41,613 nucleotides of DNA. Source: a virus. Both the position numbers and the translations under genes were made by a program. The stretch's first letter is position 1. Every line of letters begins with the position of its first letter. This document shows, piece by piece, positions 1 to 41,613 of this stretch. Below the pieces are notes generated by a model. It made no database searches, was not told the origin of the DNA, and was given only the letters and a program-made list of their open reading frames with translations. Where the stretch lies: IMG/VR virus record IMGVR_UViG_3300021407_000025, positions 1-41,613 of that record. One strand, written 5' to 3'.

Positions 1-127
1 TTCCTGATGGCGCAGTGCTTCTACGTCCCCGCCCGGCTGGCCGGGCCGCTGGCCGGGTTCGCGCCGGGCTGGCCGGGCCGCATCGCCGACCCGACCGGCG
101 TTGACCTCACCGTGCGCGCCCTCCTGG
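1..127. repeat. Direct terminal repeat (left copy), circular-contig overlap
   Basis: These 127 bases are identical to the last 127 bases of the window, and the reading frame of the glycosyltransferase-like gene passes through the join without interruption. This shows a circular (or circularly permuted) molecule written out with a short overlap. A length of exactly 127 matches a common maximal k-mer of de Bruijn assemblers, so I read it as an assembly overlap and not as a packaged terminal repeat. The unique genome is then 41,486 bases. Confidence 0.95.
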
Positions 128-246
128 CCGAGCGCGGCGAGTCCTACCACCTCCACGTCCCGTCGCTGGTCCAGCACCAGCACTGGCGGTCGGTGATCAA
201 CCCGCGCCGTCAGCCGGGCCGACAGTCGAGGAGCTTCGTCCCGTGA
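1..246 (+). CDS. Glycosyltransferase-like protein, C-terminal part (gene wraps the contig end)
   Basis: This is the last 81 codons of the gene that starts with GTG at 41175. Joined through the 127-base overlap, the whole protein is 185 residues. The N-terminal part at the right end carries an acidic HLEDDVQ motif (residues about 56-62), like the metal- and nucleotide-sugar-binding acidic motif of GT25-type and related glycosyltransferases. This C-terminal part has MAQCFYVPARLAG, in which a side chain or backbone could face the acceptor, and HVPSLVQH near the end, a segment I associate with phage and bacterial glycosyltransferases of this type. Apparent starts inside this part (for example ATG at 7) are internal. 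Acceptor and sugar cannot be read from sequence; phage DNA, a virion protein or host envelope are all possible. Confidence 0.7.
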   Translation, partial: FLMAQCFYVPARLAGPLAGFAPGWPGRIADPTGVDLTVRALLAERGESYHLHVPSLVQHQHWRSVINPRRQPGRQSRSFVP

Positions 247-462
247 TCTGCGTCTGTGAAACCGCAAAAACCTGGGGTCGTGAAGGCCGGGCTAAGAGGT
301 ACTCCCCGAGACACGGGCGGCGAGGGGTGACCCCCCACCCCCATCGCCGCGTCACGCCCCGCAGAGCGACGCTGCCGTGCCAAGGTCTCAGCGTGTGCCC
401 TAAGCCGCGTTCGTGCGGCAGCGTGGCGCTCCGCGCCGCTGATGGGGTGCTGGGGGTGCGCG
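247..462. other. Intergenic leader of the terminase operon; hairpins, possible packaging site
   Basis: No convincing gene lies in these 216 bases. A bulged inverted repeat pairs 319-329 with 336-348 (GGCGAGGGGTG against CACCCCCATCGCC). Two simple hairpins follow: GCCGC 404-408 with GCGGC 415-419, and GGCGC 425-429 with GCGCC 433-437. GGGGTGC-type runs continue up to the terminase start. The position just before the small terminase gene is where many siphoviruses carry cos or pac, and the hairpins could also end transcripts coming from the glycosyltransferase gene. Neither role can be proven from sequence. Confidence 0.35.
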
Positions 463-933
463 GTGGGTGCTAGGGGTCCAGCGCCGAAGCCCACACGGCT
501 GCGGGTGCTGCACGGTGGCCATCCCGAGCGCGTGAACCGGGCTGAGCCCGTGCCTGCGGCGCTGCCCGTGGTCCGGCCCCCGTACCTCTCGAAGGGGGCT
601 GTCGAGAAGTGGGACGAGCTGGGGCCGCACCTGGTGGCGATGGGGGTGGTCACGGCTGCGGATGTGGACCTGCTGGCGGCCTATTGCGAGTGCTTCGCCC
701 GGTGGCGACGGCTGGCGCAGCTCGCGGCCTCGTCACCCCCGGTCTTCAAGCGGGGTGGTGAGGGGGAGGAGACGGTGTTCGTGAAGAACCCGCTCTGGGG
801 GCAGGTGCGGGATGCGGAGGCGGCGCTGCGGGTGATGGCGCGGGAGTTCGGGTTCACGCCCTCGGCCCGGTCGGGGCTGCGGGTCCAGGGGTCGGTGGCG
901 GCGGCTGCGGAGCGGTTGCTGACTGATGGGTGA
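463..933 (+). CDS. terS: Terminase small subunit (P27-like)
   Basis: The 156-residue protein would recognise phage DNA and load the large subunit at the packaging start. I chose GTG at 463 because the protein then begins with GARGPAPKPTRLRVLHGG, the basic Gly/Pro/Lys-rich opening typical of P27-family small terminases; an ATG at 442 would add a seven-residue Cys/Trp-rich stretch that fits poorly. The middle (LSKGAVEKWDELGPHLVAMG, then AADVDLLAAYCECFARWRR) matches the family pattern of a helical core after a W-x-x-L motif. The C-terminus ends in an arginine- and alanine-rich helix. It overlaps the next gene by 8 bases (ATGGGTGA), which suggests translational coupling. Confidence 0.85.
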   Translation: MGARGPAPKPTRLRVLHGGHPERVNRAEPVPAALPVVRPPYLSKGAVEKWDELGPHLVAMGVVTAADVDLLAAYCECFARWRRLAQLAASSPPVFKRGGEGEETVFVKNPLWGQVRDAEAALRVMAREFGFTPSARSGLRVQGSVAAAAERLLTDG

Positions 934-1204
934 GACACGGGGCCAGGCGCCAGCGCACCGTTCAGCGCAACCCGAGCGCACCCGGACGCGGGTGATGGGT
1001 CCTGACCCCGTGCCGTGCCAGGCTAGCGCGCCGGTCAACTGGGCTGAGGCGATGAACGCGGCGCTCGCGGAGATGGCCGAGGCGGTGGGGGCTGAGCTGA
1101 ACCGGATCGGGGCGGTGCTGTCGGCGGCGATGACGTGGGGGGTCGGGGTGCGTGGTGAGCGGGGTGACCCGACCGGCGACCCGCCGCTGGTGCGCGATGG
1201 CTAG
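926..1204 (+). CDS. Hypothetical protein between the terminase subunits
   Basis: A 92-residue protein with a basic N-terminus (residues 1-30, many Arg/Gln) and a helical Ala/Glu-rich centre (NWAEAMNAALAEMAEAVGAE). I recognise no family. It overlaps terS by 8 bases and terL by 8 bases, so the three are probably one coupled unit. A small gene between terminase subunits could be an accessory packaging factor, but that is position-based inference. It is also possible that terL starts earlier and this frame is not translated. Confidence 0.5.
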   Translation: MGETRGQAPAHRSAQPERTRTRVMGPDPVPCQASAPVNWAEAMNAALAEMAEAVGAELNRIGAVLSAAMTWGVGVRGERGDPTGDPPLVRDG

Positions 1205-2819
1205 CCCGCCGGTCTGCGGCTACACCCTTGACGGGGTGCGGTGCAGGAGGCGCGGCGATCACAGGTGCGCGGGGCGGGTCCGGCACGTGGTGGCGTTCTT
1301 CACCGAGATCCTGACCCACACGAAGGGCGACTACGCGCGGCACCCGTTCATCCCGGCGCCGTGGCAGCGTGAGCGGGTGCTGGCGCCGCTGATCGGTGAG
1401 GTGGTCTATGACGAGCGGCGGCGGCGCTACGTCCGCAAGTACCGCATCCTCTACCTGAACGTCGCGCGCAAGAACGGCAAGACCGAGCTGCTCGCCGGGC
1501 TGGTGCTGTACCTGCTGGTCGCGGATGGTGAGGCGGCGGCTGAGATTTACGGGCTCGCGCTGGACTCCGGGCAGGCCGGGCTCGTGTTCCGGGTCGCGGC
1601 GCGGATGGCGGTGAACAGCCCGGTCCTGCGGGCGCGGCTCCAGGTGATCCGCGGCGCCGAGCGGATCGTGGACGAGAGCACGGCGAGCTTCTACGCGGTG
1701 GCGGCGGGCGACGCTGAGGGCAACCTCGGCGAGGAGCCCTCGGGCGCCGTGATTGACGAGCTGCTCACGCAGCGGGGCCGCGACCTGTTCGACACGATGC
1801 GGACCTCGATGGGCACCCGCGCCCAGCCGCTCCTCCTGCTCGCGACCACGGCCGAGAGCGACCCGTCCGGGTTCGCGGCGACGGAGCGGGAGTGGTCAGA
1901 GCGGATCGCCGAAGACCCCGAGCTGGAGCCCGAGCGGCTGGTGGTCATCTTCCGCGCGGCCGATGACGCGGACTGGACGAAGCCCGCCACGTGGCGGCAG
2001 GCGAACCCGGCGCTGGGTGACTTCCTGGATGAGCGGGTGCTGGCGTCGGAGTGCCGGACGGCGCAGCGCAACCCGGCCGCGGAGCGGAGCTTCAAGCAAT
2101 TCCGGCTCAACCAGCCGGTGTCCAAGGTCGGGCGGGCCATCTCGATGCCGGTGTGGGACGAGTCCGCGGGGCCGGTCCCGGCCGAGGAGATGCCGGGCGA
2201 GCTGGCGGGCGCCGAGTGCTTCGCCGGGCTCGACCTGGCCGCGACCCAGGACCTCGCCGCGTACGCGCTGGTCTTCCCGGCCGCGGACGGCGCCTATGAC
2301 GTGATCTGGCGGCACTTCTGCCCCGCGGCGCGGCTCGCGGACCTGTCCCGGCGAACCGGCGGCCAGGCCGAGCTGTGGGTGGCCAGGGGCGAGCTGACGC
2401 TGACCGACAGCCCGGTCACCGACTACGAGACGATCCGCGCGGCGCTCAACGCCGACCGGCTGGTGTACCGGATCGCGGAGATGGCGTTCGACCCGTGGAA
2501 CGCCGTCCAGCTCGCGGTGGAGCTGGCCGACGACGGGTGGGTCATGGTGCCGTTCGCGCAGAGCGCGCGGAACATGTCGGCCTCCAGCGCTGAGCTGCTG
2601 CGGCTGGTCGCCGCGTCGGAGCTGCGGCACGGCGGGTCGGGGATCGCCCGGTGGCAGGCGGGCAACGCGGTCACCCGGACGGACGGGGCGGGCAACGTGA
2701 AGTTCGACCGGCAGAAGTCCGCGGAGAAGATCGACGGCATCGTGGCCGCGGTGATGGGGCTGGACCGCGCGCTGCGGCGGTCGTCCCGGTCGGAGGAGTA
2801 CGCGGCGGCGGGGTTCTAG
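1197..2819 (+). CDS. terL: Terminase large subunit
   Basis: The 540-residue packaging motor hydrolyses ATP to pump DNA into the prohead and cuts DNA with its C-terminal nuclease. Walker A is visible at about residues 88-97 (NVARKNGKTE), Walker B at about 184-188 (AVIDE), and the RNase-H-fold nuclease begins at GLDLAATQD with later acidic residues in AEMAFDPWN. I chose ATG 1197; in-frame upstream starts exist but would add shadow sequence. The N-terminal 30 residues contain C7, C16, H22 and C24 before the ATPase fold, an extra zinc-knuckle-like piece not usual in the family. The length fits a phage terminase of the Terminase_1 type. Confidence 0.95.
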   Translation: MASPPVCGYTLDGVRCRRRGDHRCAGRVRHVVAFFTEILTHTKGDYARHPFIPAPWQRERVLAPLIGEVVYDERRRRYVRKYRILYLNVARKNGKTELLAGLVLYLLVADGEAAAEIYGLALDSGQAGLVFRVAARMAVNSPVLRARLQVIRGAERIVDESTASFYAVAAGDAEGNLGEEPSGAVIDELLTQRGRDLFDTMRTSMGTRAQPLLLLATTAESDPSGFAATEREWSERIAEDPELEPERLVVIFRAADDADWTKPATWRQANPALGDFLDERVLASECRTAQRNPAAERSFKQFRLNQPVSKVGRAISMPVWDESAGPVPAEEMPGELAGAECFAGLDLAATQDLAAYALVFPAADGAYDVIWRHFCPAARLADLSRRTGGQAELWVARGELTLTDSPVTDYETIRAALNADRLVYRIAEMAFDPWNAVQLAVELADDGWVMVPFAQSARNMSASSAELLRLVAASELRHGGSGIARWQAGNAVTRTDGAGNVKFDRQKSAEKIDGIVAAVMGLDRALRRSSRSEEYAAAGF

Positions 2820-2850
2820 TTGACAACGTGAGACAAAAGGAGGCGGCCTG

Positions 2851-4197
2851 ATGGCCGAGGTAGACGACCTGCGGGCGGCGTGCGCGAACAAGCTCGACAT
2901 CCAGGCGGGCCGCGCCCGCGGCTTCCAGGAGTATTACGAGGGCGAGCAGGGCGTGATCGCGCTGCTTGACACTGAGGAGCGGCGCACCTTCAAGACGTTC
3001 CTTGACGAGGCCGGGGCGAACTGGTGCGAGCTGATCGTCAACGCCGTCGCCGAGCGGCTCCAGGTGGTCGGCTTCCGGTTCGGCGACGACGCGGCCAGCG
3101 AGGCGGCCTGGACCCTCTGGCAGGCCAACCAGATGGACGCCGACAGTGAGCTGGTGCAGACCGACGCGCTGGTCATGGGCTCCTCGTTCGTGCTGGTGCA
3201 GCCCGACGAGGACAACCCGACCGGCGTCGCGATCACCGCCGAGTCGCCGCTACAGGCGACCGTGCTCTACCAGCCGGGGAACCGGCGGCGGCGCCTCGCC
3301 GGATACAAGCGGTTCCCCGAGGTGCCCGGCGAGCCCGGCCGCGATATCGAGGTGCTGATCACCCCGGAGGAGATCATCACCTGGTACCCGTGGGAGCTTG
3401 GCCCGGAGGTCGCGCCGAACCCGGCCGGGACGGTGGGGCTCATCGAGCTGGTGCCGCAGCCGCGGACGGTCGGCTGGCCGCGCTCGGAGCTGGCGCCCGC
3501 CATCTCGATCCAGGACCGCATCATGACGATCCTGTTCAACCGCTGCGTCGCGATGGACTACGGCGCCTTCCGGCAGATCTGGGCGACCGGGATTCGCATC
3601 GCCCGCGACGTGGTGAAGACCGACGACGGCGGCGAGGCCGTGAAGGTGGTCCGGCCGTTCGATATCGGGAGCAACCGGCTGCTCACCAATGAGAACGAGG
3701 GCGGCCGGTTCGGCGCGTTCCAGGAGTCGACGCTGGGCGGCTACCTCGCGTCGGTGGAGCAGGACGTGACGATGCTCGCCGCGATCACGCAGACCCCGGC
3801 GCACTACCTGACCGGGCACCTGGTGAACCTGTCCGCGGACGCGATCAAGGCGGCCGAGACGGGGCTGGTGGCCAAGGTGCGGCGCCGGTCGCTGCACTTC
3901 GGGGAGGGCTACGAGGAGGCGATGCGGCTCGCGCTCCAGCTCGCCGGGAGCCCGGCCGCGGTGGACGTGTCCGCTGAGGTCATCTGGGCGGACTTCGAGA
4001 CGCGCAGTGAGGGCCAGCGGGTCGACGCGCTGGTCAAGATGGCGACGCTGGGGGTGCCCCGCGAGGTGCTCTGGCAGCGGTGGGGCGCCACCCCGCAGGA
4101 AATCGAGCGGTGGGAGGAGATGCTGGCCGCTGAGCAGGCAGCCGCACCGCCGCCCGCACCCGCACCCGCACCAGAACCGGAAGGAGCCCCGGCATGA
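2851..4197 (+). CDS. Portal protein (SPP1 gp6-like)
   Basis: The 448-residue protein would form the dodecameric ring through which DNA enters and leaves the head. Its opening (DDLRAACANKLDIQAGRARG with YYEGEQG), the clip/stem region (WCELIVNAVAERLQVVGFRF) and the later segment QDVTMLAAITQTPAHYLTGH are characteristic of the SPP1-Gp6 portal family of actinophages. A good ribosome site (AAAGGAGG) lies 9 bases before the ATG. The C-terminus is a Pro/Ala/Glu tail (APAPAPEPEG). It overlaps the scaffold gene by an ATGA. No MuF-like or protease gene follows it, which is unusual for head modules. Confidence 0.92.
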   Translation: MAEVDDLRAACANKLDIQAGRARGFQEYYEGEQGVIALLDTEERRTFKTFLDEAGANWCELIVNAVAERLQVVGFRFGDDAASEAAWTLWQANQMDADSELVQTDALVMGSSFVLVQPDEDNPTGVAITAESPLQATVLYQPGNRRRRLAGYKRFPEVPGEPGRDIEVLITPEEIITWYPWELGPEVAPNPAGTVGLIELVPQPRTVGWPRSELAPAISIQDRIMTILFNRCVAMDYGAFRQIWATGIRIARDVVKTDDGGEAVKVVRPFDIGSNRLLTNENEGGRFGAFQESTLGGYLASVEQDVTMLAAITQTPAHYLTGHLVNLSADAIKAAETGLVAKVRRRSLHFGEGYEEAMRLALQLAGSPAAVDVSAEVIWADFETRSEGQRVDALVKMATLGVPREVLWQRWGATPQEIERWEEMLAAEQAAAPPPAPAPAPEPEGAPA

Positions 4198-4727
4198 CCA
4201 CACCCCCGGCGGGCGACCCGCCACCCCCGGCGCCGCCCGCGCCGCCCGCACCGCCCGCTCCAGGGCCGCCCGCGCCGCCCGCGCCGCCGCCCGCGCCGAA
4301 GGCGCCCACCGCCGAGGACCTCGCCAGGGTGGAGGCGGCGCTCGCTGAGGAGCGCAGGCTCCGCGCCGAGGACCGCAAGGCGCTCGACGCGCTTCGGCGG
4401 GACGGCATGAGCGAGGCCGAGAAAGCCATCGCCAAGGCCCGCGACGAGGGCAAGGCCGAGGCCGCGCAGGAGCACGCTCAGGAGCTAGCCGCCGCTGAGT
4501 TCCGGGCGCAGGCCGCCGGGCGCATCACGAACCCGGACGCGGCGCTCGCGGTGCTCGACCTGGCCAAGCTGCTGAAGGACGGCAAGCCGGACAAGAAGGC
4601 GATCGGGGCGCTGGTCGACCAGCTCGCGGCGGTGCCCCCGGCGCCGGGGAGAATCCCGGCCGGGGCGCGCGAGCCCGGCAACGTGGACGGCGACCTGTTC
4701 CGCGACCTCATGCGGGGCCGCCCGTAA
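4194..4727 (+). CDS. Scaffolding protein (probable)
   Basis: The 177-residue protein has a Pro/Ala-rich N-terminus (residues 1-40, repeats of PPAPPAP) followed by a charged helical coiled-coil region (about 45-100: VEAALAEERRLRAEDRKALD, EKAIAKARDEGKAEAAQEHA), then a DPDAALAVLDLAKLL-like segment and a C-terminal GDLFRDLMRGRP. Position between portal and capsid, coiled coil and composition all match phage scaffold proteins that nucleate prohead assembly. The pattern 'sTdPDaAlaLLDlsk' late in the protein is common in such scaffolds. ATGA overlap with the portal gene indicates coupled expression. Confidence 0.8.
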   Translation: MTTPPAGDPPPPAPPAPPAPPAPGPPAPPAPPPAPKAPTAEDLARVEAALAEERRLRAEDRKALDALRRDGMSEAEKAIAKARDEGKAEAAQEHAQELAAAEFRAQAAGRITNPDAALAVLDLAKLLKDGKPDKKAIGALVDQLAAVPPAPGRIPAGAREPGNVDGDLFRDLMRGRP

Positions 4728-4925
4728 GTTGACGGGCCGCGGGTGGCGGGGGGATGCTGGCTCCGATGCCGCGCGGCGTGATGCGGCGGCAGCCGGTAGC
4801 CGAATCCGGGCGCTTCGCGAGGGGTGATCCTGAGGCCCGGCCAGCGTGCGGCGTGATGCGGCGCTTGGCCCGGTGGCGCGGAAATGCGGCGAGACCTGTT
4901 CCGTCTCGCTGAAAGCAGACCGCAA
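4728..4925. promoter_or_regulatory. Leader of the major capsid gene with a 16-bp direct repeat
   Basis: This 198-base gap is the largest inside the head genes. The 16-mer GCGGCGTGATGCGGCG occurs exactly at 4773-4788 and 4848-4863 (75 bases apart), and a degenerate third copy (GCGGAAATGCGGCGAG) precedes the capsid gene near 4880. The most abundant virion protein often has its own promoter or leader, so a role in capsid expression is plausible. I see no clear -10/-35 pair. An in-frame upstream start at 4884 is disfavoured because MPLSDFSGIIPHEYS at 4926 looks like a native capsid start. Confidence 0.45.
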
Positions 4926-5972
4926 ATGCCTCTTTCCGATTTCTCGGGGATCATCCCCCACGAGTACAGCCAGCAGATCATCCACGAGGTCGAGCAGCGC
5001 TCAGCCGTGCTCCAGCTCGCCCAGATCATGCCGATGGGCACCCGGATTACCGAGCTTCCGGTGACCGGCAAGCTCCCGACCGCGCAGTGGGTCCACGGGT
5101 CCGGGGCGCCGCCCGCCGGGACCGGCCGGAAGCCCTACACCGACCTGACCCTCGTGCCGCAGGTCATCACGGCCGAGGAAATCGCCGCGGTGGTGGCGAT
5201 CCCGCAGCAGTACCTCGATGACAACACGATCAACCTGTGGAACTGGGCGCGGCCGAAGATGGCCGAGGCCATCGCGGTCAAGCTCGATGAGACCGTGCTG
5301 TTCGGCGGCCTGCCCGCGAACGTCCCGGCGAGCTTCCCGGTCGGCGGCGTGGCCTCAAACACCTACTCGACCTCAGTCGGGAATGGCGGGGGCGGGCCGT
5401 TCCCGACCGCGATCGACGCGGTGGACGCCGTGAACAACGGGATGAGCTACGTCGAGGGCCAGGGCCTCGCGGTGACCGGGCACTCAGCGGACATCGGCGC
5501 CAAGGGCCGGTTCCGCGGCGTCCGCGACCAGACCGGGGCGCTCCTGCTCGGCACCGAGCAGGTGGGCACCAGCCAGCGGCCCACGCTCTACGGAGAGCCG
5601 ATCGCCTACAGCCAGTACGCCACGAACACCAACAACATCAACTTCATCACCGGGGCGTGGGACTACCTGGTCATCGGCGTGCGGGAGGACATCAGGTTCC
5701 GCATCGACCCGTCCGGCGTGATCGCCGCCCCGGACGGCACGATCGCGGTCTCCGGGTTCCAGGACAACGTGGTCCCGTGCAAAATTTGGGCTCGGTTCGG
5801 CTGCACGATCATCAAGCCAGTGACCCCGCGGGTGCCCGGCGGCGCGGTCCCGTTCGCGCGGACCAACCTGCTCAACCTGTCGGCCCCGGCCGGTGGCGCG
5901 CTGCTCGCCAACCACCCGCACGGCGAAGTCACCGCGCCTCCGCGTGAGAGCGGCGGGTCGGCCAAGAAGTGA
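4926..5972 (+). CDS. Major capsid protein (HK97 fold)
   Basis: The 348-residue protein starts with MPLSDFSGIIPHEYSQQIIH, runs through a typical E-loop/N-arm region (QLAQIMPMGTRITELPVTG, then GRKPYTDLTLVPQVITAEEI) and the spine/P-domain segment (IAAVVAIPQQYLDDNTINLW, ARPKMAEAIAVKLDETVLFG). The end of the domain (WDYLVIGVREDIRFRIDPSG) is typical of HK97-fold capsid proteins. There is no long N-terminal delta domain and no protease gene nearby, so assembly probably depends on the separate scaffold without maturation cleavage. The start at 4926 was chosen because it gives the conserved beginning; an alternative GTG/ATG at 4884 adds 14 residues. Confidence 0.92.
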   Translation: MPLSDFSGIIPHEYSQQIIHEVEQRSAVLQLAQIMPMGTRITELPVTGKLPTAQWVHGSGAPPAGTGRKPYTDLTLVPQVITAEEIAAVVAIPQQYLDDNTINLWNWARPKMAEAIAVKLDETVLFGGLPANVPASFPVGGVASNTYSTSVGNGGGGPFPTAIDAVDAVNNGMSYVEGQGLAVTGHSADIGAKGRFRGVRDQTGALLLGTEQVGTSQRPTLYGEPIAYSQYATNTNNINFITGAWDYLVIGVREDIRFRIDPSGVIAAPDGTIAVSGFQDNVVPCKIWARFGCTIIKPVTPRVPGGAVPFARTNLLNLSAPAGGALLANHPHGEVTAPPRESGGSAKK

Positions 5973-6334
5973 CCCCGAGCGCGCCGTGGGAGATGTGGGC
6001 GCCGCCGCTGTCGCCGCCCGCTGAGGGCGGGCTGCCCCGCGACGCCGCGCAGCAGATCGCCGATGCGTGGTGGGACGACGACCCGCACCTGTGCGCCGCG
6101 CTCCAGTGGGAGGCGTACGCGGCGATGCTCCCCCCGGCTATCGCCGTCGCGCAGGTCGCGACCGGCGCGCAGTCGGTCAGCTACGGCAGGGCCACGCCGG
6201 GCGGCGACCTCGGCGCGGCCCTCGCCCGCGCGGCGTGGCACCGCTCGTTTACCGGCGCCGTGTCGGTCCCGCTGGAGGCCGCGCCGCCGGTCCTGCTACG
6301 GGGCCGCCTCCCCTGGATTGAGTGGGTCGACTGA
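5969..6334 (+). CDS. Head-tail connector protein (adaptor position)
   Basis: A 121-residue protein starting at GTG 5969 in a GTGA overlap with the capsid stop. It lies directly after the capsid gene, where the portal-binding adaptor is normally encoded. It has tryptophan- and proline-rich ends (APWEMWAPPLSPPAEGG; RGRLPWIEWVD) and a helical middle. I do not recognise the family by motif; the assignment rests on position and size. Confidence 0.55.
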   Translation: MTPSAPWEMWAPPLSPPAEGGLPRDAAQQIADAWWDDDPHLCAALQWEAYAAMLPPAIAVAQVATGAQSVSYGRATPGGDLGAALARAAWHRSFTGAVSVPLEAAPPVLLRGRLPWIEWVD

Positions 6335-6705
6335 TGACGATGCTGCTGCTCGGCGCCGACCAGGTCGACCTCTACCCGCCCGGCGACCTGGACGGGCACG
6401 GCTGGCAGGAGGAGACCCCCACCCGCCGCATCTGGACCGGGACCGGGAACCTCCAGCTCCTCACCGGGCAGTCCGACCCGCGGGCCAGCGACGGCGGCGG
6501 CCGGGGGCCGCACGACCCGGCCAGGATCGAGACCGGGAACCTGTTCCTCCCGCTCGGCGCCGACCCCGCGGACGGCATGACCGCCGTCATCCGCGGCCAG
6601 GCGTACGCCGTGTCAGAGGTCCGGGTGATCGCTGACCCGGTGCTCGGGCCGGGCGCCGGGATCGCGTGCCACGCGATGACTGTGACGGTGCGTCGTGGCG
6701 GGTGA
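6334..6705 (+). CDS. Head closure / stopper-like protein
   Basis: A 123-residue beta-rich protein starting at ATG 6334, one base into the stop of the previous gene. Position (second connector gene), size and the pattern GTGNLQLLTGQSDPRASDGG, LPLGADPADGMTAVIRGQAY suggest a head-closure protein that plugs the portal channel. An ATG at 6322 is in frame but would give a longer overlap with the preceding gene. Family identity is inferred from gene order only. Confidence 0.55.
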   Translation: MTMLLLGADQVDLYPPGDLDGHGWQEETPTRRIWTGTGNLQLLTGQSDPRASDGGGRGPHDPARIETGNLFLPLGADPADGMTAVIRGQAYAVSEVRVIADPVLGPGAGIACHAMTVTVRRGG

Positions 6706-6979
6706 GGTCGTGTTCCGGGTCACTGACCCGAAGGCGCCGCGGCTCGCGGTGCAGCAGAACATCGCGGAGACCGCGCAGAAGATCGCCGGGGCGGCCAGGG
6801 CGAACACCCCGCGGCTGTCCGGCCTGATGGCGGCGAGCTGGGAGGTGCGGCCGGGCTACAACGACCCCGGAACCTCCGTCGTGATCAACACGGCGCCCTA
6901 TGCCCGGTTCGTGGAGTACGGCACCCGCCGGACCCGCGCCTACGCGCCGCTCGGCCGGGCGCTGGCGGTCGGCGGATGA
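6695..6979 (+). CDS. Tail completion protein, HK97 gp10-like
   Basis: The 94-residue protein shows the HK97-gp10 pattern: an N-terminal helix (AVQQNIAETAQKIAGAARAN), TPRLSGLMAASWEV, and the signature APYARFVEYGTRRTRAYAPL near the C-terminus. Proteins of this family sit at the head-tail joint in siphoviruses. It starts at GTG 6695, overlapping the previous gene by 11 bases, and overlaps the next by ATGA. Confidence 0.8.
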   Translation: MAGEVVFRVTDPKAPRLAVQQNIAETAQKIAGAARANTPRLSGLMAASWEVRPGYNDPGTSVVINTAPYARFVEYGTRRTRAYAPLGRALAVGG

Positions 6980-7365
6980 CCGCGGCGCCGGTCATTGTGC
7001 AGCCCGACCTTGAGGCGTGGGTCTGGGCGAACATCCGGCACCTGACCCCGCTCGGCGAGGTGACCTCGTTCGCCTACTCCGCGGTCCAGCACTGGCCGGG
7101 CTGGATCTACGCCTACTTCGTGCAGGTCGACGCGCGGCACCGCCGGAAGGAAGCCGCCCGCGCGCTGGCCGAGACGGTGCGGCAGACCATCGTCGCGCTG
7201 CCTGATGTGCCCTGGCCCGAGGGCACCGTCTGTTACGTCCAGCCGGTCGAGGGGCCAGCGTGGCTCCCCGACGACGACGGCTCGCCGCGCTACATGGCGC
7301 GCTACGAGATCCGGGTCCATCCCCGCCGAGGCGCAGCGGCCCCCGCTCCTGCCGAGGCACCGTAG
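6976..7365 (+). CDS. Tail terminator-like protein
   Basis: The 129-residue protein is in the tail terminator position, just before the major tail protein. The sequence (LEAWVWANIRHLTPLGEVTS, HRRKEAARALAETVRQTIVA, RYMARYEIRVHP) fits the small alpha/beta proteins that cap the tail tube and bind the connector. The C-terminus is Ala/Pro-rich. Coupled to the preceding gene by ATGA. Confidence 0.65.
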   Translation: MTAAPVIVQPDLEAWVWANIRHLTPLGEVTSFAYSAVQHWPGWIYAYFVQVDARHRRKEAARALAETVRQTIVALPDVPWPEGTVCYVQPVEGPAWLPDDDGSPRYMARYEIRVHPRRGAAAPAPAEAP

Positions 7366-7377
7366 GAAGGAATCGTC

Positions 7378-8013
7378 ATGCCCCCATCCCCATCACGCCA
7401 GCTCCAGCCCGGAGAGGTGCAGGTCGGCACCGCGAACGGGCCGGGTCTCTGGCTCGCCCCGCTCGGCTCAGACCTGCCCGAGGGCACCAGCGACGAGTGG
7501 CCCGACGAGTGGGAAATCCTCGGCTACCTCAGCGACGACGGCCCCACCGTGGGGCAGTCCACCGACTCGACGGACATCACCCCGTGGCAGTCGGTGGTCC
7601 CGATCCGGTCGGTGATCACCGGCCGCTCGATCACCCTCCAGTTCGTGCTCTGGCAGCTCAACGGCAAGACGCTGGCGCTGTACTTCGACGCCGACGAGGA
7701 GACCGTGGACAGCGATGGGCTGCTGGACATGGACCTGCGGTCGGACACCCCTCAGCATCTCTACATGGTGGGGATCGACGCGCGAGACGCCGAGCGGGTG
7801 CTGCGGATCATCTTCTACCGGGCCAGCCTCACCGACGCCGGGGACATGCAGATCACCCGCGGCGCCGCGGTGCCGCTCGACTGCACCCTGTCGGCGCTGG
7901 ACGACGCGGGCAAGCTCGCGAAGGTGCTGCTCGGCCCGCCCGAGGACGACTCCAGCGCTCCGCTGCGCGGCTCCCGTAAGGCCAAGCCCGCCGCGACCTC
8001 GACGGCGGCGTGA
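7378..8013 (+). CDS. Major tail protein
   Basis: The 211-residue tail-tube subunit has a good ribosome site (GGAAGGAA) and its own short leader, as expected for an abundant protein. The segments DEWPDEWEILGYLSDDGPTV, TDITPWQSVVPIRSVITGRS and LYMVGIDARDAERVLRIIFY with a C-terminal Lys/Ala tail match actinophage major tail proteins. It is followed by the tail-chaperone pair, the standard order. Confidence 0.9.
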   Translation: MPPSPSRQLQPGEVQVGTANGPGLWLAPLGSDLPEGTSDEWPDEWEILGYLSDDGPTVGQSTDSTDITPWQSVVPIRSVITGRSITLQFVLWQLNGKTLALYFDADEETVDSDGLLDMDLRSDTPQHLYMVGIDARDAERVLRIIFYRASLTDAGDMQITRGAAVPLDCTLSALDDAGKLAKVLLGPPEDDSSAPLRGSRKAKPAATSTAA

Positions 8014-8357
8014 CCAGCCCCAACGGCGACAGCAGCATATTCAACCTGGAGGCCGCGGCTGCGGCCGAGGGCGAGGCTGCGCCGTTCCCGTTCATCTACA
8101 AGGGCACGCACTACGAGCTTCCCGCGATGTCCGGCTGGCCGATGACCACGATCCGCAAGGTGGCGACCGGCGACCTGGAAGCCGCGCTCGGCGCGCTGAT
8201 CGGCCCGGAGACCTATGAGCAGCTCTGCGCGGACGGGCTGACGCTCGGCGAGATGAAGGCGCTGTTCGCGGCGGCCGGGGCGACGGGCGGGCTGGCGAGC
8301 CTCCCAAATTCCAGGCCGCGTGCGCGGCGCGATTCAACCCGGACATCGAGGCGGTAA
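8010..8357 (+). CDS. Tail assembly chaperone, short (G-type) product
   Basis: The 115-residue product is translated without frameshift. It has the usual start (phage chaperone N-terminus with FPFIYKGTHYELPAMSGWPM) and the segment AALGALIGPETYEQLCADGL. The slippery heptamer CCCAAAT lies at 8303-8309 in the required X XXY YYZ phase; ribosomes that do not slip continue to the stop at 8357 through an arginine-rich tail (NSRPRARRDSTRTSRR) that looks like out-of-frame sequence. It overlaps the major tail gene by 4 bases. Confidence 0.85.
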   Translation: MTSPNGDSSIFNLEAAAAAEGEAAPFPFIYKGTHYELPAMSGWPMTTIRKVATGDLEAALGALIGPETYEQLCADGLTLGEMKALFAAAGATGGLASLPNSRPRARRDSTRTSRR

Positions 8358-8935
8358 TGCTCGCGGCGTACGGGGTCGACGTGCTCGACCCCGGCGTGTC
8401 GACGCGCCGCGTCGCGGTGCTGCTCGACCGGCTGCCCCCGTACGCGCTGCGGGCCGGTGACCCGTGGTCGACCGAGTCCGAGCTGCTCGCCGTGCTCATC
8501 GACCAGGTGGCCGCGCTGACGTGGGTCACGATGAAGGCCCACGGCGCCAAGAACGTCGCCAAGCCCAAGCCGGTGCCCCGGCCGGGGACCTACGCGCAAT
8601 CCGCGCGTAATCCATCGCCGCAGGCCAGCGGCGCGGGCAGGGCGGGGTCGTGGGGCGACGCCGCGGCGATGCTCGGCGGGATGCCGGGCGTGCGGGTGAG
8701 CGATGGCCGCTTACACCTACGGGTCGCTGACCGTCCCGGTCACCGCCGACACCCGCGACCTGAAGTCGGTCATCGCCAGGGATGCGAGCGAGGCCGGGCA
8801 CCAGGCCGCGGGCTCCATCAGCCAGTCGATGACCGCCGGGCTGAAGGCGGTCGGCGGGCTCGGCGCCGCGGTGGGCAAGAGCGTTGCGACCGGCATCGCC
8901 GGGGCCACCGTCGCCGCGACCGCGTTCGGCGTTGA
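8010..8935 (+). CDS. Tail assembly chaperone, -1 frameshift (GT-type) product
   Basis: A -1 shift at CCCAAAT (8303-8309) lets ribosomes leave the first frame and continue as PKFQAACAARFNPDIEAVML..., giving about 308 residues (8010-8309, then 8309-8935). This is the conserved siphovirus G/GT arrangement between major tail protein and tape measure. The second-frame segment VLLDRLPPYALRAGDPWSTE, ELLAVLIDQVAALTWVTMKA looks like genuine chaperone sequence. Oddly, this frame stays open for 233 bases inside the tape measure gene, where the predicted tail is Arg/Gly/His-rich; a stop near the tape measure start would be usual. The true end may be as written, or sequence error may hide a stop. Confidence 0.8.
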
Positions 8936-11264
8936 AGCCTTCAAGACCGCGGCGCGGGCCGGGGAGATGGACGCCTCGCTGCGGGCGCTCGCCAAGGCGA
9001 ACAACATCAGCTACGACGCGATGCAGCAGTCGGTCTCCGCTGTCCGCAAGCAGGGCATCGAGGCCGGGGTGGCTCAGGGCCTCGTCGCGCAGTTCGCCCG
9101 TAACCAGCTCGACCTGTCCAAGAGCACCGACCTCGCGCGGGTCGCGCAGGACGCCGCGGTCATCAGCGGCAAGAACTCCACGGAGGTCCTCGACGCGCTG
9201 GTCCACGGCATCACCACCCAGAACTCGGCGGTGCTGCGGAACGCCGGGCTCAACGTCCAGGCCGGGCAGGCGGTCGCCCAGTACGCGAAGTCGCTCGGCA
9301 AGACGGTCGCTGAGCTGACCGACGCCGAGCGGGCTCAGGCCGTGCTCAATGCGGTGCTGGAGTCGGGCAAGGGCGTCGCGGGCGCCTACGCCTCCGCGAT
9401 GGAGGAGCCGGGCAAGGTGCTGCGGTCCTTCCCCCGGATCGTGGACGACATCAAGCTGAGCGTCGGCCAGGGGCTCGTGCAGGCGTTCGGCCCGATGATC
9501 CTCCAGGCGTACGACCTCGCCAAGGCGCTGTCGGCGGCGCTGGCGCCCGGCGGCCAGCTCGCCCCCATCTTCGACGCGATCGGCGTCGCGGTGGGCAAGC
9601 TCGTCGCGCCGCTGTCCGGCATGATCGCCAAGTGGACCGAGTGGATCAACAACCTGAAGCCCGAGCAGGTGCAGCGGGTGGTCGACCTGCTGCACCGCTT
9701 CGGCCCGGCCGCGATAGCCGGGGCCGCCGGGCTGACCGCGCTCGTCGCGCCGGGGCTGCTCGGCCAGATACCGATCCTCGGCGGGCTGCTGACTAACCTC
9801 CTCGGCCCGGTGAAGCTCGTCGCGGGCGGGCTCGGCTCAGTCGGCCAGGCCGCCCTCCACAGCATCCCCGCCCTGTCGTCGGTGGTGCCCGCCGCGGGCG
9901 GCGTGGGCGCCGCGCTCGGCGCCGCAGCGCTGCCCATCGCCGCGGTCGTCGCCGGGTTCGCTGCCCTGATGATCGCCAGCTCCGATTTCCGCGAGGCCGT
10001 GTTCGCGCTGGGCCGCGGGCTGCTCGACTTCCTGATGCCCATCCTCAAAGGGCTCTGGGAGGGGGCGCTGAAGCCGGTACTCATGGGGCTCTGGGACATC
10101 GTACGGGCCATCGGTGACGCCCTGGCGCCCGTGATCAAGGAGCTTTCCAAGCTGCTCAAACCGCTCGGCGAGCTGTTCGGCGAGGTGGCAGGCGGCGGCG
10201 CCGGGGAGGGCGGCGTCTCCGGGCTCGGCGCCGCGATCAACATCGTCGTCCCGATCATCGTCGGGCTGATCAAGGTGATCGGGTTCGTGCTGGAGGTGCT
10301 GGTCAAGATCATCGTGCCCATCGCTGAGGTAGCGATCAAGCTGCTCTCCTGGGTGCAGGCCATTTCCAACGTGATGAACCCGCTGAAGGCGCTAGGCGGG
10401 GCGATTGAGTGGCTCATCGGGATCGTGAAATCGCTGTGGCACTGGATCACCGGCAACAGCCCCGGACTGATACCCGCCTTCGGTGCGCTCGGCCAGGCCG
10501 CGATGGCGGTCGCCGGGATGCTCGGCGGCGCCGTGTCCGGCGCGTTCTCCGCGCTGGCCGGGGTGGTGCAGTCCGCGCACGGCGCGATGACCTCGGCGGT
10601 GTCCGGCGCCTGGTCGCAGATGAAGTCCGTGACCAGCGCGGGCATCTCGCAGATGTCGAGCGCCGTGTCCTCCGGGTTCAGCGGCATGGTCGGGATGGCC
10701 CGGTCGGCGGGCAGCTCGATGGTCGAGGGGCTGAAGTCCGGGCTGTCCGCGGCCCGCGGGCTCGGCGGCTGGATCAGCTCGAACGTGACCGGCCCGGTTA
10801 CCTCGATGATCAAGGGCGGGCTGGGCATCGGCTCGCCGTCCACCATCACGATCTACTTCGGCGAGGAGATGGTGGAGGGGCTGAAGCGCGGGCTCCAGAC
10901 CGCAAAGCAGCACCTCGGCTGGATACGGGCCAACGTGTGCGACCCGATCATCGGCGCCCTCAAGGGCGCGTTCGGGATCGGCTCGCCGTCACGGGTCACG
11001 ATGGGCATCGGCGAGGACCTGGCCGCCGGGCTGGAGGAGGGCTGGTCGCACGCCGCGGGCGCCCTGGAGATTCCCGGCTTCGGCGGCGGCCCCGCGATCG
11101 GCTCGCCGCTGGCGGGCGGCGGGCTGTCCGCGGCGGCGGGCGGGATGACCGGCGCCGGGGGCGCCACCATCAACGTCTACCCGCAGGCAGGCCAGGATGA
11201 GCGCGAGATAGCCGCGCTGGTCTCCCGCGAGCTGGCATGGGCGACGGCTGGAGGTCTCGGATGA
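8703..11264 (+). CDS. Tape measure protein
   Basis: The 853-residue protein is the longest gene and follows the chaperones. It begins MAAYTYGSLTVPVTADTRDL, a typical tape measure opening, with Ala/Gly-rich helices, hydrophobic segments (for example INIVVPIIVGLIKVIGFVLE) and repeated motifs near the C-terminus: IGSPSTITIYFGEEMVEGLK and IGSPSRVTMGIGEDLAAGLE are two copies of one pattern. From the rule of about 1.5 Angstrom of tail per residue, a tail of roughly 130 nm is expected. No lysozyme or peptidase domain was noticed. Confidence 0.92.
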   Translation: MAAYTYGSLTVPVTADTRDLKSVIARDASEAGHQAAGSISQSMTAGLKAVGGLGAAVGKSVATGIAGATVAATAFGVEAFKTAARAGEMDASLRALAKANNISYDAMQQSVSAVRKQGIEAGVAQGLVAQFARNQLDLSKSTDLARVAQDAAVISGKNSTEVLDALVHGITTQNSAVLRNAGLNVQAGQAVAQYAKSLGKTVAELTDAERAQAVLNAVLESGKGVAGAYASAMEEPGKVLRSFPRIVDDIKLSVGQGLVQAFGPMILQAYDLAKALSAALAPGGQLAPIFDAIGVAVGKLVAPLSGMIAKWTEWINNLKPEQVQRVVDLLHRFGPAAIAGAAGLTALVAPGLLGQIPILGGLLTNLLGPVKLVAGGLGSVGQAALHSIPALSSVVPAAGGVGAALGAAALPIAAVVAGFAALMIASSDFREAVFALGRGLLDFLMPILKGLWEGALKPVLMGLWDIVRAIGDALAPVIKELSKLLKPLGELFGEVAGGGAGEGGVSGLGAAINIVVPIIVGLIKVIGFVLEVLVKIIVPIAEVAIKLLSWVQAISNVMNPLKALGGAIEWLIGIVKSLWHWITGNSPGLIPAFGALGQAAMAVAGMLGGAVSGAFSALAGVVQSAHGAMTSAVSGAWSQMKSVTSAGISQMSSAVSSGFSGMVGMARSAGSSMVEGLKSGLSAARGLGGWISSNVTGPVTSMIKGGLGIGSPSTITIYFGEEMVEGLKRGLQTAKQHLGWIRANVCDPIIGALKGAFGIGSPSRVTMGIGEDLAAGLEEGWSHAAGALEIPGFGGGPAIGSPLAGGGLSAAAGGMTGAGGATINVYPQAGQDEREIAALVSRELAWATAGGLG

Positions 11265-12187
11265 CAACCCCGACGCTTCGCAGGTACGACCGCACGTTCG
11301 ACTGGGGGTACCTGGACACCGGCCCGCTCCCGTCGCCGGGCCGCGGCCTGATCCCGGTCGTGCTCGACGGCCTGTGGCTCAACACGGGTGACACCGACAG
11401 CGGGCTGTGCGCGGTCGTGACCAGCGTCGAGGGCTGGCTGGACTCGCCGCCCGCCAACGGCAACGACGTAGCGCGGACCATCAGCGACGGCGCCGCGTGG
11501 GGGCCGAAGGTGCTCGGCGCGCGGACGGTCGTCATCCACGGCGCCGCGGTGGGGCCGCGGGAGGAGCTGGCCAGGTTCCGCGCGCAGCTCGCCGCCCGCG
11601 CCGCGTACCGCGATCCGGTGCTGCTGGCGATCGGCACGATGGACGGCGAGACGGTGCAGACCGCCGACGTGCGCGCCGGGACCGACAGCTACCGGCACCA
11701 GCCCCTCGGCTCGGCCGGCTTCCGGTGGCAGCTCACCCTGACCGCGGCTGACCCGGCGCTCTATGACGGCACCTGGCAGGCCGCCCGGCTGACGAACCTC
11801 ACCGAGGGCGAGATCACCGGCCGGTCCTACCCGCGCGAGTTCCCCTGGCGGTACGCCGGGAGCTACGTCCCGAACTCCGCGGTGCTCCGCAACGGGGGCA
11901 ACCACGACGCCCCGGTCTACGCGCTGTACGAGGGCGACCTGTCGCAGACGACGCTGAGCGACGGGCACGGCGGGATCATCCGGCTCGCCGGGCTGGACGC
12001 CGGGGTGACGATCCTCGTCTCCACGGCCACCCTCACCGCGGAGGCGCCCGGCGGGCTGTCGCGCGCCTCGTACATCCTGCCCGGCTCCCGGCCCATGCTG
12101 CTGCCCCCGGCCAGCTCGGGCCGCTGGTACCTCCGCGGGACCGGCCGCGGCTCAGTGTCGCTCGGCTGGCGGTCAGCATGGGTGTAG
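11261..12187 (+). CDS. Distal tail protein (Dit-like)
   Basis: The 308-residue protein starts at ATG 11261 in an ATGA overlap with the tape measure stop, and is in the distal tail position. It is beta-rich: an N-terminal barrel-like half (FDWGYLDTGPLPSPGRGLIP, VVTSVEGWLDSPPANGNDVA) and a C-terminal galectin-like half (SYVPNSAVLRNGGNHDAPVY followed by GGIIRLAGLDAGVTILVSTA) as in actinophage Dit proteins that form the hub between tube and baseplate. Confidence 0.8.
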   Translation: MTTPTLRRYDRTFDWGYLDTGPLPSPGRGLIPVVLDGLWLNTGDTDSGLCAVVTSVEGWLDSPPANGNDVARTISDGAAWGPKVLGARTVVIHGAAVGPREELARFRAQLAARAAYRDPVLLAIGTMDGETVQTADVRAGTDSYRHQPLGSAGFRWQLTLTAADPALYDGTWQAARLTNLTEGEITGRSYPREFPWRYAGSYVPNSAVLRNGGNHDAPVYALYEGDLSQTTLSDGHGGIIRLAGLDAGVTILVSTATLTAEAPGGLSRASYILPGSRPMLLPPASSGRWYLRGTGRGSVSLGWRSAWV

Positions 12188-13422
12188 GACCGGGAGGCCC
12201 GGTCGGGCTGCCGCTGGCGCTGGAGCCCCGGCCGACCATCCCGCTGCCCGGCCAGTGGACATTCTGGGCGGACACGATGGTCGGCGCTCGCGCGCTCGGC
12301 AACGTGGACGTGTCGAGCTTCTACTGCGTGCGGCGGCTGTCGGCCTTCGGGCACGGCAACGTGACGGTGAACCTGCCCTCCGGGCTGGACACCCAGCGGA
12401 TGCTCACGCTGTGGTCCTGGCGGCTGTGGGCGTTCTACGACGGCGAGCCCTATTGGTGCGGGGTGCCAACCGGCGTCGCTGACCAGGACGGCTCCGCGCA
12501 CGTGCAGTTCACCCTGATCGAGCTACCGGGCTACCTCACCCGGCGCCAATGGGACTACTACCCCGACCGGCGCTATCCCCCCGTGCAGGGCCAGCCCCTC
12601 GTTGAGCAGACCGTGATCGCCCGCGACATCGCGGAGCCGGTCGAGGAGGTGGGGGTGCGGATCGTGACCGAGCCCGGTTTCGGGTATGGCCGCGAGCGGC
12701 GGTATGAGTACCTGGAGGGCGGCTCGCGCGGCCAGCTCTTGATCAACCTGGCCGGGGTGCTCCAAGGCCCGGAGTTCCGCGCCGAGTACCGGATGACCCC
12801 GGCGGGCCGCCCGGAATGCACGCTGCGGATCGCCTACCCGCGCGTCGGGTCGGATGTCTCCGGGCTCGGCCTGTCGGTGCCCGGCGCGGTGGTCGGCTAC
12901 CGGGCGCAGTGGGACAGCGACCAGCTCCGCACGAGGACGTTCGCGGTCGGGGACCTGCCCCACGACGCGGGCGAGGATGCCGTGCGGCCGGTGGTCGTCG
13001 CTGACCTGCCGAACGCTGAGCTGCCCCGGCTCGATGCGATAGACGACTGGCCCGGCACCATCCTGGAGTCGACGCTGCGGGAGCGCGCCACCACCGCCGC
13101 GCAAATCCAGTCGGTGCCCGGCCAGCAGATCAGCGGCTCGCCGCCCGAGTCGTTCCCGCCGATCACCAGCTACGGGCCGGGCGACACGGTGACCATCACC
13201 GCGATTACGCCGCTGGTCCCGCAGGGCACCGAGTTCGCCGGGCGGCTCCTCCAGGTCGAGGTCAACGCCGCGACCGGCGTGGCCACCTGGACCCTCGCCC
13301 TGACCAACCCGCCGCAAAGGCTCCGCGAGTCGCTCGCGGGCGGCCTGGTCCGGCTAGACACCGCCACGTCCGACGCTTTCCGCAGCGGCGGGCTCAGGAT
13401 CGTATCGGGAGGCCCGAGATGA
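12178..13422 (+). CDS. Minor tail hub protein (ReqiPepy6 Gp37-like)
   Basis: The 414-residue protein follows the distal tail gene (10-base overlap) where the tail hub or Tal protein is encoded. Segments such as LTLWSWRLWAFYDGEPYWCG, LPGYLTRRQWDYYPDRRYPP and WDSDQLRTRTFAVGD match the general pattern of the siphovirus Gp37-like hub family, which shares the gp27-like fold. The C-terminal part (GDTVTITAITPLVPQGTEFA, GRLLQVEVNAATGVATWTLA) is a beta-domain. No protease or lysin motif is visible. Confidence 0.7.
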   Translation: MGVGPGGPVGLPLALEPRPTIPLPGQWTFWADTMVGARALGNVDVSSFYCVRRLSAFGHGNVTVNLPSGLDTQRMLTLWSWRLWAFYDGEPYWCGVPTGVADQDGSAHVQFTLIELPGYLTRRQWDYYPDRRYPPVQGQPLVEQTVIARDIAEPVEEVGVRIVTEPGFGYGRERRYEYLEGGSRGQLLINLAGVLQGPEFRAEYRMTPAGRPECTLRIAYPRVGSDVSGLGLSVPGAVVGYRAQWDSDQLRTRTFAVGDLPHDAGEDAVRPVVVADLPNAELPRLDAIDDWPGTILESTLRERATTAAQIQSVPGQQISGSPPESFPPITSYGPGDTVTITAITPLVPQGTEFAGRLLQVEVNAATGVATWTLALTNPPQRLRESLAGGLVRLDTATSDAFRSGGLRIVSGGPR

Positions 13423-14324
13423 CAACACCGCCGCCGCCGGTCGGCAAGCTCGTATGGGCGCAGGCCGAGACCTACGACGCGGTAGACGACCGCACCCTGA
13501 TCCGCGCGCTGGCCAGGGACCGGCTCGGCACGCTGGCCGCGGTCGACGCCGTGGCCGGGTCGGGGCTCCAGGTGATCCTCCGCGGCGGCTGGGTCGCTGT
13601 CGCATCATGCGACGACGCGACCAGCGCGGTCGTCGGGAGCCGCGAGGATCACGTGGTCATGGCGAACGCCGGACCCGCCTCGGGCAGCCGCGAGGACTGG
13701 CTGTGGTGCGAGACCCACCCCGACGAGGGGACGTGGGAGCTGAAGATCCTCCCGGCCGGTCAGGCGGCGCTGCTGCCCGGCATCCAGATCGCGGTGATCA
13801 CCGTCCCGCAAGGCGCCAACCTGGCCTCGCAGATGACGATCGTCCCGACGATCGCTGAGCTGGACCGGCGGCTGCTGTCGTGGACCGCGCGGAGCTACGA
13901 GATCGGCCAGGGCGGGTGGAACTACCAGAACTACGGTCAGGCGGCGCCGCTCGCCGTCGATAGCTACCCGTGCGTGATGCGGCCCGGCCAGTGGTACCGG
14001 ATCAAGTTCGTGATGCTCGGCCCCGACGTGGTGTCCGGCCCGAGCCGCGTCCACGCGATCGGGGTCGGCTGGCGGGTGGCCGGGCAGGTCCCCGGTCAGT
14101 CGGTGATGGCCAAGGCTCACGCTTGCAGCTACCCGCCGAACCCGCCGACCGAGTCTCAGCCCAATTGGCAGATGTGCGAGTGGACGTTCCGCTACACGGG
14201 CGCCCCGGTCTCGCGGGTCTTCGATGGCCGCTACTGGATCATCGGCAACGGGCTGTTCCGCATGTGCAACCTCGCCAACGTCGGGGACCACGCCGTGCTC
14301 ACGGTTGAGGACGTGGGGTCGTGA
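13419..14324 (+). CDS. Minor tail protein, paralogue of the next gene's N-terminus
   Basis: The 301-residue protein has an N-terminal domain of about 140 residues ([20 protein letters not shown] through [10 protein letters not shown]) that matches the N-terminus of the gene at 14321 ([20 protein letters not shown] through [10 protein letters not shown]). Its C-terminal half ([40 protein letters not shown]) looks like a globular receptor- or baseplate-binding beta-domain. Together the two genes suggest a duplicated attachment module carrying two different tips. ATGA overlaps link it to both neighbours. Confidence 0.65.
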
Positions 14325-15541
14325 CGACGCCTCACCTGGTCCGGTGGGGGCAGGCGGGCCGCTACTCGGCGTGGGATGACCGGCAGGTCATCACGGCGCT
14401 GGCGGGCGGCCGATCCGCGGTGGTCCGCGCGGTGCAGCTCACCCCGGCGGCGGGGCTGGCCGTGGACGTGTCGGCTGACTGGCTGGCGCTCGCTGACTGC
14501 GGCGACGGCACGGTGGCGGTGCTTACCTCGCCGGTCGGGGCGAGGGTGACGGTGCAGCCGGGCGACGACGACGCCGACCGCGACGAGGAGCTGTGGGCGG
14601 TCATCACCGACCCGGAGACGGCGACCTATGCCTTCCGGGTGCTGGCGCCCGGCGGCGGCCAGGCCGGGGTGAGGCTGGCGACGATCACCGTCCCGGCCGG
14701 GGCTGACTCCAGCGGCGACCTGGTACTGACCCCCCGCGATCCTGACTTCGGCGGCGGCGGCAGCGGGCCACCGGGACCGCCGGGGCCGCAGGGACCGACC
14801 GGGCCGCAGGGACCGCCCGGACCCCCGGACGGGCCGCCCGGCCCGGAGGGGCCACCTGGACCGGCGGGGCCACCCGGCGCGGAGGGGCCGCCCGGCCGTG
14901 AGGGCGACATAGGGCCGCCCGGCGCGGGAGGGCCGCCCGGCGGACCCGGCCCGGCAGGCGACCCCGGCCCGGCAGGCGACCCCGGCCCGGCAGGACCGGC
15001 GGGAGCGGAAGGGCAGTCGACGCTGATCGTCGGCGGGTTCGGCCACCAGCGGACCCCCGCGGAGCTGCCCCCAAACGGGTTCATCGAGGCTGGCTGGGAC
15101 GGGCCGGGCCGCCCCGCGCAGGACATCCAGGTGGAGCCCGGCTGGGCGCTCGTGTGGGACAGCGGCCAGGGCGGCGGCGTAGTCCCCGAGCTGGGCATCG
15201 GCCCGTGGCAGGCGCTCGTGACACCGCCCGGCCCGCTGCCCGCGACCCGGTTCCGGTACCGGCTGATCGGGTTCCTGAATTGCGTCCAGGTCGATTTCCT
15301 CGTCCACGCCAACACATCCGGGGGGCCGTACAACTTCGGGGCGATGGCGGCCGACTGTCACGTCGGCCAGCCGAACGGCCAGCCGCGCTTCTACTCCCTC
15401 CAGGGCAGCACGGCGACGCCCGCCTCCGGGGTGGCGCTCACGCGGGTCCAGTTCGGCCCCAACGGGGCGGTGACCCTGTGGACCTCATTTACCGGCGGGG
15501 GCGGCGTGAGCTGCCTCAACGCGCTGATCCCGAGAGACTGA
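14321..15541 (+). CDS. Collagen-like tail fibre protein
   Basis: A 406-residue protein with an N-terminal attachment domain shared with the preceding gene (residues about 1-135), a collagen block of Gly-X-Y triplets (about 148-230, [15 protein letters not shown] and onward, ending in tandem [16 protein letters not shown]), and a C-terminal beta-domain ([20 protein letters not shown]). Right after the collagen block lies a module of about 50 residues with [16 protein letters not shown] that recurs in the gene at 18257. Collagen repeats probably trimerise the fibre; the C-terminus probably contacts the host. Confidence 0.8.
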
Positions 15542-15551
15542 GGAGGCGCCA

Positions 15552-16352
15552 ATGTCTGAGCCGCCGCGTGACGGGTCGCTGTGGGTGTACGCCCCGGAAG
15601 GCCCCGGCGACCCGTGGCTGAACCCCGGCGTGGTCCAGGGGCCGCCCGGCAACCAAGGCCCGGAAGGGCCGCAGGGACCGCCGGGACCGCAAGGCCCGGC
15701 GGGGCCGACCGGTGAGACGGTGCTGTCGGTTTACAACGACACCGACTGGCAATTCACGCTCGCGCAGGCCATGACCTCCACCGCGCTGTATGAGTTCACC
15801 CCGACGTGGGTCATCCCGGCCGGGTGGCTGATACGCGGCTCGGTGTTCGAGATCAACACCCACGGGCACGGCCAGGTCGGCGACCCGCTCGGGGCCGCGC
15901 CGCATATGGCGATGGCGCTCCAGCTCAACGTCACGCGGAATCTCTGTCTCGCTGACCTGAGCTGGCAGGACATGTTCGCGAACCGGGGGCTCGCCATCGC
16001 TGCGCACGCCTACTACTCGGTCATCAGCCCGACACAGGTCCGGTGCTGGCAGGAGGTCATCGTCGGGCCGACGCTCACCGGCGGCGGCGGCGGCGCCAAC
16101 CAGCCGAACCGGGGCGGCAACTCGTGGGGGTTCACCACCCAAAACATCGTCACCACCGTCACGCCGGGCGCTGACATGTCGATCGCGATCCTCGGCCGGT
16201 GGATTCCCAACCAGCCAAACCAGACGATCACCTTCTACGGGTCGCGGCTGTTCCGCTATCAGGCGACGCCGATGTCGGAGCGTGGTGGCACGCTGTATGG
16301 CAGGAGGCGGGGTCAGCCCGTGATCCTGGACGCTGAGAGGAGCACCCAATGA
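15552..16352 (+). CDS. Collagen-like minor tail / tip protein
   Basis: The 266-residue protein has a short N-terminus (SEPPRDGSLWVYAPEGPGDP), a brief collagen block (about residues 33-57, GPPGNQGPEGPQGPPG), then a beta-rich domain (VYNDTDWQFTLAQAMTSTAL, SVFEINTHGHGQVGDPLGAA, ITFYGSRLFRYQATPMSERG). It has a clear ribosome site (GAGGAG). It is probably part of the fibre or baseplate complex. Confidence 0.7.
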   Translation: MSEPPRDGSLWVYAPEGPGDPWLNPGVVQGPPGNQGPEGPQGPPGPQGPAGPTGETVLSVYNDTDWQFTLAQAMTSTALYEFTPTWVIPAGWLIRGSVFEINTHGHGQVGDPLGAAPHMAMALQLNVTRNLCLADLSWQDMFANRGLAIAAHAYYSVISPTQVRCWQEVIVGPTLTGGGGGANQPNRGGNSWGFTTQNIVTTVTPGADMSIAILGRWIPNQPNQTITFYGSRLFRYQATPMSERGGTLYGRRRGQPVILDAERSTQ

Positions 16353-16471
16353 CCGCAACCCAGACCGGCCCCGACGAGCCCGCGGACGGCGAGACGCACG
16401 ACGAGGGCATGGGCGCCGACCCGCTGGCTCACGATGAGCCGGTGGACGACGAGGCAGGAGGCGACACCTGA
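16349..16471 (+). CDS. Small acidic protein, 40 residues
   Basis: An ATG at 16349 overlaps the preceding stop (ATGA), and the stop at 16469-16471 overlaps the endolysin ATG (TGATG). The peptide is strongly acidic (many Asp/Glu; GPDEPADGETHDEG) with no hydrophobic segment. The two overlaps, with codon usage like the neighbours, support translation. Function unknown; it may exist mainly to couple endolysin translation. Confidence 0.55.
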   Translation: MTATQTGPDEPADGETHDEGMGADPLAHDEPVDDEAGGDT

Positions 16472-17235
16472 TGGCCCGCTTCGCGTGCGCGACCTGGCGG
16501 CCGATCAGCAACAACATCGGCGGCGGCGTGTCCGGCTACCTCGGCGCGGTGCTGCACCACCAGGGCGGGAACGGCTCGCTCTACGGGTGGTTCAACAACC
16601 CCTCGGCGAAGGTGTCGGCCCACTTCTGGATCAGCAAGGGCGGCCTCATCGAGCAGTACATCGACACGAGCCGCGTCGCGTGGCACGGGATCAGCCTCAA
16701 CAGCCGGTACGTCGGCGTCGAGACTGAGGGCTGCGCGCCGAACAACCCCGGCGAGCCGCTCACCGAGGCGCAGGTGGCGGCCTTCGCGCGGCTGTACGCC
16801 GAGGGCGCCCGCGTCCACGGGTGGGCGAACGCGCTCGCCAACGCTGACGGGCAGCGCGGCCTCGGGTATCACCGGATGGCGGTCAACACGGCGTGCCCGA
16901 ACGACGCGCGTCTCAGGATGAGACCTGAGATTCTCAAGCGCGCGTTCGGCGGTGCGGCGACCCCGACCCCGCCGCCGTCCGGCGGTGGCGGCGGCCAGGC
17001 GGCGCCGAAGCTGAGCGTCGACTACTTCGGCCGGACCCGCAACTCTACGGTCCCCGACGTGCGGACCTGGCAGGCCAAGATGCGTGACCGCGGCTGGAGC
17101 ATCAGCGTTGACCAGCAGTTCGGCCCGGCGAGCGAGGACGTGTGCCGGAAGTTCCAGCGCGAGAAGGGGCTGGTCGCGGACGGGCTGGTCGGCCCGCAGA
17201 CCTGGAGCATGACCTGGAGCGCTCCGGTCACCTAA
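16471..17235 (+). CDS. Endolysin: N-acetylmuramoyl-L-alanine amidase with peptidoglycan-binding domain
   Basis: The 254-residue lysin has an Amidase_2-type domain (residues about 5-155): the metal ligands are H29 or H30 in AVLHHQ, H134 in GYHR, and C142 in NTACP. A Pro/Gly linker (about 165-178) leads to a peptidoglycan-binding domain (about 182-250, DVRTWQAKMRDRGWSI, KFQREKGLVADGLVGPQTW). It would cut the bond between muramic acid and the stem peptide in the host wall. It has no signal peptide, so it needs a holin; the membrane protein at 19921 is the candidate. Confidence 0.92.
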   Translation: MARFACATWRPISNNIGGGVSGYLGAVLHHQGGNGSLYGWFNNPSAKVSAHFWISKGGLIEQYIDTSRVAWHGISLNSRYVGVETEGCAPNNPGEPLTEAQVAAFARLYAEGARVHGWANALANADGQRGLGYHRMAVNTACPNDARLRMRPEILKRAFGGAATPTPPPSGGGGGQAAPKLSVDYFGRTRNSTVPDVRTWQAKMRDRGWSISVDQQFGPASEDVCRKFQREKGLVADGLVGPQTWSMTWSAPVT

Positions 17236-17238
17236 GCC

Positions 17239-17260
17239 ACCTGGCCGCAAAGGGCCAGGT
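17239..17260 (+). terminator. Hairpin after the endolysin gene
   Basis: ACCTGGCC (17239-17246) pairs perfectly with GGCCAGGT (17253-17260) around a GCAAAG loop, right after the endolysin stop. No T-run follows. It may be an attenuator, an mRNA stabiliser or a weak terminator between the lysin and the following fibre genes. Confidence 0.45.
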
Positions 17261-17286
17261 CAAACCTCCCAGGAAGGGGAGACATC

Positions 17287-17838
17287 ATGTACGTCATCGG
17301 ATACCAGAGGGTCCGCGTCTGGGTGCCGGATCGCTACCCGGACCAGGGGCTACCGGGTGAGCCGCCCGGCATCGGCGGCGGGCCGATCTTCCCGCCCGGC
17401 TTCCCCGAGTACCCCGACACGGGGCTGCCCGAGGTACCGCCCGGCATCGGCGGCGGCCCGGTCCTGCCCGGCTGGCCAGAGCGTCCCGGCCAGCCGCTAC
17501 CGCCGGTCGGCCGACCGCCGCGCCCGGTCTACCCGGTGGTCGAGGACCCCGACGACCTCGGCGGCCACCCCGCGCTCCCCGACCTCAACATGACCGTCCG
17601 CATCATGATCACGGACGGCACCGACCAGTTCACCGGCTACGTGCTCCACCCCGAGCCGCCGCAGGTGGAGGAGGGCTACGAGCCCCGGTACCCGACCCGC
17701 GGGCTGCCCGGCACGTGGGTCGCGGTGCTCTACGGCGCCGTCCTCGCGTGGGCATGGGTCCGCACCCCCGGCACCGGCCCGGAGCCGCCCGACCATAACC
17801 TCCCCGAGTTCCCTGAACGAGAGCCGAAGCGGGTCTAG
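17287..17838 (+). CDS. Proline-rich virion-associated protein (hypothetical)
   Basis: The 183-residue protein has an excellent ribosome site (GGAAGGGGAG). Residues 20-80 are Pro/Gly-rich with two copies of GLP-x-x-PPGIGGGP (about 21-33 and 46-58). The C-terminal half is folded-looking (DLNMTVRIMITDGTDQFTGY, WVAVLYGAVLAWAWVRTPG) and may contain one short hydrophobic stretch. It lies between the endolysin and fibre genes. I recognise no family; a structural accessory or lysis role are both possible. Confidence 0.55.
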   Translation: MYVIGYQRVRVWVPDRYPDQGLPGEPPGIGGGPIFPPGFPEYPDTGLPEVPPGIGGGPVLPGWPERPGQPLPPVGRPPRPVYPVVEDPDDLGGHPALPDLNMTVRIMITDGTDQFTGYVLHPEPPQVEEGYEPRYPTRGLPGTWVAVLYGAVLAWAWVRTPGTGPEPPDHNLPEFPEREPKRV

Positions 17839-17840
17839 TC

Positions 17841-18256
17841 ATGTCAACACCCGCCGAGCTGTCCGGCCGCGCAGTGGTGGATGCGTGGCCGGTAGAGGCC
17901 ACGCTGCGGCCGGTGGCTGGCGACCCGTTCAGCTTCCGCGCGGTGCTCCGCGGCGACGACGGGCAGCCCGTCGATGTCACGGCGTGGGACTTCGCGGCCA
18001 CCCTCACGACCGGCACGCTGCGGCTCGACTTCGAGTGGGCCGCGGACGAGGGCGGGGTCCGGTTCTGGCTCCGCGGCGAGGACACCGCGCGGCTCACCCC
18101 CGGCCGCCCGGCCGCCTACGACGTGGCCGCCCGCCAGCCGACAGCCGGTGAGGGCGTCATGATCCTGGCCGGGAAGGTGGAGACCAAGGCGCGGGTGACT
18201 GACCCGCTGCGAAGCGACCCGGACACCGGGCCGCGCGAGGGAGAGCTGGTGCCAGC

Positions 18257-18260
<4 letters not shown>
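17841..18260 (+). CDS. Baseplate upper-protein-like (BppU N-terminal-like) protein
   Basis: The 139-residue protein has a compact beta-sandwich pattern (ATLRPVAGDPFSFRAVLRGD, PVDVTAWDFAATLTTGTLRL, VRFWLRGEDTARLTPGRPAA) like the N-terminal domain of baseplate/fibre proteins in which a G-D-x-F motif precedes 'VTGw.F...l'. It would attach the following fibre to the tail. It ends in an ATGA overlap with the fibre gene. Confidence 0.6.
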
Positions 18261-19920
<1,660 letters not shown>

Positions 19921-19924
<4 letters not shown>

Positions 19925-20199
19925 AGCTCCGCGAGCCGGACTGGCGCGGCGTCGCCGCGGTGCTGGCGATCCTCGGCGTGTTCGCGGTGCTGATCATCGG
20001 CGCCGTCTACGCCGGGCGGAACCCGACCTACACGATCAGCACCGAGGAGATCAGCACGGTCTCGACGGTGCTCGGCGCGGCGATCGGCGCGGTGGCGGGC
20101 TACATGGCCGGGGGCCGCAGGCCGCCCCGCGACCCGCCCGACGAGTCATTACGGCTCGCGTTGAACGCTGGCGGCCGGACAGCCGCCGTGAGAGGCTGA
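19921..20199 (+). CDS. Holin-like small membrane protein
   Basis: The 92-residue protein starts at GTG 19921 in a GTGA overlap with the fibre stop. It has two hydrophobic segments (about residues 10-32, GVAAVLAILGVFAVLIIGAV, and 47-64, VSTVLGAAIGAVAGYMAGG) and a positively charged tail (GGRRPPRD). Size, topology and its location near the endolysin fit a class II holin, but another membrane protein cannot be excluded. The ORF extends further upstream, but that part is a shadow of the fibre gene. Confidence 0.6.
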
Positions 20200-20205
20200 G
20201 CCGAC

Positions 20206-20241
20206 CGCCCCGGTCCCGGTGGGGAAGCCGGGGCCGGGGCG
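20206..20241 (+). terminator. Strong GC hairpin before the secreted-protein gene
   Basis: CGCCCCGGTCCCGG (20206-20219) pairs with CCGGGGCCGGGGCG (20228-20241) with a single G-T wobble and an 8-base loop. No U-tract follows; instead an AGGAGGG ribosome site and the gene at 20268. It may partially terminate late transcription, or protect or regulate the mRNA of the next gene. Confidence 0.55.
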
Positions 20242-20267
20242 TAACTCTCACAGGAGGGATCAACCCT

Positions 20268-20777
20268 ATGACGGGCAGATTCGGACTACGGCGCCTCGCG
20301 CTGGTGGCTGGCCTCGCGGCTGGCGGCCTCGCGCTGGTGCTCGGCACGACCGCGGCGTCAGCCGCGCCGCTGAACTACAGCCATCTGCGGCCCGAGTTCT
20401 TCACGATCACGATCGACCAGCACGGCTCGCAGGTCGACGCCTACGGCCCGGTCCACGGGTACGGCACCGACCAGACGATCACGCCGCGGGTCGACGTGTT
20501 CCGGCTGAACCACCCGCACGGCTCGGTGGTGGTGGCCCACACGAAGATCGGCCAGCCGGACATCGACTGGTACGACTGCACCGGCTCGCTCTACGAACAC
20601 GGGACCTGGGCGTTCGTGGGCGGCACCGGGGCCGATTGGGGCGCGACCGGTCACGGTGAGTTCTGGCTGTCGGAGAACGAGCAGTTCGCCCGCGACCACT
20701 ACGGGCACTGTGACGTGAAGGCGCCGCCGGTCTCGTTCGAGGTGGATGTCTTCGGCATCGGGCAGGCCGCCAAGTAG
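20268..20777 (+). CDS. Secreted protein with signal peptide (hypothetical)
   Basis: The 169-residue protein has a classical Sec signal: basic start (GRFGLRR), hydrophobic core (residues about 10-26) and an ASA-A cleavage site after about residue 32. The mature part is beta-rich with two cysteines (WYDCTG and YGHCDVK) that could form a disulfide outside the cytoplasm. It has a strong ribosome site (AGGAGGG). It is last in the late operon, before the terminator. Exported late proteins can act in lysis, superinfection control or envelope binding; I recognise no family and cannot decide. Confidence 0.7.
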   Translation: MTGRFGLRRLALVAGLAAGGLALVLGTTAASAAPLNYSHLRPEFFTITIDQHGSQVDAYGPVHGYGTDQTITPRVDVFRLNHPHGSVVVAHTKIGQPDIDWYDCTGSLYEHGTWAFVGGTGADWGATGHGEFWLSENEQFARDHYGHCDVKAPPVSFEVDVFGIGQAAK

Positions 20778-20790
20778 GCAGCCCGCGCGA

Positions 20791-20830
20791 TCCGGCCCGG
20801 TCTCACGCAGCAGGGGGAGGCCGGGCCGGG
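20791..20830 (+). terminator. Terminator hairpin at the end of the late operon
   Basis: A 14-bp stem pairs 20791-20804 with 20817-20830 (core CCGGCCCGG with CCGGGCCGG, ends including G-T wobbles) around a 12-base loop, starting 14 bases after the last late gene. There is no poly-T, as is common for actinobacterial hairpin terminators. It is placed where the rightward and leftward operons converge. Confidence 0.7.
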
Positions 20831-21106
20831 CCGTTCGGGGGGGTGTTTGAGTCCGCTTCCTGGCCAGGACAAACGATCTGGGGGATTTCCGGGTGTGGTT
20901 ACGGGGGTCCGGCCGCAGAGCCGTCTCCGTGGCTCCTAGGGGCCTCCGCGGGCCGAATCCCGCTACGTGACCAGCCGGTCCCGGTGCATACTGATGGGGA
21001 CACCCGGCCCGCTTTCCCCCCCGAGCGGGCGCGGGCGTCCCCCCCCGGCGCCGCAGGCCCCGGCCCCCCTCACACCGAATCGTGGCGGGGCCTGCGAGCG
21101 CAGGTC
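20831..21106. terminator. Convergent intergenic region with hairpins ending the leftward operon
   Basis: No gene is supported in these bases. Several inverted repeats are visible: GCCCGCT 21007-21013 with AGCGGGC 21024-21030; GCAGGCCCCG 21053-21062 with CGGGGCCTGC 21086-21095; and CCTGC 21091-21095 with GCAGG 21100-21104, directly beyond the stop of the leftward gene at 21107. They probably end leftward transcripts. Base runs (C7, C8) also occur. Confidence 0.6.
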
Positions 21107-21427
21107 TCAGAACGGGCGCGTGCTGGGATGCCGCCCCTCGTACACGTCGCCCTCGATGTAGTGGATCCACTCGCCGCTGGCCGGGTGGCCCGCCTCCCAC
21201 ACGTAGTCACCCTCGATGTAGTGGACGACCCACCCGGCGTCGGCCACCGCGTCGCCGAGCTGGTCATCGGCGTTGTTGCCGAAGAACGCTCGCCCGCTCA
21301 CGGGCGCCTGGAAGGCGTTCAGGATGGTAGCCAGGTGGTCGAGCGTCGTTGGCCGCTCCACCCGCACCCGCTCCAGGGTCAGCCGGTACCCGGCCCAGAA
21401 CGCATCAAGGTTCCCGAATTGGTTCAC
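21107..21427 (-). CDS. Hypothetical protein, last gene of the leftward operon
   Basis: The 106-residue protein starts at GTG 21427 in a GTGA overlap with the upstream stop. The C-terminal part has two near-identical units (WVVHYIEGDYVWEAGHPASG and EWIHYIEGDVYEGRHPS), an internal duplication of about 16 residues. I recognise no family. The repeat suggests a small beta-rich binding protein. Confidence 0.6.
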   Translation of the reverse strand: MNQFGNLDAFWAGYRLTLERVRVERPTTLDHLATILNAFQAPVSGRAFFGNNADDQLGDAVADAGWVVHYIEGDYVWEAGHPASGEWIHYIEGDVYEGRHPSTRPF

Positions 21428-21654
21428 GCCGTGCCCCCCTTCGGCGGCACCGTCCCGGCGATGATCCGCCGGACCTCCTCGATCCGCTCGGTGGGTATCC
21501 CCGACCAGTCGCCGGTGATCGTCACCCGGTAAGCCTCCTGGACGCCCATCAGCAGCGTGTGGAGCGGCATGTCCAGCTCGTCGGCCCGGTCGGCGTACCA
21601 GTTGAGCAGGTACCGCGGATAGCGGAGCGACTTCCCGACCCGCCCGGCGCTCAC
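21424..21654 (-). CDS. Hypothetical small protein
   Basis: The 76-residue protein is helical, with many aromatic and charged residues (SLRYPRYLLNWYADRADELD, PLHTLLMGVQEAYRVTITGD). It starts at ATG 21654 in an ATGA overlap and ends in a GTGA overlap with the next gene, so it is part of a tightly coupled operon. No family recognised. Confidence 0.6.
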   Translation of the reverse strand: MSAGRVGKSLRYPRYLLNWYADRADELDMPLHTLLMGVQEAYRVTITGDWSGIPTERIEEVRRIIAGTVPPKGGTA

Positions 21655-21893
21655 GGGTCCTCCTCGATCGTGATCTCATCGCCGGGGTCCTTGACCCACC
21701 CGCCAGCCTCCAGATCGTCGGCGGCGGCCCGCAGGCGCCCGGCCACGTTCTCAGCCAGCCCGCGTATGGAGTCCGCGACCAGCGCCGCGTCTTTGGCCCA
21801 CTCGCCGCTGAGGATCACCCGGCAGTTGACCTCAAACGAGACGGTCGGCCCGGTCGGCTTCTGCTCGGGGTAGCCGTTGCCGTTGCCTGTCAC
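21651..21893 (-). CDS. Hypothetical small protein
   Basis: The 80-residue acidic protein starts at GTG 21893, in a GTGA overlap with the upstream stop. It has a beta-like N-terminal half (TVSFEVNCRVILSGEWAKD) and a helical half (ALVADSIRGLAENVAGRLRA) with an acidic tail (DPGDEITIEEDP). No family recognised. Longer starts upstream are in the frame of the previous gene's shadow. Confidence 0.6.
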   Translation of the reverse strand: MTGNGNGYPEQKPTGPTVSFEVNCRVILSGEWAKDAALVADSIRGLAENVAGRLRAAADDLEAGGWVKDPGDEITIEEDP

Positions 21894-22207
21894 CGGCTCG
21901 CCTCCTCGGCGGGCGGCTGCCAGCCGACCGGCTTCCGCGGGTAGGCGTCGCTGCGGCTGCGGCACGCGGGCGAGCCGTCCAGGTGGAACGTCCGGCCGTC
22001 ATCCTGCCGGACCACCTCATCGCCGCAGAAGCGGCAGCCGGGCCGCTCGGCGGGCGGCGGGCCGCCCGATCCGCTCGCGGACCCGCCGCCTAGCGGGAGT
22101 GCGTGGCCGTTGAGCGGCTTCGGGTCGCTGGACATGTAGTCCCTCCAGGGGGTTCGGGGGTAGTCGTCTATGTCGTAGCCGGTCAGCCAGCCGCCCAGGG
22201 CGCTCAC
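21890..22207 (-). CDS. Small zinc-finger-like protein
   Basis: The 105-residue protein starts at GTG 22207 (GTGA overlap); ATG 22135 is an alternative. Its C-terminal half has C-x2-C, then H and C (CRFCGDEVVRQDDGRTFHLD, then PACRSRSD), the layout of a one-zinc ribbon. The N-terminus is flexible and Gly/Ser-rich. A nucleic-acid-binding or structural zinc protein is plausible; family not recognised. Confidence 0.55.
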   Translation of the reverse strand: MSALGGWLTGYDIDDYPRTPWRDYMSSDPKPLNGHALPLGGGSASGSGGPPPAERPGCRFCGDEVVRQDDGRTFHLDGSPACRSRSDAYPRKPVGWQPPAEEASR

Positions 22208-22470
22208 AGCTTCATCCGCCGGGCGCCGGGCAGGTCAGCCCGCACGCCTTCGACGTACCGGCAGAGCAGCGCGCCGTCAGGCAGCCTCACCTCGTGCGGG
22301 TCATGGGTCTTCAGGGACAGGTCGCGGGCTCGGTTGACCGCGACGATCGCGCCCTCCGCGGTGCGGGGCCACGTCTCGACCAGGCCAGCGTCTAGGTCAT
22401 CGGCGCCGTCCGGGGCGGGCAGCCGCTCGCTGTCGCGGCGTACTGCGTACTGAGCCGCGGCGCCGGTCAT
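22204..22470 (-). CDS. Hypothetical small protein
   Basis: The 88-residue protein starts at ATG 22470, preceded by GAAGGA with good spacing. An alternative in-frame ATG at 22509 overlaps the stop of the Lsr2-like gene (ATGA) and would add MTPDEHHHHRRNP. The protein is mixed (RTAEGAIVAVNRARDLSLKT, EVRLPDGALLCRYVEGVRAD). No family recognised. Confidence 0.55.
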   Translation of the reverse strand: MTGAAAQYAVRRDSERLPAPDGADDLDAGLVETWPRTAEGAIVAVNRARDLSLKTHDPHEVRLPDGALLCRYVEGVRADLPGARRMKL

Positions 22471-22499
22471 CGGGTTCCTTCGGTGGTGGTGGTGTTCAT
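22467..22499 (-). CDS. Possible 10-residue leader peptide (MNTTTTEGTR)
   Basis: An ATG at 22499 opens a 10-codon frame whose stop overlaps the ATG of the next gene (ATGA at 22470-22467). The coding bases include the ACC-rich 18-mer that recurs before the gene at 24458 (see the finding on this motif). It may be a coupling leader peptide, or simply sequence around the ribosome site; translation is not proven. Confidence 0.3.
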   Translation of the reverse strand: MNTTTTEGTR

Positions 22500-22505
22500 C
22501 GGGGG

Positions 22506-22895
22506 TCATCCTTCCGGTGGTGGTGGTGCCGCGTGCGCGGCGCGGTAGGCGCGGCGGGTCTCGATCGGGATGTAGTAGCCGCCGGACTTCTGGCGGGTCA
22601 CCTTGTGGCCGTTGGCCTCGGCCCATGCGACGATGGCCGCGTTGCGCCTCCTGGCCTCGCCCATCGAGGTCGCGCCCGGCAACTCGGGCGGCGCGGGCGG
22701 GGGCACCTCGGGTTTGTTGCCCGCCTTCATGTAGCGGGCGAGGAACTCGGCCAGCTCGATTGTGTGCGCTTCGGTGAGGTCCAGCTCGACCCACTTGCGG
22801 TCCAGGCCGAGGAGCACGGTGTGGCTGGCCGGGACCTTGGCTTGCTTCTCGGTCCAATCCAGGTCGTCGTAGGCGGCTATCTCGACGCGTTTCAT
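22506..22895 (-). CDS. Lsr2-like nucleoid-associated DNA-binding protein
   Basis: The 129-residue protein matches the two-part layout of actinobacterial Lsr2. The N-terminal dimerisation region (residues about 5-55: AYDDLDWTEKQAKVP, VLLGLDRKWVELDLTEAHTI) mirrors the 'vDDlDG...v.FalDGv.YeIDL...' pattern, and the C-terminal DNA-binding region (about 84-121: RNAAIVAWAEANGHKV, ETRRAYRAAH) mirrors the 'AIReWAr.nG..V..RGRIP..V..AY' pattern. The usual RGR minor-groove tripeptide is replaced by QKSGG. Lsr2 silences AT-rich foreign DNA; phage copies may relieve or imitate that silencing, or help the prophage. The C-terminus (PPPPEG) comes from an ACC-rich repeat near the next start. Confidence 0.8.
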   Translation of the reverse strand: MKRVEIAAYDDLDWTEKQAKVPASHTVLLGLDRKWVELDLTEAHTIELAEFLARYMKAGNKPEVPPPAPPELPGATSMGEARRRNAAIVAWAEANGHKVTRQKSGGYYIPIETRRAYRAAHAAPPPPEG

Positions 22896-23275
22896 CCGGT
22901 CAGCGCTCCCAGGTTCATGCTGATCACTTCGGCGCGGGCGTCCCGGCGGGTCACGTGGAGCCCTTCGGGGCGCACCTGCCAGATCGGGCGGTCGCCCGGC
23001 CGCGCGCCGCGGCGCGCGTAGGAGAACCGGTCCAGCGACCCGTCGCTGTTCCGCAGCACCGTCCGCTCAGTCCCGCACCGCTCGCGGCACATCTCGATGA
23101 TCACGTGGCAGCCGGGTATCTCGGCGGGCTCCGCGCGGAGCCCCTTCGGGACTGCCTTGCCCGGCCGCAGGTGGTCAAGCGGCCAGTCGTGGCCGCCCGC
23201 CAGGCACCCGAGCTGGCGGTCATCGAGGCTTTCCAGGTACTTCCGCTTCTCGGCGGCCTCGGGGTCAAACGGCAT
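22892..23275 (-). CDS. Hypothetical Cys/His-containing protein
   Basis: The 127-residue protein has a motif GCLAGGHDWP and later GCHVIIEMCRERCGTERTVL, giving clustered Cys/His residues that could hold a metal. I chose ATG 23275; a GTG at 23278 is adjacent. It ends in an ATGA overlap with the Lsr2-like gene. Similar GHDW...C-x3-C proteins are common in actinobacteria and their phages, but their function is not known to me. Confidence 0.6.
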   Translation of the reverse strand: MPFDPEAAEKRKYLESLDDRQLGCLAGGHDWPLDHLRPGKAVPKGLRAEPAEIPGCHVIIEMCRERCGTERTVLRNSDGSLDRFSYARRGARPGDRPIWQVRPEGLHVTRRDARAEVISMNLGALTG

Positions 23276-23288
23276 CACTGACCGCCCT

Positions 23289-23579
23289 TCACGGTTGCGG
23301 GCCGAGGAACGGGATGTTCGGCGGCCCGGTAAAGGCGGCGGCCTGCCCGTTCACCGTCAGGGCCTCGGCGACCGCGCTGTCGGGCACCGGCTGGTGCTCG
23401 AACCACTCGACGCAGCTATCGGTCAGCCGCACCTGGTACCCGGCCTTGAGGTACTCGATTGCGCCGGTCAGCGCGTCCAGCGGGTCGTGGTAGCCGAACC
23501 GGGAGGGTACTTTCTGCGCGCCCCGCCAGGCGAGCACTGAGTACGGCTGTTGCTCGGAGACCTTCGCGGTCTTGGGCAT
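23289..23579 (-). CDS. Hypothetical small protein
   Basis: The 96-residue protein starts at ATG 23579, just after the stop of the HTH gene, with a GAGGAAG ribosome site in that gene's last codons. It shows a mixed sequence (SVLAWRGAQKVPSRFGYHDP, LTGAIEYLKAGYQVRLTDSC). No family recognised; it lies between regulatory genes in the leftward operon. Confidence 0.55.
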   Translation of the reverse strand: MPKTAKVSEQQPYSVLAWRGAQKVPSRFGYHDPLDALTGAIEYLKAGYQVRLTDSCVEWFEHQPVPDSAVAEALTVNGQAAAFTGPPNIPFLGPQP

Positions 23580-23583
23580 TGGG

Positions 23584-23796
23584 TCACTTCCTCGTGGTGG
23601 TGGTGGGGACTACAGGGGTACGCATGGCGTCGATCAGGTTGAGGTCCACCATCAGGCGGCGCGGCCCCATCCGCTCGGCGTCGAGCCGCCCGCCGTGTAT
23701 CCAGCGGCGTATCGTGCGCGGCGAGCACCGCGCGTAGTCGGCGGCCTCATCGACCGTTGCCCACCGCGGCGGGCGCTGCTGCTGCTGAGTGGTCAT
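23584..23796 (-). CDS. Excisionase-like helix-turn-helix protein
   Basis: The 70-residue protein is a compact winged-helix/HTH_17 type: WATVDEAADYARCSPRTIRR with W-I-x-x-G-R-L, then MGPRRLMVDLNLIDAM. This is the pattern of phage excisionases and small MerR-like DNA-binding proteins. It could act as recombination directionality factor for the integrase at 25152, or as an operon regulator. It has a strong ribosome site (GGAGGAGG) before ATG 23796 and lies in the leftward operon, divergent from the integrase. Confidence 0.75.
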   Translation of the reverse strand: MTTQQQQRPPRWATVDEAADYARCSPRTIRRWIHGGRLDAERMGPRRLMVDLNLIDAMRTPVVPTTTTRK

Positions 23797-24458
23797 GGGT
23801 GCCTCCTCCTGCTCCGCGGCAGGCGGCGGCGCTGCACGCGAACCACCCGCCGCTCTGGCTCTGGCTCGGGCGCGGGCGCGGGCGTGGCCGCAGAGACCAC
23901 CTCGCGGGCCACCCCGTCGACCCATGCGTACCGGCGCACCCGCACGACCTCGGGCGCCAGGTAGACGGGCATCTGGCCGTTCTCGTTCCACACCGCGGCC
24001 ATGCGGTAGCTTTCGGCGATGGCCACGATCGCGGGCCGCTTCGCGATCTCGCGGCCCACCTCGTGCAGGTGGTCGCGGTCACCCAGCACCATCACCTCCG
24101 GGTCGTCCACCCGGCGGCGCCGGTAGTGCTGGCGGGAGATGAACGGGCAGAGCCCGGCGAGGGCGGTCTCCATGCACGCCTCGTGGGTCGGCGCCTCGAT
24201 GTAGAACCCGCCGGGCTCCAGCGACACCTCGTCGCCGTACAGGGCGACCTCTTTGCCCATCGGCCGACCGCACATCGCGCAGAGCCGCAGGGCGTAGCAC
24301 TCGCGGGCGCGGTGGGGGTCCAGGACCCCGAAGTTCGGGACGCCGCCGGGGCGCTCCACGATGTACGGGACGGGGAGCTTCCAGCGGTCATCAACTGGCA
24401 GTGCCCGCACCTCGGGCGGCCAGCCGGACGGCCCGGTTCGGGCCGGGGGTTGTGTCAT
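23793..24458 (-). CDS. Hypothetical zinc-binding phage protein
   Basis: The 221-residue protein has C-x2-C (RLCAMCGRPMGKE) and a second Cys/His cluster (PTHEACMETALAGLCPFIS), then QHYRRRRVDDPEVMVLGDRD and a Pro/Glu and Arg-rich C-terminus (RRRLPRSRRRHP). It is typical of actinophage proteins that carry a single zinc ribbon. I chose ATG 24458; the frame is open to 24515, but that extension contains the ACC-rich leader motif. Overlaps the HTH gene by 4 bases. Confidence 0.6.
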   Translation of the reverse strand: MTQPPARTGPSGWPPEVRALPVDDRWKLPVPYIVERPGGVPNFGVLDPHRARECYALRLCAMCGRPMGKEVALYGDEVSLEPGGFYIEAPTHEACMETALAGLCPFISRQHYRRRRVDDPEVMVLGDRDHLHEVGREIAKRPAIVAIAESYRMAAVWNENGQMPVYLAPEVVRVRRYAWVDGVAREVVSAATPAPAPEPEPERRVVRVQRRRLPRSRRRHP

Positions 24459-24540
24459 GTGCGGTTGTCCTTCGGTGGTGGTGGTGGCGGCCAGCGTGCG
24501 GCCATTGCTGGCCATAACCTACCACTACGTCACCGCCGCG

Positions 24541-24639
24541 TCACAGGTTGCGCCGTTCCCACCACGCGATCAGGAGCCAGCCCACGGCGCCTATGACCGG
24601 GAGCCCGACGAGCACCGCGGCGACGATGAACAGGACCAC
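24541..24639 (-). CDS. Small single-pass membrane peptide (32 residues)
   Basis: GTG 24639, preceded by GGGGGG-type bases, opens a 32-codon frame that is almost entirely one hydrophobic span (VVLFIVAAVLVGLPVIGAVG), a WLLIAWW end and a basic tail (ERRNL). A positive-inside C-terminal end fits a single-pass inner membrane peptide. It is the first gene of the leftward operon. Small phage membrane peptides often act in lysis or superinfection exclusion; which applies is unknown. Confidence 0.55.
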   Translation of the reverse strand: MVLFIVAAVLVGLPVIGAVGWLLIAWWERRNL

Positions 24640-24660
24640 CCCGGCCCCCCCTGGAGCAAG

Positions 24661-24784
24661 TTGTACCGTAGGCCGTATGTGGGCAAGCCCACACTTGCCC
24701 TAGGGCATTAGTTAGGCTGTACGGTGGTTATAACGGTTGCGGGGCAGGTTACGCCCCGCGCCACCACCACCGAAAGGCCCGAAG
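24661..24784. promoter_or_regulatory. Divergent control region with nested palindromes
   Basis: This region separates the leftward operon from the integrase operon. Three operator-like elements overlap: GTGGGC-AA-GCCCAC (24679-24692), GGGCAAG (24681-24687) with CTTGCCC (24694-24700), and the perfect 12-bp palindrome TGCCCTAGGGCA (24696-24707). A possible plus-strand -10 (TATAAC, 24729-24734) follows; its -35 is unclear. On the minus strand, TTGCCC (24684-24689) and TACAAC (24662-24667) are 16 bases apart. The plus-strand leader carries ACC-rich bases 24761-24777 and a GAAAGG ribosome site. It is a likely repressor-controlled switch. Confidence 0.55.
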
Positions 24785-24937
24785 ATGAGCAAGATGGACC
24801 GCGCGCTGAACGGCGTGGAGAACCACGAGGCTGAGGAGCACACCGCCTGGGGCCGCGCTGAGACCGAGCCCTGCGAGCGCGGCACCGTTGGGTGCAGCGT
24901 GCTTCACACCGACGACAGCGAATGCGAGACCTGGTGA
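24785..24937 (+). CDS. Hypothetical small acidic protein
   Basis: The 50-residue protein (MSKMDRALNGVENHEAEEHT then AWGRAETEPCERGTVGCSVL) starts at ATG 24785 after a ribosome site and ends in a TGATG overlap with the next gene. It is rich in Glu/Asp with three Cys. No family recognised. As the first gene of the integrase operon it could be regulatory. Confidence 0.6.
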   Translation: MSKMDRALNGVENHEAEEHTAWGRAETEPCERGTVGCSVLHTDDSECETW

Positions 24938-25152
24938 TGACCGCCGAGCACCCGCCGACGCCGCGGCAGCCGCACCCCGACCCGATCGCCGCGCTGATGG
25001 CCAAGCTGGAGCCGGTGGCGGGCGACACCGTGACCGAGGGGCAGCTACAGGCCGCGTTCCTGGCCGCCCGCGAGCTTGGCCAGGTGCTCCAGGATGACGT
25101 GCTGCGCGCCGTGATCCTGGCCGCCCGCCGCCAAGCGATAGCGGAGTGGTGA
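24937..25152 (+). CDS. Hypothetical small helical protein
   Basis: The 71-residue protein starts at ATG 24937 (TGATG overlap) and ends in another TGATG overlap with the integrase gene. It has a Pro-rich N-terminus (HPPTPRQPHPDP) and long amphipathic helices (TEGQLQAAFLAARELGQVLQ, DDVLRAVILAARRQAIAEW). No family recognised. Tight linkage to the integrase suggests coordinate expression. Confidence 0.6.
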   Translation: MTAEHPPTPRQPHPDPIAALMAKLEPVAGDTVTEGQLQAAFLAARELGQVLQDDVLRAVILAARRQAIAEW

Positions 25153-26669
25153 TGGGCGCCCCGGCCGACGATGAGGCGATCATCTACCTGCGGATGTCCG
25201 ACTTCCGCGACGAGGACCCCGGCACCTTCGAGGCCCGCGCCGAGGAGCTGCACGAGGTGGCCGACGAACTCGGGTTCCCGCGCCACGCGGTGCGGCTGGC
25301 GATCGAGAACGACCTGAGCAACGGCAGCGGGCCGCGCGGCGCGAGCGGGTACAAGACGCCTGACCGGGTGGCCACCGTGACCGGGCTCGTGACCTACCGG
25401 ACCCGCCGCCCGGTGTACCAGGGCGTGATGCTGGACCTCCAGGGCGGCGCGGCGGTCATGCTGCTGGTCTCGGATGAGAGCCGGATCAGCCGCGACTGGC
25501 GCGACGGCATGGACCTGCTCGACGCCGTTCGGGTGCGCGGCGCGTCGTGCGTGGCGCTCGATGACGAGGGCCGCCCCCGGTGGGTGCTGACGAAGGGCGG
25601 CACCCGCGCCGAGCAGCGCGCGTTCCTGGACCGGATCAACGACGCGCGCAAGTACAGCGACGACATCGCCACGAAGGTCCGCAGAGGGCGGCGCCGCTGG
25701 GCCGGGCGGTCCTGGCAGGGCGGGCGCCGCCCGTTCGGCTTCCAGATCGAGCAGGGCACCGAGGAGCACCACCGGAACCTGGTCGTGGACGACGCCGAGG
25801 CGGCTGAGCTGGTGCAGGCCGGTGACCGGCTGCTCGCCGGGACAAGCCTCCGCTGGCTCATCGCGGACCTGCGGAGCCGGGCCGTCCCGACCGTGACCGG
25901 CGCTGACTGGTCGACGCGCACGCTGCGCGACGCGCTGATGAAGCCAGCGACCGCCGGGCTCGCGCTGCGCGGCGGCGAGCTGGTGAGCGCGCCGTGGCCC
26001 GAGATCATCGACCGTGACAAGTGGGAGCAGATCAGGGCGCTGCTCACCGACCCGGCGCGTCGGACGAACCTCGGGCGCGGCAACGAGCCGCGCTGGCTGG
26101 TGAGCGTCTGGGCCACGTGCGGCGTCTGCGGCGGGCTGCTGCGGATCGGCGGGGCCGGGAGCGGCCGGGGACCGGCGTACGTCGGGCAGACCTGCGGCCA
26201 CGTCCGGCGCGACGCCGCGGCGGTGGACGCGCTGGTCGCTGACACCGCTATCGGCATCCTGGAGCGGCCCGAGGTCCTGGAGCGGCTGCGTCCCCCGGCC
26301 CGGCCGGGCGTGGACCTGGCCGCGCTGCGCGGCAAGCTGGCCAAGCTGGAGGGGCAGGCCGAGCGGCACCGCGCCGCGAACCTCGCCGGGCTGCTGGCCG
26401 ACGAGGACCTGTACCCGATGCTCGCCGGGCTCCGCGAGCAGCAGGCCGCGCTCCGCGAGCAGCTCGCCGCGTCCAGCGCCGAGCCCGACCAGTTCGCCGC
26501 GTTCCGCGAGGCACCGGCCCGCGTCGTGTGGGAGTCGCTGTCGGTGCCGCAGCGCCGCGCCGTGGTGCAACGGCTGTTCGAGAGCGTGGTGATCATGCAG
26601 ACGGGCCGCGGTAACCGTTTCGACCCGGAGAAGGTGGTCCCGACCCCGCGCGCTGACCTGGCCGAATAG
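25152..26669 (+). CDS. int: Large serine integrase (site-specific recombinase)
   Basis: The 505-residue protein would integrate and excise the phage genome. The catalytic motif IIYLRMSDFR at residues 10-19 places the nucleophile at S16, the 'YxRxS' pattern of large serine recombinases. The recombinase region (GTRAEQRAFLDRINDARKYS, RRGRRRWAGRSWQGGRRPFG, SLRWLIADLRSR, DALMKPATAGLALRGGELV) is followed by a zinc ribbon (CGVCGGLLRI with QTCGHVRRD) and a coiled-coil region (about residues 385-450, LRGKLAKLEGQAERHRA and REQQAALREQL), all in the expected order. A large serine integrase plus an HTH excisionase-like gene makes the phage temperate. Confidence 0.95.
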   Translation: MGAPADDEAIIYLRMSDFRDEDPGTFEARAEELHEVADELGFPRHAVRLAIENDLSNGSGPRGASGYKTPDRVATVTGLVTYRTRRPVYQGVMLDLQGGAAVMLLVSDESRISRDWRDGMDLLDAVRVRGASCVALDDEGRPRWVLTKGGTRAEQRAFLDRINDARKYSDDIATKVRRGRRRWAGRSWQGGRRPFGFQIEQGTEEHHRNLVVDDAEAAELVQAGDRLLAGTSLRWLIADLRSRAVPTVTGADWSTRTLRDALMKPATAGLALRGGELVSAPWPEIIDRDKWEQIRALLTDPARRTNLGRGNEPRWLVSVWATCGVCGGLLRIGGAGSGRGPAYVGQTCGHVRRDAAAVDALVADTAIGILERPEVLERLRPPARPGVDLAALRGKLAKLEGQAERHRAANLAGLLADEDLYPMLAGLREQQAALREQLAASSAEPDQFAAFREAPARVVWESLSVPQRRAVVQRLFESVVIMQTGRGNRFDPEKVVPTPRADLAE

Positions 26670-26674
26670 GGGGG

Positions 26675-26704
26675 TTGACAAGCCGTCCACCTGTGAGCTA
26701 GGAC
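26675..26704 (+). promoter_or_regulatory. Sigma-70-like promoter of the early operon
   Basis: TTGACA at 26675-26680 is a perfect -35 element. TAGGAC (26699-26704), 18 bases downstream, is a reasonable actinobacterial -10. It points right, just after the integrase stop, into the repeat array and the XRE gene. It is the clearest promoter in the window. Confidence 0.6.
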
Positions 26705-26715
26705 TGTCTGAGCAG

Positions 26716-26856
26716 GACCCGCAGGCGATCTGCCGCCCGACACGGGGGCGTAAAAACCGCGCCGCATGAACCGCCCGACACGGGGGCGTAAAAACCGCGC
26801 CGCACGACCCGCAGGCGATCTGCCGCCCGACACGGGGGCGTAAAAACCGCGCCGCA
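26716..26856 (+). repeat. Three-copy direct-repeat array in the early-operon leader
   Basis: A 34-base unit (beginning CCGCCCGACACGGGGGCG, then TAAAAACCGCGCCGCA) occurs at 26733-26766, 26771-26804 and 26823-26856. The first and third copies also share the preceding 17 bases GACCCGCAGGCGATCTG (26716-26732 and 26806-26822), so a 51-base unit is repeated with a 90-base period. Each unit holds CGCCC...GGGCG inverted arms and a run of five A; the longer unit also has GCAG-GCGAT-CTGC. It lies between a promoter and an XRE-type gene. Possible roles are repressor binding, an RNA element, an iteron-type site or a recombination site; no role is proven. Confidence 0.85.
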
Positions 26857-26890
26857 CGGCCCGTCCACCCGGCGCGGCTTGCCTCTCTAG

Positions 26891-26918
26891 CCCGCCGGAC
26901 CCCGCTGCGTCCGCCGGG
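26891..26918 (+). promoter_or_regulatory. Hairpin over the ribosome site of the XRE gene
   Basis: CCCGCCGGAC (26891-26900) is nearly complementary to GTCCGCCGGG (26909-26918), with one mismatched pair. The right arm covers the GGGAG (26916-26920) that would serve the TTG start at 26928. This may limit translation of the regulator. RNA folding would be needed to judge its stability. Confidence 0.4.
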
Positions 26919-26927
26919 AGCCCCCCC

Positions 26928-27182
26928 TTGCCTAGTACCACCACCTCGGGCGGCGACGTGTCTGCCGCGCGTCTCTACGACCATGAGCTGCTCCGCGCGT
27001 GGCGCGAGCAGGCCGGGCTCAGCCGTGAACGGGTCGGCGTCGATCTGAGCATGGGCGCCTCCTGGCTCGCCCTCCTCGAACAGGGCGGGCCGGGCCGCAC
27101 GCCGAGCCTTGCCCTGCTGATCCGCCTCGCCCGCTACTACGGCCACGAGCCCGGCGAGCTGCTCGCCCCGAGGCCGCAGTGA
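26928..27182 (+). CDS. XRE-family helix-turn-helix regulator
   Basis: The 84-residue protein is an XRE/Cro-CI-type DNA-binding protein: LLRAWREQAGLSRERVGVDL then WLALLEQGGPGRTPSLALLI and RLARYYGHEPGELL. This matches the five-helix XRE fold, in which the first helix is followed by the HTH. The start is uncertain: TTG 26928 has a GGGAG ribosome site, while GTG 26958 gives a shorter protein beginning at SAARLYDHE. It is the likely immunity regulator or an early regulator; the repeats and promoter upstream are candidate targets. Confidence 0.75.
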   Translation: MPSTTTSGGDVSAARLYDHELLRAWREQAGLSRERVGVDLSMGASWLALLEQGGPGRTPSLALLIRLARYYGHEPGELLAPRPQ

Positions 27183-27382
27183 CGACCGCGGCCGAGGACC
27201 GCGCCGCGGCCAGGGCCGCCTATATCCGCCGAATTGTGGCCTCCGTCCCAAAACTGGGGCCGCGTACCCTTTGCGACCTGGATCGACTTCTTAACGCGCA
27301 TAGGTCTGTTAGCGCGGCTAAGGGCGACGTACAGTCGAAAGTCGTGGGGGTAAACGCCGGGCGGCGCCACGATGACTGTTAA
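27179..27382 (+). CDS. Hypothetical small protein
   Basis: The 67-residue protein starts at GTG 27179 (GTGA overlap). It is basic and helical at the N-terminus (EDRAAARAAYIRRIVASVPK, CDLDRLLNAHR); the second half looks less typical. It overlaps the exonuclease gene by 11 bases. No family recognised; part of it may not be coding. Confidence 0.45.
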   Translation: MTTAAEDRAAARAAYIRRIVASVPKLGPRTLCDLDRLLNAHRSVSAAKGDVQSKVVGVNAGRRHDDC

Positions 27383-28205
27383 GCGGCGCCGCGTCGGCAA
27401 GAGCGGGCACGGGTACACGGTTGACGGCGAGAAGGTTCCCGGCGTCACCCGTATTCTGGACCTCCTACCCAAGGACGCCCTGATCAAGTGGGCGGCCGAG
27501 TCGACCGGCAAGTACGCCATCAACAACTGGGAGTCGCTGTCGGCGCTGCCCCCCGCTGACCGGCTTGACCTGCTGTTCGGCGCCCGGTTCGAGAAGTCCG
27601 AGCCCGCCGCCAAGCGCGGCACGGAGGTCCACCGGCTCGCTGAGCCCGCGATCCGCGGCGAGGCGATCAACATGGGCGCCGTGCCGGTGGAGCTGCGCGG
27701 CTACGTCGAGGCGTACCTGGACTTCTGCGACACGATCGACCCGAAGCCGCTGGAGAACGGCACCGAGCTGGTCGTGGCGAACCGGACGCATCGCTACTGC
27801 GGCACCGCCGACCTCGTGGCCGACCTGCCCGCGCTGAGCTACGACGGCGAGATCATCCCGGCGTGCCGCTGGCTCCTGGACCTGAAGACCGGCCCCAAGA
27901 GCGTCGTGTACCCCGAGTCGGCGCTCCAGGCGTGCGCGTACGAGCACTGTGAGGTGTTCGTGGACCCCGACGAGCCCGACGATGAGCGCAAGGTCGAATG
28001 GCTCCAGATCGAGCGGTGCGGCGTCGTCCACATCGGCCCGACCGACTGGGCGCTGCACCCGCTCGACACCGGCCCCGAGGTGTGGGAGTTCTTCCTGCAC
28101 CTGCGGTGGCTCTACGACCACATGGAGATGAAGAACTCAAAGCCGGTCCTGCCCGGCTATTGGGTCGGCGGGACCGCCAGCGTGGCGGAACCCGCCCTCG
28201 CCTAG
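27372..28205 (+). CDS. RecB/Cas4-like PD-(D/E)XK exonuclease
   Basis: The 277-residue protein has the features of phage recombination exonucleases with a RecB/Cas4-like core: RGTEVHRLAE (about 82-91), GTADLVA (about 144-150, acidic residue D147), WLLDLKTG (about 167-174, the D-x-K motif), and ESALQACAYEHCEVF (about 182-196, the 'Q..aY' motif). It would resect DNA ends 5' to 3' to make single strands for the annealing protein encoded 160 bases downstream. The pair resembles other phage exonuclease/RecT systems. Confidence 0.85.
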   Translation: MTVKRRRVGKSGHGYTVDGEKVPGVTRILDLLPKDALIKWAAESTGKYAINNWESLSALPPADRLDLLFGARFEKSEPAAKRGTEVHRLAEPAIRGEAINMGAVPVELRGYVEAYLDFCDTIDPKPLENGTELVVANRTHRYCGTADLVADLPALSYDGEIIPACRWLLDLKTGPKSVVYPESALQACAYEHCEVFVDPDEPDDERKVEWLQIERCGVVHIGPTDWALHPLDTGPEVWEFFLHLRWLYDHMEMKNSKPVLPGYWVGGTASVAEPALA

Positions 28206-28284
28206 ACAGCAAGCGGCGGCGGGCCATGGTCCGATCCGCAACCCGCCGCCACCGAAGCCCAACCCCCGTAAAGGAGCGCAGGCC

Positions 28285-28368
28285 GTGAGATCAAGGGTAA
28301 CCGACATCGGACAAACGGTGCGGACGCCACGTGGAGACCGTGTGGAATTCATGTGGAGATCCGGCTGA
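28285..28368 (+). CDS. 27-residue leader peptide before the RecT-like gene
   Basis: GTG 28285 is preceded by AAAGGAG at good spacing and opens a 27-codon frame (VRSRVTDIGQTVRTPRGDRV then EFMWRSG) whose TGA overlaps the next ATG (TGATG at 28366-28370). The strong ribosome site and the overlap suggest that it is translated and couples expression of the RecT-like protein. Basic and short; no family recognised. Confidence 0.5.
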   Translation: MRSRVTDIGQTVRTPRGDRVEFMWRSG

Positions 28369-29450
28369 TGGCGGCGCGGGACCGCGGCAACGAGCTGTCG
28401 CTGCGCGCGTGGGCGGCTGAGGCCGAGTCGGCGGCGTTCATCGCGAAGTCGATCGCGCACACCGATTTCGTGCCCGAGCAGCTCAGGCGGTACACGAACC
28501 CGCTGGAGCGCGACCCGTCGAAGCGGATACTCGACTACGAGGCGACGGTGCAGACCGTCGCCGCGGTGCTGCTCGCAGGGCAGGAGCTAGGGCTTCAGCC
28601 GATGGCCAGCCTGCGGACGTTCACCATCATCCGGGGCACGGTGGCGATGTACGCGCTGGCGGCCCGCGCGCTGCTGCTCCAGCACGGGCATGACGTGGTG
28701 GTGGTCGAGTCGACTGACCAGCGCGCGGTCGTGCGCGGGCGGCGGGCCGGGACCGACCATTGGCAGCAAGCCGAATGGAACCTGGAGCGGGCCAAGACCG
28801 CGGGGCTGTTCCCCGGCCCCGAGCGGGGCAACTGGCGGACGCAGACGAAGGCGATGCTTGTCGCCCGCGCGACCGCTGAGGCGTCCCGCTGGGTCGCGGC
28901 CGATGCGCTGCTCGGCCTGCCGCCGCTGGTGGAGGAGCTGGACGACGACGGCCAGGCGCCGCTCGCGATCGAGAGCACCGCCACCGCGACCGCGATCGAG
29001 GGCGACGGGCAGCCCGAGCCCGCCGCGGGCACCCGCCAGCGGAAGGCCCCGGTGCGGCGGGCCGCGCTGCCCTCGGCGCCGCCGCCGCCGGAAACTCCCG
29101 GCCCGCCGGTCCCGGCGCAGCGCACCGCCGAGGTCCCCGAGGAGCCCCGCCCCTCCGGGCCGAAGCCGACCTCAACGCAGATGGCCAAGCTCCACGCGAA
29201 CCTCCGCGACGTGGGCATAACCGACCCCGCGGAGGGGCTGGCGCTCGTGTCCGGGTGGGCGGGCCGCACCGTCGCCAAGACCGGCGACCTGACCCGCGGC
29301 GAGATGAGCGTGGTGCTAGAGCGGCTCGACGCGCTGATGGCGCTCAGGGCCAAGCACCAGGCCGAGGCCGACGCCCAGGGCGAGGTGGCGGCGCAGGACG
29401 CGGAGGAGCACCCGCCGCCGCCGCCCGAGGGGAACGGTGACCCGCCGTGA
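28368..29450 (+). CDS. RecT-like single-strand annealing protein
   Basis: The 360-residue protein has a RecT-type core: AESAAFIAKSIAHTDFVPEQ, ATVQTVAAVLLAGQELGLQP, ASLRTFTIIRGTVAMYALAA, AEWNLERAKTAGLFPGPERG, WRTQTKAMLVARATAEASRW with DALLGLPPLVEEL. These are the segments that in RecT/Bet-like annealases bind and pair complementary single strands. The C-terminal third is Pro/Ala/Glu-rich, with a helical end (QMAKLHANLRDVGITDPAEG). I chose ATG 28368 (TGATG overlap); GTG 28353 is an in-frame alternative. Confidence 0.85.
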   Translation: MAARDRGNELSLRAWAAEAESAAFIAKSIAHTDFVPEQLRRYTNPLERDPSKRILDYEATVQTVAAVLLAGQELGLQPMASLRTFTIIRGTVAMYALAARALLLQHGHDVVVVESTDQRAVVRGRRAGTDHWQQAEWNLERAKTAGLFPGPERGNWRTQTKAMLVARATAEASRWVAADALLGLPPLVEELDDDGQAPLAIESTATATAIEGDGQPEPAAGTRQRKAPVRRAALPSAPPPPETPGPPVPAQRTAEVPEEPRPSGPKPTSTQMAKLHANLRDVGITDPAEGLALVSGWAGRTVAKTGDLTRGEMSVVLERLDALMALRAKHQAEADAQGEVAAQDAEEHPPPPPEGNGDPP

Positions 29451-30100
29451 GGTGGGAGCAGGAGGTCGACCACACCGAGCCGCGCTGGTCCCTCGCGGAC
29501 CTGCGGGCCAGGCTCGCCCGGCGCGTCCGTCACATGCGGCGGCGACGACTGCACCGGGCGGCCAGGTCGATGCCCATCCGTGACACCGTTCCGATGCGGC
29601 TCGCTCCCCTGGAGCTGCCCGCCGAGCCCGGCCGGTGCCGGTGCGGTCGGCCGACGACGGCGCCGTACTGCTGCTGGCGGTGCCACGTCGCCGACGACGG
29701 CGGGTGGGTCCTGTGGTCCTGGAACCCGTGGGACCGCTGGACCGACACGCACACCCCGCAATGCGAGCGGCGGTACCGCTACCGCGACCCGGCCGCCGCG
29801 CACGAAGACGCGGCGCTGGCCGCCGCCCGGCGGCCCCCCCGATGGAAGGACGGCGGCTATGGCCCATCTATGCCCGGCGCGGCGGTGCTCCGTCGAGTGC
29901 CCCGACCAGAAGTTGATGTGCCCGGAACACTGGCGGCTGGTCCCCCGGCCGCTCCAGGTGGCCGTCTATACGGCCTACGACCACGGCCGGGGGATGGGGA
30001 GCTACGCCCTGCTCGCGGCCCAGACCGACGCGATCCAGGCCGCGAACGCGCGGCTGACACGACGCTAACCGACCTCACAGGAAGACGAGACCATGCCTGA
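29447..30100 (+). CDS. Cys-rich zinc-binding-like protein with out-of-frame overlap
   Basis: The 217-codon frame starts at GTG 29447 (GTGA overlap). The first 130 residues look real: basic helices (LADLRARLARRVRHMRRRRL) and a cysteine cluster (GRCRCGRPTTAPYCCWRCHV, then DDGGWVLWSWNPWDRWTDTH). From about residue 138 the frame overlaps the clearly coding gene at 29859, and its predicted tail is shadow-like (Arg/Gly/Pro-rich). Either the true protein is read through this long overlap or a frameshift or missing stop truncates it. Confidence 0.5.
   Translation: MRWEQEVDHTEPRWSLADLRARLARRVRHMRRRRLHRAARSMPIRDTVPMRLAPLELPAEPGRCRCGRPTTAPYCCWRCHVADDGGWVLWSWNPWDRWTDTHTPQCERRYRYRDPAAAHEDAALAAARRPPRWKDGGYGPSMPGAAVLRRVPRPEVDVPGTLAAGPPAAPGGRLYGLRPRPGDGELRPARGPDRRDPGRERAADTTLTDLTGRRDHA
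29859..30068 (+). CDS. Small zinc-finger protein
   Basis: The 69-residue protein starts at ATG 29859 with a ribosome site (GGAAGGA). The Cys/His pattern (CPARRCSVECPDQKLMCPEH) continues with HWRLVPRPLQVAVYTAYDHG and ALLAAQTDAIQAANARL. This layout, a zinc knuckle followed by 'HW..VP..L...V...Y', is familiar from many actinobacterial and actinophage proteins. Function is unknown; nucleic-acid binding is plausible. Confidence 0.75.
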   Translation: MAHLCPARRCSVECPDQKLMCPEHWRLVPRPLQVAVYTAYDHGRGMGSYALLAAQTDAIQAANARLTRR

Positions 30101-30467
30101 CGTGAAACGCCAAGCGCTGCTCCCCAAGGGCGAGGAGAACGGCCTCGCGGCCATCGCCCGCGAGCTGATCACCGACCCGAAGCGGTACCGGGCCATCATC
30201 GCGATCGTGGACTGCCGCCGGGTGGAGGTGGACCAGGACAGCGGCATGGAGCTGGCGACGATCCGGCTTCGCCGCGCCGAGGTGGTGCTGCACGAGGACC
30301 TCCCCGCCGCTGAGCGGCTGATCCGCCGGGCGCTGGAGTTCCGCACCGGGCAGTCCGTCCTGCCGCTGGAGCTGGAAGACGAGATCGCGCAGACGTTCGC
30401 CGAGATGGAGGAGCCCGACAGCGCCGACGAGCCCGGCGGCGACGAGCCGAAGGGCGACGAGGCGTGA
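30093..30467 (+). CDS. Hypothetical early protein
   Basis: The 124-residue protein has a good ribosome site (AGGAAGACGAG) before ATG 30093. It has a beta-rich core (RYRAIIAIVDCRRVEVDQDS, ELATIRLRRAEVVLHEDLPA) and an acidic tail (DEPGGDEPKGDEA). No catalytic motif was seen. Such 'DCRRVEVD...IRRIE' proteins recur in actinophage early regions; function unknown. Confidence 0.65.
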   Translation: MPDVKRQALLPKGEENGLAAIARELITDPKRYRAIIAIVDCRRVEVDQDSGMELATIRLRRAEVVLHEDLPAAERLIRRALEFRTGQSVLPLELEDEIAQTFAEMEEPDSADEPGGDEPKGDEA

Positions 30468-30784
30468 GCGCCGACGAGGTGCCGCAGGCGATGATGTTCG
30501 GCACGCGCGACGAGCAGGCGCCCCGGCTGACGGCGCTGGAGATGGCACTCAACCTCGCGGGCAGCGTGGAGCAGATCGCCCGGTTCACCGACAGCTCACC
30601 GCTGGAGTCGCACGTCCACCGGCTCGGCGAGCGCGGCCACCAGGCCGCGCAGCTCGCCGCGAACCTCGCGCTCGTCTCGATAGCCGAGGACCTGCACCGG
30701 CTCCTCAGCATCATGACCGGTCAGCAACAGCCCGCCGGGCGCCGCCGGGCAGGTGACCCGGCCGCGGAGGAGGACGGCCAGTGA
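30464..30784 (+). CDS. Hypothetical helical protein
   Basis: The 106-residue protein starts at GTG 30464 (GTGA overlap). It is predicted mainly helical (TALEMALNLAGSVEQIARFT, QAAQLAANLALVSIAEDLHR) with a basic/acidic tail. No family recognised. It is in a run of coupled small early genes. Confidence 0.6.
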   Translation: MSADEVPQAMMFGTRDEQAPRLTALEMALNLAGSVEQIARFTDSSPLESHVHRLGERGHQAAQLAANLALVSIAEDLHRLLSIMTGQQQPAGRRRAGDPAAEEDGQ

Positions 30785-31137
30785 TCGCGCCGGTCCCGCC
30801 CGACACTGAGCACTCGACCGCGAAGCTGGTCCGCGCGCTCCGCGCGGTGCCCTCGCCGGGCGCCGTGCCCGAGTCGATGATCGCCCGCGCCGAGCGCGGC
30901 TACTACCACGACTACCTGTCACCGCTCGCGCTGCCCGAGATGGCGCTCGCGGAGGAGCTGGCCGCGATGATCCGGCACCCGTCACGGGCCGGGCTGCCGT
31001 CCCGCCGCGCGATCCAGGCGATCCGGGCCGGGGTGCTCAACGGCGAGTTCGACGCCAGCAAGGCCGAATCCGACGCATGGGCGGCGTCCCCCGAAGGGCA
31101 GGCCGCATTCGCCAGCCTCCTGCGGCGGCCGAAGTGA
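30781..31137 (+). CDS. Hypothetical early protein
   Basis: The 118-residue protein starts at GTG 30781 (GTGA overlap). The sequence includes ERGYYHDYLSPLALPEMALA and IRHPSRAGLPSRRAIQAIRA with DGWAA-like C-terminal residues (ESDAWAASPEGQAAFASLLR). It is a soluble alpha-helical protein with no motif I recognise. Confidence 0.6.
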   Translation: MIAPVPPDTEHSTAKLVRALRAVPSPGAVPESMIARAERGYYHDYLSPLALPEMALAEELAAMIRHPSRAGLPSRRAIQAIRAGVLNGEFDASKAESDAWAASPEGQAAFASLLRRPK

Positions 31138-31367
31138 GCCGCCGGGCCGACACGCTCCTGTGGCGCGGGGTGATCTCCGCGGACAACCCCGAGGGCCTGA
31201 ACCTGACGGACCTCGGCGGGTTCCTCCGCGACGCCGCCCACCTGGCCGAGCAGGTCGGCACGTGGGATGGCATCGGCGCCGCGGTGCCCATCGTGCTCGT
31301 CAACCGGGACAGCACGATCCGCCACCTATGGGTCGGTGTCGAGCGCCGCTGGCGCCCCGGCCGGTGA
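31134..31367 (+). CDS. Hypothetical small protein
   Basis: The 77-residue protein starts at GTG 31134 (GTGA overlap). It has TLLWRGVISADNPEGLNLTD and helical VPIVLVNRDSTIRHLWVGVE. No family recognised. An ATG at 31077 is in frame, but the added piece is a shadow of the previous gene. Confidence 0.55.
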   Translation: MSRRADTLLWRGVISADNPEGLNLTDLGGFLRDAAHLAEQVGTWDGIGAAVPIVLVNRDSTIRHLWVGVERRWRPGR

Positions 31368-31377
31368 GGAGGTCCCA

Positions 31378-31482
31378 ATGAAGCGTCGTGGCCGGGCGGC
31401 ACTGGCACGGACAGAGCCACTCGCACACCCCCGGCGAGGAGACACCCGCGCTCTCGCCCGGCCACGACTAGGACCATCATGA
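31378..31482 (+). CDS. 34-residue basic peptide
   Basis: ATG 31378 is preceded by GAGGAGG and opens a 34-codon frame rich in Arg (MKRRGRAALARTEPLAHPRR then GDTRALARPRLGPS), ending in an ATGA overlap with the next gene. The strong ribosome site and coupling support it. Highly basic; function unknown. Confidence 0.5.
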   Translation: MKRRGRAALARTEPLAHPRRGDTRALARPRLGPS

Positions 31483-31850
31483 CGTGCGCGGCGCCGGACT
31501 GCGGCCGGGACCTGCCCGCCGGGCGGCGCCGGTTCTGCTCGGACCTCTGCCGCCTCCGCGGGCGGCGCCACGAGCGCCGCTACGACACCGAGGAATTCGC
31601 CCGGATGATCACCCGCATGATCCGGCTGATGTCCCGCCGGATCGGGCGGACGGACATCGACGCCTTCGGCGCGCTGTGGCGGGTCCGCGACGCGGCCGAC
31701 GAGGCGTGCTCAGACGCGATCGACGGGCTCCGCGCCGAGGGCTACTCCTGGCGGGCGCTCGGCGACGCTGCCGGTCTGACGGGTCAGGGCGTGGGCCAGT
31801 GGCGCCGCCGCCGGATGACTGAAACATATGTTTCAAGGGAGGCGCCGTGA
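31479..31850 (+). CDS. Zinc-finger plus helix-turn-helix-like protein
   Basis: The 123-residue protein has an N-terminal C-x4-C-x11-C-x3-C cluster (TCAAPDCGRDLPAGRRRFCS followed by DLCR) and a C-terminal HTH-like segment (GYSWRALGDAAGLTGQGVGQ). It likely binds nucleic acid. It overlaps its neighbours by ATGA and GTGA. A regulatory or replication-accessory role is inferred from layout and position. Confidence 0.6.
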   Translation: MTCAAPDCGRDLPAGRRRFCSDLCRLRGRRHERRYDTEEFARMITRMIRLMSRRIGRTDIDAFGALWRVRDAADEACSDAIDGLRAEGYSWRALGDAAGLTGQGVGQWRRRRMTETYVSREAP

Positions 31851-32218
31851 CCTCGTACCGCCGCGGGCTGTACCGCGAGAAGGGCACCGCCGCGCAGCTC
31901 GGCCAGGACGGGTATTTCGTGATCGAGTCGCGGGGGTCGCACGGCCCGTGCGACCTCGTGGCGATCAAGATCGGCCAGGTGCTCGCGCTCCAGGTCAAGG
32001 GCGGCGAGGCCGAGCTGCGGCACGAGTGGGTCAACGAGCTGTACCGGCTGTCGATGGCGTGCGGGATGATCCCGCTCGTGGCCGACTGGCCGAAGCGCGG
32101 CACGCTGCGGCTCCGCAGGATCACCGGGCTGCACGTGGCGCGGTCGCCGTCCTGGCCGCTAGCGCCGTTCACCACCGACGAGGCCGCGATGCCGGATGCG
32201 TACCGTGAGGCGCCGTGA
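31847..32218 (+). CDS. Holliday-junction-resolvase-like nuclease (Hjc type)
   Basis: The 123-residue protein has the archaeal-Hjc/PD-(D/E)XK layout: RRGLYREKGTAAQLGQDGYF, then VIESRGSHGPCDLVAIKIGQ, then VLALQVKGGEAEL. E15 of the first piece, D in PCDLVAI and the Q-x-K of LQVKGG are the expected metal/catalytic residues. It would cut four-way junctions arising from the exonuclease/annealing recombination system or from packaging concatemers. It starts at GTG 31847. Confidence 0.8.
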   Translation: MTSYRRGLYREKGTAAQLGQDGYFVIESRGSHGPCDLVAIKIGQVLALQVKGGEAELRHEWVNELYRLSMACGMIPLVADWPKRGTLRLRRITGLHVARSPSWPLAPFTTDEAAMPDAYREAP

Positions 32219-32667
32219 TGCCGCACACCGACGAACGGTTCTACAAGATGGCGCTGAACTGGACCGATGACCCGAAGGTCGCCGACCTGTTCAGGTTCGG
32301 CCAGGTCGAGGGGGTGCTAGCGCGCGACCTGTTCAGCCAGATGATCCGCTACTCACGGGCCAACCTGACCGATGGCGTCGGGCCGGGAGCGCTGCTGGCA
32401 AGCCTGTCCGGGCAGGGCGAGGACCACGCGCGCCAGCTCGCCGCGCACCTGGCCGATCCGGGGTCATGGGGGCCGCTGGTCGAGCTGAGCACCGACGAGG
32501 GCACGGGCCGGATCGTCACGTGGCGGGTGCTCGCCTACGCGCGGTGGAACGACACGAAGGCCGATGTCGACGCGCGCACCGAGGCGGGCCGGACTGGGGC
32601 TCGCGCCCGCTGGAACGGTGCGGATCGCAATGCGGATCGGAATGCGGGGCGCAATGCGAAGCGGTAA
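32218..32667 (+). CDS. Replication-initiator-like protein
   Basis: The 149-residue protein starts at ATG 32218 (TGATG overlap; GTG 32215 is adjacent). The N-terminal part (ERFYKMALNWTDDPKVADLF, ARDLFSQMIRYSRANLTDGV) resembles winged-helix N-terminal domains of phage replication initiators, which read replication iterons. The C-terminus (ADRNADRNAGRNAKR) is encoded by the 12-bp repeats that also continue past the stop codon. This resembles the lambda O layout, in which origin iterons lie within the initiator gene. Confidence 0.65.
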   Translation: MPHTDERFYKMALNWTDDPKVADLFRFGQVEGVLARDLFSQMIRYSRANLTDGVGPGALLASLSGQGEDHARQLAAHLADPGSWGPLVELSTDEGTGRIVTWRVLAYARWNDTKADVDARTEAGRTGARARWNGADRNADRNAGRNAKR

Positions 32668-32691
32668 GCGATCCGCAATGCGGTTCGGATG
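32621..32691. repeat. 12-bp iterons, probable replication origin
   Basis: Units of the form CGGATCGCAATG follow one another: 32621-32632, 32633-32644 (CGGATCGGAATG), 32645-32656 (CGGGGCGCAATG), then degenerate copies 32657-32668, 32669-32680 (CGATCCGCAATG) and 32681-32691. They cross the stop codon of the initiator-like gene at 32667, so they are not merely protein repeats. Next to them lies the most A+T-rich stretch of the early region. Confidence 0.65.
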
Positions 32692-32835
32692 CGAGTCGGG
32701 TACAGAGGTAGAGGTAGAGAAGATCTTTGGTACAGGTAGTCAATCAATCTGCGGGAACGTTACGCGCGTACCCGCGCACGTGCTCACGCACGCGCCCGCG
32801 CACGCGAGCGCGAGGCCGATCGATGGATTTTTGCG
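32668..32835. other. Intergenic: remaining iterons, AT-rich stretch, alternating GC tract
   Basis: After the iterons, about 32700-32765 is locally A+T-rich (AGGTAGAGGTAGAGAAGATC, then GGTACAGGTAGTCAATCAAT), a candidate unwinding element. Then 32766-32815 is an alternating purine/pyrimidine tract (CGCGCACGTGCTCACGCACG and on), which could form Z-DNA. No ribosome site typical of this genome is seen before the ATG at 32836. I see no additional gene. Confidence 0.55.
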
Positions 32836-33414
32836 ATGACTGACAACGGCGAGGACGAGCTGGTCTCGATGACGAAGGCGATCATGTTCGGGACGCATCA
32901 CCAGGCGGTCAGCGACGAGCAGGCCGCCGGGATCATCGCGCTGGTGCTCGGTGGCCGCGAGGTCGCCAATCCAGGGGCGTACCTGCGGCAAGCGCTCGCG
33001 CAGCCGGACGGCGGGCGGTACGGCCCGCCCGCCTCGTCGGCGCCCACGGCGCAGCCGCCCGAGGTCGACCTGATCACGATGCGGAAGGCGGCGCTGCTGC
33101 GCGACGGTGAGTCACCCGCCGACGCTGGCGCTCGCGCTGACCGGGCGCACCGCGGCGCCGACTTGTGCCGCAAGATGCTCGCCGAGCGACCGCGCCCGCT
33201 CGTGGAGCGCGGCGAGCTGCCCGGCGAGCTGCACGGCGCCGCGCTCGCCGCGGAGCAGGTCGCGGCCTCACGCGCGCACCGCGACCGGCTGCCGCCCATC
33301 CAGGACGTGCTGCTGCCCGCTGATGATCCTGATCCCGACCCGGCCGACGATGAGCCGGACGCCGAGGACGAGCCCGACGACGACGACGGCGAGGAGTTCG
33401 AGCCGCCGTTCTGA
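32836..33414 (+). CDS. Hypothetical early protein after the origin
   Basis: The 192-residue protein starts at ATG 32836. It has an N-terminal half with KAIMFGTHHQAVSDEQAAGI and LREALR-like helices (GAYLRQALAQPDGGRYGPP), a middle R-rich helix and a strongly acidic C-terminus (DDPDPDPADDEPDAEDEPDD). Location next to the origin suggests a replication accessory, perhaps a helicase-loader-like protein, but no motif proves it. Confidence 0.6.
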   Translation: MTDNGEDELVSMTKAIMFGTHHQAVSDEQAAGIIALVLGGREVANPGAYLRQALAQPDGGRYGPPASSAPTAQPPEVDLITMRKAALLRDGESPADAGARADRAHRGADLCRKMLAERPRPLVERGELPGELHGAALAAEQVAASRAHRDRLPPIQDVLLPADDPDPDPADDEPDAEDEPDDDDGEEFEPPF

Positions 33415-33423
33415 GGAGGTTCC

Positions 33424-33729
33424 ATGAACCACCACCACGACCCCCCGACCCCGCCCGAGGGGTTCAACGCGCAGCAGGCGCTACGGCTCCGGTTCTGGAT
33501 CGGGGGCAGGCTCCGCGACGAGGTGTGGCTGGACGCGGCCGACTCGGGCGCGGGTGACCTGGCGAGCTTCTGCGCCACGTATCACAGCGACCTGGCCGAG
33601 CTGGCGGACGCGGCGGGCATCCCCTGGATGACGGAGGTCTACGATCCGGGGCTGCCCGAGCAGCACGCCTACCTCCGCATCGGGACCGACGCGGCCGGGA
33701 TGATCTACCCGCAGCCGTGGCTCCCATGA
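33424..33729 (+). CDS. Hypothetical early protein
   Basis: The 101-residue protein has a GAGGAGG ribosome site before ATG 33424. It has an N-terminal HHH/Pro tract from an ACC-rich start and then RLRFWIGGRLRDEVWLDAAD and LASFCATYHSDLAELADAAG. The sequence looks like a compact alpha/beta protein. No family recognised. Coupled to the next gene by ATGA. Confidence 0.6.
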   Translation: MNHHHDPPTPPEGFNAQQALRLRFWIGGRLRDEVWLDAADSGAGDLASFCATYHSDLAELADAAGIPWMTEVYDPGLPEQHAYLRIGTDAAGMIYPQPWLP

Positions 33730-33857
33730 GCGCGTGTGAGTGCGGGCACGGCCGAGCCCTGCACCGGCACTACCGGCGCGGTTCCGACTGCTCCTCGTGC
33801 GTCTGCGGCCGGTTCAGGCGGCGGCTCTGGTGGCGGCGGCGTCGGAGTGCCCGGTGA
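33726..33857 (+). CDS. Tiny zinc-ribbon protein, 43 residues
   Basis: ATG 33726 overlaps the previous stop. The peptide (SACECGHGRALHRHYRRGSD, then CSSCVCGRFRRRLWWRRRRS) has C-x-C-x-H...H and C-x2-C-x-C, a single zinc ribbon followed by a very basic tail. This 'CxCGH...LH.HYRRGSDCS.C.C' pattern occurs in many actinobacteria and their phages. It ends in a GTGA overlap with the next gene. Confidence 0.7.
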   Translation: MSACECGHGRALHRHYRRGSDCSSCVCGRFRRRLWWRRRRSAR

Positions 33858-34294
33858 GGCGGCCCAGGATGCCCCGAGAGCTGTCCGCGGCGGCGGTGCT
33901 GGCGGTTGCGCTGGTCGCGTGCTCCGCGGCTCCTGCGGCGCTCCCGGCCCGGCTCACGCCGACGCTGCGGCCGACGCCGGTCCCGAGCTGCGCGTGGTAC
34001 ACCCCGACGACCGAGGGCGGCCAGCAGGTCATCGTCGCCGTCACCGGCCCGGCGTGCGGCTCGCACGCGCTGATCGCGTGGATCGCGGACAAGTCCGGCA
34101 AGCCGTGGGCGTCGACCGTGCTCCGCATCGGCACCGACACCGGGACCGAGTTCGCGGTGGCCACCCGCGGCGGCTCCACGGTGCGGATCTTCGAGGAGGG
34201 CACGGCGCTGGCGACGCAGGCGACCGGCGGGTACCTCGCCGACGACTTCCAGGCGGCCGGGTGGACGGTTGAACCGCCCGGCTTCCAGGCGTAG
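33854..34294 (+). CDS. Predicted lipoprotein (exported)
   Basis: The 146-residue protein starts at GTG 33854 (GTGA overlap; GGAG 7 bases upstream), giving a basic start (VRRPRMPREL) followed by AAAVLAVALVAC, a lipobox with LVAC (Cys about residue 23). The mature part is Ala/Pro then beta-rich (PVPSCAWYTPTTEGGQQVIV). Phage lipoproteins can block DNA entry of related phages (superinfection exclusion); this gene in the early region is a candidate, but the function is unproven. Confidence 0.65.
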   Translation: MRRPRMPRELSAAAVLAVALVACSAAPAALPARLTPTLRPTPVPSCAWYTPTTEGGQQVIVAVTGPACGSHALIAWIADKSGKPWASTVLRIGTDTGTEFAVATRGGSTVRIFEEGTALATQATGGYLADDFQAAGWTVEPPGFQA

Positions 34295-34330
34295 CGTGTC
34301 GCTCGTCGGACACCCTTGGAGGGCAACGTC

Positions 34331-34624
34331 ATGGCGCTGACATCCAGGCAGCGGAGCAGGCTCCCCCGGTCGGCGTTCGTGTACGCGCCGAAGGGCCAGC
34401 CGCGGTCAGCGTGGAAGTACCCGGTCCCGACGAAGGGCCAGGCCCGCCGGGCGGGCATCAGCGAAACCAACCGGGTCAGGACGGCTCGGGCGGCGGTGTC
34501 GTACTCGGCCCGCCGGACGACGATGGGCTCACAGAAGCGCGTCTCGGCGGTGGCCAGGAAGCGCGCCGGCGTCGGGACGCACCGTCACCGCGGCGGTACC
34601 GGGCGAGCCCGGCGGCGCGGGTGA
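34331..34624 (+). CDS. Hypothetical basic protein (actinophage-type)
   Basis: The 97-residue protein has a GGAGG ribosome site before ATG 34331. The core (SRQRSRLPRSAFVYAPKGQP, then WKYPVPTKGQARRAGISET) resembles a small family with 'LP.saFA.P..r.YPi.d..HAr.A..r' seen in phages and actinobacteria. Its C-terminus is Arg/Gly/His-rich and runs 149 bases into the oppositely oriented gene at 34476-34820. Confidence 0.55.
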   Translation: MALTSRQRSRLPRSAFVYAPKGQPRSAWKYPVPTKGQARRAGISETNRVRTARAAVSYSARRTTMGSQKRVSAVARKRAGVGTHRHRGGTGRARRRG

Positions 34625-34820
34625 TCTTCCCGATGCCCTGCACGGTCATAGCGGCGGCGGCGGCGATGTCGCCGTGCGGCGCGTTGCCCTCGGCGAGCTG
34701 GATCACCAGCCGGTCCCGCCAGCCGCGCAGCGCGTCAGCCAGGCGCTCGGCGGCGGTGAGCTGAGCCGTCACCGAGCGGAGCATCGCGAGCAGCATCGTG
34801 TCGCGGTCCTCGGGCGTCAC
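34476..34820 (-). CDS. Hypothetical regulatory-like protein, overlaps the convergent gene
   Basis: The 114-residue protein starts at GTG 34820 (GTGA overlap). The first 75 residues (MLLAMLRSVTAQLTAAERLA, GWRDRLVIQLAEGNAPHGDI, AAAAAMTVQGIGKITRAAG) look like a small helical HTH-type protein. The last 40 residues are Ser/Pro/Arg-rich and overlap the plus-strand gene ending at 34624. It is the last gene of the second leftward operon. Confidence 0.55.
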   Translation of the reverse strand: MTPEDRDTMLLAMLRSVTAQLTAAERLADALRGWRDRLVIQLAEGNAPHGDIAAAAAMTVQGIGKITRAAGLARYRRGDGASRRRRASWPPPRRASVSPSSSGGPSTTPPPEPS

Positions 34821-35293
34821 GGTTCCACGACCCGGCGGTTGATCAGCGTCTCCCACTCGTTCATCGGCCAGTATTCGTACCCGCCGGACCTCCAGTAGAA
34901 GTACCAGCGGCGGTCCCGCGGCCACTGGCGGCGCTCCCCGGCGCACCGGATGAAGCGGATCAGCCGAAGGTGGGTGAGCGGGTCGTGGGAGACGCGCAGC
35001 AGGAGGTACTCGTGCCGGTCATCGGCGGCGGCGCTGCGCGCCTCGGTCCAGAACTCGGCGGCGACGTAGAAGTCCGCGGCGGCGCCGCCCAGCAGCGGGT
35101 GGGCGTCGGCGACGGGGATCAGGTCGCGGCGCGGGCCGGTGAAGTTGCCCGCGCAGTCGGCGCAGAGCCGGGCGACGGCTTCGCCGATGCCGGTCTCGAC
35201 CTCCAGCGTCGCGATGACAGTCCGGTAGGGCGCCGAGCACCATTCGCACGGCGGCCTCGCGAGGACATAACGGGGTTGTGACGGGGAATGCAT
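34817..35293 (-). CDS. Hypothetical Cys-containing protein
   Basis: The 158-residue protein starts at ATG 35293 with GGAGGTGG upstream. It has C-x2-C motifs (RPPCEWCSAPYRTVIATLEV and RLCADCAGNF) and a basic, aromatic C-terminal part (RWYFYWRSGGYEYWPMNEWE). A zinc-binding fold is likely. No function recognised. The upstream ATG at 35343 starts a frame with MNTRTTTSR that is probably leader sequence only. Confidence 0.6.
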   Translation of the reverse strand: MHSPSQPRYVLARPPCEWCSAPYRTVIATLEVETGIGEAVARLCADCAGNFTGPRRDLIPVADAHPLLGGAAADFYVAAEFWTEARSAAADDRHEYLLLRVSHDPLTHLRLIRFIRCAGERRQWPRDRRWYFYWRSGGYEYWPMNEWETLINRRVVEP

Positions 35294-35358
35294 GGCGGCC
35301 CACCTCCGGTATGATTGCGGCTGGTGGTGGTTCTGGTGTTCATCAGGGCCGCTGTTTG

Positions 35359-35394
35359 GGGGCGCGGTCCCGGTTCGGGCCGCGACCGCGCCCC
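35359..35394 (-). terminator. Strong hairpin between two leftward genes
   Basis: GGGGCGCGGTC (35359-35369) pairs perfectly with GACCGCGCCCC (35384-35394), an 11-bp stem with a 14-base loop that can itself pair partly. It lies between the genes at 35400 and 35293 and could terminate or attenuate leftward transcription. No T-run follows on the minus strand. Confidence 0.55.
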
Positions 35395-35399
35395 GCCCG

Positions 35400-35669
35400 T
35401 CAGCCGCCGCCCGCCTCCCCTTCCCCGGTGGGGAGTGCGCGCAGGTTATCGGCTGAGGTCTCATACTCCCCGTCGTTGAGGATGGCCAGCACGTCCGGCC
35501 CGAAGGCCAGCAGCTCGGTCAGCACGAGCGGGCCGGGCAGCGGCGGCGCGTCGGGGTTCACGTACTCCACCGGGTCGCCGCACCGGATCACGCCGTGCAG
35601 GTGGCTGAACCGCTCCAGCGGGACCGGGGCGTCCGGGTCGTCGGGGTCGGTGCGGTAGAAGCGGCTCAC
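35400..35669 (-). CDS. Hypothetical small protein
   Basis: The 89-residue acidic protein starts at GTG 35669 (GTGA overlap). It has FYRTDPDDPDAPVPLERFSH, then VIRCGDPVEYVNPDAPPLPG and PLVLTELLAFGPDVLAILND. No family recognised. It ends before the hairpin at 35359-35394. Confidence 0.6.
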   Translation of the reverse strand: MSRFYRTDPDDPDAPVPLERFSHLHGVIRCGDPVEYVNPDAPPLPGPLVLTELLAFGPDVLAILNDGEYETSADNLRALPTGEGEAGGG

Positions 35670-35956
35670 CGCCCGGCCTCCAGCTCGTCGCACACCGCGC
35701 AGCGGATACCCGCCACCATCTCGGCGCCGACGCCGCTCGCGCGGGTGATCGGGTCATCGAGGAACTGCTGCCGCGGGCAGTCGTGGTCAAGGCTGGCAAG
35801 GTGCGCGTCGTAGGCCGCGTTCTCGGCCTCGCACACCGAGCACTCGGGGTCGCAGCCGTCCGGGCCGCACGCCGAGCACGGGCTGGGGCACGGGCTCGGC
35901 TCGGGCTCGGTGGTGAGCCAGCGGTCCAGGGCTTCACCGAAATGTCGGTCGGTCAT
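35666..35956 (-). CDS. Cys-rich hypothetical protein
   Basis: The 96-residue protein has several Cys (SPCPSPCSACGPDGCDPECS, VCEAENAAYDAHLASLDHDC, RCAVCDELEAG), enough for one or two metal sites. It starts at ATG 35956 (ATGA overlap) and ends in a GTGA overlap. No family recognised. Confidence 0.6.
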   Translation of the reverse strand: MTDRHFGEALDRWLTTEPEPSPCPSPCSACGPDGCDPECSVCEAENAAYDAHLASLDHDCPRQQFLDDPITRASGVGAEMVAGIRCAVCDELEAGR

Positions 35957-36129
35957 GGGATCATCCTCGGGAGGGTCGGGGCGTCGGGGTCATCATGGTC
36001 AGGGCAGGGCGTCACGGTCAGCGCGTATTCGGCGATCTGCGCCGCGGTCACGTTGTGGAACAGGCCGTCGCCCGCGAACGGGCCGGTGCCTCTCGCGCAC
36101 CAGGTGGGCTCGCCGTCGCCGGGCATCAT
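35953..36129 (-). CDS. Hypothetical 58-residue protein
   Basis: An ATG at 36129 overlaps the upstream stop (ATGA; an adjacent ATG lies at 36126), and the stop overlaps the next ATG. The sequence (MMPGDGEPTWCARGTGPFAG, FHNVTAAQIAEYALTVTPCP) is compact and folded-looking, with codon use like its neighbours. It is shorter than common annotation cut-offs. Function unknown. Confidence 0.6.
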   Translation of the reverse strand: MMPGDGEPTWCARGTGPFAGDGLFHNVTAAQIAEYALTVTPCPDHDDPDAPTLPRMIP

Positions 36130-36416
36130 GGCGCGGTCCTCGGCGGGCGGGGCAGGCCGGTGACCTCGTAGCCGTCGACCGCGGCGATAGCGGCGGCCAG
36201 CAGGTCCTCGGGCACGGTCGCGCCGAGGTAGGTCACGCTGATGACGATCTGGTTGTGGGGGTGGCGCACTATGACGCGCCAGCCGTCCCGCGACCCGCCG
36301 TCGCGGCGCTTCGGGTTGAAGCCCGATGTGTCGGTGACGTGGGCCAGCTCGATGGGGGCGCCCTCGGGCGTCACCCAGTAGCGGGCGCGGGGCGCGGTCT
36401 CGGTGGTGGTGGTCAT
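36126..36416 (-). CDS. Hypothetical protein with Thr-rich start
   Basis: The 96-residue protein begins MTTTTETAPRARYWVTPEGA and continues as an alpha/beta fold (GSRDGWRVIVRHPHNQIVIS, PEDLLAAAIAAVDGYEVTG). It has an AAGG ribosome site before ATG 36416. The ACC-run start is shared by several genes in this genome. Function unknown. Confidence 0.6.
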   Translation of the reverse strand: MTTTTETAPRARYWVTPEGAPIELAHVTDTSGFNPKRRDGGSRDGWRVIVRHPHNQIVISVTYLGATVPEDLLAAAIAAVDGYEVTGLPRPPRTAP

Positions 36417-36435
36417 CGGGGTCCTTTCAGGGCCG

Positions 36436-36462
36436 GGGGCCGCCGTTGCGGGCGGCGGCCCC
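36436..36462 (-). terminator. 10-bp hairpin between leftward genes
   Basis: GGGGCCGCCG (36436-36445) pairs perfectly with CGGCGGCCCC (36453-36462) around a 7-base loop, in the 63-base gap between the genes at 36480 and 36416. It is a good candidate for a partial terminator or processing site that separates expression of the large first gene from the small ones. Confidence 0.6.
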
Positions 36463-36479
36463 GTTCGGGTTGCGGGTGC

Positions 36480-37238
36480 TCACTCGCCCATGTCGGCGAG
36501 GTAGCGGCGGGCGGCGGCCAGCGTGGCGCACTCGCCGCTGTCGACCAGCGCGCGTGCCTTCGCGGCGCGGCTCAGCGGCCGGGCGGTCGCCGGGGCCGCC
36601 GGGGTGGCGGTGATCGGCGCCTCGCCGGTCGCCTCGGCAACCGCGGCGGTGATGGCGTCAACCACGGCGTCGGCGTTGGCGGCCAGCGCCTCGCGGCGCT
36701 CGCGGTCGGCCTGCTGCTGCGCGTTGCGCCGGTCGGCGGCGCTCCCGCGACGGCGGCTCGGCCTCTCGGCGTGGTCGCCGTTTGCGGCGGCTGCACCCGC
36801 GGCCAGGTCGGCGGCCTCGGTGTGGTCGATCGTCGCGGCGTGCTGCGGGCGGCGCCGCCGGATGTCCGCGGCCAGCCGGTCGGCGTCGGCCGGGCGGGCA
36901 CCCGCCACGCGCGGCACGGCGTCACCCGCGCTCGGGGCGCGGCGGCTGCGACGCTGGCCGGGCACGGCCGGGGCCGGGCGCGGGGTGCCGTGGGCGTAGG
37001 ACCATTCGCGGTTCTTGCGGCACGTGCCGCAGTTCACCCGCTCCAGGTCCTTGACGGCCTGGAAGTTGCGCTTGGCCTCGGGGACCTTCAGCGCGAACTT
37101 GCGCGTGTCGCCGGGCGTCATCAGCGTGGTGGAGCAGAACGTCAGCGGGCCGCGCTCGACGCTGCCAAGGTGCCACTTCCCGCCGTCGCACACTGCGCGA
37201 TAGGTGGGGGTGGCCGGGGTAATGGTGGTGGTGTTCAT
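36480..37238 (-). CDS. Hypothetical protein with Cys cluster and basic helices
   Basis: The 252-residue protein starts at ATG 37238 after a GGAGG ribosome site. The N-terminal part begins MNTTTITPATPTYRAVCDGG and has C-x-x-C residues (ERVNCGTCRKNREWSYAHGT). The remainder is long, Ala/Arg-rich, mostly helical sequence (PSRRRGSAADRRNAQQQADR, ERREALAANADAVVDAITAA) ending ALVDSGECATLAAARRYLAD. It is the first gene of the second leftward operon. Nucleic-acid binding is plausible but no family is recognised. Confidence 0.6.
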   Translation of the reverse strand: MNTTTITPATPTYRAVCDGGKWHLGSVERGPLTFCSTTLMTPGDTRKFALKVPEAKRNFQAVKDLERVNCGTCRKNREWSYAHGTPRPAPAVPGQRRSRRAPSAGDAVPRVAGARPADADRLAADIRRRRPQHAATIDHTEAADLAAGAAAANGDHAERPSRRRGSAADRRNAQQQADRERREALAANADAVVDAITAAVAEATGEAPITATPAAPATARPLSRAAKARALVDSGECATLAAARRYLADMGE

Positions 37239-37582
37239 GGTGGCCTCCTGGCCGGGGCGGGGCCGCGCTCGGGTGCGCGACCCTGTACTAAATACAACCA
37301 CGGTTGCATTCACGATGTGCCCGATCCTGAGTGACGTGCGTCACGTCGCGGTTACTGCCCGCAGTCACGGCGCCGCGACGCAGCGTGGATCGTGCCCTCT
37401 GCGGCCTCCAGAGCCACGCAGAGCGCTCTGCGCCTGGACCCACCTACTTACACCGGGGAAATCTCCTGATCGTTTTGCCTGGTCAGGACGCTGATTCGCA
37501 CATCGCGAATCGAACACCCGGCGGGCCGCGGAAATCCGGCTGACCTGGTGATTCACGTCACACCGCGGCTAGAGTGCCTCGT
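37239..37582. promoter_or_regulatory. Divergent control region with palindromes and a leaderless-type promoter
   Basis: No gene lies here. Palindromic elements: CAACC-AC-GGTTG at about 37295-37306, GTGACG-TG-CGTCAC (37331-37344), the perfect 16-bp CGCAGAGCGCTCTGCG (37417-37432), and GATTCGC (37493-37499) with GCGAATC (37505-37511). TAGAGT (37570-37575) lies 7 bases before ATG 37583, the spacing of leaderless actinobacterial transcripts. A minus-strand -10 (TAGTAC, near 37285-37290) may serve the gene at 37238. The region is relatively A+T-rich in parts. Confidence 0.55.
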
Positions 37583-38275
37583 ATGGCGTCCATCCCTCCC
37601 GCGCCGCACTCCCCGCGGCCTGGTTACTGCCACTACGACGACGCCGCCGCGAGCTACGACGGGCATTTCACCCGGCCGGTCGATGAGTGGGAAGACGCGC
37701 GGCTGGCCGAGCTGCTGCGGCCGGTGGTCGACGGCCGGATCGTGCTGGACCTCGGCTGCGGCACGGGCTGGGTCGCTGACCACCTGGAGCCCCGCGATTA
37801 CACGGGCGTCGACTGCTCGGGGCCGATGCTCGCGGAGCTGGCGAGCAAGCACCCGGCCGCCCGCACCGTCAAGGCCGAGGTCGGCGCCGAGGCGTGGGTC
37901 CGGGCGCTGCCGTACCGCCGCTACCCGGTGATCACCGCGACGTGGAGCCTGGAGTACCTCGGCGACCTCGACATCCTGCTGTCGGTCTGCGCGCGGCTCT
38001 GCGTGCCCGGCGGGGTGCTGGCGCTGCACGGCTCGCTCCCCCGCGGCCACCACCGCGCCCACTTCTCGGTGAGGGCGGCGCCGTACCGGCCGCTGAGCCC
38101 TCGGCTGGTGAGGCGGGCGTCTGACCGGGCGCTGCTGCCCCGCCCGCGGGCCGCCGGGACCGGGGCGCTTCCCGACACCTGGACCCGGCTCGGGCACCGC
38201 GCGTGGACCGCGGCGCTCGCCGCCCCGGCCGGGCGGCACTACGCGGCGCTGTGGACCTGGCGGCTCCCGTCATGA
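37583..38275 (+). CDS. Class I SAM-dependent methyltransferase
   Basis: The 230-residue enzyme has motif I VLDLGCGTGW (about residues 54-63), the acidic residue after beta2 in YTGVDCS (about 74-80), and a beta4 region with ITATWSLEYLGDLDILLSVC. It uses S-adenosylmethionine. The fold resembles small-molecule/lipid-type methyltransferases more than DNA methylases, because no DPPY or PCQ motif is seen. The target is unknown. ATG 37583 follows a -10 directly, so the mRNA may be leaderless. It ends in an ATGA overlap with the PP-loop gene, so the two are coupled. Confidence 0.85.
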   Translation: MASIPPAPHSPRPGYCHYDDAAASYDGHFTRPVDEWEDARLAELLRPVVDGRIVLDLGCGTGWVADHLEPRDYTGVDCSGPMLAELASKHPAARTVKAEVGAEAWVRALPYRRYPVITATWSLEYLGDLDILLSVCARLCVPGGVLALHGSLPRGHHRAHFSVRAAPYRPLSPRLVRRASDRALLPRPRAAGTGALPDTWTRLGHRAWTAALAAPAGRHYAALWTWRLPS

Positions 38276-39408
38276 CCAAGGCGATGCTCGGGATGACCGT
38301 CTTCGACGCGGCGGTTGCCCGGCTCCGCGAGCAGTACGAGCAGGGGCACCGCATCGTGGTCTCGGCGTCCGGCGGGAAAGACTCGACGTGCTGCGTGGAG
38401 ACCGCGATCATCGCCGCGACGCAGGCCGGGCGGCTGCCGGTGGAGGTGGTGACCCGCGAGGAGGAGATCATCCCGCCGGGTACCCGCGAGTACCTGATGG
38501 CGCTCCGCGAGCGGCCCGAGGTCGATCTGCACTGGCTGGTGGCGCACCAGCCGTCGATCAACGCTTTCGACCGGGAGCACCCGTTCTGGTGGATCATGGA
38601 CCCGCAGCTCGACCCCGACCTGTGGGTGGTGCAGCCGCCGCCGTACGCCGAGCACATCGCCGAGTACAACATCGAGGCGATGACCATCCCGGCGCGGTTC
38701 CCGCCGCCGCCGGGCAAGGAGCTGCTCGCCGTCGTCGGGCTGCGGGTGCAGGAGTCCCGCGGGCGGCTGTTCGGCCTCTACAGCTCGGGCGGCTACCTCA
38801 CGAAGCCGAACCCGTGGGGGGTGCGGAACCTGCGGCCGGTCTACGACTGGCTGGACTCCGACGTGTGGCGCGCGATCGACATCAACGGCTGGGCGTACAA
38901 CGACGCCTACGACGTGCTCAACCGGCTCGGGGTGCCGCGGAGCCAGCTCAGGATCAGCCCGCCGACGATGAGCAGCGGATCGGCTGACGTGCTGCGGCTC
39001 ATCGCGTCGGCGTGGCCGACCTGGTGGGACCGGGTGGTGCGGCGGCTGCCCTCGGTGCGGACCTTCGCGCAGTACGGCAAGCGGGCCGTCTCCGCGCAGC
39101 GCGGCCCCGGCGAGACGTGGGAGGAGTGCTTCAAGCGCACGTGCATCCTCAAGGCGCCCGCCTGGATCGCCGAGCGCGCCGAGCTTCAGATGAACCGCTC
39201 GGTCTCCGGGCACGCCGCGCACTCCACGACCCCGTTCCCCGATGTCGGCATGTGCCAGGTCTGCGGGTCGGGGCTCGGCTCCTGGAAGGAGCTGGCCAAG
39301 GCGCTGTACCTCGGCGACCCGTTCGCTGTCAAGTGCCGGTCACTGTCCTACGTCGAGCCGTCGTACTTCCGCCCCGGCGAGCCCCGCTGGGACGGCAAAC
39401 CCGGATAG
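38272..39408 (+). CDS. PAPS-reductase-like PP-loop ATPase (IbrA-like)
   Basis: The 378-residue protein has the PP-loop SGGKDS at residues 33-38 after RIVVSA, then a PAPS-reductase/ATP-pyrophosphatase core (VEVVTREEEIIPPGTREYLM, HPFWWIMDPQLDPDLWVVQP, VVGLRVQESRGRLFGLYSSG, RPVYDWLDSDVWRAIDINGW). The C-terminal half has C pairs (FKRTCILKAP, GMCQVCGSGL) and helical content like IbrA/DUF3440-type proteins rather than classical CysH. Such enzymes activate substrates by adenylation. Its partner is the ParB-fold gene 100 bases downstream. Sulfur transfer to nucleic acid is possible but unproven. Confidence 0.8.
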   Translation: MTKAMLGMTVFDAAVARLREQYEQGHRIVVSASGGKDSTCCVETAIIAATQAGRLPVEVVTREEEIIPPGTREYLMALRERPEVDLHWLVAHQPSINAFDREHPFWWIMDPQLDPDLWVVQPPPYAEHIAEYNIEAMTIPARFPPPPGKELLAVVGLRVQESRGRLFGLYSSGGYLTKPNPWGVRNLRPVYDWLDSDVWRAIDINGWAYNDAYDVLNRLGVPRSQLRISPPTMSSGSADVLRLIASAWPTWWDRVVRRLPSVRTFAQYGKRAVSAQRGPGETWEECFKRTCILKAPAWIAERAELQMNRSVSGHAAHSTTPFPDVGMCQVCGSGLGSWKELAKALYLGDPFAVKCRSLSYVEPSYFRPGEPRWDGKPG

Positions 39409-39417
39409 GAGAACCGC

Positions 39418-39507
39418 ATGAGGGTCTACAGCCTCCTCGGGCTGGTCGCGACCGGCTGCCTGATCGTGATCACGATCGCGGTCGGCCACATCGCCGGGTG
39501 GTGGTGA
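39418..39507 (+). CDS. 29-residue single-pass membrane peptide
   Basis: ATG 39418 is preceded by AGGAGA and opens a 29-codon frame: MRVYSLLGLVATGCLIVITI then AVGHIAGWW. A basic residue, then one hydrophobic span, is the classic single-pass peptide. It lies exactly between the PP-loop ATPase and ParB-fold genes, with 9 and 3 bases to its neighbours. It may tether or gate the neighbouring proteins, or act as a small membrane toxin or exclusion peptide. Confidence 0.6.
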   Translation: MRVYSLLGLVATGCLIVITIAVGHIAGWW

Positions 39508-39510
39508 GCC

Positions 39511-40329
39511 ATGCCCCCGCGGCACCGCAAGGGCCAGGCCGAGATCGAGAAGCTGAACGCGCGGCTGGAGCGGCTCACCATCGAGTACGTCTCGGCGGCC
39601 GAGCTGACCCCGAACGACTACAACCCGAACCGCCAGAACGAGCACGAGTTCACGCTGCTGAAGTCGTCCATCCTGGAGGACGGCTTCACCGACCCCGTGA
39701 AGGTGGTCGAGCGGGACGGCGGGCAGGTCGTCATCGTGGACGGCGAGCACCGCTGGCGGGCGGTGCGCGAGCTGGCCGAGGAGGGCAAGCTGCCCGACGA
39801 CACGCTGGCGATCGTCAAGCTGCCGATGGGCGAGGCGCAGGCCAAGATCGCCACGCTGCGGCATAACCGGGCGCGCGGCACCGAGGACATCGGGCTGGCG
39901 ACCGACGTGCTCCGCGACCTGGAGCAGCTCGGCGCCCTGGACTGGGCGGCCGACTCCCTGGACCTGTCCGACGTGGAGCTTCAGCGGCTCCTCGATGACA
40001 TCCCGGCCGCGGAGGCGCTGGCGGGCGAGGAGTTCAGCGAGGCGTGGGCGCCGGGCTCGCCGCAGGAAGGCGACGGGAGCGGCCCGGTCCAGGTGTCCGG
40101 CACCGCCGCCGGGGTGAACGCCGACCGGGAGCGGGAGCGGCGCATCGCGGCGGCCACCACCGAGGCCGAGCGGCAGGCGGCCCGCAACGACCGCAACGTG
40201 TACCGGCTGCACCTGACGTTCGCCGACGCCGAGGCCGACGTGGTCAAGGCCGCGCTCGGCGACAAGCCCGCCGACACGATCCTGCGGTGGGCGCGCGAGC
40301 GGGCCGAGGTCGGCGCCGATGCCGGGTAG
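39511..40329 (+). CDS. ParB/sulfiredoxin-fold protein (IbrB-like)
   Basis: The 272-residue protein has an N-terminal ParB/Srx-type domain: IEYVSAAELTPNDYNPNRQN (box 1), SSILEDGFTDPVKVVERD (box 2) and the signature VIVDGEHRWRAV (about residues 74-85). After KLPMGEAQAKIATLRHNRAR it has acidic and helical regions and a basic C-terminal part (AERQAARNDRNVYRLHLTFA). IbrB-like proteins pair with IbrA-like PP-loop ATPases next to them, as here. It could act as a nuclease, a CTP-dependent switch or a sulfur-chemistry partner; the sequence alone does not decide. Confidence 0.8.
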   Translation: MPPRHRKGQAEIEKLNARLERLTIEYVSAAELTPNDYNPNRQNEHEFTLLKSSILEDGFTDPVKVVERDGGQVVIVDGEHRWRAVRELAEEGKLPDDTLAIVKLPMGEAQAKIATLRHNRARGTEDIGLATDVLRDLEQLGALDWAADSLDLSDVELQRLLDDIPAAEALAGEEFSEAWAPGSPQEGDGSGPVQVSGTAAGVNADRERERRIAAATTEAERQAARNDRNVYRLHLTFADAEADVVKAALGDKPADTILRWARERAEVGADAG

Positions 40330-40331
40330 CC

Positions 40332-40637
40332 GTGCCGCTGGTCCGCGGCTGCCGGAACCGCTGGTGTCCCGAGTGGGCGGGAGACGACGGCTGGTGCGAC
40401 GCTCACCGGCCCGCGCCGTTCCGCACATCCGAGCCGATGCCGCCCGGCTGGCCAGCGATCCGCGCCGCGCAGCTCGCCGCGTTCCCGCGGTGCCGCGACT
40501 GCGGGGCGCCCGCGACGGAGGTCCACCACATCCGCGGCCGGGCGGCCGGGCACGGGCCGGACAACCTGGCCTCGCTCTGCGGCCCGTGCCACTCGGTGAT
40601 CACCCACCGGGAGGCCGGATGGCTGTCGGGGCCGTGA
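40332..40637 (+). CDS. HNH endonuclease
   Basis: The 101-residue protein starts at GTG 40332, two bases after the ParB-fold stop. The HNH core is CRDCGAPATEVHHIRGRAAG then GPDNLASLCGPCHSVITHRE, with zinc-binding C54/C57 and C83/C86, catalytic H65/H66, N79 and H87. An extra Cys pair lies in the N-terminal part. HNH proteins next to terminase genes help cut DNA at packaging; because the genome is circular here, this gene lies about 1.5 kb upstream of terS. Confidence 0.9.
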   Translation: MPLVRGCRNRWCPEWAGDDGWCDAHRPAPFRTSEPMPPGWPAIRAAQLAAFPRCRDCGAPATEVHHIRGRAAGHGPDNLASLCGPCHSVITHREAGWLSGP

Positions 40638-40641
40638 CCTG

Positions 40642-41178
40642 ATGGCCGCCGTCGAGCCCGGCGCCGAGCTGCGCGCCGACCAGGTGGCGGTGCCCGTGCT
40701 GTGGACCGTCCGCACCCGGACACCCGCGACCGGCGACTACTCCGATGCCGTGCTCGCCCGGCTGCTGCCCGGCGGGCGCGGCCGGTCCCTGAAGACGTTC
40801 GGCCACGACGCGGACGGGGTCCACTGGCTGCTGACCCGCGGCGGGACCACGCTCCACTACGACCCCGCCTATGCGCGGTACTCCCATCAGCTCGTGGTCC
40901 GCAACGACGGCAACCGGCTGCGCGGCCTCCCGAGGTACGAGGGCGAACCGGCGACCTGGCACCCGCCGCTGGTGCCCGGCGTGATGTACCTGCTCGACAC
41001 CCACTCGCCGCACCACGGCGTCCCCGACCCGCGGATGGACCCGCCGCCGGTCGTGCTGAAGCTGTGCATCGCGGTTGACCGCGACGAGCCGCTGTCGCCC
41101 GCCGAGGCGTGGCCGCTGCTCTCCCGGTACCTGGCCGCGGAGCTGCCCGCCACCCTGGAGACGGCGGCCCGGTCGTGA
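40642..41178 (+). CDS. Hypothetical protein, possible cupin/2OG-oxygenase-like fold
   Basis: The 178-residue protein has a beta-rich pattern with RYSHQLVVRNDGNRLRGLPR, VPGVMYLLDTHSPHHGVPD and PPPVVLKLCIAVDRDEPLSP. The 'G..yllDt...HHgv..p......lki.v' shape resembles the last strands of double-stranded beta-helix proteins such as aspartyl/asparaginyl hydroxylase-like oxygenases. A clear HxD...H iron triad is not visible, so the fold call is tentative. It ends in a GTGA overlap with the glycosyltransferase-like gene, which suggests a joint modification pathway. Confidence 0.45.
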   Translation: MAAVEPGAELRADQVAVPVLWTVRTRTPATGDYSDAVLARLLPGGRGRSLKTFGHDADGVHWLLTRGGTTLHYDPAYARYSHQLVVRNDGNRLRGLPRYEGEPATWHPPLVPGVMYLLDTHSPHHGVPDPRMDPPPVVLKLCIAVDRDEPLSPAEAWPLLSRYLAAELPATLETAARS

Positions 41179-41613
41179 TCCCCGCATTCATCCGCGCGGT
41201 GCCGTGGGACGACCGGCGGGCCGACAACGCTCGGGCGCTCCGCACCGCGACCGGCGGCCGGATCGTGTGGGACGTGCAGCACCACGCCTACGTCACGTGG
41301 ATCGACGCGCTGCGGGCCGCCGCGGGCGGCGCGGCGATCCACCTGGAGGACGACGTTCAGCTCACCGCCGGGTGGCGCGAGAAGGTGGAGGCGGTGATCG
41401 CGGAGCACCGCGACCAGGTGGTCCAGTTCTTCTCGATGCGCGGCGCCGACGAGACGCAGGGCAGCCGCACCGAGCCGGGCCGGACGTTCCTGATGGCGCA
41501 GTGCTTCTACGTCCCCGCCCGGCTGGCCGGGCCGCTGGCCGGGTTCGCGCCGGGCTGGCCGGGCCGCATCGCCGACCCGACCGGCGTTGACCTCACCGTG
41601 CGCGCCCTCCTGG
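41175..41613 (+). CDS. Glycosyltransferase-like protein, N-terminal part (continues at position 1)
   Basis: GTG 41175 opens the 185-residue gene, which continues across the contig end into 1-246. The N-terminal part has PAFIRAVPWDDRRADNARAL, ATGGRIVWD, then GAAIHLEDDVQLTAGWREKV (acidic EDD at about residues 58-60), and VVQFFSMRGADETQGSR. This matches the short phage/bacterial glycosyltransferases related to GT25. The last 127 bases repeat the start of the window. It is coupled to the upstream gene (GTGA). Confidence 0.75.
   Translation, partial: MIPAFIRAVPWDDRRADNARALRTATGGRIVWDVQHHAYVTWIDALRAAAGGAAIHLEDDVQLTAGWREKVEAVIAEHRDQVVQFFSMRGADETQGSRTEPGRTFLMAQCFYVPARLAGPLAGFAPGWPGRIADPTGVDLTVRALL
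41487..41613. repeat. Direct terminal repeat (right copy)
   Basis: These 127 bases are identical to bases 1-127, starting at TTCCTGATGGCGCAGTGC. See the left copy for interpretation: the molecule is circular as assembled, and one copy should be dropped for a non-redundant sequence. Confidence 0.95.

Follow-up and report, generated by a model that had tools for sequence, protein, structure and literature searches.

What are three exact copies of a 34-nt sequence doing between the integrase gene and the early operon of a phage, and do they act as DNA or as RNA? The question is raised by the virus record IMGVR_UViG_3300021407_000025, whose full 41,613 nt were analysed here and are called the window.

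The repeat array and the early operon of the window

The initial annotation had described three 34-base copies with a 51-base long form and a 90-base period, placed between the integrase and an XRE gene, and this description is borne out by the exact coordinates. The 34-mer (CCGCCCGACACGGGGGCGTAAAAACCGCGCCGCA) occurs three times, with gaps of 4 nt and then 18 nt between the copies; shuffled sequences are expected to contain 0 such repeats, and the window holds no copy beyond the three. Copies 1 and 3 carry a 17-nt extension that is absent from copy 2, the long form of 51 nt being the 34-mer with this extension, repeated at a period of 90 nt. The CGCCC/GGGCG arms and the run of five A noticed in the units are present. 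The serine integrase ends at 26669, upstream of a promoter-like element, and the features that follow are these:

26675-26704, + strand: promoter-like element TTGACA-N18-TAGGAC, recognised from sequence (TTGACA at 26675-26680, TAGGAC at 26699-26704, spacer of 18 nt); predicted transcription start at about 26711
26716-26732, + strand: 17-nt extension of copy 1 (GACCCGCAGGCGATCTG), with a small GCAG/CTGC hairpin
26733-26766, + strand: unit 1, with stem 1 (S1) CGCCC/GGGCG, loop GACACGG, linker TAAAAA and tail CCGCG
26771-26804, + strand: unit 2, same sequence as unit 1, without the extension
26806-26822, + strand: 17-nt extension of copy 3
26823-26856, + strand: unit 3, same sequence as unit 1
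26857-26927, + strand: structured spacer, with a GC-rich hairpin beside the ribosome binding site GGGAG
26928-27182, + strand: 84-aa XRE/HTH_31 protein, first gene of the operon (TTG start; PF13560, E = 5e-12)
27372-28205, + strand: RecE/Cas4-like exonuclease (phrog_298; synteny in 8/8 loci)
28353-29450, + strand: RecT-like annealing protein (phrog_4171)

The promoter had been proposed from its TTGACA box. It is visible in the sequence and is not called by a strict sigma-70 consensus scan of the window, but an equivalent element (TTGAC-N-N17/18-TA) lies at the matching position in 11 of 12 XRE loci, the exception being L004 (TCGAAT). The predicted transcription start and the downstream operon agree with the suggestion that the array belongs to the leader of the early operon. 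No T-tailed intrinsic terminator was found between the array and the XRE gene on the + strand of the window, a search that actinobacterial terminators without T-tails would escape. Sequestration of the ribosome binding site is not convincing as a mechanism: pairing there does not clearly exceed background and is not significant in most loci.

Several known classes of repeat do not fit. That the copies are 4 and 18 nt apart had already been taken to argue against a CRISPR array, and rightly so, as the longer gap repeats flanking sequence and regular repeats with unique spacers of similar length are lacking. An attachment site had been thought odd with three identical copies; the attP of a serine integrase is expected to be a single crossover site near the integrase gene, and two related loci (L014 and L021) have the array without an integrase directly upstream. 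The coding of a repeated peptide is rejected because a repeat spaced by 38 and 52 nt does not stay in frame. Rfam gives no match at the gathering score in the window or in the leaders of its relatives. On the minus strand, positions 26711-26775 give a sub-threshold match to a CPEB3/HDV-like ribozyme (17.9 bits, where the gathering score is 35), probably by chance. Elsewhere in the window, the right arm encodes a PAPS reductase-like protein (38203-39408) and a ParB-like protein (39511-40329), possibly genes for DNA modification or auxiliary functions.

Related loci and the architecture of the units

A search of other phages and host genomes for the 34-mer had been suggested. Among phages, its sequence was not recovered elsewhere (the 20-nt core is in no IMG/VR contig, and no cultured phage matches the repeat region at the DNA level), but its architecture was. 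Searching with the XRE protein gave seven uncultured phage contigs (L004, L005, L011, L014, L019, L020 and L021) whose XRE proteins are 45-57% identical to that of the window; cultured phages yielded only weak generic HTH matches and no such relative. The window and these seven share the gene order promoter, array or leader, XRE gene, exonuclease and RecT, and units of other sequence occupy the same place in the relatives' leaders. In each of the eight, 18-62 nt separate the array from the predicted -10 box on its upstream side, and 34-134 nt from the XRE start codon on its downstream side. The gene upstream of the promoter is variable: it is of recombinase/integrase type in most loci and a different one, with NUDIX-like sequence, in L014 and L021. 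The leader therefore travels with the XRE operon and not with the integrase.

An alignment scan with the exonuclease returned 79 loci, among them four further, more distant XRE genes. One of these (L064) is preceded by two pseudoknot-like units with long linkers, and the other three (L061, L063 and L082) have no clear array, so that the XRE gene can do without one. Exonuclease loci lacking this XRE gene have no array, and the cultured relatives of the exonuclease (Frokostdame, Sleepyhead, prophiT36-2a, Samy and Attoomi) show other layouts; judging from the exonuclease relatives, the hosts are presumably actinobacteria. Three other HTH proteins, from Streptomyces plasmids (L023, L024) and from a Bipolaricaulota (L022), were discarded as unrelated. 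A scan of IMG/VR for the DNA pattern of tandem units recovered L005 and L011 together with chance matches. It also brought up a different hairpin array, set aside here, between tail/baseplate genes of P2-like phage contigs (in reverse-complement coordinates, L028:2960-3140, L033:2795-2915 and L040:2955-3065), which consists of about 4-6 tandem copies of 31-32-nt hairpin units (CGCCCGGCTTCGGGGGCGATAAAAAGCCTAACG) with weak loop-tail pairing. Two hairpins each followed by GTTAAA (CGTCC..GGACGTTAAAG) were seen directly 5' of a gene start in lower-GC viral contigs (L037:395-450; L052, unit strand 2767-2822) and may be due to chance.

In all eight loci the unit runs from a GC hairpin (S1) through an A-rich linker to a tail that is complementary to the loop of that hairpin (S2). 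H-type pseudoknots follow this scheme: S1, L1, S2, S1', an A-rich L3 and S2'. Examples are CGACC-GC-CGGAT-GGTCG-TTAAAG-ATCCG in L005, CGTCC-AA-CGCGG-AT-GGACG-TTAAAGCC-CCGCG in L020, GCGC-A-CAGGC-G-GCGT-GACGATAAAAACA-GCCTG in L004 and, in the more distant L064, GCGCC-CG-CCAGG-GGCGC-GATGACGTGGACTTC-CCTGG. The architecture is kept across the family and the unit sequence is not: in some phages all units agree exactly or almost so, between phages they diverge fast, and both S1 and S2 vary by compensatory changes. Outside the units proper, a GCAGGCG hairpin of L019 resembles the small hairpin in the 17-nt extension of the window. The array appears to belong to a family of folded RNA units that stand in tandem at the place where an early transcript of soil actinobacterial phages begins.

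Base pairing within the units

The units were searched for objectively as a Watson-Crick stem of at least 4 bp with a loop of 4-10 nt, followed within 2 nt by AAA, S2 being ignored. This criterion, strict enough to miss L004 and L019 entirely, picks out 18 units in the 2,082 nt of leader sequence. The remaining 184,284 nt of these loci, which serve as background, contain 57, so that the densities are 8.6 and 0.31 per kb and the enrichment in the leaders is 28-fold; the antisense strand of the leaders has 0. Among 14 distinct units, with the three identical copies of the window counted once, loop-tail pairing beats 1000/1000 tail shuffles as well as 1000/1000 loop shuffles and surpasses that of background hairpins (Mann-Whitney p = 1.1e-4). 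A scan for pseudoknots with an A-rich L3, whose units, like those of the objective search, were not chosen by eye, counts 3 in the window, where random stretches average 0.05 (maximum 1). In L004 (3), L005 (4), L014 (2), L020 (2) and L021 (3) the count is higher than in any of 60 random stretches taken from that contig; the single one of L011 and that of L019 are within background. For units picked by eye, permuting the tails among 21 of them gives p = 0.0001, and 18 distinct ones have canonical pairs at 80/80 positions of S1 and 81/84 of S2. These pairs were counted from the hand annotation, as the MAFFT alignment of the units is not structure-aware. Compensatory changes affect most positions, S1 position 3 showing four pair types and S2 positions several, and re-dealing the pairing partners among the 18 units reached the observed level in 0/5000 trials. 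Taken as a family, the units are probably RNA pseudoknots.

The unit of the window is a less clear case. Its S2 consists either of CGG/CCG (3 bp) or of the tail CCGCG with the loop part CACGG, that is 4/5 pairs with an A.C mismatch, and a nested alternative (CCCG-ACA-CGGG with GGCGU-GCGCC) is predicted at -12.5 kcal/mol, about as good as the pseudoknot. With this competitor, the pseudoknot of the window unit rests on the family evidence. Folding of the leader RNA, which the initial annotation had proposed, found nested structure in the window leader no better than in shuffles, while the family covariation of S1 and S2 spoke for structure; the lack of a nested signal is expected for pseudoknots, yet no nested structure stands out either. 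One could suppose that only the S1 hairpins matter, as simple stem-loop sites for a protein, the S2 of the window being incidental. The short S2 and the equally stable nested fold would suit this reading, but S2 covaries in the family, which makes it improbable.

Possible functions of the array

Operators for the XRE protein, an RNA switch, an iteron-type site and a decoy had all been considered for these repeats. The RNA options gain from the covariation in eight phages and from the position on the sense strand just past the predicted start, operators lose ground, and the iteron option finds no support. As operators, the three CGCCC-N7-GGGCG palindromes, placed downstream of the promoter, would be DNA sites at which the XRE protein or some other repressor binds. 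Inverted repeats do adjoin the XRE gene, and three sites are found in many repressor regions. The identical copies of the window share palindromes of fixed spacing, but in L005, L011, L020 and L021 the arms vary within one locus in both sequence and spacing (about 5-10 nt), which a rigid dimer site should not tolerate. Operators would also leave the S2 complementarity unexplained, as well as the one-sided A-rich linker, always in sense orientation, and no further sites above chance exist in the window. Moreover, perfect 12- and 14-bp inverted repeats of differing sequence lie over the -10 box of the early promoter in L011 (2694-2721) and L020 (218-253). These are likely, from their sequence, to be repressor operators of different specificity; as they stand where a repressor would act, the array need not be an operator. 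Operators for the XRE protein are therefore an unlikely identity of the array, and DNA operators for whichever repressor have little probability.

The reading that we prefer is that of cis control by an array-bound protein. Three tandem RNA units would open the early transcript at its very 5' end, each folded as an H-type pseudoknot in which the TAAAAA linker crosses stem 1 (CGCCC/GGGCG) and stem 2 joins loop and tail. Together they would probably form a multivalent leader which binds a protein, or contacts RNA polymerase or the ribosome, and which would thereby control the XRE-recE-recT operon in cis. The repeats, their position, the family-wide covariation of S1 and S2, the strand bias and the linkage to the XRE gene were computed here; that the RNA is made, takes this fold in the window, is bound by a protein and acts in cis is what we infer. 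For the explanation as a whole we consider the chances evenly balanced, and that cis control is the main role of the array is given slightly less credence.

The main rival is a small trans-acting RNA, a decoy or antitoxin-like molecule titrating a host protein such as a type III ToxN-like RNase, with the XRE gene merely downstream. The layout is that of type III antitoxins, where a promoter precedes pseudoknot repeats in tandem, some 35 nt each, and these are followed by a hairpin and a gene. Such repeats are known to be carried by a phage and expanded in number, and fast divergence between phages with near-identity within some of them recalls an arms race. Yet all eight phages have the array at the same early XRE operon, there is no known host toxin, and a search for the ToxN family (PF13958) was silent in the nine phage records (0/9), as was its control. 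A trans-acting decoy is therefore rather unlikely, if a good deal less so than operators. Far less probable is a block to exonucleases, in which tandem pseudoknots at the 5' end, by analogy with xrRNAs, would shield the early mRNA from the host RNase J; their tandem arrangement and their position 18-62 nt past the predicted -10 box would fit, but the ring topology of known xrRNAs is not visible in units this short.

To our knowledge, tandem pseudoknot arrays are mainly known as type III antitoxins and their phage mimics, and few structured RNAs are known from actinophages; the part of the literature that was covered holds no earlier description of such phage pseudoknot arrays. A conserved array ahead of a phage regulator would imply another use for the architecture, probably early gene control; alternatively, antitoxin-like RNAs would be a standard part of some actinophage early operons. 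We tentatively raise the possibility of a new class of phage RNA, tandem H-type pseudoknots that head actinophage early operons, would bind a phage or host protein and could act in the lytic/lysogenic switch or in the neutralisation of a host RNase and be tuned by copy number. The covariation supplies base pairs that can be tested directly.

Comparison with known systems

Single elements of the array have parallels among regulatory RNAs. The autoregulatory leader of T4 gene 32 contains an H-type pseudoknot, which like the array lies at the 5' end of a phage replication mRNA, but it is single-copy, precedes a different gene and has an unrelated sequence. The put antitermination RNAs of HK022 are likewise structured and occupy the 5' end of early phage transcripts; they are stem-loops of conserved sequence, whereas the units described here are pseudoknots without one. 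The preQ1-I riboswitch shares the small H-type pseudoknot with an A-rich linker, and differs from the array, which occurs in at least three copies, has no Rfam match and shows no conserved ligand pocket.

The closest likeness is to type III antitoxins, in which a promoter is followed by tandem pseudoknots, a terminator and a gene (PMC5086642). ToxI, CptI, TenpI and the antiQ of AbiQ resemble the array in that a promoter is followed by tandem repeats, each about 35-45 nt long and with the order of an H-type pseudoknot, and then by a hairpin and a single gene; they also resemble it in a sequence that diverges fast while the fold is retained. In the window, a single promoter is followed by tandem repeats within the range of about 34-45 nt; a fold of each repeat as an H-type pseudoknot finds support in the covariation of the family and weak support in the window's own sequence. 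The array differs in preceding an XRE regulator (PF13560) of a recombination operon instead of a ToxN-fold endoribonuclease, in the absence of a T-tailed terminator on the + strand, in having mostly 3-5 units and in belonging to a phage early region. A classical type III toxin-antitoxin locus is rejected, the downstream gene not being a toxin. In phage PhiTE, pseudo-ToxI repeats, when expanded, allow escape from ToxIN (PMC3475682). Both are phage-borne tandem repeats able to form pseudoknots, and the copy number of those of PhiTE can expand; the PhiTE repeats, however, resemble the sequence of one known ToxI and lie in another intergenic place, while the array resembles no known antitoxin and keeps a conserved position in front of the XRE operon.
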